Assembly: GCF_012290005.1 (NCBI RefSeq)
Contig: NZ_JAAXMS010000011.1
Location: forward strand, 1-64,000
DNA: 64,000 nt
Source of the DNA: Crateriforma spongiae
GTDB lineage: Bacteria; Planctomycetota; Planctomycetia; Pirellulales; Pirellulaceae
Direction: 5' to 3'
Of this stretch, positions 1 through 64,000 are shown in pieces. A program made the position numbers and the translations under genes. The notes beneath the pieces are model-generated. The model worked only from the letters and a program-made list of their open reading frames with translations. It was not told the DNA's origin and did no database searches. How positions within the stretch are numbered: position 1 is the first letter of the stretch; the number at the start of each line of letters is the position of its first letter.

Positions 1-5
1 CCCAT

Positions 6-22
6 TCAGGCCTGACCCCTTT
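6..22. repeat. Short GGCCTGACCCCTTTT-type repeat, copy 1
   Basis: This copy reads TCAGGCCTGACCCCTTT. Closely similar copies lie at about 943-958 and 966-981, so the motif occurs three times in the first kilobase and always outside the genes. Its function is unknown. The remainder of 1-153 holds no gene that I can support. Confidence 0.5.
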
Positions 23-153
23 TCGGATCTCAACATTACGGAGAACTCTAGCCGGCCCACAGAGTTCCCAGATGGACCTTTTGGCTCTCCCACGAAATAA
101 GTGGGTAAATCTTGGTAAGGCGTGAGCCCTTGCTTGGGTTTAGCTGAAGCGGC

Positions 154-654
154 TCAGTTACGTGACTTGAGTCGACCGTCCGCCTCAAGATCCTCGACAA
201 CTCTCCAGAGCGCATCGGAATACTGTTCGGAAGTGCCCGTCCAATTCCACTTGAAGAGATCCGTCGTCTCTTGATCAGTAATCTCGTCAAAAAAGACGAG
301 TGCTTCGTCCTGCTTGATTGCCAAAACAAATGTGTCGCGTCGGGGCCAGGCCTTTCTCCCGCAGAAATAGGGAACATTCCCCTTCCATTCAAGACTCTCG
401 TTTGGGCCACTTAGCCTATGTCTGGGATTGACTACAATGTAGGCGAAACTCGCATCCGTTACCGGGCCTGACGTACGCCATCCGATCATTCCAAAGCCAA
501 TCGGAGATTCGCGATCTGTAGAGTATAGAACGTCATATTTGATGCTATAAGAACTTGTACTGAAAGGCTCGCGTTGCTTAATATAGAACGCGACCGCACT
601 AATCAACACTAGAAGAAGCAGGTATCTGATAGACCACCTAATTCGAAAACGCAT
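154..654 (-). CDS. Hypothetical membrane-anchored protein
   Basis: I do not recognise this protein. It has 166 residues when read from the ATG at 654; a GTG seven codons upstream, at 675, is also possible. Residues about 8-25 form one hydrophobic segment after a basic start (MRFRIRW), so an N-terminal anchor or uncleaved signal is likely, with the rest outside the cytoplasmic membrane. The remainder is a mixed polar domain rich in aromatic residues, with no motif I can name. Codon use is more AT-rich than in the genes to the right. The gene stands alone on the minus strand next to short repeats, which may mean a recently acquired or poorly conserved gene. Confidence 0.5.
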   Translation of the reverse strand: MRFRIRWSIRYLLLLVLISAVAFYIKQREPFSTSSYSIKYDVLYSTDRESPIGFGMIGWRTSGPVTDASFAYIVVNPRHRLSGPNESLEWKGNVPYFCGRKAWPRRDTFVLAIKQDEALVFFDEITDQETTDLFKWNWTGTSEQYSDALWRVVEDLEADGRLKSRN

Positions 655-897
655 CGAAAGCGCCTCGCCGTTCACGACCTACTGTAGCGATCAAACGAGC
701 AGCTTAGCATACAGTTCCTTGAGATGCGAAGCGCATTCGCCTCCCCCCCAAGGTGTTTACTCTTGCCTGCTGACACATCAGATAGGTCGCGCGCATCACA
801 AAGCACTTTGCTAATTCGACTTGTTAAAATTGGGAACTAGTAAATAGAAGATTAAGGGGACGGAGGGAGTTTTCGACTCGGACACGAAGAAACGCCT

Positions 898-915
898 GCC
901 CCCGGTTTCGGGGCC
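898..915 (-). terminator. Possible terminator hairpin after the dockerin gene
   Basis: The sequence CCCCG-GTTT-CGGGG with extra flanking pairs can form a short GC-rich hairpin. It lies about 70 bases past the stop codon of the minus-strand gene ending at 982. There is no clean T-run after it, so the call is weak. Apart from this hairpin and the short repeats at 943-981, I see nothing in 655-981. Confidence 0.25.
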
Positions 916-942
916 GTTCAGGGGCGTCCCGGACCAGAAAAG

Positions 943-981
943 AGGCCTGACCCCTTTTGAGGGGCGGGCCTGACCCCCTTT
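943..981. repeat. Short GGCCTGACCCCTTTT-type repeat, copies 2 and 3
   Basis: Two tandem copies (about 943-958 and 966-981) of the motif also seen at 6-22. The second ends directly against the stop codon (982-984) of the dockerin gene. Read on the minus strand the motif is AAAAGGGGTCAGGCC. Confidence 0.5.
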
Positions 982-2241
982 TTAGAAGGAGGGGACGGGG
1001 AGGGTTTCTTCGATGTTGCGGATGCGAGGTTTGCGGACTTCCATGGTGTCTTCGTCGGCGAGCAGAGTGTCATAGTCGTCGCCGCCGTTGATTTCGCCCA
1101 CATCACCGACACGGATAAAGTTCAATCCGATTTCGTCGTTTCCGTCTTGCAGGAACAGCAGCGCGTCGTCGCCGACTTCGATCTCTTCGGCAAACAAACC
1201 GTCGTCCCCGTCCTGTCCGTGAACGATGTAGTCGTCATGGACCCGCAGTTGATAGTGAAGCAGGAAATCGTCTCCTGAACCTGCCAGCACTTTGCCGTCG
1301 TCACCCAGTTCGGCACGCCAGAATTCGATCGAATCGTTGCCGCTGCCAAGGTCGGCAAAGAAGTCGTTTCGGACTCGCGTGTGATAGACGTAGACTTCGT
1401 CGTCACCGCCCTTGGTGCGGATGTTGACGACGTCGCCGAATTCGCTGCCTGTTTCATCCGTTTCATCGATCGCGTCGATGTCGACCACGTCGTTGCCTTC
1501 GCTGCCGCGATAGATAAAGTCGTCGTGGACGCGGGTCCCATAGACCAAGAAGATGGTGTCTTCCGCTTTGGCATCGACGATCAAATCGTCTGGCACGTCG
1601 ACCCCGCTGAGTTCGACGATCGTCCCGGCGCCGTACATCTTGATGAACAGGTCGTCGCCCAGCGGGACGCGATAGGGAAATTGTTCTTCGGCAATTTGTT
1701 CGCCTTCGGCCAGCGAATCAAATTCCGGGATCGGTTCGAAGTCACGGAAACGATCGATTTCCAAGATTCCCGGTTCCGGCATCGTGACGACGAAGTCGCC
1801 GTCGTCACCGGTGAAATTCAGATGCACGTCTTTGCCGTATCGTTTGACTTCGACATTGCCACTGTGCATCACTTCATCGGGCGTACCGTTTTCTACGTCC
1901 ACGCCCAGCGGTGGGGAGGGATCCGATTGGGCGCGTGCGATCCCGTTGATCACCATCAGGGCATCGCCGGCGGTCACCGATTCGTCACCGTTGACGTCCA
2001 AGTAGTACAGCGATGCCTGTTCGCCCTCGGCGTGGGCACTGCGCTGCAGATGATTGATGACCAGCAGTGCGTCGCCCGCACTGACCTGGTCGTCACCGTT
2101 GACGTCCAGCGGATTGACTTCATTGGTCAAGTCACCTGCCATCAAAAGTCGGCCCTGAAGACATTCCAAACGCAGCCGGCGGCGACGACGTTTGGCGGCC
2201 GCGGAACGAATACGTTTAGTCACAGACTCATTCATGAACAT
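982..2241 (-). CDS. Secreted dockerin-repeat protein with LEPR-XLL-like N-terminus
   Basis: A protein of about 419 residues. The N-terminus is strongly basic (a run of Arg near residues 18-24), followed by LECLQGRLLMAG at about 25-36. This matches the planctomycete LEPR-XLL motif in position and shape but has LEC instead of LEP. Two EF-hand-like dockerin type I repeats follow at about 43-67 and 80-103 (LDVNGDDQVSAGDALLVIN and LDVNGDESVTAGDALMVIN), likely to bind calcium. The rest is an acidic beta-rich region with repeated Gly-Asp-Asp stretches. This fits a large-surface or matrix protein outside the cell; its binding partner is unknown. An ATG two codons in (MNESV) is an alternative start. 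The gene is divergent from the zinc-ribbon gene at 2666. Confidence 0.75.
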   Translation of the reverse strand: MFMNESVTKRIRSAAAKRRRRRLRLECLQGRLLMAGDLTNEVNPLDVNGDDQVSAGDALLVINHLQRSAHAEGEQASLYYLDVNGDESVTAGDALMVINGIARAQSDPSPPLGVDVENGTPDEVMHSGNVEVKRYGKDVHLNFTGDDGDFVVTMPEPGILEIDRFRDFEPIPEFDSLAEGEQIAEEQFPYRVPLGDDLFIKMYGAGTIVELSGVDVPDDLIVDAKAEDTIFLVYGTRVHDDFIYRGSEGNDVVDIDAIDETDETGSEFGDVVNIRTKGGDDEVYVYHTRVRNDFFADLGSGNDSIEFWRAELGDDGKVLAGSGDDFLLHYQLRVHDDYIVHGQDGDDGLFAEEIEVGDDALLFLQDGNDEIGLNFIRVGDVGEINGGDDYDTLLADEDTMEVRKPRIRNIEETLPVPSF

Positions 2242-2397
2242 CCTGGTGTTCTCCCGTGCTTCGAGTCGAATCGACGGAACCCCTGTCCCGCCTGGCGCGC
2301 ACGGTACCGCAGGCTGAGAAAAATGTCAATTTTCGGGGTGGCTAAAAACCCCGTGTGGGTGGTGCTGGGCGTCCGATGTTGCTAAGGTCTCGCAGCG

Positions 2398-2436
2398 ACC
2401 GGCCTGTGGGGCAGAGGCCGGTGAACGCTTTTTCTT
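2398..2436 (+). terminator. Terminator-like hairpin in the divergent region
   Basis: A perfect 8-bp inverted repeat, ACCGGCCT / AGGCCGGT with a 9-base loop, lies at 2398-2422. A T-rich tract (CTTTTTCTT) follows from about 2428 on the plus strand. No plus-strand gene lies upstream. It could end a short RNA starting near 2250-2390, or act as a leader attenuator for the gene at 2666. Nothing else is evident in the 2242-2665 interval. Confidence 0.35.
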
Positions 2437-2665
2437 CCCCATGGCTTCATTTTCTGGCCGCCGGTTTGGTCTCGGCGGTCCACTCTGGCCCAGGCAAACC
2501 CGTTTCAACGCCCCCTTGGCCGGCGGATTCGGCCCGATAAGTGTAGGAGGGACCACGCGACCGCCTTACAATGGCGACTTCGCGACGATCCGATTGCCAC
2601 CGCGTTTTTTGGCAGGGTTGGATTTTCTTCTTTGCCTCTTCGTCCCCGATAACTCATCCTCGGCC

Positions 2666-4186
2666 ATGTCGACCCAGCAACGACTTTCCTGTCCCTCGTG
2701 CGGCAAGTCGGTGCGGATTAGCAGCGACCATGCGGGAAAGAAGGTTCGTTGCCCGCATTGTCAGATGACGTTTTTGGTCCCCGGCGCCGCGCCACAAGCC
2801 AACGACGACGACGATTGGCTGAATCTGGATGACGTGATGCCGAAGGCCGATGCGCCGCCGGCGGGCAAAGCCAAAAAGCCCCTGAATCCTGCCACGGCAT
2901 CGAAGAAGCCCGCAACGCCGAAAGCGAAACCAAAGCCGACGCCGGCCGACGCGTCTGACGATGACGACCCGTTGTTCGGAGAATTACCCGACGGAGACGA
3001 TTTGTTCGGGGACGGATCGGGCGGTGATGGCGATGACCTGTTCGGGGATATCCCGGATCTGCCTGATTTGCCGCCGCCCAGTTCGACTGGCGGATCAAAA
3101 TCGGCGCCCGGAAAGTCACCGACCGCGGTGCCAGTGCAGTACGAAACCCAGTATCGCGTCCGCTGTAAGGTGTGTGATTCGCCGACCGATGTGACTGCGG
3201 ACCAGGCCGGTCAGACGATTCAGTGTTACGACTGTCATTCGCCGATCGTCGTTCCACCGCCGCCCAAGGTCGTTCAAAAGCCGAAGGTGGACTTGGACCA
3301 GGTCGAATCGTTTTCCTTCAGCAACACGGCGGAGTCTTCACGACCAGCGGATCCGTTCATGAAGTCGGCGAAGGAGTTGTTGGATTCGGCCGAGCGAGAA
3401 GAGATCGAAGAGGAACCGGAGAACTACGACACGCCCGACATCATGGCCTGGTTCGCCGACGTTTTCGGCGTCTTCAAGGACCCGTCGGTGGTGATGTACG
3501 CGGTTCTGATGAGCGTTTTGGGTGGCGGTGCGTCCGCGTTGGTGGCGGCATTTTGGATGGTTCCGATTTTGCCGATGGGGTTGTTCGTCGGCGTGATCAT
3601 CTTTGCCGCGATGACCCTGGCTTGTGGGTTCGCGATCATGGAGGCGGTGGCCAATGAGGCGGATGAGATCATGGGATGGCCGGAGGTGCTGGACCCGATG
3701 ACGTGGTTCGGTCCGTTGGTGACGTGTGGGGCGGCGATCGGGCTTGTCAGTGCCCCGGCGGCGTTTTTGGGGCTGGCCGTTTTCGGCAGCAACGCGTTGG
3801 TGACGTTGTTTCTGGTGATGGCGTCGATCTATGCGTTGTTTCCGTTCGTACTGCTGTCGATGCTGGACATGCAAAGTGTCTTCGCGCCGTTTTCGCCGGA
3901 GGTTGCTCGTAGTGCGACGCGTTGCCGGGAAGCCTGGGGCGGCTTCTATTTTTCGGCCGGGCTGCTTTTCGTCGTGCTATACCTGTCGTATCTGATGTTC
4001 ACCGTCAACGGATCGCCCTACGGCGTGTTTGCTGCGGTGTCGGCGACGGTGGTTGTCACGTTCCTGTACTTTGCAATGCTGGGTCGGCTGGCTTACAGCA
4101 TCGGCCAAACGGTTAACGAAATCTCTTCCCCGGACGACCATGAGCCTTCCGAAACGATCCCCGAACCCGACGGCGAAGCCGGATGA
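2666..4186 (+). CDS. Double zinc-ribbon polytopic membrane protein
   Basis: About 506 residues from the ATG at 2666. The frame is open from 2441, but the sequence before MSTQQRL looks non-coding. Residues about 8-31 form an MJ0042/zinc-ribbon motif (CPSCGK..., then CPHC). A second, related ribbon (CKVC...CYDC) follows a low-complexity Pro/Lys/Asp linker. The C-terminal half has several hydrophobic segments (for example around ASALVAAFWMVPILPMGLF), suggesting five or six membrane spans. Zinc-ribbon plus membrane proteins of this type are common in planctomycetes, with no assigned role. Its end overlaps the start of the next gene by 47 bases, which suggests translational coupling and a shared process. 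Confidence 0.7.
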   Translation: MSTQQRLSCPSCGKSVRISSDHAGKKVRCPHCQMTFLVPGAAPQANDDDDWLNLDDVMPKADAPPAGKAKKPLNPATASKKPATPKAKPKPTPADASDDDDPLFGELPDGDDLFGDGSGGDGDDLFGDIPDLPDLPPPSSTGGSKSAPGKSPTAVPVQYETQYRVRCKVCDSPTDVTADQAGQTIQCYDCHSPIVVPPPPKVVQKPKVDLDQVESFSFSNTAESSRPADPFMKSAKELLDSAEREEIEEEPENYDTPDIMAWFADVFGVFKDPSVVMYAVLMSVLGGGASALVAAFWMVPILPMGLFVGVIIFAAMTLACGFAIMEAVANEADEIMGWPEVLDPMTWFGPLVTCGAAIGLVSAPAAFLGLAVFGSNALVTLFLVMASIYALFPFVLLSMLDMQSVFAPFSPEVARSATRCREAWGGFYFSAGLLFVVLYLSYLMFTVNGSPYGVFAAVSATVVVTFLYFAMLGRLAYSIGQTVNEISSPDDHEPSETIPEPDGEAG

Positions 4187-5261
4187 CAGCGATCGGCCGT
4201 CGCATTGGGCGGTCGATGATTCGACGGCTTCGATTCCCGCCGGCCGGATCGCGGGGACACGAATCGGAATTTCGTACGGCGTCTTCTTCGCCGCGGCGGC
4301 CGTTTTCGGGGCTGTCAGTGTGCTGGCCGGTCGACCGGGAAATTCCGATCTGGTCGCCGCATCGATCACCGGCGTGGCGGTCTGGTGCAGCGGTCTGATT
4401 GTCCAGGCGGCCGTGTCGATCGGGTTCTGTGCGTTTGCCGGTTTGCGTCTGCGTTCGTTGGTACTGGGAATCATCGGCGTGGAATTGCCGGTCCACCGAT
4501 GGCATCCCCAGCGGACGGCATTGTTGGTGGTGATCGTTTTGCAGGTCTTGGCGGCGATGGGATTCGTGTTGTGGTTGGTCGGGGCGGCACATCCGCAATC
4601 CAGTGTTGACGGTGCCGGTCAAACCGGTGGCTGGGTGTCGTGGATGGCGTTGGGATTCAGTCGTGCCGACGATGCGTGGAAAGCCTCCGGTGCATTGATT
4701 TGGTTTCAGATGCTGTGCCAGCTGATCCCGATGCCTCGAACGCTCGGGCGGATCGGTTTGCTGTCGCTGATCGGAACGTTGAACCAGTCGATCCAGATCG
4801 AGCCCAAGCTGGTCGTGATGCGAAAGCTGATCCGCATTTTTGCGCTGCTGCTGTTCGTCGCGGCACTGGCGATGGCGACCGGATCACCGGGCGGACGATT
4901 GCCGACGTGGTCGGTGGTGGCATTGGTGGGCGCGTTCTTGTGGGGAACATCCGGTGGGAAAGACCTGACGGCTTGGCTGGACAGTTTTGCCGTGTCAACG
5001 TTGTCTCGCGAAGAAAGCGAAACCTGTGCAACGTTGTTGGACGAAGTGCGGCGACGAATCACCGACCGCAAGAACGAGCGTCGTTTGCGAGACGCACACC
5101 AGCGCGAAGTCGGCGAAGCGATGGATGTGGCGCGGTTGGACGACATCTTGGATCGACTGCATCGCGACGGGTTCGACAGTCTGAGCGATGACGAACAACA
5201 AGTGCTTCGTCGGGTCAGCCAGACGCTCCGCGATCGCCCAAAATTTGACGAATCTTCGTAA
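4140..5261 (+). CDS. Polytopic membrane protein with DUF6576-like tail
   Basis: About 373 residues from the ATG at 4140, which lies inside the end of the upstream gene. An Ala/Val-rich N-terminal half contains about six membrane segments and resembles degenerate M50 (site-2 protease) membrane proteins in size and layout, but I see no HExxH zinc motif. The cytoplasmic tail ends with LDDILDRLHRDGFDSLSDDE, which closely resembles the DUF6576 motif found at the C-terminus of many rhomboid-family proteins. I infer a membrane protein that may be an inactive protease relative; the substrate is unknown. Its 3' end overlaps the convergent rarA gene by 47 bases, so neither gene has room for its own terminator there. 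Confidence 0.6.
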   Translation: MSLPKRSPNPTAKPDDSDRPSHWAVDDSTASIPAGRIAGTRIGISYGVFFAAAAVFGAVSVLAGRPGNSDLVAASITGVAVWCSGLIVQAAVSIGFCAFAGLRLRSLVLGIIGVELPVHRWHPQRTALLVVIVLQVLAAMGFVLWLVGAAHPQSSVDGAGQTGGWVSWMALGFSRADDAWKASGALIWFQMLCQLIPMPRTLGRIGLLSLIGTLNQSIQIEPKLVVMRKLIRIFALLLFVAALAMATGSPGGRLPTWSVVALVGAFLWGTSGGKDLTAWLDSFAVSTLSREESETCATLLDEVRRRITDRKNERRLRDAHQREVGEAMDVARLDDILDRLHRDGFDSLSDDEQQVLRRVSQTLRDRPKFDESS

Positions 5262-6555
5262 GACGCTCGGCCAGCGTGGCTTCGAATCCGCGGTCGGTCG
5301 GCTCGTAATATCGCCGGTCTTCACCCAAATAATCTTGCGCGGCAATCCCGCCCTCGGCATCATGCGCATAGACGTAGCCTTCGCCATGCCCCAGCGTTTT
5401 CGCACCGCTGTAATGGGCGTCGCGTAGTGCCGCCGGAACCGCCAGAATCGGTCGATCGCGGACATCACGGCGGGCCGCACCGATGGCTCGCGTTGCGGCG
5501 TTGCTTTTCGGGGCCAATGCCAGATAGGCGACGGTTTGGCTGAGCGTCAGTTGGGCTTCCGGCAAACCGACGAACTCGCACGCTTGCATGGCGGCAACGG
5601 CGATGGTCAGTGCTTGGGGGTCCGCGTTGCCGACGTCTTCGCTGGCCAGGATCACCAAACGCCGACACAGGAACCGAATGTCCTCGCCGCCTTCCAGCAT
5701 TCGCGCCAGCCAGTACATCGCAGCATCGACATCGCTGCCACGGATTGATTTGATCAACGCGCTGGCCAGGTCGTAATGGTCATCACCGGTCGAGTCGTAA
5801 CCCGCCAAACGGTTGCCCATCGATTCGGCCGCGGCGGCGCGATCGACTTTGCCGTCACCCGCACTGCCCACGGCGATTTCCAGTGCGGTCAGCGCCCGAC
5901 GCGCGTCGCCTTCACAGGCTTCGGCCAGGAAAGCGATCGCGTCATCGTCGACACGGACGTCGTGATCGGCCAAGCCTTTGACGGGATCCTGCAGGGCGCG
6001 TCGCAGCAGGGTTTCGACGTCGTCCGGGGTCAACGAGGTCAATTGAAACAACTGACTGCGGCTGATCAACGCACCGTTGACGGCAAAGTGTGGATTGGCG
6101 GTGGTCGCGCCGATCAGCGACACAATGCCGGCTTCCACGTCGGGCAAAAGGGCGTCTTGTTGTGACTTGGAAAAGCGATGGATTTCGTCGATGAACAGTG
6201 CCAAGGGCGGATCGCCCGCGGCAATTCGGTCGCCGGCTTCGGCCAACACTTCGCGGACATCTTTGACGCCGCTGGACACCGCGCTTAACTGACGCAGTTC
6301 CGTTCCCGTTTCTTTCGCCAACAAATACGCCAAGGTGGTTTTGCCGGTGCCGGGTGGCCCGAACAAGATGATGGACCCCAGCCGTTTCGAATCGATCATA
6401 CGACGTAACAATTTGCCGTCGCCCAGGATCTGGGATTGACCGATATACTGATCCAGACTGTCCGGTCGCATGCGGGCCGCCAGCGGCGCCACGGCGTTCA
6501 TGTTGTCTTGTTCGACGTCATCGAACAACGAAGGCGATTGCTTTTTGGCGGCCAA
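5215..6555 (-). CDS. rarA: Replication-associated recombination protein A (RarA/MgsA), AAA+ ATPase
   Basis: 446 residues, the usual family length. Walker A is GPPGTGKT at 66-73, Walker B is LFIDEIHRF near 120, and a sensor stretch GATTANP follows. The N-terminal pattern SLFDD...PLAARMRP is the family signature and supports the TTG start at 6555 (an ATG 18 codons further in would cut into it). The C-terminal half matches the tetramerisation and MgsA regions. RarA acts in the cytoplasm at stalled replication forks, interacting with clamp loader and SSB in known systems. It stands alone on the minus strand, overlapping the convergent membrane-protein gene by 47 bases. Confidence 0.93.
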   Translation of the reverse strand: MAAKKQSPSLFDDVEQDNMNAVAPLAARMRPDSLDQYIGQSQILGDGKLLRRMIDSKRLGSIILFGPPGTGKTTLAYLLAKETGTELRQLSAVSSGVKDVREVLAEAGDRIAAGDPPLALFIDEIHRFSKSQQDALLPDVEAGIVSLIGATTANPHFAVNGALISRSQLFQLTSLTPDDVETLLRRALQDPVKGLADHDVRVDDDAIAFLAEACEGDARRALTALEIAVGSAGDGKVDRAAAAESMGNRLAGYDSTGDDHYDLASALIKSIRGSDVDAAMYWLARMLEGGEDIRFLCRRLVILASEDVGNADPQALTIAVAAMQACEFVGLPEAQLTLSQTVAYLALAPKSNAATRAIGAARRDVRDRPILAVPAALRDAHYSGAKTLGHGEGYVYAHDAEGGIAAQDYLGEDRRYYEPTDRGFEATLAERLTKIRQILGDRGASG

Positions 6556-6644
6556 GGTTTGCGAACCCGTACGGTTGGAACGGTCAGAAGCGGTGTTTCT
6601 GACATAGGATGAATTGATCGCTTTCCATCGTCACGGCAAACATC

Positions 6645-7013
6645 ATGTTGGACAACTGGATCAAGGGGCTGACCCAAAATTACGCCCGCTATGACGCGGA
6701 ATCCAAGGACCATGATTTGCGTCCAGTTGCGATGGCGTTGTCCGTCGATGCGATGCGACAACGACTGGAAAGCTGGACGCAATTGCAAAGTCACTGGTCG
6801 GTGATCGGACACGAGGGCCGCGACGGTCGTTGTCGTTTGCACCTGACGCGGAAGACCCAACTGTTCGGATTTGTCGATGACATCAACGTGGAAATCGTTC
6901 CCGATGCCAACGGTTGCCTGGTTCACGCGGAAAGCCAGTCACGTGTCGGCAAAGGCGATTTTGGCCAAAACAAACGCAATCTGAAAGAACTGCGTCACGG
7001 AATCATGGGCTAA
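6645..7013 (+). CDS. DUF1499 family protein
   Basis: 122 residues. The end of the protein (SQSRVGKGDFGQNKRNLKEL) matches the DUF1499 closing pattern of a Ser/Arg-rich stretch followed by N-R-R-x-L. The family is small, often secreted or membrane-linked, and has no defined biochemical role. No clear signal peptide is visible, since the protein begins MLDNWIKGL. It is divergent from rarA with about 90 bases between the starts and convergent with floA, so it is probably a single-gene transcript. Confidence 0.65.
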   Translation: MLDNWIKGLTQNYARYDAESKDHDLRPVAMALSVDAMRQRLESWTQLQSHWSVIGHEGRDGRCRLHLTRKTQLFGFVDDINVEIVPDANGCLVHAESQSRVGKGDFGQNKRNLKELRHGIMG

Positions 7014-7075
7014 AGCGGCCGTCGGTTTTCGAAACCGACCAAGACGCGGTGTTGCGTATCGGAAAATAGGAACCG

Positions 7076-7117
7076 TTTGGGGACGCTGCTTTCGCGGATC
7101 GAAAGCCGACGAAGGCG
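7076..7117. repeat. Divergent copy of the U repeat module
   Basis: The stretch GACGCTGCTTTCGCGG-ATCGAAAG-CCGACGAAGG matches, with a few changes, the minus-strand form of the U hairpin module seen many times between 33 and 63 kb. It lies in the gap between two convergent genes and is the only copy recognised in the first 27 kb. Confidence 0.5.
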
Positions 7118-7123
7118 CCGGGA

Positions 7124-8143
7124 TCAGTTGTTATCGCCGATGACGCGTCCGGCGCGGAATGCTTCGGCCATCGCCTCGGGCACTTTCGCTTCGGCCAAGA
7201 CCAGACGCGAACGGTTCGACGCCACCCGAGCACTCATCTGCTGTTCTTCCGCGATCGCTTCGGCTCGACGTCGTTCTGCCCGAGCGCGTGCGACCCGCGT
7301 GTCGGCTTCGGCTTGATCGGATTGCAGACGGGCACCGATGTTTTCACCCACGTCGATGTCGGCGATGTCGATGGAGACGATTTCGAAAGCCGTTTGGGCG
7401 TCCAAGCCGCGTTCCAACACCACGCGGCTGACCATATCGGGGTTCTCCAGCACATCAAAGTGCGTATCGGACGATCCGATCGAACTGATGATCGCTTCGC
7501 CGACGCGGGCAATCACCGTGTCCTCGGTCGCCCCGCCGATCAATTGTTCCAAGTTGGTTCGCACCGTCACGCGTGCGCGGACTTTCAATTCGATCCCGTT
7601 TTGAGTGATCGCGCTCAGCGTTGCTTTACCGCTGCGTTTCGGATCGGGACATTCGATGACTTTGGGGTACACGCTGGTTTGGACGGCGTCCAGGACATCG
7701 CGTCCCGCCAAGTCGATCGCGCTGGCTTGATCAAAATCCAACGGGATTTCCGCACGGTGGGCGGCGATGATCGCATGGATCACGTTCATCACGTTGCCGC
7801 CGGCCAAGTAGTGGGCTTCCAATCGACGCGTGCTGATCCCGTCACGTCGATCGGTGTTCAATCCGGCTTGGGCCGCCATGACCTTCGCCTGCACGATCAC
7901 GTTCGGGTTGACCTTAGTGAAGTGCATGCGGATCAGCGAAACCAGGCTGACGTCGGCGACCGACATGTAGGCCTGGAACCACAGCTTGCCGTAACGGATG
8001 AAAAAGAATCCCAGAACGGCCAGCAAGAACACACCGACGAAGATGGCCGCCAAGACAATGACGCCAAAAACGCCGCGTCCGCTCTGAGCAATCAATTGCG
8101 CGCTTTGCAAGCAGTCGATCAACGAAGTCGTCAGCATGGTCAT
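7124..8143 (-). CDS. floA: Flotillin-like protein FloA
   Basis: 339 residues, typical for the family. A single membrane hairpin at about 24-48 (VFGVIVLAAIFVGVFLLAVL) is followed by the SPFH-type region (LIRMHFTKVNPNVIVQAKV) and the long C-terminal coiled coil rich in Ala, Glu and Arg (RVARARAERRRAEAIAEEQQ). FloA organises membrane microdomains at the cytoplasmic face and affects membrane protein quality control and secretion. Its frequent partner NfeD is not next to it here. The gene starts from an ATG and is divergent from the small gene at 8685. Confidence 0.92.
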   Translation of the reverse strand: MTMLTTSLIDCLQSAQLIAQSGRGVFGVIVLAAIFVGVFLLAVLGFFFIRYGKLWFQAYMSVADVSLVSLIRMHFTKVNPNVIVQAKVMAAQAGLNTDRRDGISTRRLEAHYLAGGNVMNVIHAIIAAHRAEIPLDFDQASAIDLAGRDVLDAVQTSVYPKVIECPDPKRSGKATLSAITQNGIELKVRARVTVRTNLEQLIGGATEDTVIARVGEAIISSIGSSDTHFDVLENPDMVSRVVLERGLDAQTAFEIVSIDIADIDVGENIGARLQSDQAEADTRVARARAERRRAEAIAEEQQMSARVASNRSRLVLAEAKVPEAMAEAFRAGRVIGDNN

Positions 8144-8684
8144 CAGGTTCTCAAAACAAAATGGTTGGCGTGCGCGGGATCATGGCATCGACCCTCGGTG
8201 AGATTTCGATGCATTGTTCGCGGCGAATCAATGGGAAGTGTACACCATCGGAGGTCGCCGCAATCGACACGGTGACGACCAGCGGCTTGCGGAATGACTT
8301 GTTCATTTTGAAAGTGGCCGGTTTCATCTCGGTCGTCCGGTCTGCGATTTGCTTACGCCCTGGACTACGTTGGAGCGACGTCCGCCGAGCCGAAGTCTGG
8401 CAATACCGCACCGTCCTGGTGCAGCCTTCGTAGCAAGTCGGTTACTGTGTGGTTCGTTGCATTCGTGTTCGCCTTGACAGTCGTCTGGCAAAATTCCGAC
8501 CAAGACAGGATCAAGAAACGACGAAGACGTTGACGGCGTGTGGAAAAACTGGCGAAGAAGGTGAGGATTCCATGCATTTTGTCGATTCAACGCGAATTAG
8601 CTTTGCACCCACACTGTCAAGGGGGTAAGCTTCAATAGACACACGCGGCGTGGATGACGCTGCGTGAATCGAAGGGTGAATCAT
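8144..8684. other. Intergenic region with no supported gene
   Basis: About 540 bases between divergent genes. Short open frames exist on both strands but have no recognisable product or good ribosome-binding site. Promoters for floA and for the gene at 8685 must lie here, but I cannot place them with confidence. Confidence 0.4.
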
Positions 8685-9032
8685 ATGATTGGATTACGAA
8701 GCAACACGATGGGATGGACGGCCGGGGATTGGGCCGTGTATCGCAAGAGCAAGATCAGTTCGAAACCCGGACTGAGAGCGGCTAGAGTTGTGGCCACACC
8801 CAAGGGCGAATCGTACAACTACTTGGTCGATAAGTACTGGGTTGTTGAACAGGTCAAACCGGACGGTCGCTTGATTCTGCGGACACCCGGCGGCAAACGC
8901 AACGTCGTCGACAGTGACGACCCGAATCTGCGCCGCCCCAGCTTGTGGGATCGCTTTCTGTTCCGTGAACGGTTTCAGTTCATCGAGGAACAATTGCAGG
9001 ACCAACAGGATTCTTCGTCAGACCCGTCGTAG
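8685..9032 (+). CDS. Small conserved planctomycete protein of unknown function
   Basis: About 115 residues from the ATG at 8685, which has a GAAGGG ribosome-binding site about eight bases upstream; a GTG at 8664 is less convincing. The pattern TAGDWAVYRKSKISSKPG, then YLVDKYWVVEQV, then DDPNLRRPSLWDRFLFRERF is one I know from planctomycete hypothetical proteins. The first half resembles a small beta-barrel (CarD/SH3-like) and the end is a charged helix. There is no signal peptide, so it is probably cytoplasmic. Function unknown. Confidence 0.7.
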   Translation: MIGLRSNTMGWTAGDWAVYRKSKISSKPGLRAARVVATPKGESYNYLVDKYWVVEQVKPDGRLILRTPGGKRNVVDSDDPNLRRPSLWDRFLFRERFQFIEEQLQDQQDSSSDPS

Positions 9033-9209
9033 GCTGGCTTCGACTTGTTTTTCGGTTCTATCTGAGCCCGCCCGCCACTGATTGGCCGCAGCGGGCGTGG
9101 CCCCACGTCTTAGCTCTTACGCTTCATGCTGATCGGGCCAGCATTCACCAGGGTCGGGTAGCGGTGACGTTGCGGACAGCCGCGGGTCAGGGGCGGTGGT
9201 TCGGCCGGT

Positions 9210-10082
9210 TTGCGTGTACGATTGCCGCGCCGATTTCCGTTCCTGCGATCCACCAAACCCATCACGCCTGTTTTGCCACGTCATTCATTTCGCGTCCGCT
9301 TCGACGGCGGAGCCGGTTTTCCGTTGGCCGGGATCGTCGATCGTGACGATTCGCATCCGGACGCTCCGGTGGTCCTTTTCAATCACTGCTTCACCTGCAA
9401 CAAAGACTTGAAGGCGATCGTCCGGATTTCACGACGATTGGCGGACGCCGGTCTGACCGTGCTGCGGTACGACATGACGGGGCTGGGCGGCAGCGAGGGG
9501 GATTTCGCACAGACTAACTTCACCACCAACTTGGCCGATTTGCACGCAGCGGCCCGGTTTGCCGCCGATCAACTTGGTCCGGTACGAACCATGGTCGGAC
9601 ACAGCTTTGGCGGGGCGGCATCGATGATGGCCGCCGGGCGGCGGACCGATGATGGGCCGCTTGCGGAATTGGCTTGCCTGGTCACGCTGGCCGCCCCCAG
9701 CGACACGCGGCACTTGGCGGATTTGCTGGTGCACATGGACGGTCGGATCGAAAGTGAAGGTCGCGGCGAAGTCACGATCGGAGGTTTTCGATACGCGATT
9801 GATCGCCAGATGGTGGAAGACTTTCGCACGCACGATTTGACCGCTGCGATCGCATCGATCGATCTGCCGACGATGATTCTGCACTCACCGGTCGACGAGA
9901 CCGTCGGCTACGACCAGGCGATTCGCATCCAGACGCTGATCAACCAGCGGCCGGGCGCCGACGCGCTGGCCAGTTTGGTGACACTCGCCGGGGCGGATCA
10001 CTTGTTGGTCCGTCAACCGAAAGACCTGACGTTTGTGGCGGATATGATCGCCGCGTTGGTGCATCGGTACGCGGGCAAGTGA
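9210..10082 (+). CDS. Alpha/beta hydrolase (OsmC-associated type)
   Basis: Up to 290 residues. The fold is shown by LFNHCFTCNKDLKA (oxyanion strand), the YDMTGLGGSEGDF turn, the nucleophile elbow GHSFGGAA, an acid in LHSPVDETV and the catalytic His in AGADHLLV. This pattern, with its HCFTCNKD segment, is typical of hydrolases often fused to or beside OsmC-like proteins; no OsmC gene is seen here. The first 25 residues are unusually basic and may not be translated, so the true start could be an internal TTG near 9260-9275. Substrate unknown, cytoplasmic. Confidence 0.8.
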   Translation: MRVRLPRRFPFLRSTKPITPVLPRHSFRVRFDGGAGFPLAGIVDRDDSHPDAPVVLFNHCFTCNKDLKAIVRISRRLADAGLTVLRYDMTGLGGSEGDFAQTNFTTNLADLHAAARFAADQLGPVRTMVGHSFGGAASMMAAGRRTDDGPLAELACLVTLAAPSDTRHLADLLVHMDGRIESEGRGEVTIGGFRYAIDRQMVEDFRTHDLTAAIASIDLPTMILHSPVDETVGYDQAIRIQTLINQRPGADALASLVTLAGADHLLVRQPKDLTFVADMIAALVHRYAGK

Positions 10083-10099
10083 AAAATGATTTGCCGCCG

Positions 10100-10112
10100 C
10101 GACAATTTGTCG
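10100..10112. promoter_or_regulatory. Short palindrome upstream of the DUF1553 gene
   Basis: CGACAATTTGTCG is a 13-base palindrome about 150 bases before the start at 10261. It could be an operator or just a small hairpin after the hydrolase gene. No known regulator is implied. Confidence 0.25.
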
Positions 10113-10260
10113 TGTATGCTGGAAGGTGTCCAAAGTGACCCCGCCTGCCCGCTTCTAGGGCTACCAGTTCCGCCGTAGATCTTTCGCTCGCCCTGATGCG
10201 AATGTGGTGCTGGACCGGCTATTGATGAATTTCAGATCTCGCTCATTTGTGAGGGATTGA

Positions 10261-13200
10261 ATGAATTTCAAGGCCACACGCATGGCGGCGTTGCCGTCGG
10301 TCGTGACCACCGGATCCGTGCGCCCCGGCGTGCTTTTGCCGTTCACCTTGCTGGGGTGTCTGCTGGCGTTTGGTCCTATCGCCACGCTGTGGGCCGAGTC
10401 ATCGCGGGCCGACGATCCGGCACCGGTCAGCTATCACCGCGACGTGCTGCCGATCTTTCGTCAAAACTGCTTCGGTTGTCACCAAGCGGCGAAGGACCAG
10501 GGTGATTATCGGATGACGGATTTCGCGTCGCTGGTCGCCGGCGGTGAATCGGGGCAACCGGCGATCGTTCCGGGAAAGCCTGACGAAAGCTATCTGGTCG
10601 AACAAATCACGCCGATCGATGGGGTGGCGGCGATGCCGGCCGCACCGATGAAGGCGTTGGATGACGATGAAGTCGCGCTGGTCCGTCGCTGGATCGCCGA
10701 GGGTGCTGCAGACGATTCGCCCGCCGATTCGGGGCCACGTTATTCGGCGGATTCGCCGCCTGGATATGCCGGACCGCCGACCATCGCGTCGATCGATGTA
10801 TCGCCCGACGGCAGCTTGATCGCGATCGCCGGTTTTCACGAAGTGCTGGTCCGCCAAACGTCCGGCGGCGACGTGGTGGCGCGACTGATCGGTGACAGCC
10901 CCAGGATCGAATCGGTGCGATTTTCCCCCGACGGAAATTCCATCGCCGTGGCGGGGGGACGTCCGGGTGAAGACGGCGAGATCCAGATCTGGGATGTGCA
11001 ATCACGGTCGCTGCGGTTGTCCGTCCACTTCACCGCCGACACGTTGTCGGGTGCCAGTTGGTCGCCGGATTCCAAACGGTTGGCCTTCGGCGGGAACGAC
11101 AATGTCATCCGCGCGATCGATGCGGAAACCGGGCAACAGGTGTTGTTCCAGGGGGCTCATGAAGACTGGATTCGCGATACCGGGTTCACCGCTGATGGGT
11201 CGCACTTGGTCTCGGTCGCTCGCGACATGTCATGCAAGCTGACCGAAGTCGCGACGGAACGATTCGTTGACAACATCACGTCGATCACCCCCGGCGCATT
11301 GTCCGGCGGTCTGAACGGCGTGGCGGTTCATCCGCAGCGCAGCGAAGTCGTGGTGGGCGGCGCCGACGGTGTGGCCAAGGTGTATCGCGTCTTTCGCGAA
11401 ACGACACGACGCATCGGAGACGACGCGAACTTGATCCGCCGTTTGCCTGCCTTGAAAGGTCGAATCTTCAGCGTCGCGATTGACCCGGCCGGGGCGCGAA
11501 TCGCTGCGGCGGCAACGCTGGACGGCAAGTCACAGGTGGCCATCTGGGACTACGATTTTGACGGCACGCTGTCGGACCAGCTGAAGCAGATCTTGGGCAA
11601 ACGAGTGTCCGATCGATCAGCCGAAGACAAACAGAAGGTCGAACAGTATCGCGGCCGCGCGACGACGACGGTGCTGGACCAGATCATCGATCAAGTCGTC
11701 TATGCGATCCGGTTCGCACCGGATGGCAGCTTGTGGGTGGCCGCCGGCGACAATTCGCTTCGACGTTACGACGCGTCCGGCCAGGTCCAACGGTTCGACG
11801 CCTTGCCGCTGGGCGAGGCCCAAGAAGACGAACGCATTCGGTTCGATGCGACCCAGTGGGTTCGCAACGAAGACGACAGCGCGTCCGATGCGGAACCCTT
11901 GTCGCTGGACGATCCCGGCGTGATCGAGCGTTTGACGGTCCAACCGACCGCGATTCGATTCACGTCGCCGCTGCAGTACGCTCAATTGGTCGTCACCGGA
12001 CATGCCGCCGACGGGTCGACCTATGACGTGACGCGACATGCCCGATACGAGAGTCAGCGAAACATTCTGGTCGGCACTCGGACGGCGTTGTTGCGTCCGG
12101 TGACCACCGGGCAGGACACGCTGACGATCCGCTTTGGCAAAGCCACGGCGACGATTGATGTGTCGGTCGAAGACATGACGCCGGAAATGTCACCGGAGTT
12201 CGACGGCGGAGCGACGCCGGACTTCATCCGTGACGTCAATCCGGTGCTCAGCCGTCTGGGGTGCAACCAGGGAACCTGCCACGGCGCGCAAGCGGGCAAG
12301 AACGGCTTCAAGCTTTCGTTGCGAGGCTACGACCCGATCTTTGACATTCGCGCATTGACCGATGATCTGGCCGCGCGTCGGATTGATCCGGCACACCCGT
12401 CAGAATCATTGATGTTGCGGAAACCACTGGGGCTGACCCCGCACGAAGGCGGCGTATTGATGCAACCCGGGGACCCGTCGCACGTCATTCTGCGTCGTTG
12501 GATTCATGCCGGTTCGCCGCTGGACATGACGACCCCGCGGGTGAAGTCGATCGAAGTGTTCCCAAAGGACCCGGTGGTTCAAAGCACGCAGGGACGACAA
12601 CAAGTCCGAGTGGTCGCCACGTACGCCGACGGGATGCAGCGTGATGTCACTCGCGAAGCGTTTATCGAAAGCGGCAACACGGAAGTCGCGACGGTGGTGT
12701 CCGGCGCGATTCTGTCGGCGGTCCGTCGCGGCGAAGCGCCGATTTTGGCCCGCTATGAAGGTGCTTATGCGGCGACCACGCTGACCGTGATGGGCGACCG
12801 GTCACAGTACCAGGCGGTTGATACGCCTTATTACAACCGCATCGACGAATTGGTCGCGGCAAAATGGCGGCGGATGAAAATCGTGCCCAGCGAACTGGCG
12901 GACGATTTAACATTCCTGCGGCGGGTGCACTTGGATCTGACGGGCTTGCCGCCGACCGCCGATGACCTGCGGCGTTTCGAAGCCGATCCGCGGCCGTCGC
13001 AATTGAAGCGTGCGGAGGTCATCGACCAACTGATCGGAAACGAAGCGTTCGTGGAATATTGGACCAACAAGTGGGCAGACTTGTTGCAGGTGAACCGCAA
13101 GTTCCTGGGGGTCGAAGGCAGCACGGCGTTCCGCGATTGGATCCGACAAAGCGTCGTCGACAACAAGCCGTACGATGAATTTGCACGCGAAATCTTGACC

Positions 13201-15534
13201 GCCAGCGGCAGCAACAAGGACAACCCGCCGGCGTCGTACTACAAGATTCTGCGGACGCCCGAAGACACGATGGAAAACACCACGCACTTGTTCTTGGGCA
13301 TTCGATTCAACTGCAACAAGTGTCACGACCACCCGTTCGAACGTTGGACCCAAGACCAGTACTATCAGATGGCGGCGTTTTTCGCCCGAGTCGATCTGAA
13401 GCGTGACCCCAACGACGGCGGAAAGAAGATCGGCGGCACGGCGGTCGACGGTGCCAAGCCGCTGTACGAGATCATCAGCGATCGCAGCGAAGGGGAAATG
13501 ACACATGCTCGCACCGGAGAAACGGTCGCGCCGGCGTTCCCCTTCGATCTGCCGAAAGACGACCGGAAGACGTTGGTCAGCCGTCAAGAATCCAAAGCCA
13601 CCGACGCAAAGTCGCTGCCCGATACGCGGCGTGGCGATCTGGCCCGCTGGATGACCGATCCGGCCAACCCGTATTTTGCTCGCAGCTATGTCAACCGAGT
13701 GTGGGCTTATCTGATGGGCGTCGGCTTGATCGAACCCATCGACGATATCCGGGCCGGCAACCCGCCGACCAACCCGGAACTGCTGGATCACCTGACCGAC
13801 GTGTTTGTGAAATCGGGCTTTGACGTGCGTCAGTTGATGCGGACGATCGTGTCCAGCCGCACCTATCAGTTGTCGGTCGCAACGCACGCGATGAACCAGG
13901 ACGACCAGCTGAATTACAGCCACGCGACGGCGCGTCGATTGCCGGCCGAAGTCATTTTTGATGCTGTTCACTCGGTCACCGGCGCGACGTCGTCGATCCC
14001 GGGCGTTGCGCCGGGCACTCGCGCCGCGGCGCTCGGCGATGCCGGGGTGAAGCTGGATGATGGATTCCTGCAAAATCTGGGACGCCCGGCTCGTGAGAGC
14101 GCATGTGAATGCGAACGGTCCAGCGGTCTGGAACTGGGGCCCGTGATGGCTTTGATCAGCGGTCCGACCATCGGAAACGCGATCACCAGCGACAAGAACG
14201 ATTTGGAAAGCTTGGTGGCCGGTACTGCCGACAACGGGGATCTGGTCGACGAGATTTTCCTGCGGGCGCTGGCCCGGCATGCGACCGACGATGAAGTCGC
14301 TGCCTTCAATGACTTGGTGGATCAAGTCGTCGCCGATCACCAATTGATGAAATCACGGTTGGCCGAATCCGAAGCCGATTGGAAGGTCCGCCGCGCCGAA
14401 TTGGAATCGATCCGCAATGAACGCTTGGCGGAAATCAAGGCCGCGATCGCCAAACGCGAATCCGAATACAAACCGGTCTTGGCCAAGCTGCAGACCGAAC
14501 GCCAGCAACGGATCGCCGCGGCAAAGGAACGATTGGCGAAAGTGGAATCGGAATTGGCCGCCAAGATTGACGCTTGGGTCGACGGATACAACGGCCAAGC
14601 CGCCAAGAAGGATCCGTCGAAGATCCGCAACGAATGGTATCCGTTGGCCGCGGTGGCGACCAAAGCTGCCAAGGAGACGAAGCTGTTGCCACAAGCCGAT
14701 CGATCGATCCTGGCCACTGGTAATGCCGACAAACAAACTTACGAGGTCACCTATCAAACATCGATTGCCGGAATCACCGGTTTCCGACTGGAAGCGATCG
14801 CCGCTGACGACTTGCCCAACAAAGGTCCCGGCCGTGGCGACAACGGAAACTTTGTGGTCACGGAGATTGAGGTCTTCGCAAGCACGGGCGACCAAAAGCC
14901 GACCAAAGTCGGGATATTGAAAGCCCAAGCGGACTTCACTCAAAACGGTTTCGACATCAAACGCGCCTTCGACCAGGCGACTCGAAACCAGTCCGGCTGG
15001 GCCGTCGCCGGTGGGACCAGCCGCACGCACTGGGCGACGTTCCAATTTGCCAAGCCGATCAACGGTGACGCCGCGACATCCGGTTCAACGAAGTTGACGT
15101 TCAAGATTCACCAGTACCACAACGCAGCCAAGCACCGACTGGGGCGTTTCCGGATCAGCGTGACGACCGACGCGGATGTTCGACTGGGGCTGCCCGAATC
15201 GCTGGACGCGATCGTGCGGACCGCCAAGACCGACCGCAGCGAAGCACAGCAGGAACAACTGGCACAACACGTTCGTTTGCAAGACAAAGCGTGGACCGAA
15301 GCCAACGCGGCGGTCGTCCAGGCGAACAAGGCAATCCCGCCGGACGCCGAACTGACCCGTCTGGCTGCCCAGCAGAAGCGTTTGGAGACGCCGACACCGG
15401 ACGATTCGCGTCTGGTGCGTCTGCGTCGCGACGTGGTGCAAAGTCAAAAACAATCGTCCCGCCCGCGGCTGACTGCGGCGGAAGATTTGGTCTGGGCTTT
15501 GGTCAACAGCCCCGCGTTCTTGTTCAACCGCTAG
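10261..15534 (+). CDS. Giant secreted cytochrome/WD40/DUF1549/DUF1553 protein
   Basis: 1757 residues. An N-terminal signal segment (LLPFTLLGCLLAFGPI, about 30-45) is followed by a planctomycete cytochrome c domain with CFGCH at 70-74, a WD40-type propeller at about 178-500 (FSPDGNSIAVAGG is one blade), a haem-like CNQGTCH at 668-674 (CX4CH spacing), a Big-type domain near 765-840, DUF1549 from about 858, CNKCH at 1018-1022 and DUF1553 from about 1121. DUF1553 appears split: its usual ending, DLVWALVNSPAFLFNR, comes only at the very C-terminus, after an insert with a coiled coil (about 1365-1440) and a discoidin-like part (GPGRGDNGNF near 1522). Such proteins are abundant in planctomycetes and are thought to act in periplasmic or compartment polymer breakdown. 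The DUF1501 partner follows after 99 bases. Confidence 0.88.
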   Translation: MNFKATRMAALPSVVTTGSVRPGVLLPFTLLGCLLAFGPIATLWAESSRADDPAPVSYHRDVLPIFRQNCFGCHQAAKDQGDYRMTDFASLVAGGESGQPAIVPGKPDESYLVEQITPIDGVAAMPAAPMKALDDDEVALVRRWIAEGAADDSPADSGPRYSADSPPGYAGPPTIASIDVSPDGSLIAIAGFHEVLVRQTSGGDVVARLIGDSPRIESVRFSPDGNSIAVAGGRPGEDGEIQIWDVQSRSLRLSVHFTADTLSGASWSPDSKRLAFGGNDNVIRAIDAETGQQVLFQGAHEDWIRDTGFTADGSHLVSVARDMSCKLTEVATERFVDNITSITPGALSGGLNGVAVHPQRSEVVVGGADGVAKVYRVFRETTRRIGDDANLIRRLPALKGRIFSVAIDPAGARIAAAATLDGKSQVAIWDYDFDGTLSDQLKQILGKRVSDRSAEDKQKVEQYRGRATTTVLDQIIDQVVYAIRFAPDGSLWVAAGDNSLRRYDASGQVQRFDALPLGEAQEDERIRFDATQWVRNEDDSASDAEPLSLDDPGVIERLTVQPTAIRFTSPLQYAQLVVTGHAADGSTYDVTRHARYESQRNILVGTRTALLRPVTTGQDTLTIRFGKATATIDVSVEDMTPEMSPEFDGGATPDFIRDVNPVLSRLGCNQGTCHGAQAGKNGFKLSLRGYDPIFDIRALTDDLAARRIDPAHPSESLMLRKPLGLTPHEGGVLMQPGDPSHVILRRWIHAGSPLDMTTPRVKSIEVFPKDPVVQSTQGRQQVRVVATYADGMQRDVTREAFIESGNTEVATVVSGAILSAVRRGEAPILARYEGAYAATTLTVMGDRSQYQAVDTPYYNRIDELVAAKWRRMKIVPSELADDLTFLRRVHLDLTGLPPTADDLRRFEADPRPSQLKRAEVIDQLIGNEAFVEYWTNKWADLLQVNRKFLGVEGSTAFRDWIRQSVVDNKPYDEFAREILTASGSNKDNPPASYYKILRTPEDTMENTTHLFLGIRFNCNKCHDHPFERWTQDQYYQMAAFFARVDLKRDPNDGGKKIGGTAVDGAKPLYEIISDRSEGEMTHARTGETVAPAFPFDLPKDDRKTLVSRQESKATDAKSLPDTRRGDLARWMTDPANPYFARSYVNRVWAYLMGVGLIEPIDDIRAGNPPTNPELLDHLTDVFVKSGFDVRQLMRTIVSSRTYQLSVATHAMNQDDQLNYSHATARRLPAEVIFDAVHSVTGATSSIPGVAPGTRAAALGDAGVKLDDGFLQNLGRPARESACECERSSGLELGPVMALISGPTIGNAITSDKNDLESLVAGTADNGDLVDEIFLRALARHATDDEVAAFNDLVDQVVADHQLMKSRLAESEADWKVRRAELESIRNERLAEIKAAIAKRESEYKPVLAKLQTERQQRIAAAKERLAKVESELAAKIDAWVDGYNGQAAKKDPSKIRNEWYPLAAVATKAAKETKLLPQADRSILATGNADKQTYEVTYQTSIAGITGFRLEAIAADDLPNKGPGRGDNGNFVVTEIEVFASTGDQKPTKVGILKAQADFTQNGFDIKRAFDQATRNQSGWAVAGGTSRTHWATFQFAKPINGDAATSGSTKLTFKIHQYHNAAKHRLGRFRISVTTDADVRLGLPESLDAIVRTAKTDRSEAQQEQLAQHVRLQDKAWTEANAAVVQANKAIPPDAELTRLAAQQKRLETPTPDDSRLVRLRRDVVQSQKQSSRPRLTAAEDLVWALVNSPAFLFNR

Positions 15535-15633
15535 TCGCGGGTTTGTCGGCGGCTCTGGTCCGTCGAGTTTTCACTGCGACATCGATTTCGTTTTCGAAGA
15601 TTTTTCGTTTCAAAGAATTTCAGGTGCACTGCC

Positions 15634-17109
<1,476 letters not shown>

Positions 17110-17135
17110 AAGGCCGACGGCATTTCAGGTCGACA

Positions 17136-17163
17136 GGTCACCGGTTTTCAAAAACCTGTCACC
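17136..17163. terminator. Hairpin between convergent genes
   Basis: GGTCACCGGTTTT and AAAACCTGTCACC pair at 11 of 13 positions around a 2-base loop. The hairpin lies between the DUF1501 stop and the DUF1598 stop on opposite strands and could serve both as a terminator, although T-runs outside the stem are lacking. Confidence 0.4.
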
Positions 17164-17192
17164 TGCGACCCGTCCTAACCTGTCCCCTGTTC

Positions 17193-18614
17193 CTACTTGT
17201 TCCACCACCAGCGGTCGCCGGCGGCGGCCAAGGTCGCGGTGCGGACATCGGCGACTTTCGCGTCGACCGTTTGCTTTTCCACGATCTGGAACGCATTGAT
17301 GTCGACGCCGCCCGATGCGGTGACGATCCAGCCGTTGACGCCTTGGATGAAGCTGCAATGCGGCGGGATTTCTTCGGGAACGAAGTACGATCCCAAGTCC
17401 AGCGTGTCTTTGTCGCTGCTCAGGATCGTCAGGTCCAGGTTGGCCTTTTCTGCCAAGCGTTCTTGCACGATCAGCGTTGCGACGACGTTCATGTCCATCG
17501 TGCTTTGCAGATCACTGAAGACCGGCATCGATTTGGCCAATTCGTTGAACTGTTGGGTCATCAGGTCGGCCCAACGCTGGGCGACTTTGCTTTTTTGATT
17601 GGCGGCGACCGCACGACCGTCGGCTTCGATCAAGTCGTTGTCGGTCATCGTCTTGACGCCTTGGCCGCTGATTTTCCAAGCCAGACCGTCGTCGCTACGA
17701 CGCAGGTTGTCGTAATCACATGCCATCCACCAACGCGGGTTGCTGGATCGGCTTTGCGTGGAATTCTTGGCCATGTCCAGATAACTGGGCAATCCACGGA
17801 CGGGCGAATCGACCAATCCCATCGCCAGACGCTTCATTTCAAAGTCGGCGGCAACCAGCGTGCGTGCCATGCGGCTTTCACCCGGGATGCCGGCCAACTG
17901 GACCTGTTGCGGGCCAAAGGCTTCACGCATTGCGGGGACCAGGTAAGACGGGTTTTGGCCGGGACGCAGGGCGACGCGGCTGAGCATCTTTTTCAGGTTC
18001 GCCCGGCCTTCGGCGGTCGGTTCGATCGAACACAGGATGCCTTGCTGGCGAGCCATTTCGACGCTTTGAAGGGCCACGGCCAAATCGTCCAGTCGCAGAA
18101 TCGTCTGGCCGGTCTTGGTCCCGACGATCGAGCCTTCGGGCAACAGTTTCCAAGGTTCCGCGGGGCCGGCGACCAGGATGTCGGAACGATCGGAGTCGAC
18201 GAAGACGTATTCGATGCGGGTCAGGCCGGCCATCAACGACACTTCGTCTGGGATCGGGCGGCCTTCGGCACGAGCCTTGGCGACTTGGTCTTGCAGCCCA
18301 CGCAGGGAGACGACCCGCATGTCGGACGCTTCGTTCCAATCGCCCGCCGGTGCGTCCAACAGGGCGCGGATGCGGTTGGCAAAGTCTTGTTGTTCGTCGA
18401 CCGTGGCCGCACGCACAATGCCTTCGGAATCAATCACCACACCCCCGACGGCGCCGGTGTTGGCACCACCGAACCCGCCGGCATTCACGGTGACGGCAGT
18501 GACCAACGCCATCGCAAGCGACAGCGTGGCGGCCCGAAGGGCGGTGGGAATGCGAAAAATTCGTTGCGAACCCGATTCCATCGAATGGATCTCCGAAGCA
18601 AGTTGGCGCGACAC
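17193..18614 (-). CDS. Exported DUF1598-type planctomycete protein
   Basis: About 473 residues, or 461 from the second Met (MESGSQRI). A signal peptide is seen (ATLSLAMALVTAVTVNAGG, with cleavage likely after NAG). The body has the conserved run GTKTGQTILRLDDLAVALQ and, later, RWWMACDYDNLRRSDDG and SGQGVKTMT, which I associate with DUF1598, a planctomycete-specific family of unknown function. It is likely to be periplasmic or in another exported compartment. It is convergent with the DUF1501 gene and divergent from the sigma54-activator gene, with about 250 bases between the two starts. Confidence 0.65.
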   Translation of the reverse strand: MSRQLASEIHSMESGSQRIFRIPTALRAATLSLAMALVTAVTVNAGGFGGANTGAVGGVVIDSEGIVRAATVDEQQDFANRIRALLDAPAGDWNEASDMRVVSLRGLQDQVAKARAEGRPIPDEVSLMAGLTRIEYVFVDSDRSDILVAGPAEPWKLLPEGSIVGTKTGQTILRLDDLAVALQSVEMARQQGILCSIEPTAEGRANLKKMLSRVALRPGQNPSYLVPAMREAFGPQQVQLAGIPGESRMARTLVAADFEMKRLAMGLVDSPVRGLPSYLDMAKNSTQSRSSNPRWWMACDYDNLRRSDDGLAWKISGQGVKTMTDNDLIEADGRAVAANQKSKVAQRWADLMTQQFNELAKSMPVFSDLQSTMDMNVVATLIVQERLAEKANLDLTILSSDKDTLDLGSYFVPEEIPPHCSFIQGVNGWIVTASGGVDINAFQIVEKQTVDAKVADVRTATLAAAGDRWWWNK

Positions 18615-18862
18615 TGGTGGCGGTCAACGATTGAAAAGATGGGGGGAAAGTTGGGACAAAAGGCCCACTTGGGATCGAAAAGCCCGAAGGGTTTGACGGA
18701 TCCGGTCGTGTCCGTCCGCGCAAGATGCCAAAAAGTCGACGACGGCTGGTTTGGGGCGGTCGCGTGGATCTTTCCAGACGGATCTTTTCGGACGACGTCA
18801 CCGGCTAGAATAATTGGCTGCAAAACCGCTTACAACAGAACCTTCGGGGTCTTCCCAACGCT

Positions 18863-21106
18863 TTGAACCTTTCCGCTTCTGATTCTGACGACGCGACCTC
18901 CGGGCGACGCGACGCCCCGGTCACCGCCACTTCCGCCTATTTGATCGCCCGCTGGGCCGGTCGGTGGAGCGACGTGTACCGATTGAAGGCCCCCGGCGGC
19001 GGGAATAAAGCGGATGCCAAAGCCGGCCAGACGGGTGGTGACGGCTCCGGATCCGGTGGACGCGGCGAGGCGATTTTGGGGCGATCGTCGTCCAACCAGA
19101 TCGTCATCCGCAGCGAAAAAGCCAGCCGACGTCACGCCCGCGTCTTCTTTGACGGTCGCTGGTGCATCGAAGACCTGGGCAGCCGAAATGGCACCCGCGT
19201 TTCCGGCGTCGAATTAAAGGGCGACCCGCCGTTGGTGGCACTTTGCGATGGCGACACCATCGAAATTGGTGGCCACTCGATCATTTTTTCCACCACCATC
19301 GACCCCGGCGTTTCGCCAGGGGCCGTTGACGCGGCGATCGAATCTTCGGCGGAGATGACCGAGGACCAGATTTCTTTGGCTGACGATTCGTCCGCGGGGG
19401 CCGCCGCGACGCCACAAATCACCCGTCGTCAGCGACACAGCGGTTTGCTGCACGGAAATTCGGCGGGGCAATCGACAGGTCATTCGGCGGGACGATCCGG
19501 CGGCGATGGGGGCGGCGGCAGCGCGTCGCTATTGCGTTTGGCGTTTGAGCTGGGACGCATGACGTCGGCGGTCCAGCGGGCCGAAGCCACGTTGGACTGT
19601 CTGGTTCGGCACGTCCGGCCGTCGACCGTGGGCGTGTATTTGCGTGAAAAACCGGTCGCCGGGAAGGCCGATGACTCCACCGCAGGCAGCGATGGCGATG
19701 CGGCGGCGGGCGATTTGCCACGGCTGATCGCCACCCGCCAGACGTCCCAGCGAAGTTACCGACGTCCGCCTGATCCGTTGATCGCATCGGCCCAACGGGT
19801 GGACGCCGAGGCGGTTCTGGCTCGCAATGCGGCCGGCGATGCCAACTTGGCCACCGAAGACAGCCGCGGCGAAATCAATGTCGAAAGCGTCATCGTGCTG
19901 CCGGTGCGTGACGCGGCGGAACAAATCTGGGGCGTGATCCACCTGACCGCCTGGATCGACCGAGGCGATTTTGATTCGTCGGATCTGGAATTTGCCGTTA
20001 CCGCGGCGGAGGTTTTGGGGGAATCGCTGCGTGCCTTGGCCGAATCGCAAAACTTGGGTCGGCGATTGCATCGGACCCGCGACCAGTTGAAACAGCTGCA
20101 AAAACGTCTGGGCCAACGCGTTCGCATGATCGGCGAAAGCGACGCGATGGTCGAAGTCAGCCGCCAGATCTCGCTGGCCGCACCGACCAACGCGACCGTG
20201 CTGGTTCGCGGCGAATCGGGGACGGGCAAAGAATTGGTGGCCGCGGCACTGCATCACGCCAGTGCCCGCAGCGAAGGCCCGTTGGTGTGCCTGAACTGTG
20301 CCGCGTTGTCGCCGACGTTGCTGGAAAGCGAACTGTTCGGTCACGAAAAAGGTGCCTTCACCGGCGCGACCGAACGCAAGCAGGGCAAGTTCGAAGCGGC
20401 GCACACCGGCACGCTGATGCTGGACGAAATCGGGGAAATGGAAGCCGACTTGCAAGCCAAGTTGCTGCGTGTCTTGGAAGGCCATCCGTTTGAACGTGTC
20501 GGCGGCCACCGCCCGATTCGCGCCGATGTGCGTGTTGTCGCCGCGACGAACCGTGACCTTCAGGCGATGGTGGCCGAAGGCACGTTTCGCGAAGACCTGT
20601 ATTACCGATTGCACGTCGTCGAGATTTTGATGCCGCCGCTGCGCCAGCGTGGTGACGATTGCTTGAGGTTGGCCGATTTTTTTCTGCAGCGATTCAACCA
20701 GGAAATGGGACGCAAGATCGAAGCGTTCACCGATGCCGCCAAACAGCGTTTGCTGGACCACACGTGGCCGGGCAACGTTCGCGAACTGAAGAACGTGATC
20801 GAACGCGCCGTCGTGCTGAACACCACCACGGTGATCGACGCGGACGATCTGGTACTGCCCACCGCGGGATCGCCGACGACCGGCGGCCGGAATGTGTCGG
20901 CGGGTTCTGATTCAAACGGTTCTGTGCCCGGCGGGCCCGTTGAAAGGACTTTGGCGGATTTGGAGAAAGATCACATCTTTCGTGTCCTGCGGCACACCGG
21001 CAACAACAAATCCAAAGCCTCTGCCATTTTGGGCATCGAACGCAGCACCCTGGACCGACGTCTGAAGCGGTACGCCCGTGACAATGCCGATGCGTCGAAG
21101 TCGTGA
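18863..21106 (+). CDS. FHA-GAF-AAA+ sigma54-dependent transcriptional activator
   Basis: 747 residues from a TTG start. An FHA domain lies at about 65-125 ([29 protein letters not shown]), which in known systems reads phosphothreonine. After a Gly/Ser-rich linker a GAF-like sensor region spans about 215-400. The AAA+ domain follows, with Walker A GESGTGKE near 450, the sigma54-contact loop GAFTGA near 497 and [10 protein letters not shown] as Walker B. The C-terminus is a Fis-type helix-turn-helix ([20 protein letters not shown]). It would switch on RpoN promoters in response to Ser/Thr kinase signalling or a small ligand. No kinase gene or RpoN promoter is obvious nearby, so the targets are unknown. 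The plus-strand transcript may continue into the DUF3467 gene. Confidence 0.9.
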
Positions 21107-21222
21107 TCCATCACGCTTGCGGGTAACGATCGTCACGCAAAGCCGATACAATGCCGCCCCCCGTGCGGGCGGCCATGCGTGGCGTCCGCCCCGACCGATA
21201 TCTTCATGCCGCCGGAATTTTG

Positions 21223-21903
21223 ATGACCGGAAACGAACCCGATCCGTCCCAGCCCGAACAACCCGCCAATCAAGCCCTGCGGGCGCGAGTGCCCGATCAC
21301 GTCGCCGACGGTTGTTTCAGCACCGGGGCCATCGTGATGACCGGCCCCAGCGAATTCATCGTCGATTTTTTGCAGACGATCGGACGGCCCCATCGCATTG
21401 CCCGGCGGATCGTCATCCCGCACAACGTGATGCCTCAGTTCATCGATGCGTTGGAAAAGAACATCGATCTGTACCGCAACCGTTTCGGTGACCCGCCGAA
21501 GCCCAACCAGCCGCCCCAGGATCCCAACGCGCGGCGGCCGTCGCCGCAAGAGATCTATGACGATTTGAAACTGCCCGATGAAGTGCTCAGCGGGACCTAT
21601 GCCAACGGTGTGATGATCGGCCATGGCGCGAACGAGTTTGGCCTCGATTTCTTGACCAGCTTTTTCCCCCAATCCGCCGTCAGTGCGCGCGTGTTTCTTT
21701 CCGCCGGCCAAGTCCCACGTTTGTTGGATTCGCTCAAGGGCGCGGTGAACCAATTGAGCCAGCGTCGCCAGGAACCGCCCCAGGGTCAGTCGCATTCGTA
21801 TGATCCGAATCAGGATTTCAAGCCGCAGGAACCGCCACCAAGCGATAACGCCGACGGCGACGATGACGACTCCGGTGCAGACAATGGGAACGGGCCGGTT
21901 TGA
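21223..21903 (+). CDS. Protein with two tandem DUF3467 domains
   Basis: About 226 residues from the ATG at 21223 (the frame is open further upstream). DUF3467 is normally a single unit of about 90 residues with the pattern N-x-V-x-I...EF-x-x-DF...R-I...N-x-Y. Here it appears twice: at about 30-92 (GAIVMTGPSEFIVDFLQTIG...RRIVIPHNVM...LEKNIDLY) and again at about 125-185 (YANGVMIGHGANEFGLDFLT...ARVFLSAGQVPRLLDSL). The tail is Gln/Pro/Asp-rich and disordered. The second copy has lost the NI-x-x-Y ending. Function unknown. The stop overlaps the maf start as TGATG, so the two genes are translationally coupled. Confidence 0.75.
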   Translation: MTGNEPDPSQPEQPANQALRARVPDHVADGCFSTGAIVMTGPSEFIVDFLQTIGRPHRIARRIVIPHNVMPQFIDALEKNIDLYRNRFGDPPKPNQPPQDPNARRPSPQEIYDDLKLPDEVLSGTYANGVMIGHGANEFGLDFLTSFFPQSAVSARVFLSAGQVPRLLDSLKGAVNQLSQRRQEPPQGQSHSYDPNQDFKPQEPPPSDNADGDDDDSGADNGNGPV

Positions 21904-22613
21904 TGGCGGCATCGGACGAATCATCCTCACCACACGCATTGCCCTTGATGAACGGGTTGCCCAACGCGGACGTTCCCGGCGGCCTGCCACTGGTTTTGGC
22001 CAGCGGATCGCCACGGCGCAGCCAGTTGTTGAAGGCGGCGGGTTACAGATTTTCCGTCCAACCCGCCGGCGATGATGCCGAATGCGGATTATGCAGCAGC
22101 GTGACCGCTCCGGAATTGGTCGCCCGTTATGCGTTTCGCAAAGCGTTGGATGTCGTGCGAAAGTGCGACGATGCCGTCGTCTTGGCGGCCGACACGGTGG
22201 CCTCTTGTGACGGACTGGTTCTGGGAAAGCCGGATGATCGCGATCATGCCGCCGCGATGCTGCGGCGACTGAGCGGGCGTCGTCATGACGTGTTCACCGG
22301 CGTCTGCCTGTGGCGATCGACCGACGGTCGATGTGTAGTGGACGTCGTGCGAACGGAGTTGCAGATGAAGCCCATCAGCGACGCGACGTTGACGGATCAC
22401 TTGGATTCCGGCCGCTGGGAAGGCAAAGCCGGTGCCTTCGGATTTCAAGACGGCAACGACTGGTTGGAAATCGTCGGTACTGGCAGCGAGTCGAACGTCG
22501 TCGGTTTGCCGATGGAACGCTTGGCAGAAATGCTGCGTGATTTTGATCGCCTGTCGACCGTTGTCGATCTAAGCGACGATTCGTTCGATTCGGCCGATCG
22601 GTCGCAATACTGA
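21903..22613 (+). CDS. maf: Maf family nucleotide pyrophosphatase
   Basis: 236 residues. The N-terminal motif LASGSPRR at about 32-39 is the nucleotide-binding signature. It is followed by AADTVASCDGLVLGKPDD, holding the catalytic Asp and the GKP turn, and the GKAGAFGFQD segment. Maf proteins hydrolyse non-canonical or modified nucleoside triphosphates to monophosphates in the cytoplasm, limiting their use in nucleic acids, and some are tied to septum formation. In place of the usual GKAG-x-Y-x-I-Q it has GKAGAFGFQ, a tolerable change. It is coupled to the DUF3467 gene by a one-base overlap and is convergent with the HAMP gene. Confidence 0.9.
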   Translation: MAASDESSSPHALPLMNGLPNADVPGGLPLVLASGSPRRSQLLKAAGYRFSVQPAGDDAECGLCSSVTAPELVARYAFRKALDVVRKCDDAVVLAADTVASCDGLVLGKPDDRDHAAAMLRRLSGRRHDVFTGVCLWRSTDGRCVVDVVRTELQMKPISDATLTDHLDSGRWEGKAGAFGFQDGNDWLEIVGTGSESNVVGLPMERLAEMLRDFDRLSTVVDLSDDSFDSADRSQY

Positions 22614-22681
22614 ACGGCGGTCGCAAGACCGAACATGACGACGGCCGTTGATTCGCCCGACGTCGTTGAACGAACCTTGCG

Positions 22682-23173
22682 CTACAGCGATGTGTATTCG
22701 GCCGGTGCCTGCGTCGGCGGGTGTTCGGCCATGCGAAGCGTTTGGTTTTCGGCTTCCAATTGTTCAATGCGGTCACGCACGGCATTGAATTCACCGGCAA
22801 CTTCTTGCCAGTAATCACCATCCCGCAGCTTCAGTGGCCTGGTTTCGCCGTTCTCGCCACCCAATTCTTTCAAAGCGATCCGCAGACGGTACATCGGCCC
22901 GGCAAAGCGGTTGCTAAGCTTCAGCGTGTCGCGAATGAAGACGGGGATCAAAACCAGCAATACCAGCATCAACGGAACTTGATGACGGACCGCTTCGCCC
23001 ACCGCGCCGGTCAACGGTTTTTCGCCGGCCATCGACAGCAGCGTCAGCATCGTGTTGGCCATCAACAGACAAACCATCAGCATCCCCCAGTGCATTAGCA
23101 CGCGTAGCGCCAGGGCCCATTGCACCTGTGGGTCGATCAGCAGTCGTTTTCGGTTGGCTTGTTGTTTTGGCAT
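22682..23173 (-). CDS. Two-span membrane protein with HAMP domain and no output domain
   Basis: About 163 residues from the ATG near 23173 (MPKQQANRK); an upstream in-frame TTG would add 34 doubtful residues. Two membrane segments (about 20-42 and 62-80) frame a short extracytoplasmic loop. A HAMP-like region follows (NRFAGPMYRLRIALKEL), then a short coiled coil (FNAVRDRIEQLEAENQTLR) and a Pro-rich end. No kinase, methyl-accepting or cyclase domain follows, so it may pass signals to a separate partner or act as a structural membrane protein. Divergent from the gene at 23562 and convergent with maf. Confidence 0.7.
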   Translation of the reverse strand: MPKQQANRKRLLIDPQVQWALALRVLMHWGMLMVCLLMANTMLTLLSMAGEKPLTGAVGEAVRHQVPLMLVLLVLIPVFIRDTLKLSNRFAGPMYRLRIALKELGGENGETRPLKLRDGDYWQEVAGEFNAVRDRIEQLEAENQTLRMAEHPPTQAPAEYTSL

Positions 23174-23561
23174 GTCAGTCACCGCAGCCCCGTTTCTTTG
23201 GTAGTTCGCAATTTGATTGAAATGTATTGGCCAAGGCCGAACGAACGGAATCGACCTGTGATCCCATCCGGGCAAACTTACGTCACATCCCCCTCTGTTG
23301 CCGGATAAGGTTTCTCCGTTTGGCGATGGTAGTTTGCATCGGTGCCTGTTTTACCGCCACGATCCTTGTGACCGACAACTCCGGTGCAACGTTTCGACTT
23401 TAAACGGAACGTTCAGTGCAGTCGTTGCAACCTGAAACAGCCAACTGATTCTGGCGGCGGCCGCAAGACGAACAAGCGTTGATGTGCGGCGATCACACGC
23501 TTGGTGTTCGGCCGCGATCCTCCCCACGACCTTCCATGAATCATCCGTTGGTTACGCTGTC
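23174..23561. other. Divergent intergenic region
   Basis: About 390 bases between two divergent genes. It contains no supported gene; it should carry both promoters, but none is clear enough to place. Confidence 0.35.
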
Positions 23562-24854
23562 ATGAACGAACGACGAAAACGGCTGTACCACTGGCTATGC
23601 CCGCCCGCGACCGGCCGTGTGATGGCGATCCTTGCCGCCGCCGCCACCGTGGGTTTGACTGTGGCCGCGGCGGGATATCCGGAAACGTTCCAGCGATGGC
23701 AGCGGGCTCAAGGTTGTGGATGGGGTGACGGATATCACGCCTGTCAAAGTTCCGGGGTTCGTCCGCTGGCCGACATGCCGCCGCGCAGCTACAGCAGCCT
23801 GTACGGAAGCCCGCTGGACCGGTTTCGCGGCTGCGCCGATGGCCAATGCGGCGGGCAATGGTTCCAACGCGGCCTGTGCGCAACGGGACAGTGTGGTTGT
23901 GGACGTTGTGGCGACCGTGTGCCGGCGATTAGCTTTTATGATCTGTTCGATTCGTCGACCGGCTGTGACTCCTGCGGTCCTGCGCTGCAACCATCGCTGG
24001 GGACTTCGTCGTGTCAGTGCGGGTCTTGCGGCATGCCGACCGATCCATCGGTCATGCATGACAGCGGCCAGATGATGCCGTCCCCGGCGCCCGCACCGTC
24101 AACGCCATGGAACGGTGACGAAGCGACGTTGTTGCCGCCGGTGATCGACCAACAGCCCGATCCGGCTGAACCAGAATCGTCGATTGAAAGTCCCAGCGAT
24201 TTGTCCGTGGATGACCTGCCCGATGGTCCACCGGATTCGGCGTCGGATTCGGAAACCAGTGATGCGGAGGCCGACACGGACGCGGATGCTCTGTTGGATT
24301 CCGCGCCGCAACCGTCGGATGTGGAATCGATCCAGTCACCTTCGGACGAATCAGTCGAAAGTGATTTGCCCGTGACCGAAGCACCCGCGGCGGAACTGCC
24401 CGAGCCCGCGCAGTCGACGATCTACCAGCCGGAATCCGACTTGTTTTTGGGCCAAGACCCGGCGGACGACGATGACTTGCTGATCGTGCCGCCCTCGGTG
24501 CGCGATGCAGGCGAACGTCCGGTTCTGCCTCGACGCGACGACGATGCGGAAACGTTGATCGACGCAGTCCAGTCGGGCGACTTGGACGATTTGGATCGGC
24601 TGTTGCAACAGACCCGCAAACCGACGTGGCAGGAATGGAAACAGCGGGTGCATCGCAAAACGCTGCGACCCGTCCGGCTTCCATCCGCGACACCGTCATC
24701 CGACTCCACTCCCGTCCCGCGACCGGCCGCCCAAGACCGCCCGTCAAGGTTGCCATCCGGCGGCCAACGCACACGGTCGAATCCCGCCGCCGGTAACGGT
24801 TCCACTCGCACGGTTCTGCGGTCCGGTGACCAATTCATTCGCCAGCCCTGGTAA
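23562..24854 (+). CDS. Cys-rich, acidic exported protein of unknown function
   Basis: About 430 residues from the ATG at 23562 (MNERRKRLYHW). A basic start and a hydrophobic segment at about 19-38 suggest export or anchoring. Residues about 50-165 are rich in Cys and Gly (CADGQCGG, CATGQCGCGRCGD, CQCGSCG), probably disulfide-bonded or metal-binding. A long Ser/Asp/Glu/Pro region (about 190-330) looks disordered, and the C-terminus is basic and Ser/Pro-rich. I know similar layouts from planctomycete exported proteins but no named family. It may be part of the cell envelope. Confidence 0.6.
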   Translation: MNERRKRLYHWLCPPATGRVMAILAAAATVGLTVAAAGYPETFQRWQRAQGCGWGDGYHACQSSGVRPLADMPPRSYSSLYGSPLDRFRGCADGQCGGQWFQRGLCATGQCGCGRCGDRVPAISFYDLFDSSTGCDSCGPALQPSLGTSSCQCGSCGMPTDPSVMHDSGQMMPSPAPAPSTPWNGDEATLLPPVIDQQPDPAEPESSIESPSDLSVDDLPDGPPDSASDSETSDAEADTDADALLDSAPQPSDVESIQSPSDESVESDLPVTEAPAAELPEPAQSTIYQPESDLFLGQDPADDDDLLIVPPSVRDAGERPVLPRRDDDAETLIDAVQSGDLDDLDRLLQQTRKPTWQEWKQRVHRKTLRPVRLPSATPSSDSTPVPRPAAQDRPSRLPSGGQRTRSNPAAGNGSTRTVLRSGDQFIRQPW

Positions 24855-25022
24855 CGGCCGATGCCCGGTCGCGGGGCTGTAGTCCCGTTGCCCGATCCGG
24901 CACTGCGGTTTCATACTACGCCGCGTCATCGGCCGGCCAACGATCCGGCTGGCTATTTTCGGCGACGTGGATCATCCCCACGATTCACACGCCATCACCC
25001 TTCATGACTTTTTGAAAGAACC

Positions 25023-25481
25023 ATGCAACGCACCCTCGTTTTGCTCAAACCCGATGCGGTCCAACGTCGTCTGATGGGCGAAATCATCAGCCGTTTCGAA
25101 AAGAAGGGCCTGAACATCATCGCGATGAAGATGCTGCAGGTCACGCCGACGTTGGCCAAGGAGCATTACGCCGAACACGTCGAAAAACCGTTCTATCCTG
25201 GATTGGAAGCCTTCATCATTTCCGCCCCGATCGTTGCGATGGCGATCGAAGGCTTGGAAGCGATTCGCGTTGTGCGAGAAATGCTGGGCGCGACCAACGG
25301 ATTGAACGCTGCGGCCGGCACGATTCGTGGCGACTTCAGCAGCAGCCGTCAAATGAACTTGGTCCACGCCAGCGATGGCGAAGAAGCCGCCGCGCGTGAA
25401 TTGGCGTTGTACTTCAACGACGACGAAATCTGTGCGTACAACCCCGTGCTGACTTCGTTCATACGGGCCGCCGACGAATAG
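25023..25481 (+). CDS. ndk: Nucleoside diphosphate kinase
   Basis: 152 residues, normal for the family. The N-terminal TLVLLKPDAVQR, the RGDFSSSRQ stretch and the active-site NLVHASD with the phosphorylated His at about 115 are all present. It transfers the gamma-phosphate between nucleoside triphosphates and diphosphates in the cytoplasm and keeps dNTP pools balanced. The ATG start is the only one that keeps the whole first strand. A strong terminator lies 85 bases downstream. The gene appears to be a single transcript. Confidence 0.97.
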   Translation: MQRTLVLLKPDAVQRRLMGEIISRFEKKGLNIIAMKMLQVTPTLAKEHYAEHVEKPFYPGLEAFIISAPIVAMAIEGLEAIRVVREMLGATNGLNAAAGTIRGDFSSSRQMNLVHASDGEEAAARELALYFNDDEICAYNPVLTSFIRAADE

Positions 25482-25565
25482 GCCGCACGTCGACCAGGAA
25501 GCGGTTGCAACCGATCATCCGCACAGCGTGGTCGTTCAGACATTGCCGTCACAGAACGACGATCT

Positions 25566-25617
25566 AAAAAAATGCCGTCGCGAATCACCGTGAGTGTTCG
25601 CAACGGCACTTTGTTTT
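25566..25617. terminator. Bidirectional Rho-independent terminator
   Basis: TGCCGT-C-GCGAA (25573-25584) pairs with TTCGC-A-ACGGCA (25597-25608) through 11 of 12 positions around a 12-base loop. An A-run lies on the left and CTTTGTTTT on the right, so it should end both ndk (plus) and the FmdB gene (minus). Confidence 0.85.
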
Positions 25618-25624
25618 GGCTGGA

Positions 25625-25855
25625 TCAGATTCCGCAGGCACCACCACCGCAACAGCCACCCGGGGCGCCACAGTCGCCCGCCATCGGCAGACTGCTGCCG
25701 CCGGCGGATTTCACCGCGGGTGATGCCGGAACGCTGATCAGTTTTTCCAAGTCATGGTCGCCACAACCGGGGCATTCCGGCTCTTCGGATTCATTGCGGA
25801 CCAAGACCTCCACCGTCTTTTCACACGTCTTGCATTCGTATTCATACAAAGGCAT
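25625..25855 (-). CDS. FmdB-type zinc ribbon protein
   Basis: 76 residues. The start MPLYEYECKTCEK followed by CPGCG gives a zinc ribbon with two Cys pairs, the hallmark of the FmdB/CxxC_CxxC_SSSS family, which is thought to be regulatory but is poorly understood. The tail is Gly/Cys-rich (GAPGGCCGGGACGI), which is common in the family. Cytoplasmic. It ends at the shared terminator with ndk. Confidence 0.88.
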   Translation of the reverse strand: MPLYEYECKTCEKTVEVLVRNESEEPECPGCGDHDLEKLISVPASPAVKSAGGSSLPMAGDCGAPGGCCGGGACGI

Positions 25856-25965
25856 GGGCGTTCACTCTCCGGACAAAATGCATTGGCACCGATCGACCGT
25901 CGGGCCGAACGTATTTTACGCACCGGCGGGCAATGGGAAGAGGCCTGGAAGGATTGCTGCGACGA

Positions 25966-26445
25966 CTACTTCGCCACCAGTTGGTCATCTTCCGGCTTGG
26001 CGGCCGCATCGGTGACGAACGGATTGGTGCGAATCGGTCCCTTGGCGACGCTGGACGTCAGCTCATCCGCTCGGCTAGACACGTGGATGCACGGGTTGGC
26101 GGTCGGGTTCAAGGTCTTGTGATAGTTCATGTAACCTTGAGGACCTTCATAGAAATCGGTCCGCAATCGGCCTTGGTAACCCGACGGTGCCGCGGCGGTC
26201 GGATAGGCGGCGAAAGGGCTGATCCCATAAGGTCGCGAATACCGAGCACCGTAATAGACCGGTGGATTCAGCGCGAAATAGGGCGGCGTGGGCGTGCGGG
26301 AACGATAGCGAACGCCGTAAGGCTGATAAAATCCGAACGGTTGGAATCCGAATCCGTACGGATAAGGCTGGTTCGCCTCGGCGCGGTCGGCGGCCATACC
26401 AACCGTCATGACCGTCAAAATCGCGGCAATCAATAATCGTCTCAT
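25966..26445 (-). CDS. Small exported Tyr/Pro-rich protein
   Basis: About 159 residues from the ATG at 26445 (MRRLLIAAILTVMTVGMAA), a good signal peptide with cleavage likely before ADRAEA or after AEA. The mature part is rich in Tyr, Pro, Gly and Phe (YPYGFGFQPFGFYQPYG). The C-terminus is more polar. No family recognised; composition suggests a structural or envelope-associated protein. It lies 110 bases beyond the FmdB start, on the same strand, so the two could be cotranscribed. Confidence 0.6.
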   Translation of the reverse strand: MRRLLIAAILTVMTVGMAADRAEANQPYPYGFGFQPFGFYQPYGVRYRSRTPTPPYFALNPPVYYGARYSRPYGISPFAAYPTAAAPSGYQGRLRTDFYEGPQGYMNYHKTLNPTANPCIHVSSRADELTSSVAKGPIRTNPFVTDAAAKPEDDQLVAK

Positions 26446-26651
26446 CTGAATCGGACTCCGTAAGTTCCTCGAAGGGGGGCGGATCACTGTTGATTCGATC
26501 GCGACGACCATCGTGCGACCGAACGGTTTCATCAAAGTCAAGCCAGAACGGCACCCCACGCACTGGTTCCACGCTAATTGCCCCACCGCACCGCTTCAAT
26601 TGAAAGTGCCCACAGATTCCGAGGATTTGGACTTAACCGGAGAAGCCCGCT

Positions 26652-27872
26652 TTGCCTGATCGTTCAGCCGCCGATTTGGATGAAAATGCATCCGATCCGC
26701 TTGCCCGATCCGATTCCGACGCGTCACAGCCCGCGTCGGTGGGGGCTACGCTGCGCGTCACCTGCTTCATTCACTCGCTGGCCGGTGGCGGTGCCGAGCG
26801 CGTCATGGCCGCGCTGGCGTCAAAGTTGGCGACGCGTCATCAGGTCACTCTGATCACTTTGGGCAGCGGCAACGACGATCGGCACGATGTCGCCCCGAAC
26901 GTTGCCCGTGTTGATCTGAACGTGATGGCCGAACACGAGCCGCCGCCCGGCATCTTCCGCCGCGCCGTCGCAGCGGCCAGCCGATTGAAGGCCATTCGCC
27001 ACGCCATCGTGCACTCACGGCCCGACGTGGTGCTTTCGTTCTGTGATTCCAACAACGTCAAAGTGCTGTTGGCGACCAAGGGGCTGGCGATTCCCGTCGT
27101 CGTTGCCGAACGCAGCGATCCCGCGATGCAATCGTTGGGAACGGTTGGCGATCGGCTTCGAAACATGACCTATCGTCGTGCCGCCGCGGTGGTCGCGCAG
27201 ACCAATGGCCAAGCCGCGACGCTGCGTCAGATGACCGGCCGCGAAATTGATGTGATCCCGTCCGCCGTGGAGGCTCCGAACGATGCCGGTCCACTTCGCG
27301 ATGAATGCCAGCGGTCGCGTGGTGATTCGGAGCTTCGGATCCTGGCCGTCGGACGTCTGGAAACAGAAAAGGGATTCGATCGGTTGATCCAGGCGTTTGC
27401 GCTGGGCGTTAGCGAAACCGATCAAGCAATGTCGTTGCGGATTGTCGGCGAAGGATCCCAGCGGGATGCGTTGATCGAACAAGCGGAGCGTTTGGGTGTC
27501 GACGCGGCGGTGCAATTGCCCGGTTGGTGCCGCCCGATCTGGCCGATGTACGCCGGGTGTGATTTGTTTGTGCTGCCCAGTCGCTACGAAGGATTCCCGT
27601 CGGCGTTGTTGGAGGCGATGTCTGTGGGCGTGCCTTGCGTGTCGGTCGATTGTCCCAGCGGCCCGCGAGAGATCATTCGCGATGGAGAAAACGGCTGGCT
27701 GGTGGAAAACACCGTCGCCGGCATCGCCGGTGGCATCACCGCATTCGCCGGTCGCCCCGACGATGTCACGGCCGCCGTCGCCGATCGTGCTCGCAATGAC
27801 GTCCGCCAAAACTTCCGGTGGGACACTTTGGTCGACCGCTTCGACGCCGTCCTAAGGCGATGCGCGAAGTAG
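26652..27872 (+). CDS. Glycosyltransferase family 4
   Basis: About 406 residues from a TTG at 26652. The first 30 residues are acidic and may be non-essential. The GT-B fold is shown by the N-terminal IHSLAGGGAERVMAALA (acceptor loop), the central ILAVGRLETEKGFDRLIQAF (second Rossmann half) and the donor-site E-x7-E region LPSRYEGFPSALLEAMSVG. It transfers a sugar from a nucleotide donor to a glycan in the cytoplasm. It is not linked to the polysaccharide locus at 41-64 kb, so it probably serves another glycan. Repeat modules start 50 bases past its stop. Confidence 0.88.
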   Translation: MPDRSAADLDENASDPLARSDSDASQPASVGATLRVTCFIHSLAGGGAERVMAALASKLATRHQVTLITLGSGNDDRHDVAPNVARVDLNVMAEHEPPPGIFRRAVAAASRLKAIRHAIVHSRPDVVLSFCDSNNVKVLLATKGLAIPVVVAERSDPAMQSLGTVGDRLRNMTYRRAAAVVAQTNGQAATLRQMTGREIDVIPSAVEAPNDAGPLRDECQRSRGDSELRILAVGRLETEKGFDRLIQAFALGVSETDQAMSLRIVGEGSQRDALIEQAERLGVDAAVQLPGWCRPIWPMYAGCDLFVLPSRYEGFPSALLEAMSVGVPCVSVDCPSGPREIIRDGENGWLVENTVAGIAGGITAFAGRPDDVTAAVADRARNDVRQNFRWDTLVDRFDAVLRRCAK

Positions 27873-27925
27873 TTTCCCGGCCCACTGACTGAACGAGAAA
27901 TGCAGCCAGCCCACCCACCCCACTT

Positions 27926-28376
27926 CACCCTCCCTCCGGGAGGGTCGAGCCTTGGCGAGGGGAGGGCCGCATCATATTGCACACCCTGCCCGGAATCTCG
28001 TTCCCCGATTCCAACCCTCCCTCGACGTGAGCCGTGACGCGTCAGCGGCCGGGCCCCCACCCCACTTCATCCTCCCTCCGGGAGGGTCGAGCCTAAGCGA
28101 GGGGAGGGCTGTGCCATCCTTCACACCCTCCCCGGAATCTCGTTCCTCGATTCCGACCCTCCCGCGGAGCAGGAGGGTGCAATCAAACCATCCATTACCC
28201 TCCCTCGACATGAGCCGTGACGCGTCAGCGGCCGGGCCCCCATCCTTCACCCTCCCTCCGGGAGGGCTGCGCCTTAGCGAGGGGAGGGCCGCATCATCCT
28301 TCACACCCTCCCCGGAATCTCGTCCCTCGATTCCGACCCTCCCGCGGAGCAGGAGAGTGAAATCAAACCGTCCATC
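27926..28376 (+). repeat. Three tandem P-Q-S repeat units
   Basis: P modules (core CCCTCCGGGAGGG, a 6-bp stem, then GAGCC...GCGAGGGGAGGG) begin at about 27926, 28068 and 28248. Each is followed by a Q module (a GGAATC...GATTCC hairpin between CCCTCCC arms), and the first two also by an S module (GTGAGCCGTGACGCGTCAGC, containing the palindrome TGACGCGTCA). The spacing is about 142 then 180 bases. The array fills the gap between a glycosyltransferase gene and korA. I see no spacer structure of a CRISPR and no coding sequence. Confidence 0.85.
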
Positions 28377-28396
28377 ACCCCCAACTTCGACCCTTT

Positions 28397-28419
28397 CTGT
28401 TGAGAACCGTTCTCAGCAG
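28397..28419. promoter_or_regulatory. Fur-box-like 7-1-7 palindrome upstream of korAB
   Basis: TGAGAAC-C-GTTCTCA at 28401-28415 is a perfect 7-1-7 inverted repeat. It differs from the common Fur-type half-sites TGAGAAT/ATTCTCA by one base in each arm. The symmetry extends outward four more bases on each side with a single mismatch (28397-28419). It lies about 320 bases before korA, so control of korAB by it is only a suggestion. Confidence 0.4.
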
Positions 28420-28438
28420 CCTCTTGCGTCAAAACTGA

Positions 28439-28490
28439 CGATTTGCCACGCTGCGGCAGATCGAAGCGGGCTCGCAAAGTTGGCAAATCG
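28439..28490. other. Long-arm inverted repeat upstream of korAB
   Basis: CGATTTGCCA (28439-28448) and TGGCAAATCG (28481-28490) are perfectly complementary across a 32-base loop. It could be an operator pair, a leader structure or the border of the repeat array. No T-run follows, so a terminator is unlikely. Confidence 0.35.
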
Positions 28491-28735
28491 GGTAAAGAGC
28501 GTGGAAAATCCGACCTTCCGGTGATCCTGAACTAGCCGTGCTCGGTCCGAATTATAGAATTTTTAACAAGTATCCGATCCGGAATGATCGATACATCCCA
28601 CACGGCCGGCCCGATTCGAACGAAGGGCACAACCGCCACAACCCGCTGGCGGATGCAAAATTGTCGCGTCATTGACCGCGGCAACCTCATTGCCGGCTGT
28701 CATTTTGAACACTCAAGCCTTTGCACGGTTTTTCC

Positions 28736-30661
28736 ATGACGGCATCCCAACCCGGTCCCCTGGCCAACGACGTCTCCGGCACCGAAGTATCCGACAACGC
28801 CGGAAAATCGGTGCGTTCGGTTACCGGGATCACGGTTCGTTTGGCCGGCGATAGTGGCGATGGGATGCAGTTGTTGGGCACCCAACTGACCAACACCAGC
28901 GCGCTGGCCGGCAACGACGTCGCGACATTCCCCGATTTCCCTGCGGAGATCCGCGCCCCGCGTGGGACTCGCGCCGGTGTGTCCGGGTTCCAGTTGCAGT
29001 TCGCTTCGGAAGAAATCTTCACGCCCGGCGACACGCTGGACGCCCTGGTCGTGATGAACCCGGCCGCGTTGGTCACCAACCTGGGCGATCTTCGCAAAGG
29101 CGGCATCTTGATCGCCAACGAAGACGGCTTCAACGCGAAAGAATTCAAGCTGGCCAAGGTCGAATCGGACCCGCTGGAATCGGACATCATCAACCAGTCG
29201 TATCGATTGGTGAAGGTTCCGATGACCAAGCTGACTCGAGCCGCGGTGGAAGAACACGGCTTGAGCGCCAAAAACGCCGATCGTTGCAAGAACTTCTTCG
29301 CAATGGGGTTGGTGTACTGGCTGTTCGGCCGGTCCTTGGAACCCACCCTGCGGTTCATCCAAGAAAAGTTCTACAAGAAACCAGACGTGGTCGCGGCCAA
29401 TGAAGCGGCACTGCGTGCGGGATGGGCTTACGGCGAAACGACCGAAGCTTTTGGCGAATCGTATAGTGTCGACGCTGCGGAATTGCAGCCAGGCACGTAC
29501 CGCAACATCATGGGCAACCAGGCGTTGGCTTGGGGGCTGATCACGGCGTCAAAGATCTCGGGTAAAGAACTGTTTTACGGCACTTATCCGATCACGCCCG
29601 CATCCGACATCCTGCACGAACTGACCAAGCACAAGAACTTCGGCGTGCGAACCTTCCAAGCGGAAGACGAGATCGCCGCGATTTGTGCCACCATCGGTGC
29701 CGCGTTCGGCGGCGAAATGGCAGTCACCGCCAGCAGCGGTCCTGGAATCGCGCTCAAGGGCGAAGCCATGGGCTTGGGCGTGATGATGGAAATGCCCATG
29801 ATCGTGATCAACGTCCAACGTGGCGGTCCCAGCACAGGTTTGCCCACGAAGACCGAACAGAGCGACTTGTTGCAAGCGATGTTCGGACGCAACGGTGAAG
29901 CCCCGATGCCGGTTTTGGCTCCGTGTTCGCCCGCGGACTGTTTCGACATGGCGATCGAGGCTTGGCGAATCGCCGCTGAAACGATGACCCCGGTCATGCT
30001 GTTGTCCGACGGTTACATCGCCAATGGCAGCGAGCCGTGGAAGATTCCGGAAATGAATTCGTTGCCCAAGATCACGATCCAGCACCCGCCGGCCACGTCG
30101 GGCGAAGAACCGTTCTTGCCGTACGAGCGTGACGAAAACCTGTCGCGACCTTGGGCCGTTCCCGGAACCGACGGACTGATGCACCGCATCGGCGGTCTGG
30201 AGAAAGAAGACCGCACGGGCAACGTCAGCTATGACCCAGACAACCACCAACACATGGTTCAAACCCGCGCGGAAAAGGTCGCTCGGATCGCCGACCGGAT
30301 TCCCGAACAGGACGTGTTGGGTGAAACCAGCGGTGACGTGTTGGTCGTTTCGTGGGGCGGGACCTACGGTGCCTGTCACACCGCCGTCAGCCGTGCCCGG
30401 ATGGACGGACACGACGTCAGCCACGCGCACCTGCGTTACCTGAACCCGATGCCACGCAACATCGGCACGCTGTTGAAATCGTTCCGCAAAGTCATCGTGC
30501 CGGAATTGAACGCCGGACAGCTGCGGATGCTGTTACGCAGCGAATTCCTGGTCGACTGCATCGGCATCAACAAGATCAAAGGCAAGCCGTTTACGGTGAA
30601 CGAACTGGTCGATGCGATCCAGTCGCACGCCGCGCCGGCTCGCAAAAGCAAAGCCGGATAA
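28736..30661 (+). CDS. korA: 2-oxoacid:ferredoxin oxidoreductase, alpha subunit (fused gamma-alpha)
   Basis: About 641 residues from the ATG at 28736 (a TTG at 28721 adds five residues). The N-terminal gamma domain begins near 25 with VRLAGDSGDGMQLLGTQL. The alpha domain begins near 265 with GNQALAWGLITA and carries the conserved GTYPITPASDILHEL near 282 and the FQAEDEIAA and GEAMGLGVMMEMP stretches that shape the TPP site. It works with KorB to oxidise 2-oxoglutarate (or another 2-oxoacid) to an acyl-CoA, passing electrons to ferredoxin. korB follows after 150 bases on the same strand. The oxygen-sensitive enzyme type is common in planctomycetes. Confidence 0.93.
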   Translation: MTASQPGPLANDVSGTEVSDNAGKSVRSVTGITVRLAGDSGDGMQLLGTQLTNTSALAGNDVATFPDFPAEIRAPRGTRAGVSGFQLQFASEEIFTPGDTLDALVVMNPAALVTNLGDLRKGGILIANEDGFNAKEFKLAKVESDPLESDIINQSYRLVKVPMTKLTRAAVEEHGLSAKNADRCKNFFAMGLVYWLFGRSLEPTLRFIQEKFYKKPDVVAANEAALRAGWAYGETTEAFGESYSVDAAELQPGTYRNIMGNQALAWGLITASKISGKELFYGTYPITPASDILHELTKHKNFGVRTFQAEDEIAAICATIGAAFGGEMAVTASSGPGIALKGEAMGLGVMMEMPMIVINVQRGGPSTGLPTKTEQSDLLQAMFGRNGEAPMPVLAPCSPADCFDMAIEAWRIAAETMTPVMLLSDGYIANGSEPWKIPEMNSLPKITIQHPPATSGEEPFLPYERDENLSRPWAVPGTDGLMHRIGGLEKEDRTGNVSYDPDNHQHMVQTRAEKVARIADRIPEQDVLGETSGDVLVVSWGGTYGACHTAVSRARMDGHDVSHAHLRYLNPMPRNIGTLLKSFRKVIVPELNAGQLRMLLRSEFLVDCIGINKIKGKPFTVNELVDAIQSHAAPARKSKAG

Positions 30662-30811
30662 GATCGATCCGGTCACCGTGTCATCTGTGATTCGGTTGCG
30701 AACAGGCGTTTGCACCGGAGACTCGCGTGACGCTTCACCGATCGACCTGCCGTTCCGTTCCTTCGCTGCCACCCCGACATTTCAACGTTCTCCTGCAAGA
30801 CCGAGCCACTC

Positions 30812-31822
30812 ATGTCTTTGCCCGTTCTGAAAGCCACCGACTTTGCCTCCGATCAAGACGTCCGCTGGTGCCCCGGCTGTGGCGACTATTCGATCCTGGC
30901 CCAGATGAAGAAAGTCTTGCCCAACGTCGGCGTGCCGCGTGAAAAGATCGTCTTCATCAGCGGGATTGGTTGCAGCAGCCGTTTTCCGTACTACATGAAC
31001 ACCTACGGGATGCACAGCATCCACGGACGTGCACCGGGGTTTGCCACCGGATTGAAGTCGACTCGGCCCGATCTGATGGTTTGGGTGATCACCGGCGACG
31101 GTGACTCGTTGTCCATTGGCGGCAACCACTTCATCCATGCGATCCGCCGGAACTTGGACATCAACATCGTTTTGTTCAACAACCGGATCTATGGATTGAC
31201 CAAGGGCCAATACAGCCCGACCAGCGCCGAAGGCCAGATCACCAAGAGCACCCCGATGGGCTCGATCGATCACCCGCTCAGCCCGCTGTCGATCGCATTG
31301 GCCGCCGAGGCCACCTTCGTCGCGCGCAGCATGGACGCCCACGTCAAGCACCTCGGCGACATGCTGATGGCTGCGTCCCAGCACAAGGGCACGTCGCTGG
31401 TGGAGGTGTACCAGAACTGCAACGTCTTCAACGACGGCGCGATGGCGTACGCCCAGGAAAAGAAACAGCGTCCGAACAACATCATCGAACTGGAACACGG
31501 CAAGCCGATGATCTTCGGCGAAAACCGTGATAAAGGGATCCGTCTGACCGGCAACCACTTGGAAGTCGTCGACACCGCGGACGTGCCCGCCGATGATCTG
31601 CTGATTCACGACGCCCACAACCCGGATCCGTCGATCCAAATGATGCTGGCTCGCATGCGTTACCCGGTGATGCCCGAACCGTTCGGCATCTTGCGTCAGG
31701 TCGACGGCGTTGCCACCTACAACGACCAGATCAACGATCAAGTCACGACGGCGAAGCGGGAAAAGGGCGAAGGCGATTTGAACACCCTGTTCCATTCGGG
31801 CGACACCTGGAACGTCGCCTGA
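30812..31822 (+). CDS. korB: 2-oxoacid:ferredoxin oxidoreductase, beta subunit
   Basis: 336 residues. CPGCGDYSI at about 20-28 and the Cys in GIGCSSRFPYY are the family's iron-sulfur ligands. The TPP/Mg motif is ITGDGDSLSIGGNH at about 93-106, with NNRIYGLTKGQYSPTS near 123 closing it. It forms the catalytic heterodimer with KorA: TPP and a 4Fe-4S cluster lie in this subunit. No gene for a ferredoxin is seen next to it. The 150-base gap after korA has no clear terminator, so the two are probably cotranscribed. Confidence 0.94.
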   Translation: MSLPVLKATDFASDQDVRWCPGCGDYSILAQMKKVLPNVGVPREKIVFISGIGCSSRFPYYMNTYGMHSIHGRAPGFATGLKSTRPDLMVWVITGDGDSLSIGGNHFIHAIRRNLDINIVLFNNRIYGLTKGQYSPTSAEGQITKSTPMGSIDHPLSPLSIALAAEATFVARSMDAHVKHLGDMLMAASQHKGTSLVEVYQNCNVFNDGAMAYAQEKKQRPNNIIELEHGKPMIFGENRDKGIRLTGNHLEVVDTADVPADDLLIHDAHNPDPSIQMMLARMRYPVMPEPFGILRQVDGVATYNDQINDQVTTAKREKGEGDLNTLFHSGDTWNVA

Positions 31823-32232
31823 TCACGTTTGCGAAGCGATCATCGCCCGGGTGGTGGTGATACTTGCACTCGAATCCGCGTGTCATCGTCCGACTGCCCT
31901 GGCATGACGCTTCGGCATTCGCCGCGTGGGCACTGATTTAGAGCGCGTTCGGTCTTCTTTTGAACATTCACGGGCACTTCACGGATGAAGTCACCGCCGA
32001 TGTCTCCGACGAATCATGCCGCCATCACTTTTGTGACGGTGTCCCCCACCGTACGCGCGGCGGAAAATTCGTATCATGACGCTCTTTCGGGCCGAAATGC
32101 GGAATCGGATTCGGTTTCATCCAGATCCGCTTCTCGGTACCCGCATCATCGCGTTCACGTCGCGGCGCGGCGGTCGCACCCATCCATCGCACATTGACAT
32201 CGCATTCACCCAGCATCGCAGAGGCTTACCCC
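31823..32232 (+). other. Intergenic region before cysK
   Basis: About 410 bases with no supported gene. A small imperfect hairpin, ATCACTTTTGTGAC, lies near 32023-32040. The region must hold the cysK promoter and any korB terminator, but neither is clear. Confidence 0.35.
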
Positions 32233-33174
32233 ATGCCGCGAAATCACACGTTTGACAACGTCGCCAAGGCGATCGGTGACACCCCGATGATTCGCATCAA
32301 CCGCCTGGTCCCCGACGACCATGCGACGGTGTTCGCGAAGTGCGAATTTTTCCAACCGCTGAACAGTGTCAAAGACCGGATCGGCGTCGCGATGATCGAA
32401 GCCGGCGAGAAAGACGGCAGCATCACGTCGGAAACCCACGTCATCGAGCCGACCAGCGGCAACACCGGCATCGCGTTGGCCTTCGTCTGTGCCGCCAAAG
32501 GATACAAGTTGACGCTGACGATGCCGGAATCGATGTCCGTCGAACGGCGAGCCCTGTTGCGGGCGATGGGCGCGAACCTAGTTTTGACACCGGCCGCCGA
32601 CGGGATGGGCGGTGCCATCGAAAAGGCTCACGAATTGGTCACCCAGACCGACAGTGCTTTCATGCCACAACAGTTCGAAAACCCGGCCAACCCGGCGATC
32701 CACGAAGCGACCACGGGACCGGAGATCTGGGAAGACAGCGATCACAACATCGATGCGATCGTCGCCGGCGTCGGCACCGGCGGAACCATCACCGGGGTCG
32801 CACGTTATCTGAAGTCACGCAATCCGGACTTCAAAGCCATTGCGGTGGAACCAAAGCATTCGCCGGTCATCAGCGGTGGGTCGCCAGGCAAGCACCGCAT
32901 CCAAGGCATCGGTGCCGGCTTCATCCCCAAGAATTTGGACACCGCAATCATTGATGACGTGATCCAAGTCGACGACGAAGACGCGTTCGCTTGGGGCCGC
33001 AAGCTGGCCAAGGAAGAAGGCATCGTGGCGGGGATCAGCAGCGGTGCCAACATGTGTGCTGCCGCCCAATTGGCCGCTCGACCGGAAATGAAAGGCAAGC
33101 GAATCGTCACGATCATGTGCAGCCTGGGCGAACGCTATCTCAGCACACCGCTGTTCGGCGACCTGGGTCTATAG
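32233..33174 (+). CDS. cysK: Cysteine synthase A
   Basis: 313 residues from the ATG at 32233, which has a GAGG ribosome-binding site upstream; the frame extends back to 32194 but that part is not conserved. PLP-binding Lys lies in NSVKDRIG (about 47), the substrate loop is PTSGNTGIAL near 73-82, and the phosphate loop is GVGTGGTITGVARYL. It makes L-cysteine from O-acetylserine and sulfide in the cytoplasm. A cluster of repeat modules begins about ten bases after its stop, facing the convergent DUF559 gene. Confidence 0.95.
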   Translation: MPRNHTFDNVAKAIGDTPMIRINRLVPDDHATVFAKCEFFQPLNSVKDRIGVAMIEAGEKDGSITSETHVIEPTSGNTGIALAFVCAAKGYKLTLTMPESMSVERRALLRAMGANLVLTPAADGMGGAIEKAHELVTQTDSAFMPQQFENPANPAIHEATTGPEIWEDSDHNIDAIVAGVGTGGTITGVARYLKSRNPDFKAIAVEPKHSPVISGGSPGKHRIQGIGAGFIPKNLDTAIIDDVIQVDDEDAFAWGRKLAKEEGIVAGISSGANMCAAAQLAARPEMKGKRIVTIMCSLGERYLSTPLFGDLGL

Positions 33175-33183
33175 TCGCCGTCT

Positions 33184-33489
33184 TCACCCTCCCTCCACGT
33201 ACGTCGTGACGCGTCAGCGGCCGGGCCCCCACAAATTCACCCTCCCTCCGGGAGGGTCGAGCCTAGGCGAGGGGAGGGCCGCGTCGCATCGACAAACCGA
33301 ACCCGCGGCTAGCGCCCAGCGGCTCAAATCGTCGCCTTTCGCTCCCGCGAAAGTAGCGTCCGCCCCACCCCCAAACTCCCTCCCCGGAATCTCGTTCCTC
33401 GATTCCGACCCTCCCAAAAACAGGAGGGTGAATTCAAACTGTCCTTCACCCTCCCTCCGGGAGGGTCGAGCCTACGCGAGGGGAGGGCC
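33184..33489 (+). repeat. S-P-R-U-Q-P repeat block left of DUF559 copy A
   Basis: The order is S (about 33184-33230), P (33238-33280), R (CCGCGGCTAGCGCCC, about 33291-33330), U (CTTTCGC/GCGAAAG hairpin, about 33331-33366), Q (about 33375-33440) and P (33447-33489). The two P modules are 209 bases apart, the same as in the second block at 42.5 kb. The final P contains the stop codon of the DUF559 gene. Confidence 0.85.
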
Positions 33490-33966
33490 GTGTCTCCCTT
33501 CCCTACCTCTCTTCGCGGGCGACGCATGAACGCTGCGAAACCCGGATCCACCCAGCGCTCTCTTGCGAAACTCGTACGGAATTTCCAAGAAACTCGCGAT
33601 CGCGCGACATACCGCCTCAGCGTCCTGTTCGACCTCTTGGTCGGTGAACCGAATGGCTCGCCAACCCAAGCCTTCGATCGCTTTTTGCCTTTGCAAATCG
33701 GATTCGGCATTCTCGTCGTGATACCCGCCGTCGATTTCAACGACGAGTTGCTCGCTGACGCAAGCGAAATCCGCGATGAACGATCCGACCGGGTGTTCAC
33801 GTCGAAACTTGAGTCCGCACAACTGCTTGCCACGGAGCAAACTCCAAAGCAGCCCTTCGGAGGTGGTCGACTCACTTCTGCGCTGACGTGCATGATTGAT
33901 CAGACGCTGTTCGCTCGTCTTTCTCGCCACCGCACACCCTCCCCGCGTGAGTTCGCTGGAGCTCAC
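33472..33966 (-). CDS. DUF559 (Vsr-like) endonuclease-like protein, copy A, repeat-embedded
   Basis: Up to 164 residues. The core LLWSLLRGKQLCGLKFRREH, then SFIADFACVSEQLVVEIDGG and H83, is the DUF559 fold, related to Vsr-type PD-(D/E)XK nucleases; D66, E77, D79 and H83 are the likely metal-site residues. The frame opens at a GTG (33966) inside a Q-like repeat hairpin. A more natural start may be the internal GTG that gives MARKTSEQR. Its stop falls inside a P module, so the last residues are encoded by the repeat. It is about 89% identical in protein to copy B (42798-43271). The activity is a family inference; its DNA target is unknown. A long open frame on the other strand is a shadow. Confidence 0.8.
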   Translation of the reverse strand: MSSSELTRGGCAVARKTSEQRLINHARQRRSESTTSEGLLWSLLRGKQLCGLKFRREHPVGSFIADFACVSEQLVVEIDGGYHDENAESDLQRQKAIEGLGWRAIRFTDQEVEQDAEAVCRAIASFLEIPYEFRKRALGGSGFRSVHASPAKRGREGRHGPPLA

Positions 33967-34108
33967 TTCGCGACCCTCCCGCAGAGCAGGAGGGTAAAAT
34001 CAAACCGTCCTTCACCCTCCCTCCACGTGAGCCGTGACGCGTCAGCGGCCCGGCCCATACGAATTCACCCTCCCTCCGGGAGGGTCGAGCCTAAGCGAGG
34101 GGAGGGCT
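33935..34108 (+). repeat. Q'-S-P repeat block right of DUF559 copy A
   Basis: A Q-like module in which GTGAGTTC...GAGCTCAC replaces the GGAATC...GATTCC stem (about 33935-34000), then S (about 34024-34057) and P (34065-34108). P is about 619 bases from the P module on the other side of the gene. The remaining 34109-34175 holds nothing recognisable. Confidence 0.8.
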
Positions 34109-34175
34109 GCTGTTGTAATACCCTCAGGCTCCGAATAACAGCTCGCAACCTGTTCCGACGTGTCAAACCCAACGT

Positions 34176-35081
34176 TCAAGAAACCGCCGCGGCCGAAATC
34201 CCAAACGCGTTCAAAGTCGCCGCCAGCTTCTCCTTGCCGGCGTCGTCCAGCGGCGTCATCGGCAATCGCAATTCACCGCTGTCACGCCCCAGCATCGCCA
34301 TCGCCGCTTTGACCGGAATCGGGTTGGTCGCCAGTCCCAGCATGTTGCTGCACAGCGAATACAAACGGTGATGCAGCCGCTGGGCCGTCGCCAAATCACC
34401 GGCCACGGCCGCTTGAACCAACTCGCTCATGTCGCCCGGGACGATATTGCCCGCCACGCTGATCACGCCTTCCGCACCCACACTGATCATCGGCAACGTC
34501 AACGAATCGTCGCCCGACAGCACCGTCAGGTCGGTCGATCCCAAAACCGCGGTGCACTGGTCCAGCGAACCGGTCGCTTCCTTGACCATCGTGATGCCCG
34601 GAACATCGCTCAGCCGCGCAATCGTGTCGACTTCGATGTTCTTTCCCGTACGCCCGGGAATGTTGTAGACGCACACCGGGATATCAACGGCTTCGGCCAC
34701 CGCTTTGAAGTGCTGGTAAAACCCTTCCTGCGTCGGCTTGTTGTAATACGGGGCGACCTGCAGCGTCGCGTCGGCACCTTCGGCCGCCGCGCGTTTGGTC
34801 AATCGCAACGCTTCGGCGGTACTGTTGCTGCCCGTTCCCGCCATCACTTTGCAGCGACCGGCAGCGATTTGGATCACTTCGCCGATCACCTTCTCGTGCT
34901 CATCGTGCGACAGCGTCGGGCTCTCACCGGTCGTACCGGCGGGAACCAGACAAGTGATGCCGGCTGCGATCTGAAATTCGACCTGTTCGCGAAGGCGTCC
35001 ATAGTCGACTTCGCCGTCACGAAACGGCGTCACAATGGCGACCGATAAGCCAGCGAAATCCGAACCTTTGCGTGTCGTCAT
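34176..35081 (-). CDS. dapA: 4-hydroxy-tetrahydrodipicolinate synthase
   Basis: About 301 residues from the ATG at 35081; 13 further upstream codons are open but unconserved. The TIM-barrel signature GTTGES lies at 49-54, the catalytic Tyr is in VYNIPGRTG (139), the Arg of the carboxylate site is at 144 and the Schiff-base Lys is in MVKEATG (167). It condenses pyruvate and aspartate semialdehyde in the lysine and diaminopimelate pathway, in the cytoplasm. No other dap genes are adjacent. It lies between repeat modules and the ASPIC lipoprotein gene, which is upstream on the same strand. Confidence 0.94.
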
Positions 35082-35215
35082 CTTTGCTTTCAATGTCGGA
35101 GTCTTGAATTTTGGCATCAACTTACCGGAACCGCACCAGATTCTGTAGGGTCAATCAGTGCGGGGCGATCCAGAAAAGCCGGCCTGGTGAAGAGCCCCCC
35201 AGGGTTCCGGCTGGA

Positions 35216-38182
35216 CTATTGCCCGGCCGACAATCCGCCCAGCAAAATCGGATCCGATTCGCCCTGGCGAAGCTGCCAAACGCTTCCGGCCGCAAGCGGT
35301 CCCAGGTCATCCGTCCCGCCGCCGGGCCAGCGGACCTGTACCGATTCAATCGTCTCGCCCGACGCCAGCGTGGTCTTCAAAACTCGGTCGTGCGTCGACT
35401 GGTAACCGAATCCGGCGACCCGCTGAATGACGCGATTACGCAAATTGGTTTTCACCGTCACCGTCGCACCGACGGCGTCGCGATCACCGTTGCTGGCGAC
35501 CAAATCGAAAGCGATCCATCGGTCCGGCGTTTCCACATCACTGTGATTGATCAACAGCCCCGCAGGTTCACCCAAGTGCGTGATCGCGATGTCGGTCAGA
35601 CCATCGCGATTGAAATCCGCCAGTCCGATCGCGCGGCCGACATGGGGTTCTTCCAAATAGGTGCCTTCGGTTCGCAAGTCGTCCCACAACCGGATGCCCG
35701 ACGTTCGCAACACCTGCGCCGGTTGTTTGAACGGTAATCCCGGGTCCGTGTTCTTGTTCACCAAGCCGTTGGCGATGAAGACTTCGTCGCGACCGTCGAC
35801 GTCCAAGTCGGTCAACGCGACGCCGAACCCCAGCATGACCAACGAGATGTCGGTCATCCCACTCATCGCCGCCCGGTCAATGAAGTGCCCGGCGGATTGC
35901 TGGACGAAGAAATTGTTGTGCTCGTTGGTATAGTTCGTGACCACCAGATCCATGTCGCCATCGTCATCCGGGTCACCCCACGCGATGCCCATGCATCCCT
36001 GCGGTCGCCCAGCCGAACCGACGGCCAGCCCTCGCAGCGTTCCCATATCCACCCAGCGATCATCACGACGTTGCCACAGATGGTTGGCCGATTGGTCGTT
36101 GGCCACCAACACATCCAATTCGCCACTGCCATCGACGTCGGCCACCAAAACGCCCAAGCCGCGGCCTTGTCGTGACGGTTCGTCCCAGTCGCCGTCGTTG
36201 CGAAAGGTCCCGTCGCCGTTGGATAGCCACAAATAATCCGGCGTCGGACCGAACGCCAACGGCATGCATGCGGTCAGTTCGCCATCGTTGTCATAGCAAG
36301 GCAAATCCAGCGAGGCCGGCTTTTCGGTGTAGTTGGTCTCGATCAGATCGCTCAGCCCATCGCCATTCAAATCAGCCATCGCCACGCTGCACGACCATTG
36401 GCGGCTGGTCATCTGTGCTTCGTCGGTCGCGTCACGAAACGTGCCATCCCCGCGGTTGATCCACAGCCGATTTCGGTCCACCGTCGCGATGAACAAGTCA
36501 TCAAACCCGTCGCCGTTAACGTCACCGGCCGCCACGCCCTGGCCGTATCCCCGCGAATCAATGGCCCAGTCGGGCGCTCGCGCGAACCTCCCATCATGGT
36601 TCCAAAACAATGCATCGGAGGTGCCGGCGGTCTCCGTCGCGCCGCCGGAACGTGGGTCGCTGCCCGCTTGCGTCATCAAGATGTCCGGCCATCCGTCCCG
36701 ATCAAAATCGCGTGCCGCGACGCCACCGCCGGTGATGTGCAAAATCCATCGTCCCAGCGATCCGTCGGGCTCGCCGTGGTTGAACGTGAACTCCAGCCCG
36801 CGTTGTTTCGCTTCGTCGATCAACCGAACCGGCGTCAATTGTTCAAAGTCGACACTGGGAATTCGGCCCGATGCCGTGTCCGCGACGTCGTTTGTGTCGG
36901 TGGGCTCCAGCTCCGATGCAACGACTGGATACTCTTGGCGAAGTGAGGCCAAGAGGTTGCGGCGATCGGAGGTTCGAGCCGCACGGTTGATCGAACGTGT
37001 TTGCGCGGTCAAATCATCTACCGGCTCGCTGGTTCGCGATGACGCCAGCCGAGTCCAAAACTGGACTTCACGTTCGCGTCCCAGCGTCGCCAGTAATTGC
37101 GCGATCTCCAAACAAGCTTTCTGCGATTGCTGGCCGCTGTTCAGAAACGTCCCCTGGGCCATGCACAGTTGTTTGTAGGTGGCATCATCCGCCGTGAACG
37201 CCTTGGCCGAATCCAGCTTTCCAGCGGCCGCCAAAACTGTCGCCATGCGTCCGGACGCCAGCATTCCCAAAAACGGATCGTCGACGGATTTTGCGAACGC
37301 TCCGATCGCCGCTTCGTTGGCCCCCGATTGTTGATTGGCGACGCCGAGGGCGTACCAATACTCCGCTCGGTCGATGCTGTCGGGAGAAAACTCCTGAAGC
37401 AGTTCTCGAAGCGACTGGAAATCCGCAGAATCAGCGTACAAAAACCCCAGCAGTCCGATCGCCGGTCGATAATCAGCATGCTGCTGGACGATTGGTTCCA
37501 AGACTTCGATGGCCGATGCACGGTCTTGAGCCAGCCATTGGCGGACGGCCGCCGCCATCGCCGGCCGTTGATCCGTCGGGTGTTTTTGCAACGCCGCCTG
37601 GATGAATTCGTCGTTGGTCTCGCGAGGTTGACGGAAACACGTCAACAACGCGGCTTCCAACGGCTCGATGCGTCTGGCATCCAGCAAGTCCAACATCGCT
37701 TGCTGTGACAGCCAAACATCACCGACGATCGCAGCCAGACGACTCAATTGGCGACGTTCGAACTCCGTCGGCTCGTCCGTATGTTGCAGTTCTTCAATAC
37801 ACAGCATCACGTCGCCGGCGGCACATCGGGCGTCGATCCATTGCTGGCGAATTTTGTCGTCGACCGTCGCGCCCGATTCGATGAAGGCTTGGTATCGCTG
37901 GGCCGCTTCGTCCCATCGGCCACGCTCGGCCGACAGCTCCGCCGCCAGTTGCAGCACTTCCAAATCGTCCGGACGACGGACCATTTCCGCGACGACCAAT
38001 TCATCGGCTGCCGCCAAGTTGCTCGACCGGATCAACGCACGATACTTCGTCCGAAAACTCTCCGGGCGTCGCTCGGTCGTCTCTGGCGTCTCCGTTTGCC
38101 GATCACATCCGGACGGCCCGGCCAACAAGATCAACGCCGAAAACAGCGTCACCGCGGAAATTCGAATTTGCTTTTTGTTCAT
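35216..38182 (-). CDS. TPR and FG-GAP (VCBS) lipoprotein with ASPIC/UnbV domain
   Basis: 988 residues. The start (MNKKQIRISAVTLFSALILL, then AGPSGC) looks like a lipoprotein signal with the lipid Cys at 26. Residues about 50-400 form helical tetratricopeptide-like repeats. The second half has FG-GAP/VCBS beta-propeller blades (FDRDGWPDILMTQAG, GDVNGDGFDDLFIATVD, DLNGDGLSDLIETNY) with Asp-rich calcium loops. The C-terminus is an ASPIC/UnbV domain (DAVGATVTVKTNLRNRVIQR...VRWPGGGTDDL). This CRTAC1-like layout is abundant in planctomycetes; it probably sits at the outer face of a membrane and binds protein or glycan. Substrate unknown. Confidence 0.87.
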   Translation of the reverse strand: MNKKQIRISAVTLFSALILLAGPSGCDRQTETPETTERRPESFRTKYRALIRSSNLAAADELVVAEMVRRPDDLEVLQLAAELSAERGRWDEAAQRYQAFIESGATVDDKIRQQWIDARCAAGDVMLCIEELQHTDEPTEFERRQLSRLAAIVGDVWLSQQAMLDLLDARRIEPLEAALLTCFRQPRETNDEFIQAALQKHPTDQRPAMAAAVRQWLAQDRASAIEVLEPIVQQHADYRPAIGLLGFLYADSADFQSLRELLQEFSPDSIDRAEYWYALGVANQQSGANEAAIGAFAKSVDDPFLGMLASGRMATVLAAAGKLDSAKAFTADDATYKQLCMAQGTFLNSGQQSQKACLEIAQLLATLGREREVQFWTRLASSRTSEPVDDLTAQTRSINRAARTSDRRNLLASLRQEYPVVASELEPTDTNDVADTASGRIPSVDFEQLTPVRLIDEAKQRGLEFTFNHGEPDGSLGRWILHITGGGVAARDFDRDGWPDILMTQAGSDPRSGGATETAGTSDALFWNHDGRFARAPDWAIDSRGYGQGVAAGDVNGDGFDDLFIATVDRNRLWINRGDGTFRDATDEAQMTSRQWSCSVAMADLNGDGLSDLIETNYTEKPASLDLPCYDNDGELTACMPLAFGPTPDYLWLSNGDGTFRNDGDWDEPSRQGRGLGVLVADVDGSGELDVLVANDQSANHLWQRRDDRWVDMGTLRGLAVGSAGRPQGCMGIAWGDPDDDGDMDLVVTNYTNEHNNFFVQQSAGHFIDRAAMSGMTDISLVMLGFGVALTDLDVDGRDEVFIANGLVNKNTDPGLPFKQPAQVLRTSGIRLWDDLRTEGTYLEEPHVGRAIGLADFNRDGLTDIAITHLGEPAGLLINHSDVETPDRWIAFDLVASNGDRDAVGATVTVKTNLRNRVIQRVAGFGYQSTHDRVLKTTLASGETIESVQVRWPGGGTDDLGPLAAGSVWQLRQGESDPILLGGLSAGQ

Positions 38183-38239
38183 GTGGACAATTTATCGCAT
38201 CCTTCCGTTCCCGAAATGCGCCCACCACCAAGGAGGAAA

Positions 38240-39424
38240 TCAATCGTTGCGGACACCGAATGTGTGCACGGTGATTTCGCGAAACGTCTGACCAGGACGC
38301 AGCAAAGTCGACGGAAATTTTGGCTGGTTGGGTGAATCGGGAAAGTGCTGCGTTTCCAAGCACAGGCCCTGTGGATTGCCCGTGTAAAGCTGGACGCCGG
38401 GCTGTGTGGTGTGGACCCTCATCGTGCGCCCCGACGATGGTTCGTAAACACTGGCGCACCTTCGCAAACTGCCATCCCAGCCCCGGATGACATAACAATG
38501 GTCGTAGATTCCGTAATCTGTTTCGCTTTGTCGCGAGCCCACCGCACGCGGCTGGCGAAAATCCATCGGCCCACCATCGACGGATCGGATCTCGCCCGTT
38601 GGAACCTTCTTTTCATCACCCACCAAGTATTGATCCGCCTGTAATGTGACGATGTGATCCGCGACCGTGGACTCTGTGTCCGCACCGGCCAAGTTCCAGT
38701 AAGCGTGATTGGTCAGATTCACAACCGTCGCCGCATCGGTCGTCGCCCGGTAATCCATGATCAGCCGCCCGTCGGATGTCACCGCGTAAGTCATCGTGAC
38801 TTTCAAGGTTCCGGGATAGCCCGCTTCGCCGTCAGGGCTGGTCAGCCGCAATCGCACGCCCGCTCGATCGGGCTTCGTGAATGGTTCCGCGGCCCACAAT
38901 TGGTTTTGAAAGCCCGTCTTGCCGCCGCCGTGAATGTGGTGCTTTCCCGCGTTCTTTGTCAGATCGTACGTTTCGCCATCAATGCGAAACGATGCACCGG
39001 AGATCCGGTTGGCGTACCGACCGACCACACTGCCCAAAAGCGGATGACCGGCCAAGTACTCGTCCAGCGTGTCACGGTGCAGCGTGATGCTGGCCCACTG
39101 GCCGTCGCGATCGACGGTCTCGACATTCTGCAGCGTGGCACCCAGGCTGATCACACTCGCCCGAACCGACGTACCGTTGTCGATGGTGAACCGCTGCACC
39201 CGCGTCCCGTCAGACATCGCCCCAAAGTCTTCAGCGGTCACGGTAACGGCGTTTGAACCGGACGATGGTTCATCGGCGACGCCGTGAGTTACCACTGCCA
39301 GCGTCACGAAACCCGCCATCGCAATCGCGGCCAACTGCAACGTGTTGGCCAAAACAGACGACCGTCGTGCAGGGCAGGGGACCGAGTGAATACGATCGGC
39401 AAATCGCAAAAAATTTAGACGCAT
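38240..39424 (-). CDS. Exported aldose 1-epimerase
   Basis: About 394 residues from the ATG at 39424 (MRLNFLRF). A hydrophobic stretch near 25-50 (LQLAAIAMAGFVTLAVV) suggests a signal peptide or anchor, so the enzyme acts outside the cytoplasm. The galactose mutarotase fold is shown by GRYANRISGASF, the first His pair in KHHIHGGG, NLTNHAYWNLAG with the general-acid His, and the catalytic Glu in GLCLETQHFPD. It interconverts alpha and beta forms of hexoses. It may serve polysaccharide breakdown outside the cell. The ASPIC lipoprotein gene follows on the same strand after about 55 bases. Confidence 0.88.
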   Translation of the reverse strand: MRLNFLRFADRIHSVPCPARRSSVLANTLQLAAIAMAGFVTLAVVTHGVADEPSSGSNAVTVTAEDFGAMSDGTRVQRFTIDNGTSVRASVISLGATLQNVETVDRDGQWASITLHRDTLDEYLAGHPLLGSVVGRYANRISGASFRIDGETYDLTKNAGKHHIHGGGKTGFQNQLWAAEPFTKPDRAGVRLRLTSPDGEAGYPGTLKVTMTYAVTSDGRLIMDYRATTDAATVVNLTNHAYWNLAGADTESTVADHIVTLQADQYLVGDEKKVPTGEIRSVDGGPMDFRQPRAVGSRQSETDYGIYDHCYVIRGWDGSLRRCASVYEPSSGRTMRVHTTQPGVQLYTGNPQGLCLETQHFPDSPNQPKFPSTLLRPGQTFREITVHTFGVRND

Positions 39425-39725
39425 GGAAGACGAACCGTGGCGGCGTAGGGTGCGGTCCGGATGAAAGACCGTTGGTGGATCGTTAATGGTACCAAAGCCC
39501 GCTGGCAATCATGGGATGCCTCAAAATTCGCCAGACATCCGGCGATACCGTGTCGGCTAAACTGAAGTGGTCGATACGCACCCATCGGCCCCGCCAATCA
39601 TCCCACCCAGCCAAGCTGAACACCCCTCCATGATTCGTTCAAACGGTTTCAAGAATCCTCGCTTGCTCCGCCAACGCGATACCTTCTCCCGCGCGTGCCG
39701 CATCGCGAAACAGAGGATTGGGACG

Positions 39726-41228
39726 ATGCCACCCGACCGTCGATTCACGCTGTTCGGTGGCTTGCTGATCATCTTTGGGCTTGCGCACCTCTCGGCCGAT
39801 CAACCGCAATGGGGCGACCCACGGACCCACAACTCGGTCTCCGACGAAACCGGTCTTCCCGATCAATTGGATCCCAACGCCGCAGGAAATTTGCGGTGGT
39901 CGATCGATATGGGCAATTCGTCCTACGGCACGCCGGTGATCGTCGGCGGCAAGGTCATCATCGGCGGCAACAACAGTGCCCCCATGGACGATCGATTCAC
40001 GGGGATCCGCGGGACGCTGTTGTGTTTGGATGAAGCGACCGGCGAATTGATCTGGCAATTGACCGTGCCGAAGTTGACGGACAAGAAGTACCTGGATTGG
40101 CATCTCGGCGGAATCTGTTCCGCGCCGACCGTCGTGGGTGACCATGTTTATGTGGTCAGCAATCGTGCGGAAGTCTTGTGTCTGGACATCAACGGATTGG
40201 CCGATGGGAACGACGGCCCGTTCGTGGATGAAGCCGCTTTCGTCGCTGGCAATTCCGAAGCGGCAATCACGCTAGCGGATCATGACGCCGATATCCTTTG
40301 GCGATATTCCATGCCCGAGCAATTGGATGTGCATCATCACGATGCCGCCCACAGTATCATCCTGGCCCATGGCGATCACCTTTACCTGAACACGGCCAAC
40401 GGCGTCGATCCGAAGCACAGTCACATCCCCCAACCCGATGCGCCCAGCCTGGTCGTGTTGGATCGTCACACCGGACGACTCTTGGCCACCGATGGTTTGG
40501 GGATCGGCAACGAGATCTTTCATTGCAATTGGTCGTCGCCCGTGGTCGCCAATGTCGACGGCCGCGAACGTATCCTGTTTTGCGGCGGCAACGGCATTTG
40601 TTACGGCTTCGAACCCCTGGTGTCTGACGCGAAGCCCGGTCGCGGGCGAACGCTTCGCAAAGTCTGGCAGTTTGATCTGGACCCCGGTTCGCCGAAGGAA
40701 CACGTCCACGACTTCGTCGGCAATCGGCACGAGAGTCCGACGAACGTGATGAGCCAGCCGGTGGTCGTGGACGATCGGTTGTTCGTCAGCAGCGGCGGCG
40801 ACATCTGGTGGGGAAAAAACGAAGCCTCACTCCAGTGCATCGATTTGTCGGGCACCGGCGACGTGACGAAAACCAACTTGTTGTGGCGATTTCCTCTGGG
40901 GCGTCACTGCAGTGCATCCCCGACCATCCACAACGGCTTGGTCTACATCGGTGATTTTGGACGCACGTTCTATTGCCTGGATGCCGACTCCGGTGCAACC
41001 GTTTGGGAACATCCGACGAAAGCAGAATTCTGGTCGACCGCTCTGGTCGCCGACGGCAAAGTCTACGTGGGGAACAAACGAGGATCGATGTTTGTTTTTG
41101 AAGCCGGTCGACAAAAGAATTTGATCAGCGAAACGCAGTTTGAGACCGGCCTGTACGGCAGCCCCGTCGCCTCGGGCGGCACGCTGTACATCTCCACCTT
41201 CAGCCGTTTGTTCGCATTCGCCCGCTGA
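39726..41228 (+). CDS. Exported PQQ-binding-like beta-propeller protein
   Basis: About 500 residues from the ATG at 39726, chosen because an AGAGG lies ten bases upstream and it puts a signal peptide (MPPDRRFTLFGGLLIIFGLA) at the end; ATG 39630 would give a 32-residue Arg-rich extension. Propeller blades repeat the pattern of a G-x-L/V-Y-x-G strand followed by L-D-x-x-T/S-G (LLCLDEATGELIWQL, LVYIGDFGRTFYCLDADSG, VYVGNKRGSMFVFEAG). No dehydrogenase Cys pair is seen, so it is probably a binding or scaffold protein, not a PQQ enzyme. It is divergent from the aldose-epimerase gene. Confidence 0.82.
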   Translation: MPPDRRFTLFGGLLIIFGLAHLSADQPQWGDPRTHNSVSDETGLPDQLDPNAAGNLRWSIDMGNSSYGTPVIVGGKVIIGGNNSAPMDDRFTGIRGTLLCLDEATGELIWQLTVPKLTDKKYLDWHLGGICSAPTVVGDHVYVVSNRAEVLCLDINGLADGNDGPFVDEAAFVAGNSEAAITLADHDADILWRYSMPEQLDVHHHDAAHSIILAHGDHLYLNTANGVDPKHSHIPQPDAPSLVVLDRHTGRLLATDGLGIGNEIFHCNWSSPVVANVDGRERILFCGGNGICYGFEPLVSDAKPGRGRTLRKVWQFDLDPGSPKEHVHDFVGNRHESPTNVMSQPVVVDDRLFVSSGGDIWWGKNEASLQCIDLSGTGDVTKTNLLWRFPLGRHCSASPTIHNGLVYIGDFGRTFYCLDADSGATVWEHPTKAEFWSTALVADGKVYVGNKRGSMFVFEAGRQKNLISETQFETGLYGSPVASGGTLYISTFSRLFAFAR

Positions 41229-41238
41229 CTTCCACACC

Positions 41239-41425
41239 CCAATTCCCGGTGCCTCACGGCCCACGGCTCACCCCAAACCACCGCCCCCGTGAGCCGCCGG
41301 CCGTCAGGCCTCGGGCCCTTGTTCCCTTCCACTGCCACATCCCCAATCCCGGTGCCTCACGGCCCACGGCTCTCTCTAATCCGCCGCCCCCCCGTGAGCC
41401 GCCGGCCGTCAGGCCTCGGGACCTG
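41239..41425 (+). repeat. Two direct copies of a separate GC-rich repeat
   Basis: A unit of about 80 bases beginning AATCCCGGTGCCTCACGGCC and ending GCCGGCCGTCAGGCCTCGGG occurs at about 41241-41318 and again at about 41345-41425. The GTGAGCCGCCGGCCGTCAGG part resembles a changed S module. It fills the gap between two convergent genes. Confidence 0.65.
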
Positions 41426-41443
41426 CCCCCAATCACCAATCCT

Positions 41444-42457
41444 TTACCCTTCCGATCGCATCCATCGCACCGTCGCGTCCAATCCGGCTTCGAAATCGAC
41501 GACCGGTTCATATCCCAACAACTCGGACGCTCGATCCAACGATGCCAACGAATGCCGAATATCACCGGTTCGCGCCGGGCGATAATCGATCGACAAATCA
41601 CCGTGACCGAACGACTGCATCATTCGCTTCGCCAACTCATTGACCGTCACGCGGCGACCACACGCTACGTTGACCGCGGCACCGTCGATAGGTTGCGACG
41701 ATCGAGCCGCCAACAAATTCGCGTGGACGACGTTTTCCACGAACGTGAAATCGCGTGACTGTTCGCCGTCGTCATAGACGATCGGTGATTTGCCATCGGC
41801 AAGCGCTTTGCCGAACGCGGCGATCACGGCGGCATACGCGGAATTGGCGTTCTGGCGAGGCCCGAAGACGTTAAAGAATCGCAAACAAGCGGTGTCGATG
41901 TCGTAACACTTGGCGTAAGACCGCACCAAAGCTTCACACGCGATCTTGCTGGCCGCATAGGGCGACAAGGCCAACATCGGCATCGATTCATGCTTGGGCA
42001 ACTCGGGCGTTTCGCCATAAACGCTGCTGCTGCTGGCCAGGACCAGCCGTCGCACGCCGCTTTGTCTGGCGACCTCCAACACTCGCATGGTCCCGCCGAT
42101 GTTGATGTCAGTATAAACCGCGGGCATCGTGATCGACCGAGGAACGCTGCCCAGTGCCGCCAAGTGAAAGACCAGCTCCGCGCGGTCCATCGCCAACGCC
42201 ACCGCGTCGTGGTCGCGAATGCAGCCTTCGACCAACCGGCATCCCGGCGGCACGTTGTCACGAGATCCTCCCGACAGGTCGTCCAGCAAGACAACTTCGG
42301 CGCCCAGGGTGACAAGAGCGTGGGCCAGATGCGACCCAATGAAACCGGCACCTCCGGTGATCAAACACCGGGTGCCGTCGAAAGCGTCGGCGTGCAGATC
42401 ACGCCAATCACAGAGTGCCGAAAAGTCCGCGTCGGCTGGCTGAGATGATTCGTTCAT
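41444..42457 (-). CDS. NAD-dependent sugar epimerase, UDP-GlcNAc 4-epimerase (WbpP) type
   Basis: 337 residues. The NAD-binding GGAGFIGS lies at 35-42, and the short-chain dehydrogenase pair is SSSSVYGE then YAASK. Sequence AALGSVPRSITMP is like that of the WbpP/UDP-GlcNAc(A) 4-epimerases. With the WbpA-type dehydrogenase at 43814 it could give UDP-GalNAcA from UDP-GlcNAc. The donor specificity is inferred. It is the last gene of the polysaccharide locus, separated from the dehydrogenase gene by a DUF559/repeat block of about 1.4 kb. Start ATG at 42457. Confidence 0.87.
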   Translation of the reverse strand: MNESSQPADADFSALCDWRDLHADAFDGTRCLITGGAGFIGSHLAHALVTLGAEVVLLDDLSGGSRDNVPPGCRLVEGCIRDHDAVALAMDRAELVFHLAALGSVPRSITMPAVYTDINIGGTMRVLEVARQSGVRRLVLASSSSVYGETPELPKHESMPMLALSPYAASKIACEALVRSYAKCYDIDTACLRFFNVFGPRQNANSAYAAVIAAFGKALADGKSPIVYDDGEQSRDFTFVENVVHANLLAARSSQPIDGAAVNVACGRRVTVNELAKRMMQSFGHGDLSIDYRPARTGDIRHSLASLDRASELLGYEPVVDFEAGLDATVRWMRSEG

Positions 42458-42502
42458 CCCGCCATTCTAAGTGCCCTCCGCCCAACCAGCACCCACCCCC
42501 AA

Positions 42503-42794
42503 CGTAAGCCGCGACGCGTCAGCGACCGGGCCCACCCCACTTCACCCTCCCTCCGGGAGGGTCGAGCCTAAGCGAGGGGAGGGCTGCGCCGCATCGACAA
42601 ACCGAACCCGCGGCTAGCGCCCAGCGGCTCAAATCGTCGCCTTTCGCTCCGCGAAAGTAGCGTCCGCCCCACACCCAAACACCCTCCCCGGAATCTCGTC
42701 CCTCAATTCCGACCCTCCCGAAAAGCAGGATGGTGAAATGTAACTGTCCTTCACCCTCCCTCCGGGAGGGTCGAGCCAAAGCGAGGGGAGGGCC
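42503..42794 (+). repeat. S-P-R-U-Q-P repeat block left of DUF559 copy B
   Basis: S (about 42503-42533), P (42543-42585), R (about 42594-42632), U (about 42633-42670), Q (about 42679-42737), P (42752-42794). This is the same order and the same 209-base P-to-P spacing as at 33.2 kb. Confidence 0.85.
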
Positions 42795-42797
42795 GCG

Positions 42798-43271
42798 TCA
42801 TCCTTCCCTACGTCTCTTCGCGGGCGAAGCGTGAACGCTGCGAAACCCGGATCCCTCACACGACCTCTCCTGAAACTCGTACGGGATCCCCAAGAAACTC
42901 GCGATGCCATGGCAAACCGCATCAGCGTCCTGCTCGACCTCTTGGTCGGTGAACCGAATGACTCGCCAGCCCAAGCCTTCGATCGCATTTTGCCTTTGCC
43001 AATCGGATTCGGCATTCTCGTCGTGATACCCGCCGTCGATTTCCACGACGACTTGCTCGCTGACGCAAGCGAAATCCGCGATGAACGATCCGACCGGGTG
43101 TTCACGTCGGAACTTCAGTCCGCACAACTGCTTGCCACGGAGCAAGCTCCAAAGCAGCCCTTCGGAGGTGGTCGCCTCACTCCTGCGCCGACGTGCATGA
43201 TTGATCAGACGCTGTTCGCTCGTCTTCTTCGCCACCGCACACCCTCCCCGCGTGAGTTCGCTGGAGCTCAC
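42798..43271 (-). CDS. DUF559 (Vsr-like) endonuclease-like protein, copy B, repeat-embedded
   Basis: Up to 157 residues and about 89% identical to copy A at 33472. The metal-site candidates D66, E77, D79 and H83 are all kept, as are the FRREHPVG and VEIDGGYH stretches. The differences are scattered and lie mainly near the C-terminus (EFQERSCEG against EFRKRALGG) and are mostly point changes, so both copies look intact and not like pseudogenes. The frame opens at a GTG in a Q-like hairpin. Here a TGA stops the frame just before the P module, so this copy is seven residues shorter. It interrupts the polysaccharide locus between the epimerase and the dehydrogenase gene. Activity is inferred from the family. 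Confidence 0.8.
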   Translation of the reverse strand: MSSSELTRGGCAVAKKTSEQRLINHARRRRSEATTSEGLLWSLLRGKQLCGLKFRREHPVGSFIADFACVSEQVVVEIDGGYHDENAESDWQRQNAIEGLGWRVIRFTDQEVEQDADAVCHGIASFLGIPYEFQERSCEGSGFRSVHASPAKRRREG

Positions 43272-43755
43272 TTCGCGACCCTACCGCAGAGCAGGAGGGT
43301 GAAAACAAACCGGACTTCACCCTCCCTCCACGTGAGCCGTGACGCGTCAGCGGCCGGGCCCAAACTAATTCACCCTCCCTCCGGGAGGGTCGAGCCTAGG
43401 CGAGGGGAGGGCTGCGCCGCATCGCCAAACCGAACCCGCGGCTAGCGCCCCGCGGCTCACATCGTCGCCTTTCGCTCCCGCGAAAGTAGCGTCCGCCCCA
43501 CACCCAAACACCCTCCCCGGTATCTCGTCCCTCAATTCCGACCCTCGCGCAAAACAGCAGGGTGAAATGTAACTGTCCTTCACCCTCCACGTGAGCCGTG
43601 ACGCGTGAGCGGCCGGGCCCACCCCACTTCACCCTCCCTCCGGGAGGGTCGAGCCTAAGCGAGGGGAGGGCTGCGCCGCATCGACAAACCGAACCCGCGG
43701 CTAGCGCCCTGCGGCTCACATCGTCGCCTTTCGCTCCGCGAAAGTAGCGTCCTCT
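43238..43755 (+). repeat. Q'-S-P-R-U-Q-S-P-R-U repeat block right of DUF559 copy B
   Basis: Q' (about 43238-43300), S (43327-43361), P (43371-43412), R and U (about 43424-43500), Q (about 43507-43566), S (43586-43621), P (43630-43672), R and U (about 43680-43753). It extends copy A's right flank by one further unit without a gene. The rest of 43756-43813 is GC-rich and without a gene. Confidence 0.85.
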
Positions 43756-43813
43756 CCCGCGCGAACCCGGCACCCCGCGAACCCGCGACCTGCCCCACCC
43801 GTCACCCAAGCCC

Positions 43814-45178
43814 CTAAGCCTTCCGAATCTTCTCCCGACCCTCCGTGACATCCTTCGTCGCATTGCGAGTATCCACGACCAACGGCGAATGCTTCACGAT
43901 GAAGTCATAGTCATAATCGCTGTGGTCCGTCGCGATCAGAACACAGTCCATCGCCCTCAAATACTCACTACTCAGCGGCACGCTCGACAACGACGGCAAG
44001 TCTTGATAACGACGCTTTGGAGGCAGTTCGGGGATATAAGGATCGTTGTAACAGACGTCCGCACCGCGATCGAGCAACAAGTCCATCAGCTCAAACGACG
44101 GGCTTTCCCGCGAATCATCGACGTCCTTCTTATAAGCCATCCCCAGGATCAAAATGCGGCTGCCTTTGATCGGTTTGCCGGCGTCATTCAACGCCTCGGC
44201 CACGCGAGTGATCACGTAGTGCGGCATGTTCGTGTTGACTTCACCGGCAAGCTCGATGAACCGAGTCGCCATACCTTCACGGCGTGCCAGCCACGACAGA
44301 TAAAATGGATCGATCGGGATGCAGTGACCGCCCAGGCCTGGACCGGGATAGAACGCTTGGAAGCCGAACGGCTTTGTCTTCGCCGCATCGATCACTTCCC
44401 AAACGTCGATGCCCATGCGGTCGTACAACGTTTTCAGCTCGTTGACCAACGCGATGTTCACGCTGCGATAAGTGTTCTCCAGGATCTTGCACGCCTCGGC
44501 GACTTCGGCCGATGACACCGGGACGACCTGCACGATCGCTTTGGAATACAGGTCACACGCCAGTTTCGTGGACGCCTCATCCACACCACCGACGACCTTC
44601 GGGATTCCGGCGGCGGTGTAATCCGCGTTGCCAGGATCTTCGCGTTCGGGGCTGTAGGCGACGAAGAAGTCTTCGCCGATCTTCAGTCCGCTGGCGTTCT
44701 TTTCAAGGATCGGCACCATCACATCCCGCGTGGTGGTCGGGTAAGTGGTGCTTTCCAAGATGACCATTTGACCGGGGCGCAGCACCTTTGCGATCGCCTC
44801 GGTGGTGCTGGTCACGTATTTCAGATCGGGATCGCGAGTGTCCGAAAGAGGCGTGGGGACACAAATCAGCACCACATCCGCCTCGGCCAGTCGGCTCATA
44901 TCGGCGGTCGGATCCAACATCTTCTTTTCGATCCACTCACCGATCGTCTGGTCGGCGATGTGTTTGATATAGCTTTCGCCCTTCAGCAGAGCGTCCACCT
45001 TTCTCTGGTCCACATCGAACCCGATGCACTGGAACCCCGCATTGGTAAACGCGCTGATCAGCGGCAGCCCGACATACCCCAGACCAACCACCCCCACCTT
45101 CGCCGTCCCATCAGCGATACGTTCACGAAGAAGTTCAGATGCACTCATTGTCTGCGACAACGTATTGTTGTTGATCAT
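43814..45178 (-). CDS. wbpA: UDP-N-acetyl-D-glucosamine 6-dehydrogenase (WbpA type)
   Basis: 454 residues, usual for nucleotide-sugar dehydrogenases. The NAD motif is GLGYVG at 32-37, the E-S-T-T-Y-P-T-T stretch at 142-149 is typical of the UDP-HexNAc branch, and the catalytic Cys is in GPGLGGHCIPIDP at 286. The C-terminal UDP-binding domain follows (LGMAYKKDVDDSRESP). It oxidises UDP-GlcNAc to UDP-GlcNAcA in the cytoplasm with two NAD+. The GlcNAc over Glc preference is inferred from similarity. It lies inside the polysaccharide locus, downstream of a GT2 gene. Confidence 0.9.
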   Translation of the reverse strand: MINNNTLSQTMSASELLRERIADGTAKVGVVGLGYVGLPLISAFTNAGFQCIGFDVDQRKVDALLKGESYIKHIADQTIGEWIEKKMLDPTADMSRLAEADVVLICVPTPLSDTRDPDLKYVTSTTEAIAKVLRPGQMVILESTTYPTTTRDVMVPILEKNASGLKIGEDFFVAYSPEREDPGNADYTAAGIPKVVGGVDEASTKLACDLYSKAIVQVVPVSSAEVAEACKILENTYRSVNIALVNELKTLYDRMGIDVWEVIDAAKTKPFGFQAFYPGPGLGGHCIPIDPFYLSWLARREGMATRFIELAGEVNTNMPHYVITRVAEALNDAGKPIKGSRILILGMAYKKDVDDSRESPSFELMDLLLDRGADVCYNDPYIPELPPKRRYQDLPSLSSVPLSSEYLRAMDCVLIATDHSDYDYDFIVKHSPLVVDTRNATKDVTEGREKIRKA

Positions 45179-45214
45179 CGGAAATCCTCGTATCGGTGGC
45201 GGAAAGCAGCGATG

Positions 45215-45242
45215 AGGCGTCGATCACGTCGTGCAGACGCCT
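45215..45242. other. Inverted repeat in the gap before wbpA
   Basis: AGGCGTC and GACGCCT form a perfect 7-bp inverted repeat around a 14-base loop, in the 142-base gap between the GT2 gene and wbpA. It may be a leader hairpin or a weak terminator; no T-run follows on the minus strand. Confidence 0.3.
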
Positions 45243-45320
45243 AGGGTTCCGAAGATAGAGATCCCGCAACTTTGAATACAGGGTTTCCGGAGCAATCATC
45301 ACGAACTCCGAGCTTTCGCT

Positions 45321-46115
45321 TCACGGAAAGTTCGGAAGAGGCTCGCTGGGACGAAGCCAATACTGCGGAAGTTTCCGCATCGGCTTGGTCAAACGCAGGA
45401 AGGGCGGAGGCTTCAAGTCGTTCACGATCCATGCCATGCGATCTTCACGATTTGCTAGTCTTCGGTTGGACCAAGACGCGTTGCTCTGTCCTCCCATCCG
45501 CATCTTGACCAAGATTTTCGGGATGTGCTTCAGCCGCACCTGATGCTTGTAGAAAAGACGTACCATCAACTCATAGTCGGCGGACGTTCTCAGATCATCG
45601 CGAAACCCGCCGTAGCGCTCGTAGATCTCGCGCCGGATATACACCGTCGGATGTGGCGGCATCCAACCCGTTCGAAATCGCCGGCGATCGAAAGGCTTTT
45701 CTCGCCAATACCGAATGATTCGGTTAGTATCCACCGAATCCACATAAACCAGATCCCCGAACACCGCATCGGCATCGGGATCTTCAAAGGCCTCGGCAAC
45801 AGCCGCCAGACAATCCGCATCGGCCAGCATGTCATCGGCATGCAAAAACCCGATCACATCTCCGGTCGCGTACCGAATCCCCTTGTTCAACGCATCGTAG
45901 ATCCCGTCATCCGGCTCACGGATCACCGTTGTCGTGGGACCTCGATGCTCAGCTATCACCGCCTCCGTCCCATCAGTAGACATGCCGTCGACGACAAGCG
46001 ACGTCGAAAACTCCAGTGTCTGTTCCGCAATAGAATTCAGGCAATCAGTGACTGTCGACGCCCGGTTGAAAACCGCCGTAATGCACTCAAACTTAACAGG
46101 TGGACGCACAGGCAA
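45321..46115 (-). CDS. Glycosyltransferase family 2
   Basis: 264 residues from a TTG; a GTG two codons in is equally possible. The GT-A fold is shown by ITAVFNRASTVTDCLNSIAEQ, VVDGMSTDGTEAVIAEH and the metal-binding DAD-type HADDML, with a later EDYELMVR-like SADYELMVRLFY as the general-base region. Similar to WcaE-like and other colanic/exopolysaccharide transferases. It adds one sugar to the lipid-linked repeat unit at the cytoplasmic face of the membrane. It lies 21 bases after the FkbM gene. Confidence 0.87.
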   Translation of the reverse strand: MPVRPPVKFECITAVFNRASTVTDCLNSIAEQTLEFSTSLVVDGMSTDGTEAVIAEHRGPTTTVIREPDDGIYDALNKGIRYATGDVIGFLHADDMLADADCLAAVAEAFEDPDADAVFGDLVYVDSVDTNRIIRYWREKPFDRRRFRTGWMPPHPTVYIRREIYERYGGFRDDLRTSADYELMVRLFYKHQVRLKHIPKILVKMRMGGQSNASWSNRRLANREDRMAWIVNDLKPPPFLRLTKPMRKLPQYWLRPSEPLPNFP

Positions 46116-46136
46116 AATCTGCAGTATAAAATTAAG

Positions 46137-47039
46137 TCACACCGTGCAAAATGGTAGATGCACTGGGCTAGCGGAGGATAGACGCTCTGAAACGCGATTG
46201 AAGTCGCGTACATAAAGCGTGTTCACTGATCCAGAGCGATTCTCAAGCCGCGTCAAGCTGCGCTCAAATGGATCGTATGAGCACGGATGAAATCCGATAT
46301 CCAAAAGCTTTTTGTGAGTGTCGGTGTCTGAAAAACCATAACGTTCGCCGCTTCCGTTTAACTCCACAAGTATCGCAGCCAAGCGGTCGCCTTTTAACGT
46401 GACTCCACCACCCGCTATCACTGCAGATTCAAAGCCCTCAACATCCATTTTGATAAGATCTGGCTGCTGGGCCAATTCCAGGCCATCCAGCGTTCGGATT
46501 TCAATCATCAAGGCATTCACATTCTCGGATTGATCATAGACGATATGATTTACGGTGTCGAGCTCTTCATTCGAGAATGCCACGCTTCCATTGGACTCGC
46601 CTAATGCATATGGAGCAACCTCGACGAGTTGCTCGATTCCATTCGTAGAAATATTGTCGCGCAACTGCTTTAGGGTGTCCGGAACTGGTTCGAAGCACAT
46701 CGAACTTGCGCCGACGTGTGCAGATGCCAGCACAGTGTACACACCGACATTTGCCCCGATGTCTAGGAAGAAATCTTCAGGTCTCAAAAAATGCAATAGG
46801 AATGCCATGTCTGCAAACTCATAGAGCCCGCAATATATATTGCCTGTGGCACCGGTCATGCCCTTCGATACAACCAGCCGTGTTTTGGATGTAAATGGAA
46901 CTATAGATGGGGAAGGAAATAGACGCTGGCTTAATTGCCAAGCGATCACGTTCCATGCAGCGTGCATTTTCCGATCACGATTCAAGGGATGTCCGAGGAC
47001 ATTCCGTAACAAGTTTGAGATGCCGTGTTTGTGTGTCAT
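46137..47039 (-). CDS. FkbM family methyltransferase
   Basis: 300 residues. S-adenosylmethionine binding is shown by FFLDIGANVGVYTVLAS, followed by FEPVPDTLKQLRDNI and the late PDLIKMDVEGFESAVIAG, the FkbM pattern. It would methylate a hydroxyl on a sugar of the glycan or its precursor. Its start overlaps the stop of the upstream GT4 gene by about four bases, so they are translated together. Its composition is AT-richer than the flanks of the locus. Confidence 0.88.
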   Translation of the reverse strand: MTHKHGISNLLRNVLGHPLNRDRKMHAAWNVIAWQLSQRLFPSPSIVPFTSKTRLVVSKGMTGATGNIYCGLYEFADMAFLLHFLRPEDFFLDIGANVGVYTVLASAHVGASSMCFEPVPDTLKQLRDNISTNGIEQLVEVAPYALGESNGSVAFSNEELDTVNHIVYDQSENVNALMIEIRTLDGLELAQQPDLIKMDVEGFESAVIAGGGVTLKGDRLAAILVELNGSGERYGFSDTDTHKKLLDIGFHPCSYDPFERSLTRLENRSGSVNTLYVRDFNRVSERLSSASPVHLPFCTV

Positions 47040-48223
47040 ATAGACGTCCCCTCGGCCGCGGATCGCTGCCCAAGGTAGGTTGCTGATTCTGGGGATGATA
47101 TGTCTTGACGATAAATGTCCAATAGTTGGGATCGAAAGCGTTCAGCTGTCAGATGTGTTCGGACCCAAGCAGACGCGTCAGATCCGATCTGCTTGCGATC
47201 TCGGTAGGCCATGTCGAGCATTGCCTCAATCCCCGCAACCGCTTCGTCAAAATCATCTGATTTCAGATAAATACCAAACGGATTCGCCGGCAACTCACCA
47301 AGCAGGTCGATACCTGGCGCAGAAACAATCGGCAATTCAGCGGAAAGCGCCTCGGCGACGGTATGTCCGAAATTTTCGCGAAACGAAAGTGTAATGTACG
47401 AATCGCAACCAAGAAAAGCGTTGTCCCGGTCACGGCCCCATAGTGGGCCTACGATGTGCACGTGATCTTTCACAGAAAGAGGTATCGAAGCATGTAAATC
47501 AGAAAGTGTAATGCCCGATTCGTTGCCAACGATAATAAGATCAGCTTCTTGGTTCCTCTTGGCTGCCGCGAATGCAGCTATGGTCTCTTTTGGCCGCTTC
47601 ATTGGTGAAACTCGCCCCAAATAAAGCATGGCATGCGAAGAATCTGATATCCCCAGGGATCGTCGGAATGCCTTCCGTCGGATTTGTGCATCAGACAGTT
47701 CGATTGGGCTAACAGGCCAGTTGATTACCGCCGTCTTATCAACTGCAACATAGTTCAGCGCTTTGTTCTTTTCCGCACGGGTTGCAAAGATAACGCGGCT
47801 GGCAGATCGAAAGTATCGAGAAGCAACATATTTCAGCCATGACGCTTTTTGTGCTCGTCGGTATGAGAATACATATGGATCGAGACCGCCGTGAGGGACG
47901 ATCCACAACGGCGCCTTTTGCTTTCGATGGATCTGGTAGGCAGCTTCACAGTGATATCGATAAAGGAGGTGGCTCGAAACCAGGTTGAAACTTTCCGTTG
48001 GCAAGTGCCTGTCACATGCTCGAGGCATTCCGAAAGCTCTTCCCATAATCCCCTTTGGGATGGGAACACGAAAGTCGGCGGGGAAATCTGAGTCCTCTTC
48101 CCCCCCATAGGACAGCACCGCGGCATTCAGTGCATTCCGAAATTTGCCAATTGTGTTCGCCGCACCGCCAAGCTGTCTATCGAATTGTGACGTGACAAGA
48201 CAGGGGCGAGACTTAGTTGCCAT
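47036..48223 (-). CDS. Glycosyltransferase family 4
   Basis: 395 residues. The GT-B C-terminal half is clear: MLYLGRVSPMKRPKETIAAF, then VGPLWGRDRDNAFLGCDSYI and ALSAELPIVSAPGIDLLGEL, with the acidic donor-site region SFRENFGHTVAEAL. The N-terminal half is less conserved. It makes one glycosidic bond in the repeat unit, cytoplasmic. It overlaps FkbM by four bases and the upstream GT2 gene by 11. Confidence 0.86.
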   Translation of the reverse strand: MATKSRPCLVTSQFDRQLGGAANTIGKFRNALNAAVLSYGGEEDSDFPADFRVPIPKGIMGRAFGMPRACDRHLPTESFNLVSSHLLYRYHCEAAYQIHRKQKAPLWIVPHGGLDPYVFSYRRAQKASWLKYVASRYFRSASRVIFATRAEKNKALNYVAVDKTAVINWPVSPIELSDAQIRRKAFRRSLGISDSSHAMLYLGRVSPMKRPKETIAAFAAAKRNQEADLIIVGNESGITLSDLHASIPLSVKDHVHIVGPLWGRDRDNAFLGCDSYITLSFRENFGHTVAEALSAELPIVSAPGIDLLGELPANPFGIYLKSDDFDEAVAGIEAMLDMAYRDRKQIGSDASAWVRTHLTAERFRSQLLDIYRQDISSPESATYLGQRSAAEGTSI

Positions 48224-49076
48224 CGTTTAGGATCTCTTGCAAATGAACGGGTTTGATGAGATCCGCAATGGAGGCGTTAAGCCGACGAATAGCATCACGC
48301 GGCTGCTTGAGCCTTGTAGCTAGGTATGCCAAAATTGAATGGCCACTTGGGTGAAGGTAGGTTTGGTCAATGCGTCTAGCAATCTTCCGGCGATCGCTAA
48401 TGTAGCGATCGACTATTTGCTGCGATCCGGTGATGGAGTTTTCGTGGATGCGGAATACTCCAACGGGAAATGGGAGTCGGCAAAATCGGCCGCCGTTTCT
48501 CGCAATTTCAAAGATTGCTTCCCCGTCCCAGCAAGAGCGATTTTCAGGATTGAAGTTGCCGGATTCAATTAGTGAACTTCGGCGAATAAACGTTGATTGT
48601 TGAATAATCGAGCACGTGCCACGGGCATAGCTAGATAGATGCCACGTGTCGCTGACGCGGCGACAGACTTTACCAGTGGCTTCGTTCAACGTGTATCCGT
48701 TGGCATAGTACACGTCGGTATTGACGTCTCTGGAAATTCGATCAAAGGCCAAACGGAATCCTTTCCTTGAAACGAGATCATCGGCGTTCAAGTAGTAGAA
48801 CCAAGGAGCTCGAGACTTTTCGACAGCTTCCTTCAGCGCCGCTGCCGGCCCGCCGTCGGGCTTAGAGTCCCAGTGATATAATCGATCACTATAGCGACGG
48901 ATTATATCGACGGACCCATCGGTGGACCCGCCGTCCAAAACGATATAGTCAACGGTCTTACCATCTGGAATTGCTTCCAGTGCAGAAACAATGGTCTGCT
49001 CGAGGAATTCAGCCTGGTTGAATGAAATCGTTGCGATCGTGAGTACAGGAAAGTCAGGTTGATCCATCTTTGGCAT
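48213..49076 (-). CDS. Glycosyltransferase family 2
   Basis: About 287 residues from the ATG at 49076, which overlaps the upstream stop codon as TGATG; the frame remains open upstream. FPVLTIATISFNQAEFLEQT, VLDGGSTDGSVDII and NADDLVSRKGF are the GT-A strands and the DxD-like metal site. It works in the cytoplasm on the growing glycan. Tight overlap with both neighbours shows one transcript. Confidence 0.87.
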   Translation of the reverse strand: MPKMDQPDFPVLTIATISFNQAEFLEQTIVSALEAIPDGKTVDYIVLDGGSTDGSVDIIRRYSDRLYHWDSKPDGGPAAALKEAVEKSRAPWFYYLNADDLVSRKGFRLAFDRISRDVNTDVYYANGYTLNEATGKVCRRVSDTWHLSSYARGTCSIIQQSTFIRRSSLIESGNFNPENRSCWDGEAIFEIARNGGRFCRLPFPVGVFRIHENSITGSQQIVDRYISDRRKIARRIDQTYLHPSGHSILAYLATRLKQPRDAIRRLNASIADLIKPVHLQEILNDGN

Positions 49077-50131
49077 CAATCCCCACGGTGTGCTGATTGG
49101 ATCACGGATAGAAGACGCTGGCACCAGTGTTCGACTCGATGCCGGTCACCTAGCTCTCTGCTGTGGCGCTTAAAATCTGAGAGGTCGTCAGTCGACATAA
49201 GTTTTCGTATTGCAGTTTCTAGGTCTTGCGTGTCCCTTGGCTCAAATGAGTAGCCGTTATACCCATCGATCAGAAATTCAGATGCGGCCTCAACGCCAGT
49301 GGAAAGAATCAGCGGAAGTCCCGAGAGGGCTGCCTCATGGACAACCACTCCCCAGTGCTCATGCCAGCTCGGAAGGCAAAAGGCGTCTGCATTCTTCATC
49401 TCCTTCGCCAGTTGTTCGGGCGACAGAAATCCGAGCACTTTGACGCTAGATTCTTGCGAAGCTTTTCGATCAATGCGCTCCGCTAGTGGACCGGTCCCTG
49501 CGATCCTCAGCTTCCACCCGTTTCTCTCGGATTCAGGAATTCTCATGAACGCTACGACGAGGTCCTCCACGCCCTTCCAATCCAAAAGGCGTCCTGCGTA
49601 GAGAATTCTCTTCTCTCCGTCGATGCCTTGATCAAAGTTGGGGGAAAACGTTTTCGCTGATGCGCAATAAAGTCCTGGTATGATTCGTTGATCTGAAAAC
49701 CCAGCCTTCCTCATCAACATATAGTGGGAGCGACCGCAAACCCAGGCATGCGAAAAAGTCTTCAGTAAATGGCGTCTGGCAACGCGACAAAGCACTCGCT
49801 GGCGTAGCGAGTGAGTGTACGGGTTGTCGATCATTGAGATGGTCGGTGTTCCCATGTGCCTACAGACATAGTTGTAGGTCGAGTCGCTCCAACCGACACA
49901 AAGGATACCGGCTGGAGCCAATCCTTTCGCGAACTCCAGCAGATCCGTCCTTCCGTATTCCCCACGGTCGTACAGCCGTAACTTTGATGTGCTTTCAAAT
50001 GATAGCGGCGCATCGGGATTGGGCCTGTAATGAACAATGTGAGCGCGATACCCGTGACTATTGCAAAACTGTTCTAAACAGTCGCGGAAATAGGGCGCCA
50101 GGCGCGTGTAGAGCACTAGTATTTCACGCAA
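49076..50131 (-). CDS. Glycosyltransferase family 4
   Basis: 351 residues. RILYAGRLLDWKGVEDLVVAF begins the donor-binding half, with VKVLGFLSPEQLAKEMKNAD and FCLPSWHEHWGVVVHEAALS holding the E-x7-E-like residues. The N-terminal half has an unusual run of Asp/Glu/Tyr and no AGGAER-type loop, so it belongs to a more distant GT4 branch. It gives one linkage. Coupled to the next GT2 gene by the one-base stop/start overlap. Confidence 0.83.
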   Translation of the reverse strand: MREILVLYTRLAPYFRDCLEQFCNSHGYRAHIVHYRPNPDAPLSFESTSKLRLYDRGEYGRTDLLEFAKGLAPAGILCVGWSDSTYNYVCRHMGTPTISMIDNPYTHSLRQRVLCRVARRHLLKTFSHAWVCGRSHYMLMRKAGFSDQRIIPGLYCASAKTFSPNFDQGIDGEKRILYAGRLLDWKGVEDLVVAFMRIPESERNGWKLRIAGTGPLAERIDRKASQESSVKVLGFLSPEQLAKEMKNADAFCLPSWHEHWGVVVHEAALSGLPLILSTGVEAASEFLIDGYNGYSFEPRDTQDLETAIRKLMSTDDLSDFKRHSRELGDRHRVEHWCQRLLSVIQSAHRGD

Positions 50132-50164
50132 TAGACTGCACAGACCAAAAGTGTCTTGGAAAAA

Positions 50165-51478
50165 TCACGCGCGTTGTAAGCTCGCCGACAATCCGTCTAC
50201 CGAATGGTATCCTCGCGCGGCCGCCGAGGACTTTCGCTTTTCATGCGCAGTTGCAACGCAAACAGCAATCGTTGCGGGAATTAGCTGACGTGATCGATAG
50301 GTGGTGGGCGAGAGTATGATTGCTAGCCCAGCTGCGATGATCCCGTGGGTAAGCCAGGCCTTGATTCGATCGGGTGGGCGAGCTTCTACGAAAGCGCGAA
50401 TCGCGAAAAAGTAAATTGTGTATATAAAGAAGCTGGCTCCCAAGATTCCTCCGTCGACCCAGGCCGATAGCAGCATTGAGTGCGTTGGAATTACCCAGTC
50501 GTACTTCTCCAACTCACTACGTTCGAAGGTGACTCGAAAGCGACTGCGCGCTTTTGCGACATACGTCCGACCATCGGCACCGCTTCCATGCCCGAATAAT
50601 GGTTTCTCCGCAATCGCAATGTACCCGACGGCCAAACCGCCTCTCCCATTGTACATGGCGTATTCGAGCGGATTGAACTTATTGTACATTCTTGAAATTT
50701 GTGACTTTCTGTGCTCTCCAAGGATGCCCTGCTCGGAGATAAAGACGAGCGCGAGGTAACCCATATAGGTTGCCAGAAGGAAAAATATCAATCTCGGCGA
50801 CGTCAAGGATTTTCGAATCCGCAGTGACAACTCTTCCGTGCGTGAAACACCAAGCAAGAGAGCGATGGCAGTCAGAGTGTAGCCAATAAAGTTCAGGCGT
50901 GCGTCAGAGAAGACTGCGGTTGCCGAAAGCAACAAAACCATGTGCACGCTGTAGTTCTTGGCTATTCGCCAATTCAGAAGAAGCAACAGAAACACGCCAG
51001 ACGATACCATCGGCAGGAGTACGGTTTGGCGATAGTCTGTCGTTGTGCGTATCAGGTCGGGATCAGTTATTGGCGTTAAAAACGCAGCAATAAGCGTCCC
51101 GAAAACATACGCAAAAATGCGGCTTTGACTTTGCTGGAATGCCGTTGTTAGCACCAGTAGGCTTGTCATAAAGAAAACGGCGTTTGCCGAAGTACGCAGC
51201 ACCTTGTCTGGATCTGAGCCATTTGCCCAGCCAGAAATGGCCGTTCCAGCAAGCCAGAGTCCACCAAGAACCAGAAATGTCTGAAGTTCACGAGTGGCGA
51301 GACGCTTCCCGAAGAAGACGCAGTGAACAGCGAACAGGGCTGTCAAAATCTCCGCAACGGCAATTTTTCCAATAAGAACGACCGGCAAAGTGACAGTCAA
51401 ACCCATTGCGAAGAAATATAGATTCTCAAATGAGAGAATAGTCCGACTGGAGTTGCTATGTAGAGTTGTACGAGACAT
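50165..51478 (-). CDS. O-antigen ligase/polymerase-like membrane protein
   Basis: About 437 residues from the ATG at 51478. Ten or more hydrophobic segments are seen, with the Wzy/WaaL-type large outer loop near 270-345 (NGRGGLAVGYIAIAEKPLFG, GHGSGADGRTYV, then THSMLLSAWVDGG). The motif of a late conserved His after a polar loop (IPTHSMLLSAW) is typical of the O-antigen ligase (Wzy_C) superfamily. It could polymerise or ligate repeat units at the periplasmic face. A second, larger member of this superfamily lies at 59163. Confidence 0.8.
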   Translation of the reverse strand: MSRTTLHSNSSRTILSFENLYFFAMGLTVTLPVVLIGKIAVAEILTALFAVHCVFFGKRLATRELQTFLVLGGLWLAGTAISGWANGSDPDKVLRTSANAVFFMTSLLVLTTAFQQSQSRIFAYVFGTLIAAFLTPITDPDLIRTTTDYRQTVLLPMVSSGVFLLLLLNWRIAKNYSVHMVLLLSATAVFSDARLNFIGYTLTAIALLLGVSRTEELSLRIRKSLTSPRLIFFLLATYMGYLALVFISEQGILGEHRKSQISRMYNKFNPLEYAMYNGRGGLAVGYIAIAEKPLFGHGSGADGRTYVAKARSRFRVTFERSELEKYDWVIPTHSMLLSAWVDGGILGASFFIYTIYFFAIRAFVEARPPDRIKAWLTHGIIAAGLAIILSPTTYRSRQLIPATIAVCVATAHEKRKSSAAARGYHSVDGLSASLQRA

Positions 51479-51505
51479 TGGAGTGTTCAAATGACGGAAA
51501 AAGAT

Positions 51506-52903
51506 CTACGCTTCGCTGATGCGCGAAACTCCCTTTGCCCGAAACGCATCGCAGTAGATTTCAATCGTCCTTCTCAGGTACCGATCTGGATCGCAGTTCG
51601 CTTTCACCCATGAATTTCCGGCATCGCCCATTGTGGAAAGCATGCCCGGACTTCGGAATGCACTGTCAATTTTCGCGGCAAGCGAGTCGGTGTCGAATGG
51701 TTTAGAAACCACACCGCGTTCATCATTTCCCACAAGTTCGGTCATTCCACCGACTTCGAAGGCAGCGATAGCTCGGCTGCATGCCATAGCCTCAAGAGCT
51801 GTATAGGGAAGGTTGTCGGCCGCGGAAGGCAGTAGCACAATATCAGCAGCACGATAACAAAGTGCTAAGTTCTCATCTCCGTCGATGAAGCCCAGGTCAA
51901 AGCAACGTTGTTGTACACTTTCTGAGATAAATCGTCCGTTATTTCCAGCTATCAATACGTCGTATTCTGATAATTCCGGTCGAGACAACAACTGAATCGC
52001 ATGGCCAATTCCCTTAAAGGGCGACATCATGTTGGCAGCAATAACTAAAATGATGCTGGCCTTCTGTGGCAGGCCCAGCCGCGATCTAGCAGCCAATTGA
52101 GGACATGATACTTCCGGTTGGTTAAGAAACGAAAGTCCGTAGGGAACCACGTGAACCGGAATTCCAGAAAAATGCTCGGCACTTTGTGCAAGATCCGCGA
52201 GCCAGACAGACGGCGTGATAAGGGCATCCGGACGTGGCATCCTGGGCAGAATAGAATTGACTCGTTTTTGTGCCATTGGATGCGATCTGTCCAGGTACTC
52301 GCAGATATCGGGGTACTTTGTTTTTAAAAATTCGGATGCGTAGATTTTTCCCAAATCGTAGCTGATGCCTGGATGAGTCGCCCATTCGTCGTGCAAGGTC
52401 CAGACCACGGGAATCTCTTTGCAAGCATTCTTAAGCGCGGTTAATGAACACCAATTTCCGCGATTGTGCGCAATGTTGTGCAAATGCAAGAGATTCGAAT
52501 CGGAGCTGCGTCTGGATTCCTTCGCCAGTCTGTTGAATAGCATCGCAGAGCCAATGCAACGCCAGTCACCCCAGCTATGAGATGAATCACATGAACGCAG
52601 GTACTTTTCTAGCGGAATTCGGATGCCCTTGACATACGTCGGAGTGTCCGGCTGCTCGACAGCAACGTAGTGTGTGACGTTCGCTTGGGATGCGTGAAGT
52701 GCAGCCGACAATTCTCGTGAGGCACGCTCGGCGCCACCGCTCCAATACTTCGGTGAAACAATATTGACTCGGCAGTGCGGATTCAAAAGGCTCAACAGTT
52801 TACCGTAATTTCCAGCTACTTCTCGGAAAGGTTTTTGCGTTGTGGAAGACGCACAAGTATTGCGTTGAAATAGTAGTTGATGACGTCGGAAAGCGTAGAC
52901 CAT
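51506..52903 (-). CDS. Glycosyltransferase family 4
   Basis: Up to 465 residues. VNIVSPKYWSGGAERASREL is the acceptor-side loop. The C-terminal half has VIAANMMSPFKGIGHAIQLL and VLLPSAADNLPYTALEAMAC with GMTELV, the donor site of GT4. The frame overlaps the upstream GT2 gene by 88 bases, so a start within the first 45 codons is likely; the first residues up to about 40 have no similarity to the family. Cytoplasmic. Confidence 0.83.
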   Translation of the reverse strand: MVYAFRRHQLLFQRNTCASSTTQKPFREVAGNYGKLLSLLNPHCRVNIVSPKYWSGGAERASRELSAALHASQANVTHYVAVEQPDTPTYVKGIRIPLEKYLRSCDSSHSWGDWRCIGSAMLFNRLAKESRRSSDSNLLHLHNIAHNRGNWCSLTALKNACKEIPVVWTLHDEWATHPGISYDLGKIYASEFLKTKYPDICEYLDRSHPMAQKRVNSILPRMPRPDALITPSVWLADLAQSAEHFSGIPVHVVPYGLSFLNQPEVSCPQLAARSRLGLPQKASIILVIAANMMSPFKGIGHAIQLLSRPELSEYDVLIAGNNGRFISESVQQRCFDLGFIDGDENLALCYRAADIVLLPSAADNLPYTALEAMACSRAIAAFEVGGMTELVGNDERGVVSKPFDTDSLAAKIDSAFRSPGMLSTMGDAGNSWVKANCDPDRYLRRTIEIYCDAFRAKGVSRISEA

Positions 52904-53775
52904 GATCGCCTTGACGCTTTGCTGTACGCAATGTACCGCATCGAGTAGTACAGCGATTGCGGAAATCCGTTTCCGATCACGCGGTGCGCTAATGGGGATG
53001 GTCTATATTCTGTGGCTGCTTTTGCCGGCTGCGTAGTGCGTATGCCGAGAATCTTTCTTCTTGAAATGGCAGATTCCACCGCCAGGCGTCCGTCTTCACG
53101 CTGTCTACCTGCTTTCGTTGTCGATACCTGCCCGTCGTGTATTCGATATTTGAGTAGAATTTGATGGTTATTGTGTAGTTCGCCAATTTCTGCCAATCGG
53201 AGCCAGAGATCAAGGTCTTGAGATGTCTGGAGCTTTTCAGTGTAGCCACCAACCGCTTCAAACGCCGAGCGACGAATCAGAGCGGTTGGATGGCAAACGG
53301 CTCCGAATCCAGATTGGATATGTTTTTGGTCGATTTGTTCTGATGGGATGGAGAATGCGGGCGCGACTGTGACATCGTCTGAGTCGATACAGAATACCCG
53401 GCTGAACGTGGCAACCATTTGCGGATTCGATTCCAGAACCTTTGTCTGCACAGCGAACCGATGTGGCATCGCCACATCGTCAGCGTCCATTCGAGCCAAG
53501 TACTCTCCTTCGGCCAGTCTGGCCGCCTGGTTTAGGCATGCCGCAAGCCCGGGACGCACAGCGGTGATACAACGTACGTGGGGAACCCGCTGTTCCAAAT
53601 CTGCTAAAAAGTGACTAGATCCATCCTGTGAACCATCGTCCACGACGATCAGTTCCAATGAAACAGTGTTCTGTTTCAAGATGCTGTCGCACGCAGATGG
53701 CAAGAACGGCATTCCATTCCGCACTGCCATCAACACGCTTACCTTGGGCACGTTGTGATTATCTGTAATCGCCAT
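52816..53775 (-). CDS. Glycosyltransferase family 2
   Basis: 319 residues. VSVLMAVRNGMPFLPSACDS, VVDDGSQDGSSHF and ARMDADDVAMPHRF give a textbook GT-A fold with a DADD metal motif. TSQDLDLWLRLAE is the base-containing region. The last 90 residues are basic and may contact the membrane. It probably extends the repeat unit at the cytoplasmic side. It overlaps the following GT4 frame by 88 bases. Confidence 0.89.
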   Translation of the reverse strand: MAITDNHNVPKVSVLMAVRNGMPFLPSACDSILKQNTVSLELIVVDDGSQDGSSHFLADLEQRVPHVRCITAVRPGLAACLNQAARLAEGEYLARMDADDVAMPHRFAVQTKVLESNPQMVATFSRVFCIDSDDVTVAPAFSIPSEQIDQKHIQSGFGAVCHPTALIRRSAFEAVGGYTEKLQTSQDLDLWLRLAEIGELHNNHQILLKYRIHDGQVSTTKAGRQREDGRLAVESAISRRKILGIRTTQPAKAATEYRPSPLAHRVIGNGFPQSLYYSMRYIAYSKASRRSWSTLSDVINYYFNAILVRLPQRKNLSEK

Positions 53776-53805
53776 TCGCTTCAGGAGAAATTTAGGCGTG
53801 GCAGA

Positions 53806-55350
53806 TCAGCGGAGACCAGTTGATAGCCGCTTTTTCGCTGAACGGATCAGCGGGATCCACTTGTCGCGTTCCCAGGGTGACATTCCAAAGAACCATATCG
53901 ATCCGACTAGCGAGATTCCAGAGACTAGCGAAACGAGGATCAGTTTTGCGAAGGGGTGCTGCACCGTGCCATTGACGGCGAACGCGACGGCGAACGGAAC
54001 GGCCAGGCTGCTGGCTACTGGAAGAATCGTGTCCGAAAGATACTTCTGGTAAGGACGATTCAGCATAGCACCGACCCACCAAGGCTTGAACCAAACGGCG
54101 ATAAGCGCCGTTGTTATCAGCATTGTGATGGGCATCATGTATGGCGAGAACAGCTTCTCAGCTGTCCAACACGCGATGACAAGTCCGAACGCCAGGAAGA
54201 ATGGGAAGGTGTGAGCGAGCGAAAGAACGGCAACTTTTCCCTTTGCATCCGCAGCCAAAGCCTCTCCCCAGCTGATCATTCCGATTACCCGTGTGACGAT
54301 CAGGATGCGGAGAAACGCTACCATCCATTGGTCCGCCTTGGTGCCAATTGCCAGCTCTAGCGTTTCCTTGGTGCAGATCAGCAGTGGAATGGCGATGAAG
54401 CTTGCCGCGAAGACCGGGTACTTGCTTCCCACGACCGACATTTGCAGAAGTCGCTGTGACTGCCCCTTGCCCTCGCTTGTCGCCGCAGCAGGAGCAATCA
54501 CGGCGCTTATTGCGCCCGCCACGTTGACGATATGTCCCGCGAATTGCTGACCAATGGAATAAGCTGCATTAACCGTTGGGCCAAAGAAGGAGTTGACAGC
54601 CACAATGGATCCTTGTTGCCTGAGAGCTTGAGCAATAGACTCCCAAAGCTTCCAGCCTGCAAAAGTGACTATCGGTTTCAAAGTGGATAAGCTTAAATCG
54701 CTTGGCCTAACGCGCGTTTCGCTGAAGCGACGCATTGAAAGTGAAGCATAAAGTGCAAGATTCAGTAAGCCAACGAGCACTGTGATTCTACTGTACGACA
54801 CCAGTGGCGACGTCGCGAACAGCGGAAGGGCTAGTGCTCCAAACAACAAGATGACTTTGGAGCCGCTGTCGACAGTTGACGTAAAACCGAATTGTTGTCG
54901 CGCAGTGAAGGCTGCCCGATAAGGAGTCGAAGCGACATTCACAACCAAAGCGACGATTGCCGCGGAGTAGGTAGCCGAAGCAACAGAAAATGAGATGTCA
55001 CCGAGATCGAGTGAACTTAAGACTGTATCTCGAATCGCAAATCCTACACCACCGATAAGAACCGCTATGGCAAGAAATGAAAAGACAACGCCGGCGAATG
55101 TCCTACGACGCTCTTCAAAATTGTCGATTCCAATAGAATAGGCAATTTGCCGCTGAGATCCAACCAAAAGCGCTGAAGAAATGAAAGTGAGAAGTGTTCC
55201 ACTTGCTGAGATTGCAGAATACAAACCGTAGCCGGGCTTTCCCATGACGTCTAGCAAAAACCGCATGGTTGCTATTCCTGCGACGAGCACTATGACCAAA
55301 CGAAGATAATTCGCGATTGAATTGATCGTTAGCTTTGCTGCACTACTCAT
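53806..55350 (-). CDS. Oligosaccharide flippase (Wzx/MATE-like)
   Basis: About 514 residues from the ATG at 55350. Twelve to fourteen hydrophobic segments with short polar loops (YLRLVIVLVAGIATMRFLLD at the N-terminus) fit the polysaccharide-transporter family. It would move lipid-linked repeat units across the cytoplasmic membrane before polymerisation. The next gene upstream stops about 20 bases before its ATG, and the GT2 gene follows after 30. This gene is the clearest sign that the glycan is made by a Wzx-dependent route. Confidence 0.85.
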   Translation of the reverse strand: MSSAAKLTINSIANYLRLVIVLVAGIATMRFLLDVMGKPGYGLYSAISASGTLLTFISSALLVGSQRQIAYSIGIDNFEERRRTFAGVVFSFLAIAVLIGGVGFAIRDTVLSSLDLGDISFSVASATYSAAIVALVVNVASTPYRAAFTARQQFGFTSTVDSGSKVILLFGALALPLFATSPLVSYSRITVLVGLLNLALYASLSMRRFSETRVRPSDLSLSTLKPIVTFAGWKLWESIAQALRQQGSIVAVNSFFGPTVNAAYSIGQQFAGHIVNVAGAISAVIAPAAATSEGKGQSQRLLQMSVVGSKYPVFAASFIAIPLLICTKETLELAIGTKADQWMVAFLRILIVTRVIGMISWGEALAADAKGKVAVLSLAHTFPFFLAFGLVIACWTAEKLFSPYMMPITMLITTALIAVWFKPWWVGAMLNRPYQKYLSDTILPVASSLAVPFAVAFAVNGTVQHPFAKLILVSLVSGISLVGSIWFFGMSPWERDKWIPLIRSAKKRLSTGLR

Positions 55351-55372
55351 TTGTGTCGTGAGCGTTCTGTTG

Positions 55373-56581
55373 CTATCCCGTTGCAAGTAGTCGCTTTACA
55401 GCCCTGAATGGGAGCTTTAAAGTCAACTTCGAATACTCCTTGACGGCACGGGTGAGCTTATCGTTCCTTACTCTGCGGCGAAGACGCTCTTGTTCGCTGA
55501 GGCTTACACTGCAAGGAAGTAGTTTGCCTTCAGGTTGGCAGTACCCACCCATGCAAACTGAGTTATTGAACTGCATGCCGAAATTTTCCTGTTGAACAAC
55601 TCGGTCAATTAGTGCGAGTGCGTGTACCCGAAACCAGGTGGGGAAAATACCTGATCCACCACGTGATGTACGCGTGTCTTTCATCCCCATATGCACGTTG
55701 GTTGCGCCCCTTTTATACGGAAAACCGCCATCAGGGTTTTGAATTGATAGTATCAATCGCCTGGCCGCCAAGAGTGCATCTCGAATTTCACTGCGTCGAT
55801 AATCAAATCGGTGATAGCAATTGACGAGGATATCGATGGCGTCGATGTCTTCACAGGCGCCGCCCCCAAGAGTTTCTGAAAAGCCTCCGTCGGCATGTTG
55901 GAGAGACAAGGTGCAATCGATAAGTCTTTGCCAATGATTAACAGGGTGGCTGTGATGCCAATACAATATCAGTTGATGATAGGCACCGCACATTGCAGCA
56001 CGCGTTGAAGCTCCCTCGTCAGTGCCCCACATTCCTGTTTCAATGTCAAAATGCTGATCGTGGAAGTCGAACCAATCCCTTAGTCTTTCCTTCCATTCTT
56101 TGCCTGCCTCGATTCGCTGATGCCAATCAATTAGTTGCCCCACAAATAGCAGGTTATTGCCTTCATACCAAGGGTTCGATAAGTCTCTTTCATTTAGCCA
56201 CTGGAGCAAGTGAGTGCGATCTAGGAATCTTTCGAACGAGCGAAACGGATGGGTGGGGCGTGCCCCCATGTTGTCAATCGCCGGAAGAGCAGATGAGCAA
56301 GTGAGATGCAGGCTCAAATGCGAAATGTCGTGCTGTTGCCCTTTAGGAATGGTGGAGAATTCGTCTCCGACAAACCAGCCCGATTCTGCGTCCTGGCAAT
56401 CGAGTAGCCAATCGAGGTCGTTGTTGTGACTGTTATCTAGAGCGTTGAGAAAGTGCAACGTCTGTAACGCATATCCAGTTCCATATACAGTCCTGCGCTT
56501 TCCCTCTACGGATGCAAAGCCCGCGTCATCTTTGATTCTCAGCGAGTTGATATACTCAAGAACTCGAGTTTTCCAATTCAT
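55373..56581 (-). CDS. Prenyltransferase/squalene-oxidase-repeat-like protein in a polysaccharide locus
   Basis: 402 residues. The protein is built of helical repeats with the QNPDGGFPY and QHADGGFSE type, i.e. the Q-x-x-D-G-G-F pattern of prenyltransferase and squalene/terpene-cyclase alpha/alpha barrels, with WYEGNNLLFVGQLIDW and ETGMWGTDEGASTRA in between. There is no DxDD cyclase motif and no membrane segment. Similar stand-alone barrels occur in some exopolysaccharide loci, with no defined activity; it may bind a polyprenyl carrier or act as a glycoside-active alpha/alpha barrel. It lies 7 bases after the methyltransferase gene and 22 before wzx. Confidence 0.6.
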   Translation of the reverse strand: MNWKTRVLEYINSLRIKDDAGFASVEGKRRTVYGTGYALQTLHFLNALDNSHNNDLDWLLDCQDAESGWFVGDEFSTIPKGQQHDISHLSLHLTCSSALPAIDNMGARPTHPFRSFERFLDRTHLLQWLNERDLSNPWYEGNNLLFVGQLIDWHQRIEAGKEWKERLRDWFDFHDQHFDIETGMWGTDEGASTRAAMCGAYHQLILYWHHSHPVNHWQRLIDCTLSLQHADGGFSETLGGGACEDIDAIDILVNCYHRFDYRRSEIRDALLAARRLILSIQNPDGGFPYKRGATNVHMGMKDTRTSRGGSGIFPTWFRVHALALIDRVVQQENFGMQFNNSVCMGGYCQPEGKLLPCSVSLSEQERLRRRVRNDKLTRAVKEYSKLTLKLPFRAVKRLLATG

Positions 56582-56588
56582 GACGATT

Positions 56589-57497
56589 TTACTTGCAACG
56601 CCTTAATATGCATGAGATGCCCGCCACTGTGATGTCGTCGAGTTCTAGTTCTTGACCGGTGAAAACCTGTGGGAACCGCAGAACCCAGTCAAGGTGTAGA
56701 AAATCATAAGTGCGAACTAGCGTGTGGATTCTGGTTTGGGGCGCTGCTCCAAACGTCTCGGAGAATGACTCAATACGCCACTTGTTGAGAGGTTGCAATT
56801 CCATTGATTCACGGCCAAGGTCGCGATGGCCGATCTCTCGGAGTTTCTCAATGATTGTGTTTTCGGAGAACAAAAATTGCGCATAGGGGGCGTTGATTGT
56901 CCGGTAGGCGTGCAGTCCCCAAGGGCTGCAGTACAGCGGACTAAATGAAATTAGGATCAAGCCACCCGGGCGGACCACTCGAGACATCTCTGCCAAGCAC
57001 TGGTCTGGCTGTTCGACATGTTCAAAAGTGTTGTAGCTGAAGGCACAATCAAATTCATTGTCTTCATAGGGCAGTCCATCCTCCATTTTTCCGATGTGGC
57101 TTGGTAGATGGCTGCATTGTTCCGAACGCCAGTCTTCCAAATCGGTGCAGGCAACGTCGTGTCCGAATGCGGACAACTGCAAGGAGACTAAGCCGTCACC
57201 ACAGCCCACTTCAAGCGTCTTCGCACCGGGTTCCTGCAGGCAATCAAGCTTGAGCAACTCTGCGACACGTTCAGAGGCTCGAGTCCAGCACTCAAGCGGG
57301 CTGTATCCGTAGACGAAACGTCGCGCTGGAGTTCGGTTTTGAATGGCATCAAAGTTCCGGTCGGTCTCCCTGGTGTCCGGCGGCGTTCCGTCACGCAGGA
57401 TCGCCTCAATCTTGCGACGATGGCGCAAGTACCAACGAGTCTTTACCACCCTCGAGAAATTCTTGGCATCGTTTATGAATTTGCGTTTCTTACTCAT
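56589..57497 (-). CDS. Class I SAM-dependent methyltransferase
   Basis: 302 residues. Motif I is AKTLEVGCGDGLVSLQLSAF, and the later DCAFSYNTFEHVEQPDQCL and LIEVRPGG-like SRVVRPGGLILISF complete the Methyltransf_11/25 fold. It transfers a methyl group, probably to a sugar or to a pathway intermediate. The N-terminal 60 residues are basic. It is the first gene after a gap of 290 bases downstream of the UDP-glucuronate-type epimerase gene. Confidence 0.85.
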   Translation of the reverse strand: MSKKRKFINDAKNFSRVVKTRWYLRHRRKIEAILRDGTPPDTRETDRNFDAIQNRTPARRFVYGYSPLECWTRASERVAELLKLDCLQEPGAKTLEVGCGDGLVSLQLSAFGHDVACTDLEDWRSEQCSHLPSHIGKMEDGLPYEDNEFDCAFSYNTFEHVEQPDQCLAEMSRVVRPGGLILISFSPLYCSPWGLHAYRTINAPYAQFLFSENTIIEKLREIGHRDLGRESMELQPLNKWRIESFSETFGAAPQTRIHTLVRTYDFLHLDWVLRFPQVFTGQELELDDITVAGISCILRRCK

Positions 57498-57788
57498 GTT
57501 TTACGATTGAATGCGTATTTGCTATCGCTTCTTATAGCAATGCGGGTGCAAACGTATTCCGTTAGTTCGGTTCATTGAGCACGCGTGTTGACATTCGCTT
57601 CGGGTTGAGTGAGAGAGTGCAGCTGTCAATTTTTTGACGCCAAGAAGATCGAATCTTGTTTAGGGGCAACCCATCTCTGCTGGGTGGATAGGAAGACTGG
57701 ATAAATGTCCGGGGGTGAACCAATGCGTTTAGAGTCGCAACTTCGCTTCCGTCCGATGCCATTGCTTCGCTGCCGTTCGATGGCCTTG
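57498..57788 (-). other. AT-rich gap in the polysaccharide locus
   Basis: About 290 bases with no supported gene. Small inverted repeats such as GCTAT...ATAGC (near 57524-57541) and ACCCA...TGGGT (near 57668-57684) are present. A promoter or a decayed gene could be here. An open frame on the minus strand across 57626-57889 has no recognisable product. Confidence 0.3.
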
Positions 57789-58784
57789 TCAGCTTCGCAA
57801 AGATGTAGCCGATAGGGGTGTAGAATCCATTTCCTGAAAAAGACCGCGGCTGCTGAGATGCCAGGCGACGGTTTTCTTGATGCCTTCATCCAGACTGACT
57901 TTAGGACTCCAATTCAGTATTTCTTCGGCCTTTTGATTCTTGGCATGCGTGACGAGCATGTCGGCATCGTGAAATGGTTTGTATTCGATTTTGGCTTTGT
58001 TCCCGATATTTTTCTCTAGCAAGGCGATGACATCGTTCATTGGCACGGGAGTTTGGCCGCCACCTAAGTTGAACAGTTCGTATCCGACGGGCCGCAAAGC
58101 GGCAACTGTCCCGTCGGCAATGTCCAATACATAGGTGAAATCGCGTGACTGTGTCCCGTCACCGTAGAGGGTGATTGGGGTCCCAGATATGATGGATTCA
58201 ATGAATCGATAGACAGCCATGTCGGGACGTCCGCTTGGGCCGTAAACGGTGAAGTATCGGAGGATGGAGACGTCCAAGCCGTAGAGGTGATGATAGGAGA
58301 AGGCCATGGATTCTGCGGCCAGTTTTGACGCGGCATACGGAGAGAGCGGCCTGACCGTTGGATTGGCTTCATCAAACGGTGCGGTCTGCCCCGCGTACAG
58401 AGAAGACGTTGACGCGAGAACAAACTTCCCGACACCATGTTTGCGGCAACACTCCAACAGATTCAGATTTCCGTGACCGTTGGTCGTCATGTAGACGTGA
58501 GGGTTTTCGGTGCTGTAACGTACTCCCGCTCGTGCCCCCAAGTTGATGACCGCATCGAAGCTGTTCTTTGCGAAAATGCGGTCGAGCATCGCTAGGTCTT
58601 CGATGTCCCCATCAATGACTTCGATCCCATGCTTTGCCAACTCATTGGAACGGTGACGTTTCAATATGGGAGAGTAGTAGTCATTGAAGTTGTCAATTCC
58701 GGTAACGATGTGACCTTCTTCGGCGAGACGAAGACAAACGTGAGATCCAATAAACCCTGCGGCTCCTGTAACGAAGACGTTCAT
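57789..58784 (-). CDS. NAD-dependent epimerase, UDP-glucuronate 4-epimerase type
   Basis: About 331 residues from the ATG at 58784. NAD binding is GAAGFIG at 7-13. The active site is STSSLYAG with YAASK at 150-154. AGVRYSTENPHVY near 86-98 and FTVYGPSGRPDMAVYRF are typical of UDP-glucuronate 4-epimerases. It would supply UDP-galacturonate from UDP-glucuronate. It is the first gene of the AT-richer block and follows a group of repeat modules. Confidence 0.86.
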   Translation of the reverse strand: MNVFVTGAAGFIGSHVCLRLAEEGHIVTGIDNFNDYYSPILKRHRSNELAKHGIEVIDGDIEDLAMLDRIFAKNSFDAVINLGARAGVRYSTENPHVYMTTNGHGNLNLLECCRKHGVGKFVLASTSSLYAGQTAPFDEANPTVRPLSPYAASKLAAESMAFSYHHLYGLDVSILRYFTVYGPSGRPDMAVYRFIESIISGTPITLYGDGTQSRDFTYVLDIADGTVAALRPVGYELFNLGGGQTPVPMNDVIALLEKNIGNKAKIEYKPFHDADMLVTHAKNQKAEEILNWSPKVSLDEGIKKTVAWHLSSRGLFQEMDSTPLSATSLRS

Positions 58785-58955
58785 CAAAGATTGACTCGGT
58801 TTGTGTTCCATTTGGGTCTAGCTAGGAGCCTGCATATTTTCAGATGTCAAGCGTCCTTAGGACACTCGTAGATCTTCGAAACTCAGGAATCCTCGTCGAT
58901 CAATGGTGGGATGGATCGGGTGCGGTAGGGCCCGAGAGAGATCAGATTGCCGGAG

Positions 58956-59143
58956 GCCCTCCCCTCGCCTAGGCTCGACCCTCCCGGAGGGAGGGTGAAG
59001 GATGTGGATGGCCCGGGCAGCTGGTGAGTTACTGGTCGATATGTCGCGGACGAGGTCGATGAGCGGGCCCGGCCGCTAACGCGTCACGGCTCACTGGGGG
59101 CACAAAGCCGTGTTGGCCCGGCCGCTGACGCGTCGCGGCGCAG
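58956..59143 (-). repeat. P-S-S repeat modules, minus orientation
   Basis: P in reverse (about 58956-58998), then two reverse S modules (about 59061-59096 and 59114-59143). The orientation is opposite to the blocks at 27.9-43.8 kb. The rest of the gap between 58785 and 59162 holds nothing I can name. Confidence 0.8.
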
Positions 59144-59162
59144 GGGACATATCCGGCGTGGG

Positions 59163-61775
59163 TTATTCGGCCGATAGTTCGAGGGCGGCGATTTCGGTGA
59201 TGAGGCGGTCGAAACGGGGGTCGGTTTCGCCGAAGCGGTCGCGGGCGACTCGGCTGACGTTACGCGCCTTGGCGGTCTCGCCTTGTTCCAATAGTCGCTG
59301 GGCGTACTGGTATCGCACGCTGGCGTTGCCCGGCACGAGATTGATGATCTGATCGTAAGTCTTATAAACACTATCGTGATCGCCCATCACGTAATCCAAT
59401 TCCAAGCGATTCAACAGACACCGCACCTGGTCTTTTACTAATTCGCAGGAATCACAGTCGACCGAGTCGCGGATCGTCTGAACCGACCCGTCGCGGATCA
59501 GCGAATCCGACTTCAGGGCTTCGCGCGCCGTTAAATCGGCGATCGTTCGAAATGCCAATGGATCGTCAGGCAACACCTCCGCAATCGTCAACTGCGGCGT
59601 ATCGACGATGTCACGGAACAACGTTCGGGCGTACTGCCAACGATCTTCGATCGCCTTGCGGAACGCTTGCTTAGCCAAATCATACTGACCTTGGTTGATC
59701 GCTTCGCGGCCTAGTGTCACTAGGCGAACCGGATCGGCTTGGTTGAACAGGATCAACTGCTCAACCGCGTCGGCCGCCTGGTCTTCGTCGCTGTGGGCGA
59801 AATCCAGGCGTGCGAATTGCCAGCGGGCGGTGCGGCTGAAGGGATTGGTCAGCAACAGGGATTGTGCATCTTCCAGCACCGGCTGATACAGTTCGGCCGA
59901 CGATCGATTCCGTAGCCACAGCGGCTTGCTGGTGTCTTCATAGTCGGCCGGGCTGCGTGTCGTCGGGTCGGTCAGCGAGTAGAAGCTGGCTTGTTGTTCG
60001 CGGTTGACCGGCCCCGCCGCTTCGACTTCGCGGAACCGTGCCAATTGGACTCGGTACAACGCGCCGACTTGCAATAGATCGGAACTGGTGACCGGACCGA
60101 GACGATCAACGATGCGTTCGCTGAGCGCATCCAGTTGATCCACGTCGTATTTGACGGCTTCGAATTCCGCTTCGCCGGCACGGGCGATCCGTTGGTCGGT
60201 CGCCAACGATCGCAACACGCCGGTTGACCACAGCGTGGGAATGACCAACAACCCGGGCAGGACCCAGGATGCCACCATCACGTGTTTCTTTTCGAACAGG
60301 TTGGCCGGCTTCTTATCACGGGGTTGATCGGCAAACCGCTTGTCTTCGTCGGGCGTTGCCAAGTCCTGTTGGACGCCTCGGTTCAAGATGGCGGCGAAAA
60401 GGATGCAGACGAAGACACTGCAGGACGGGATGATCAGACCAAAGTCGAAGCACTGGCTGATCAGGATCGCTCCTAAGCAATACCAGCCGGCGATACGGAT
60501 ACCGTGGTCGATCGCGTCGGGCGAATCGGTCAGCAAGTAAAGCCCATAGATGGCAATGGCGTAGCCGGCGATCAGCAACAGGATCGACATCACGCCTTGT
60601 TCGGTGAACCATTCCAGCCAAAGGTTGTCGGCGTGTTTGAACCAGCCGCCTTTGGTCGTTTCTTGGTGTGGCAGGTAGGCGTGGCCGTAACTGCCCATTC
60701 CGGAACCGCCGGGGAAGTGGGCCATCGCGGTTCGCCATCCGTCGGGCCAATGATCCAGGCGTCCGTTGCGTAGAATCGTCGACTGATTGGCTTGGGTTTG
60801 AAAATCCATCCGCTCGATCGATTCCAGACTGAGGTCGGTGGGGACCGTCAGCACAACGACGCCCAGCACCGCGGTCAGCCCGACGACGAAGATGGTGGAG
60901 AATCCACGTCGCTGGCGGACCCAGCCGAAGGCCAGGATCAGGCCGATGATCGCGGCGACCACGCCACCACGAGATCCACCGATCAGCAGGCCGGTTCCGC
61001 AAAAGACGACGGCCAGGATTCCGATCAACGATGTTCGGTCGCCGATCAGAGCAAAGGCGTCGCTGAAGTCGAATTCCGGATCATCCAAGTCTTGCCCGGT
61101 CAATGCGGCGATCCGCCAAGCGAGCAGCCCGAAACCGCATCCGATCCCGAGGTTCAAGAACAGCGCGGCGTTGTTGCGGTTGATGAAGGTTCCGAAGCCC
61201 GCGTTGACGTCACCGGCGAAGCTCCACATTTCAAACCCGGGAATCAATCGCCGGCCGATCCCGATGGCGGCGACCGTCGCGGCGCTGGCGGCCAGGACCG
61301 ACAACAGGATCGTCAGACGCATTCGCGTGTTGAAGACGACGGTCGCGGTCCAGAGGACGGTGGCCAGCATGCACAGCATCGCCAAGCCGTGGCGGGTGCG
61401 GTACTGGTCCACGGTGATCGGGAACAACGACGGCATGTCGTCGGCGGCAACGAAGGGTTCGATCCACTGGGTGTAAGCGGTTTGTGACCCGGGGCTGATT
61501 AGGCCAACAACGCTGGAGGGCAGCGGCACGGATTGAAAGAACGTGTATCCGATCCAGATGGCCAGCGGCAGCAGGAACAAGTGCTGACGGAGGCCTCGGG
61601 AATTGTCGCGACCGAAAAGGCTGGGGATCGCAAGCAGGAACGCGAGGAAGACCGCGAGTGCGGCGATCAATTGCGTCCAATACAGCACTCCGCCGAAGTC
61701 CAACGCCAGCAGTAGCGGAAGACTCATCAGAATCGTCGCGGAGGTCCAGGCGGTTAGGTAGCGGAAGAGGTGCAA
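59163..61775 (-). CDS. O-antigen ligase superfamily protein with C-terminal TPR region
   Basis: Up to 870 residues from a TTG; an ATG 16 codons in is possible. The first 490 residues hold about 12 membrane segments, a Gly-rich GGSRGGVVAAIIGLIL and the large loop with MAHFPGGSGMGSYGHAY and HADNLWLEWFTEQG, where His and Trp are conserved in Wzy_C-type ligases. A further 350 residues outside the membrane form tetratricopeptide-like helices (DLAKQAFRKAIEDRWQYA, EQGETAKARNVSRVARDRFG). Ligase-TPR fusions of this size are common in planctomycetes. It would join a glycan to its acceptor in the periplasm. Repeats flank it on both sides. Confidence 0.82.
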   Translation of the reverse strand: MHLFRYLTAWTSATILMSLPLLLALDFGGVLYWTQLIAALAVFLAFLLAIPSLFGRDNSRGLRQHLFLLPLAIWIGYTFFQSVPLPSSVVGLISPGSQTAYTQWIEPFVAADDMPSLFPITVDQYRTRHGLAMLCMLATVLWTATVVFNTRMRLTILLSVLAASAATVAAIGIGRRLIPGFEMWSFAGDVNAGFGTFINRNNAALFLNLGIGCGFGLLAWRIAALTGQDLDDPEFDFSDAFALIGDRTSLIGILAVVFCGTGLLIGGSRGGVVAAIIGLILAFGWVRQRRGFSTIFVVGLTAVLGVVVLTVPTDLSLESIERMDFQTQANQSTILRNGRLDHWPDGWRTAMAHFPGGSGMGSYGHAYLPHQETTKGGWFKHADNLWLEWFTEQGVMSILLLIAGYAIAIYGLYLLTDSPDAIDHGIRIAGWYCLGAILISQCFDFGLIIPSCSVFVCILFAAILNRGVQQDLATPDEDKRFADQPRDKKPANLFEKKHVMVASWVLPGLLVIPTLWSTGVLRSLATDQRIARAGEAEFEAVKYDVDQLDALSERIVDRLGPVTSSDLLQVGALYRVQLARFREVEAAGPVNREQQASFYSLTDPTTRSPADYEDTSKPLWLRNRSSAELYQPVLEDAQSLLLTNPFSRTARWQFARLDFAHSDEDQAADAVEQLILFNQADPVRLVTLGREAINQGQYDLAKQAFRKAIEDRWQYARTLFRDIVDTPQLTIAEVLPDDPLAFRTIADLTAREALKSDSLIRDGSVQTIRDSVDCDSCELVKDQVRCLLNRLELDYVMGDHDSVYKTYDQIINLVPGNASVRYQYAQRLLEQGETAKARNVSRVARDRFGETDPRFDRLITEIAALELSAE

Positions 61776-61805
61776 GGTGGGTTTAGGGTTTTCGGGTAAC
61801 GGGTT

Positions 61806-62216
61806 GGCCGGTGACGGGTGGGCCGGTGACGGGTGGGGACTGGGGGAGTCGGGGGCGGACGCTGCTCTCGCGGAGCGAAAGGCGACGATGTGAGCCGTTT
61901 GGGGCTAGCCGCGGGTTCGGGTGGTTGAGAGGTACGGCCCTCCCCTCGCTTAGGCTCGACCCTCCCGGAGGGAGGGTGAAGGAAGATGCGATTTACCCTC
62001 CTGCTTTGCGGGAGGGTCGGGATCGAGGGACGAGATTCCGGGGAGGGTGTTTCTGTGAGGAGCGGACGCTGCTTTCGCGGAGCGAAAGGCGACTTTGTGA
62101 GCCGCTTGGCGCTAGCCGCAGATTCGGGTTGTTGAGCGGTACGGCCCTCCCCTCGCTTAGGCTCGACCCTCCCGGAGGGAGGGTGAAGGATGTGGAGGGA
62201 GCGAAAGGCGACTTTG
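61806..62216 (-). repeat. U-R-P-Q-U-R-P repeat block and a 15-bp tandem repeat
   Basis: Two tandem copies of GGCCGGTGACGGGTG lie at about 61806-61835. Reverse-orientation modules follow: U (about 61852-61888), R (61889-61928), P (61936-61978), Q (61991-62049), U (62061-62098), R (62099-62130), P (62142-62185) and a partial U (62197-62216). P modules are 207 bases apart, close to the 209 bases of the forward blocks. The block lies between gmd and the ligase/TPR gene. Confidence 0.85.
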
Positions 62217-62217
62217 G

Positions 62218-63195
62218 TTAGGTGATTCTTTCGATTTCGCGTTTGACCATTAGTGCGGCCAGTTCGGGCAGTTGAGTTTGGGCGGTCCAGCCGAGTTGTT
62301 TTTCGGCTTTGGCGGGATTGCCGACCAGATTGGACACTTCGCTTGGACGCACATACTTGGCGTCGTGTTCCACATGGTCTTTCCAGTTCAGGCCGACCGA
62401 GTCGAATGCGAACGCTAGAAAGTCTTCGACGCTATGTTGCCGCCCGGTGGCGATGATGAAGTCGTCGGGCTGGTCTTGGCACAACATCCGGTGCATCGCG
62501 TCGACGTATTCCGGTGCGTAACCCCAGTCACGGCGTGAATCGATGGTGCCCAGCCGAAGCTTATCGCTGTGGCCGGCGTGGATCGCGGCGACGGCTCGCG
62601 CGATTTTGCGTGTCACGAATGATTCACCACGTCGCGGCGATTCGTGGTTGTAACAGATCGCGTTGCAAGCGAATAAACCGAACGATTCGCGATACAGTTG
62701 CACCATCTGGGTCGCAAACGTTTTTGCGACGCCGTAGGGCGTGACCGGCCGCATCGCGGTGGATTCGTCTTGCGGTGATTGATCGGGGCGACCAAAGATC
62801 TCACTGCTGCTGATGTGCAGAAACCGCGGCTGCTTGTCCAGATCGCGAAGGATCTCCAGGATCTTCAGTGTTCCCATCGCGGTGAACTGCGATGTCGTTT
62901 CGGGAATTTCAAAGCTGGTGCCGACGTGGCTCTGGCCGGCCAAGTGGTACATGTGATCCGGCTGGGTCTTGACCAGGATTCGCCGGATGGTGGTGGAATC
63001 GTTCAGATCGGCATAGTGCAGGAACAGCCGTTGGTTATAGATGTTCTTGTCGTGATACAGGTGATCGATTCGGCCTCGGGCGGTTGTGCTGCTGCGGCGG
63101 ACGATCCCGTGGACCGTGTGGCCTTGCGAAAGCAAGCGTTCGGTCAGGTAGGAGCCGTCTTGACCGGTGATGCCGGTGATCAGGGAGGTGGTCAA
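62218..63195 (-). CDS. gmd: GDP-mannose 4,6-dehydratase
   Basis: 325 residues from a TTG start. The family signature ITGITGQDGSYLTE (5-18), then RRSSTTARGRIDHLY, the catalytic HISSSEIFG (Ser/Glu near 129-132) and YGVAK (154-158) are present, as is the RRDWGYAPEYVDAM stretch. It removes water from GDP-mannose to give GDP-4-keto-6-deoxymannose, the precursor of fucose, rhamnose or perosamine-type sugars. No downstream reductase or aminotransferase gene is in the window, so the final sugar cannot be named. It is the second gene of the locus. Confidence 0.93.
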   Translation of the reverse strand: MTTSLITGITGQDGSYLTERLLSQGHTVHGIVRRSSTTARGRIDHLYHDKNIYNQRLFLHYADLNDSTTIRRILVKTQPDHMYHLAGQSHVGTSFEIPETTSQFTAMGTLKILEILRDLDKQPRFLHISSSEIFGRPDQSPQDESTAMRPVTPYGVAKTFATQMVQLYRESFGLFACNAICYNHESPRRGESFVTRKIARAVAAIHAGHSDKLRLGTIDSRRDWGYAPEYVDAMHRMLCQDQPDDFIIATGRQHSVEDFLAFAFDSVGLNWKDHVEHDAKYVRPSEVSNLVGNPAKAEKQLGWTAQTQLPELAALMVKREIERIT

Positions 63196-63207
63196 GGAAT
63201 GGTGGGT

Positions 63208-63385
63208 TGGGGGCGGACGCTACTTTCGCGGAGCGAAAGGCGACGATGCTCGACCCTCCCGGAGGGAGGGTGAAGGATATTGCGATTCACCCTCCTGCTT
63301 TGTGGGAGGGTCGGAGTCGAGGGACGAGATTCCGGGGAGGGTGGAAAAGTTTCTCGCTGCTTTCGCGGAGCGAAAGGCGACTTTG
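63208..63385 (-). repeat. U-P-Q-U repeat modules, minus orientation
   Basis: Reverse U (about 63208-63247), truncated reverse P (about 63248-63274), reverse Q (63285-63341) and reverse U (about 63352-63385). It fills the gap between the NusG-like gene and gmd and touches the end of the NusG-like gene. Confidence 0.8.
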
Positions 63386-63388
63386 GGT

Positions 63389-63940
63389 TTAAATCGCTTC
63401 GACTTGGCAGTCTTCCAGGGCGACGCTGACGCCTTGTTCCATGAAGCGGACGGCGACCAGTAGGCGTGTTTCGCCTTCGCGGCGGACGACCGTGCCTTCG
63501 TATCCGGCGAACGCTCCGTTGCGGACACGAACGAGTTGGCCCGCTTCAATTTTGCTTTCCAGCGTCAGCGGCACATCCATCTCGATCAGATCATGGATCT
63601 GTCGCAGGTCGTGCACCAATTCCGCCGAGTCGGGAACTTCTGCGGCGGTCGAAACGCAACCGCTGCAGACGGCTTGGTATCGGGCTTCGTTGTCGCCCAT
63701 GACGAACACGTAGTTCGTGAACAGGGGCAAGAACGAGGTTCGGATGCGTCCGGCCGGGGACCGGTACCGTTTCGGGATCAGCGGTCCGTAGTGTGGTACG
63801 TCATGCTTTCGCAGGTGACGCATCAATTGTTTTTCTTGCCGTGAATTGGTGTAAACCATCCACCACGGCTGTTCGGTGACTTCGTCCAGATCAAACAAGT
63901 TGTCTGGCAGTCGGTCGGGCTCGGCAGCAAGAATCGGCAT
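63389..63940 (-). CDS. NusG/RfaH-like transcription antiterminator
   Basis: About 183 residues from the ATG at 63940; an in-frame GTG at 63997 adds 19. The NGN domain is shown by PWWMVYTNSRQEKQLMRHL and FLPLFTNYVFVMG, the KOW domain by AGQLVRVRNGAFAGYEGTVV. It is a paralogue of NusG of the UpxY/RfaH type, i.e. a cluster-specific elongation factor that keeps RNA polymerase moving through long polysaccharide operons. It lies at the 5' end of the minus-strand locus, as such genes usually do. Its own promoter and any ops-like site would lie beyond 64000. Confidence 0.88.
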   Translation of the reverse strand: MPILAAEPDRLPDNLFDLDEVTEQPWWMVYTNSRQEKQLMRHLRKHDVPHYGPLIPKRYRSPAGRIRTSFLPLFTNYVFVMGDNEARYQAVCSGCVSTAAEVPDSAELVHDLRQIHDLIEMDVPLTLESKIEAGQLVRVRNGAFAGYEGTVVRREGETRLLVAVRFMEQGVSVALEDCQVEAI

Positions 63941-64000
63941 GAGTGGCGGTCGTGCGTGTGTGAGCGTTTGGTGTTCGCCGGGAGCGAACGAGTGCACCTG

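Follow-up and report, generated by a model that had tools for sequence, protein, structure and literature searches.

Layout of the two blocks

The stretch of DNA analysed here (the window, 64,000 nucleotides of Crateriforma spongiae contig NZ_JAAXMS010000011.1) contains two blocks of hairpin repeats, each with one DUF559 gene, at 33184-34108 (block 1) and 42484-43411 (block 2). Both were present as a preliminary description, made from the sequence alone, had reported, and its positions, its spacings of 209 and about 619 bases and its protein identity of about 89% held. The P modules of block 1 start at 33236, 33445, and 34064 (spacings of 209 and 619), and those of block 2 at 42541, 42750, 43369, and 43628 (209, 619, and 259). 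With up to 3 mismatches, the 25-base core of P was found at 53 sites in the whole genome, and the reversed core pattern, used as the control, at none. The two window copies are the only DUF559 genes in the whole genome. A search of the window against Rfam gave no matches.

The P end is composed of TTCACCCTCCC, a loop, GGGAGGGT, a second loop of about 15 nt, and GGGGAGGG. Q and Q' are P-type ends in reverse complement; therefore, the actual units are P-U-Q, which is gene-less, and P-DUF559-Q', which bears the gene, and not the whole block from S to P, as the preliminary description had proposed. Each block holds one unit of either kind. S, R, and U are modules separate from the P/Q units.

In the first gene unit, the P end (CACCCTCCC-loop-GGGAGGGT, second loop, GGGGAGGG) lies at 33445-33488 on the plus strand, the DUF559 gene at 33472-33930 on the minus strand, and the inverted Q' end (CCCTCCCC, hairpin, ACCCTCCC-loop-GGAGGGT) at 33937-33996, also on the minus strand. 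The gene probably starts with the GTG at 33930, an in-frame upstream GTG at 33966 being possible. The adjoining gene-less unit consists of a P end (33236-33279, plus strand), the U interior (33280-33377, strand not assigned), which contains the hairpin CCGCGGCTAGCGCC... and is lacking at this site in the sister genome, and an inverted Q end (33378-33433, minus strand). A partial end, the S module (CACCCTCCCTCCACGT...GACGCGTCAGCGGCCGGGCCC; 33184-33233), and the third P (34064-34107), both on the plus strand, complete block 1. The second gene copy (42798-43235, minus strand) is placed between a P end at 42750-42793 (plus strand) and an inverted Q' end at 43242-43303 (minus strand). Ahead of it is a gene-less P-U-Q unit (42541-42738) that is also found in the sister genome, and past it an additional P-U-Q-S-P-U array (43369-43760). 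Elsewhere in the window, an array of gene-less P/Q units occupies 27926-28360, and further gene-less P/Q units are found at 61954-62190 (minus strand), 58973, and 63248.

The hairpins of Q (z = -3.5) and Q' (z = -2.9) folded better than shuffled sequences, and the effect for the P hairpin was weak (z = -1.3). Separately, U (33280-33377 and 42585-42681) was seen to carry a hairpin repeat of its own, GAACCCGCGGCTAGCGCC...GGCTCA, which occurs without P or Q in other planctomycetes (e.g. locus L056) and in the comparison with the sister genome G011.

The DUF559 protein

The two window proteins, 89% identical to each other, matched the PF04480 profile with E = 1e-32 for copy 1 (112.6 bits against a curated cut-off of 20.6). 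The catalytic residues D66, E77, D79, and H83, already listed and so numbered in the preliminary description, together with one later D, were invariant in 37 homologues. An AlphaFold (AF2) model with a pLDDT of 85.9 was closest to the DUF559 structure 3HRL (TM 0.87), followed by the homing endonuclease I-Bth0305I (3R3P, 0.76) and Vsr (1VSR, 0.43). By its residues and its predicted fold, the window protein belongs to the Vsr/EDxHD nuclease superfamily; the fold rests on a model and the nuclease activity is inferred. The DUF559 nuclease is under purifying selection, dN/dS between Stenotrophomonas orthologues being 0.04-0.28 where it could be computed.

Two further observations were made on the genes themselves. 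The reading frame of many DUF559 ORFs runs into the right-hand end and yields a recurring tail, SPPAPLPEAGRGE (e.g. L086, L087, L118, and L119). Several copies are broken by stop codons (G104:C1:242282-302813, G086:C1:7932252, and G021:C3:151305), and some of the broken copies adjoin intact, near-identical ones, as in families of mobile elements.

Relationship of the two blocks and the sister species

Block 1 and block 2 were 91.8% identical over 922 aligned bases, and the two gene units 92.0%, whereas each gene unit was only 87.5-87.6% identical to its orthologue in the sister species (G011). The sister has DUF559 at the cysK-dapA site, that of the first copy, and only gene-less units at the second site. 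Because the blocks are closer to each other than to the sister orthologue, and because the sister has no second DUF559, the two blocks are not independent and arose by duplication, transposition, or conversion within the lineage. In the order of events that we propose, the gene unit would have been duplicated about 9 kb away, into a pre-existing array, after the split from the sister species. The dN/dS between the two window copies was 0.22, and the protein has therefore been under constraint.

Six loci of the window genus were compared between G000 and G011 for empty sites. The differences were mostly changes of copy number in tandem arrays, so that the alignment of insertion sites, which had been put forward as a check, was not decisive in this genus; such changes need no enzyme. 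One gene-less unit absent in the sister lies among other repeats and has ragged borders. Apart from this, the sister DUF559 (L085, 7807-8229) has a TAG after the GTG start, ahead of the domain, and no start codon was found; it may be a pseudogene, or another start may be used. The alignment to the otherwise collinear sister genome breaks down at 39278-39793 of the window.

Inverted ends at DUF559 genes in other genomes

Each gene received the score of the best inverted repeat between its two 500-base flanks, and a score of at least 40 was regarded as strong. In a sample of 119 planctomycete genomes from the same family as the window, 39 of 59 DUF559 loci reached this score, compared with none of 26 HNH genes from those genomes and none of 181 other windows within the same loci (p = 5e-11). 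A scan of named genomes across phyla, whose 74 loci overlap in part with these 59, gave a strong inverted repeat at 47 loci and included Chloroflexi, Chamaesiphon, Pseudoxanthomonas, Stenotrophomonas, Caulobacterales, Sphingomonadales, and Gemmataceae. For 18 cross-phylum genomes together with the genus Stenotrophomonas, the count was 29/39. About one third of the DUF559 loci have no strong inverted repeat.

The ends are typically 40-50 nt long, such as AAAGCCCCTCTCCC-ACC-GGGAGAGGGGTTGGGGAGAGGGTA and ACACCCTCCCGCTCCGCGGGAGGGTCGGCCTCTCAGGGCCGGGGAGGGC. Their order of pyrimidine arm, purine arm, and purine arm was kept in 64 of 88 end arms and in none of 88 shuffled arms. Genomes with a standalone DUF559 held a median of 13 copies of a generic end motif, against 0 for all other genomes (Fisher p = 1e-7). 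The genome-level counts given here and below were not corrected for phylogeny. These results show that the architecture exists in many phyla, planctomycetes, Chloroflexi, and Proteobacteria among them, and is statistically associated with DUF559, not with the control genes.

Several features of individual genomes are recorded here. Five planctomycetes (G043, G089, G073, G039, and G056) have 16-49 copies of the motif and no standalone DUF559; the 49 copies of G043 are nearly identical to the E. coli consensus. At four Chloroflexi loci (L197, L198, L210, and L236), the orientation of the ends relative to the gene is flipped, with the second arm outside and the hairpin nearest the gene. Two candidate signals were not retained: a G-quadruplex, visible by eye in many ends, is not in all of them and is not claimed as a conserved feature, and the idea that a conserved T:G mismatch acts as a signal of the Vsr type was dropped, as it matches only one variant of the C-arm.

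RAYT (Y1) genes of the same genomes served as the positive control, and strong inverted repeats were found at 22 of 30 such genes from 14 genomes. None of the 30 carried a hairpin of the DUF559 type in the 14 genomes sampled, and RAYT was rejected on this ground as the mobiliser of the DUF559-type repeats. Furthermore, across 88 DUF559 loci the end sequence tracked the protein and not the genome (Mantel, 0/2000). The similarity of ends was 0.61 between different genomes whose DUF559 proteins were 60-80% identical, 0.77 for similar proteins within one genome, and 0.24, equal to the background, for proteins less than 50% identical within one genome. Because closely related proteins often come from related hosts, the contrast within genomes is the more reliable test, and it shows that the ends vary together with the nuclease subfamily in a single genome.

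Gene-less units and single palindromes

The genome G042 contains 354 end motifs, many of them in inverted pairs about 200 bases apart. Asymmetric subterminal bases, GCCTGCGG/GCCCGCGG at one end and AAGAGC at the other, are common to its 23 gene-less units (228-239 bp) and its two gene units (455 bp), with small variants in three units. The short units thus look like deletion derivatives of the gene unit; the sharing itself is shown. Overall, the units measure about 450-500 bp with the gene and about 100-235 bp without it. As a separate observation, the gene-less units of G042 (L290-L309) have one of three further inverted sequences outside the main hairpin, ending in TTGATATCCCTCTGGC, CACAATACTTCTGGC, or ACAAATCACTTCTGGC and combined freely between left and right; the gene units are without them.

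At a Stenotrophomonas site between two ORFs that we read, without annotation, as hppD and hmgA, the gene unit was present in at least 8 species, a single palindrome in 4, and no palindrome in more distant species. Both palindromes are complete at the occupied sites. Single palindromes are without the second G-arm. Within the genus, the cognate palindrome was found in 11 of 14 genomes with DUF559 and in 5 of 77 others (p = 3e-8). A second Stenotrophomonas site, in the sucD region, has DUF559 without strong inverted ends at 9 loci (L341, L344, L347-L349, L359, and L362-L364), and this gene is possibly an old or domesticated copy.

Polymorphism of presence and absence, and of pair and single palindrome, is thus shown at orthologous sites. 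The polarity is undetermined: the alternatives were a single palindrome or, in more distant species, none, and none of the polymorphic sites compared offered a clean de novo insertion with a target-site duplication. Every one of these sites could also be a loss through recombination between the two ends. Such loss alone would account for the polymorphic sites, but neither for the covariation of enzyme and ends nor for the way in which cognate gene-less units have spread.

The E. coli repeats and ycjD

Holder et al. (2015, PMC4666352) reported 23 copies of an intrastrand triplex motif (TM or TMECO, earlier called PIT elements) in E. coli K-12, found the motif in more than 260 genomes, and found neither a function nor a link to mobile elements. 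They noted that small parts are deleted in paired copies while the hairpin remains, and they cited an earlier study in which the E. coli PIT motifs had no promoter or terminator activity. Neither DUF559 nor ycjD is mentioned in that paper.

TMECO no. 9 is located 168 bp from ycjD, which is annotated as DUF559, in K-12 (L443, NC_000913.3 1351204-1351760). Recognisable ends were present on the downstream side of ycjD only; on the other side, an AT-rich palindrome, CACCTCATTCTGACA...TGTCAGAATGAGGTG, was seen, and no recognisable end. The profile search of this E. coli control gave no PF04480 match, despite the NCBI annotation and the presence of the motif in YcjD. Each pair of TMECO copies makes up a gene-less unit of about 101 bases, and these units have a common interior. 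Between alx and sstT, such a pair in K-12 corresponds to a single palindrome in strains GF131 and AVS0578; the two states differ by an indel of exactly 76 nt that lies between the two C-arms, in agreement with the remark in PMC4666352 on deletions that leave a hairpin.

The gene ycjD was found in 3365 of 5426 genomes. In a broadly spread sample, other matches to the motif numbered 5-13 where ycjD was present (42 strains) and 1-7 where it was absent (18 strains); 662 genomes had no match at all. This comparison is confounded by clade structure. The fabI-sapF interval was rejected as a clean empty site for ycjD, since strains without the gene have a different neighbouring operon there.

The arms of the window P module read CCCTCCC and its second loop is about 13-15 nt long; it does not meet the literal consensus CCCTCNCCCN3-6GGGNGAGGGN3GGGNGAGGG. 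Of 141 DUF559 loci, 11 had the literal motif at a distance of no more than 500 bp, and none of the HNH controls did. We consider it likely that the repeat beside DUF559 is the TM/PIT intrastrand triplex element of E. coli.

Discussion

The explanation that we favour, and regard as likely, is a system of tiny elements resembling RAYT/REPIN and built on a nuclease like Vsr and the homing endonucleases; cutting and movement are inferred, and neither has been observed. Each block of the window would be a cluster of REPIN-like elements, one member of which encodes the DUF559 nuclease between inverted structured ends, and the other members would be gene-less or single-palindrome derivatives. In an end, a C-rich arm and a G-rich arm enclose a loop, and a further loop or hairpin leads to a second G-rich arm, so that the end could fold into a hairpin or an intrastrand triplex. 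The nuclease may recognise its own ends, probably folded in single-stranded DNA during replication or repair, and may nick or cut them. Repair would then copy gene-bearing or gene-less units into or beside other such palindromes, and recombination between two ends would leave one palindrome. Recognition, cutting, and movement driven by DUF559 remain inferences.

The preliminary description had inferred that nuclease and repeats belong together as one unit, comparable to RAYT and REP except for the kind of enzyme, and this is supported; whether the unit is selfish or regulatory, both of which it had allowed, is not settled. The check that it proposed, whether DUF559 genes elsewhere are flanked by repeats more than other genes, came out positive, as they are so far more often. 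Of the observations that it said would refute the idea, homologues without repeats are a minority, exemplified by the second Stenotrophomonas site, and a single recent segmental duplication applies to the local pair only.

The strongest rival is a homing model, in which the palindrome pre-exists and has spread otherwise, and the DUF559 gene cuts an empty palindrome and is copied into it by repair; pairs would then be occupied sites, and single palindromes empty targets. In its favour, the closest fold after the DUF559 structure itself is the catalytic domain of a homing endonuclease, and orthologous sites have a single palindrome where relatives have palindrome, gene, and palindrome. However, the occupied site keeps two complete palindromes and so would be unprotected from cutting, gene-less pairs with a conserved interior have spread as well, and more distant species lack any palindrome at the hppD-hmgA site. 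We consider this model unlikely.

A passenger model, in which the repeats are moved by another enzyme or by local duplications and DUF559 is cargo or a host gene, also appears improbable. Some genomes do have many repeats and no DUF559, and the arrays of the window genus vary mostly by tandem copy number. Against it, DUF559 is the sole gene in units of 450-500 bp, the ends follow the nuclease subfamily within a genome, RAYT genes carry other repeats, and the association with DUF559 spans phyla.

Still weaker, and very unlikely in our judgement, is the view that DUF559 proteins are Vsr-like repair nucleases of the host and that the repeats serve neighbouring genes as terminators or other regulatory hairpins. 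For Caulobacter VsrA, which carries DUF559, a role in VSP repair and a link to ScmA have been proposed (PMC12907096), and the Stenotrophomonas palindromes resemble terminators. This model leaves unexplained the inverted flanking of the nuclease gene, the covariation of repeat and nuclease, and the gene-less copies, and the E. coli PIT motifs lacked promoter and terminator activity (study cited in PMC4666352). Finally, a recent segmental duplication that happens to include a nuclease gene is all but excluded: the two blocks are indeed a lineage-specific duplication, but the arrangement recurs with different sequences in dozens of genera of several phyla.

The favoured RAYT/REPIN-like system shares with RAYT/REPIN a single-gene unit between inverted hairpins, gene-less inverted pairs, single hairpins, and repeats that are cognate to the enzyme lineage within a genome. 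It differs in that the only gene of the unit, DUF559, has the PD-(D/E)XK/Vsr fold and not that of the Y1 HUH enzymes (PF01797), and in that the repeats are of another family, RAYT genes elsewhere in the same genomes carrying different ones. With TM/PIT it shares the order of C-arm, G-arm, and G-arm, the consensus being literally the same in E. coli and some planctomycetes, and inverted pairs and deletions leaving a hairpin have been described there (PMC4666352); the window version has a longer second loop and falls outside the literal consensus. The known DUF559 or Vsr-like nucleases (NGO0050 (3HRL), E. coli YcjD, and Caulobacter VsrA) have the same Pfam family, fold, and D...ExD...H...D pattern, but have so far been regarded either as mismatch-repair proteins or as proteins of unknown role. 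The EDxHD homing endonuclease I-Bth0305I is alike in catalytic fold and residue pattern, whereas the window unit has no intron, intein, or interrupted host gene, and its gene is flanked by inverted structured repeats. As in MITEs and insertion sequences, there are terminal inverted repeats, and dispersed gene-less copies share their ends with the gene-bearing copy; unlike them, the unit of about 450-500 bp has one nuclease gene of about 130 codons and no transposase of a known family, and no target-site duplication has been shown.

No association of DUF559 with repeats was reported in the titles or abstracts of the searched papers that name DUF559, and no link of DUF559 or ycjD to these repeats was found in the open literature searched, which does not include subscription journals or the original PIT papers, so that a prior report is not fully excluded.

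A bolder reading is that DUF559 proteins, including YcjD, mobilise a class of minimal mobile elements, about 450-500 bp long and bounded by TM/PIT ends, that is distributed throughout the bacteria; here we find the case for and against evenly balanced. The present findings join two questions, the role of DUF559/YcjD and the origin of the hairpin or triplex repeats in E. coli and hundreds of other bacteria, and suggest that DUF559 is the missing partner of a long-known repeat family without a function. They predict cognate pairs of enzyme and repeat, which can be tested directly in E. coli K-12, offer a concrete source for genomic instability hitherto attributed to triplex structure alone, and suggest a re-reading of Caulobacter VsrA, currently interpreted as a mismatch-repair enzyme. 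If the interpretation is true, an unrelated nuclease of the Vsr type would have adopted the RAYT/REPIN life style in a second independent invention, would possibly act on a folded hairpin or triplex, and would belong to some of the smallest autonomous mobile elements known.
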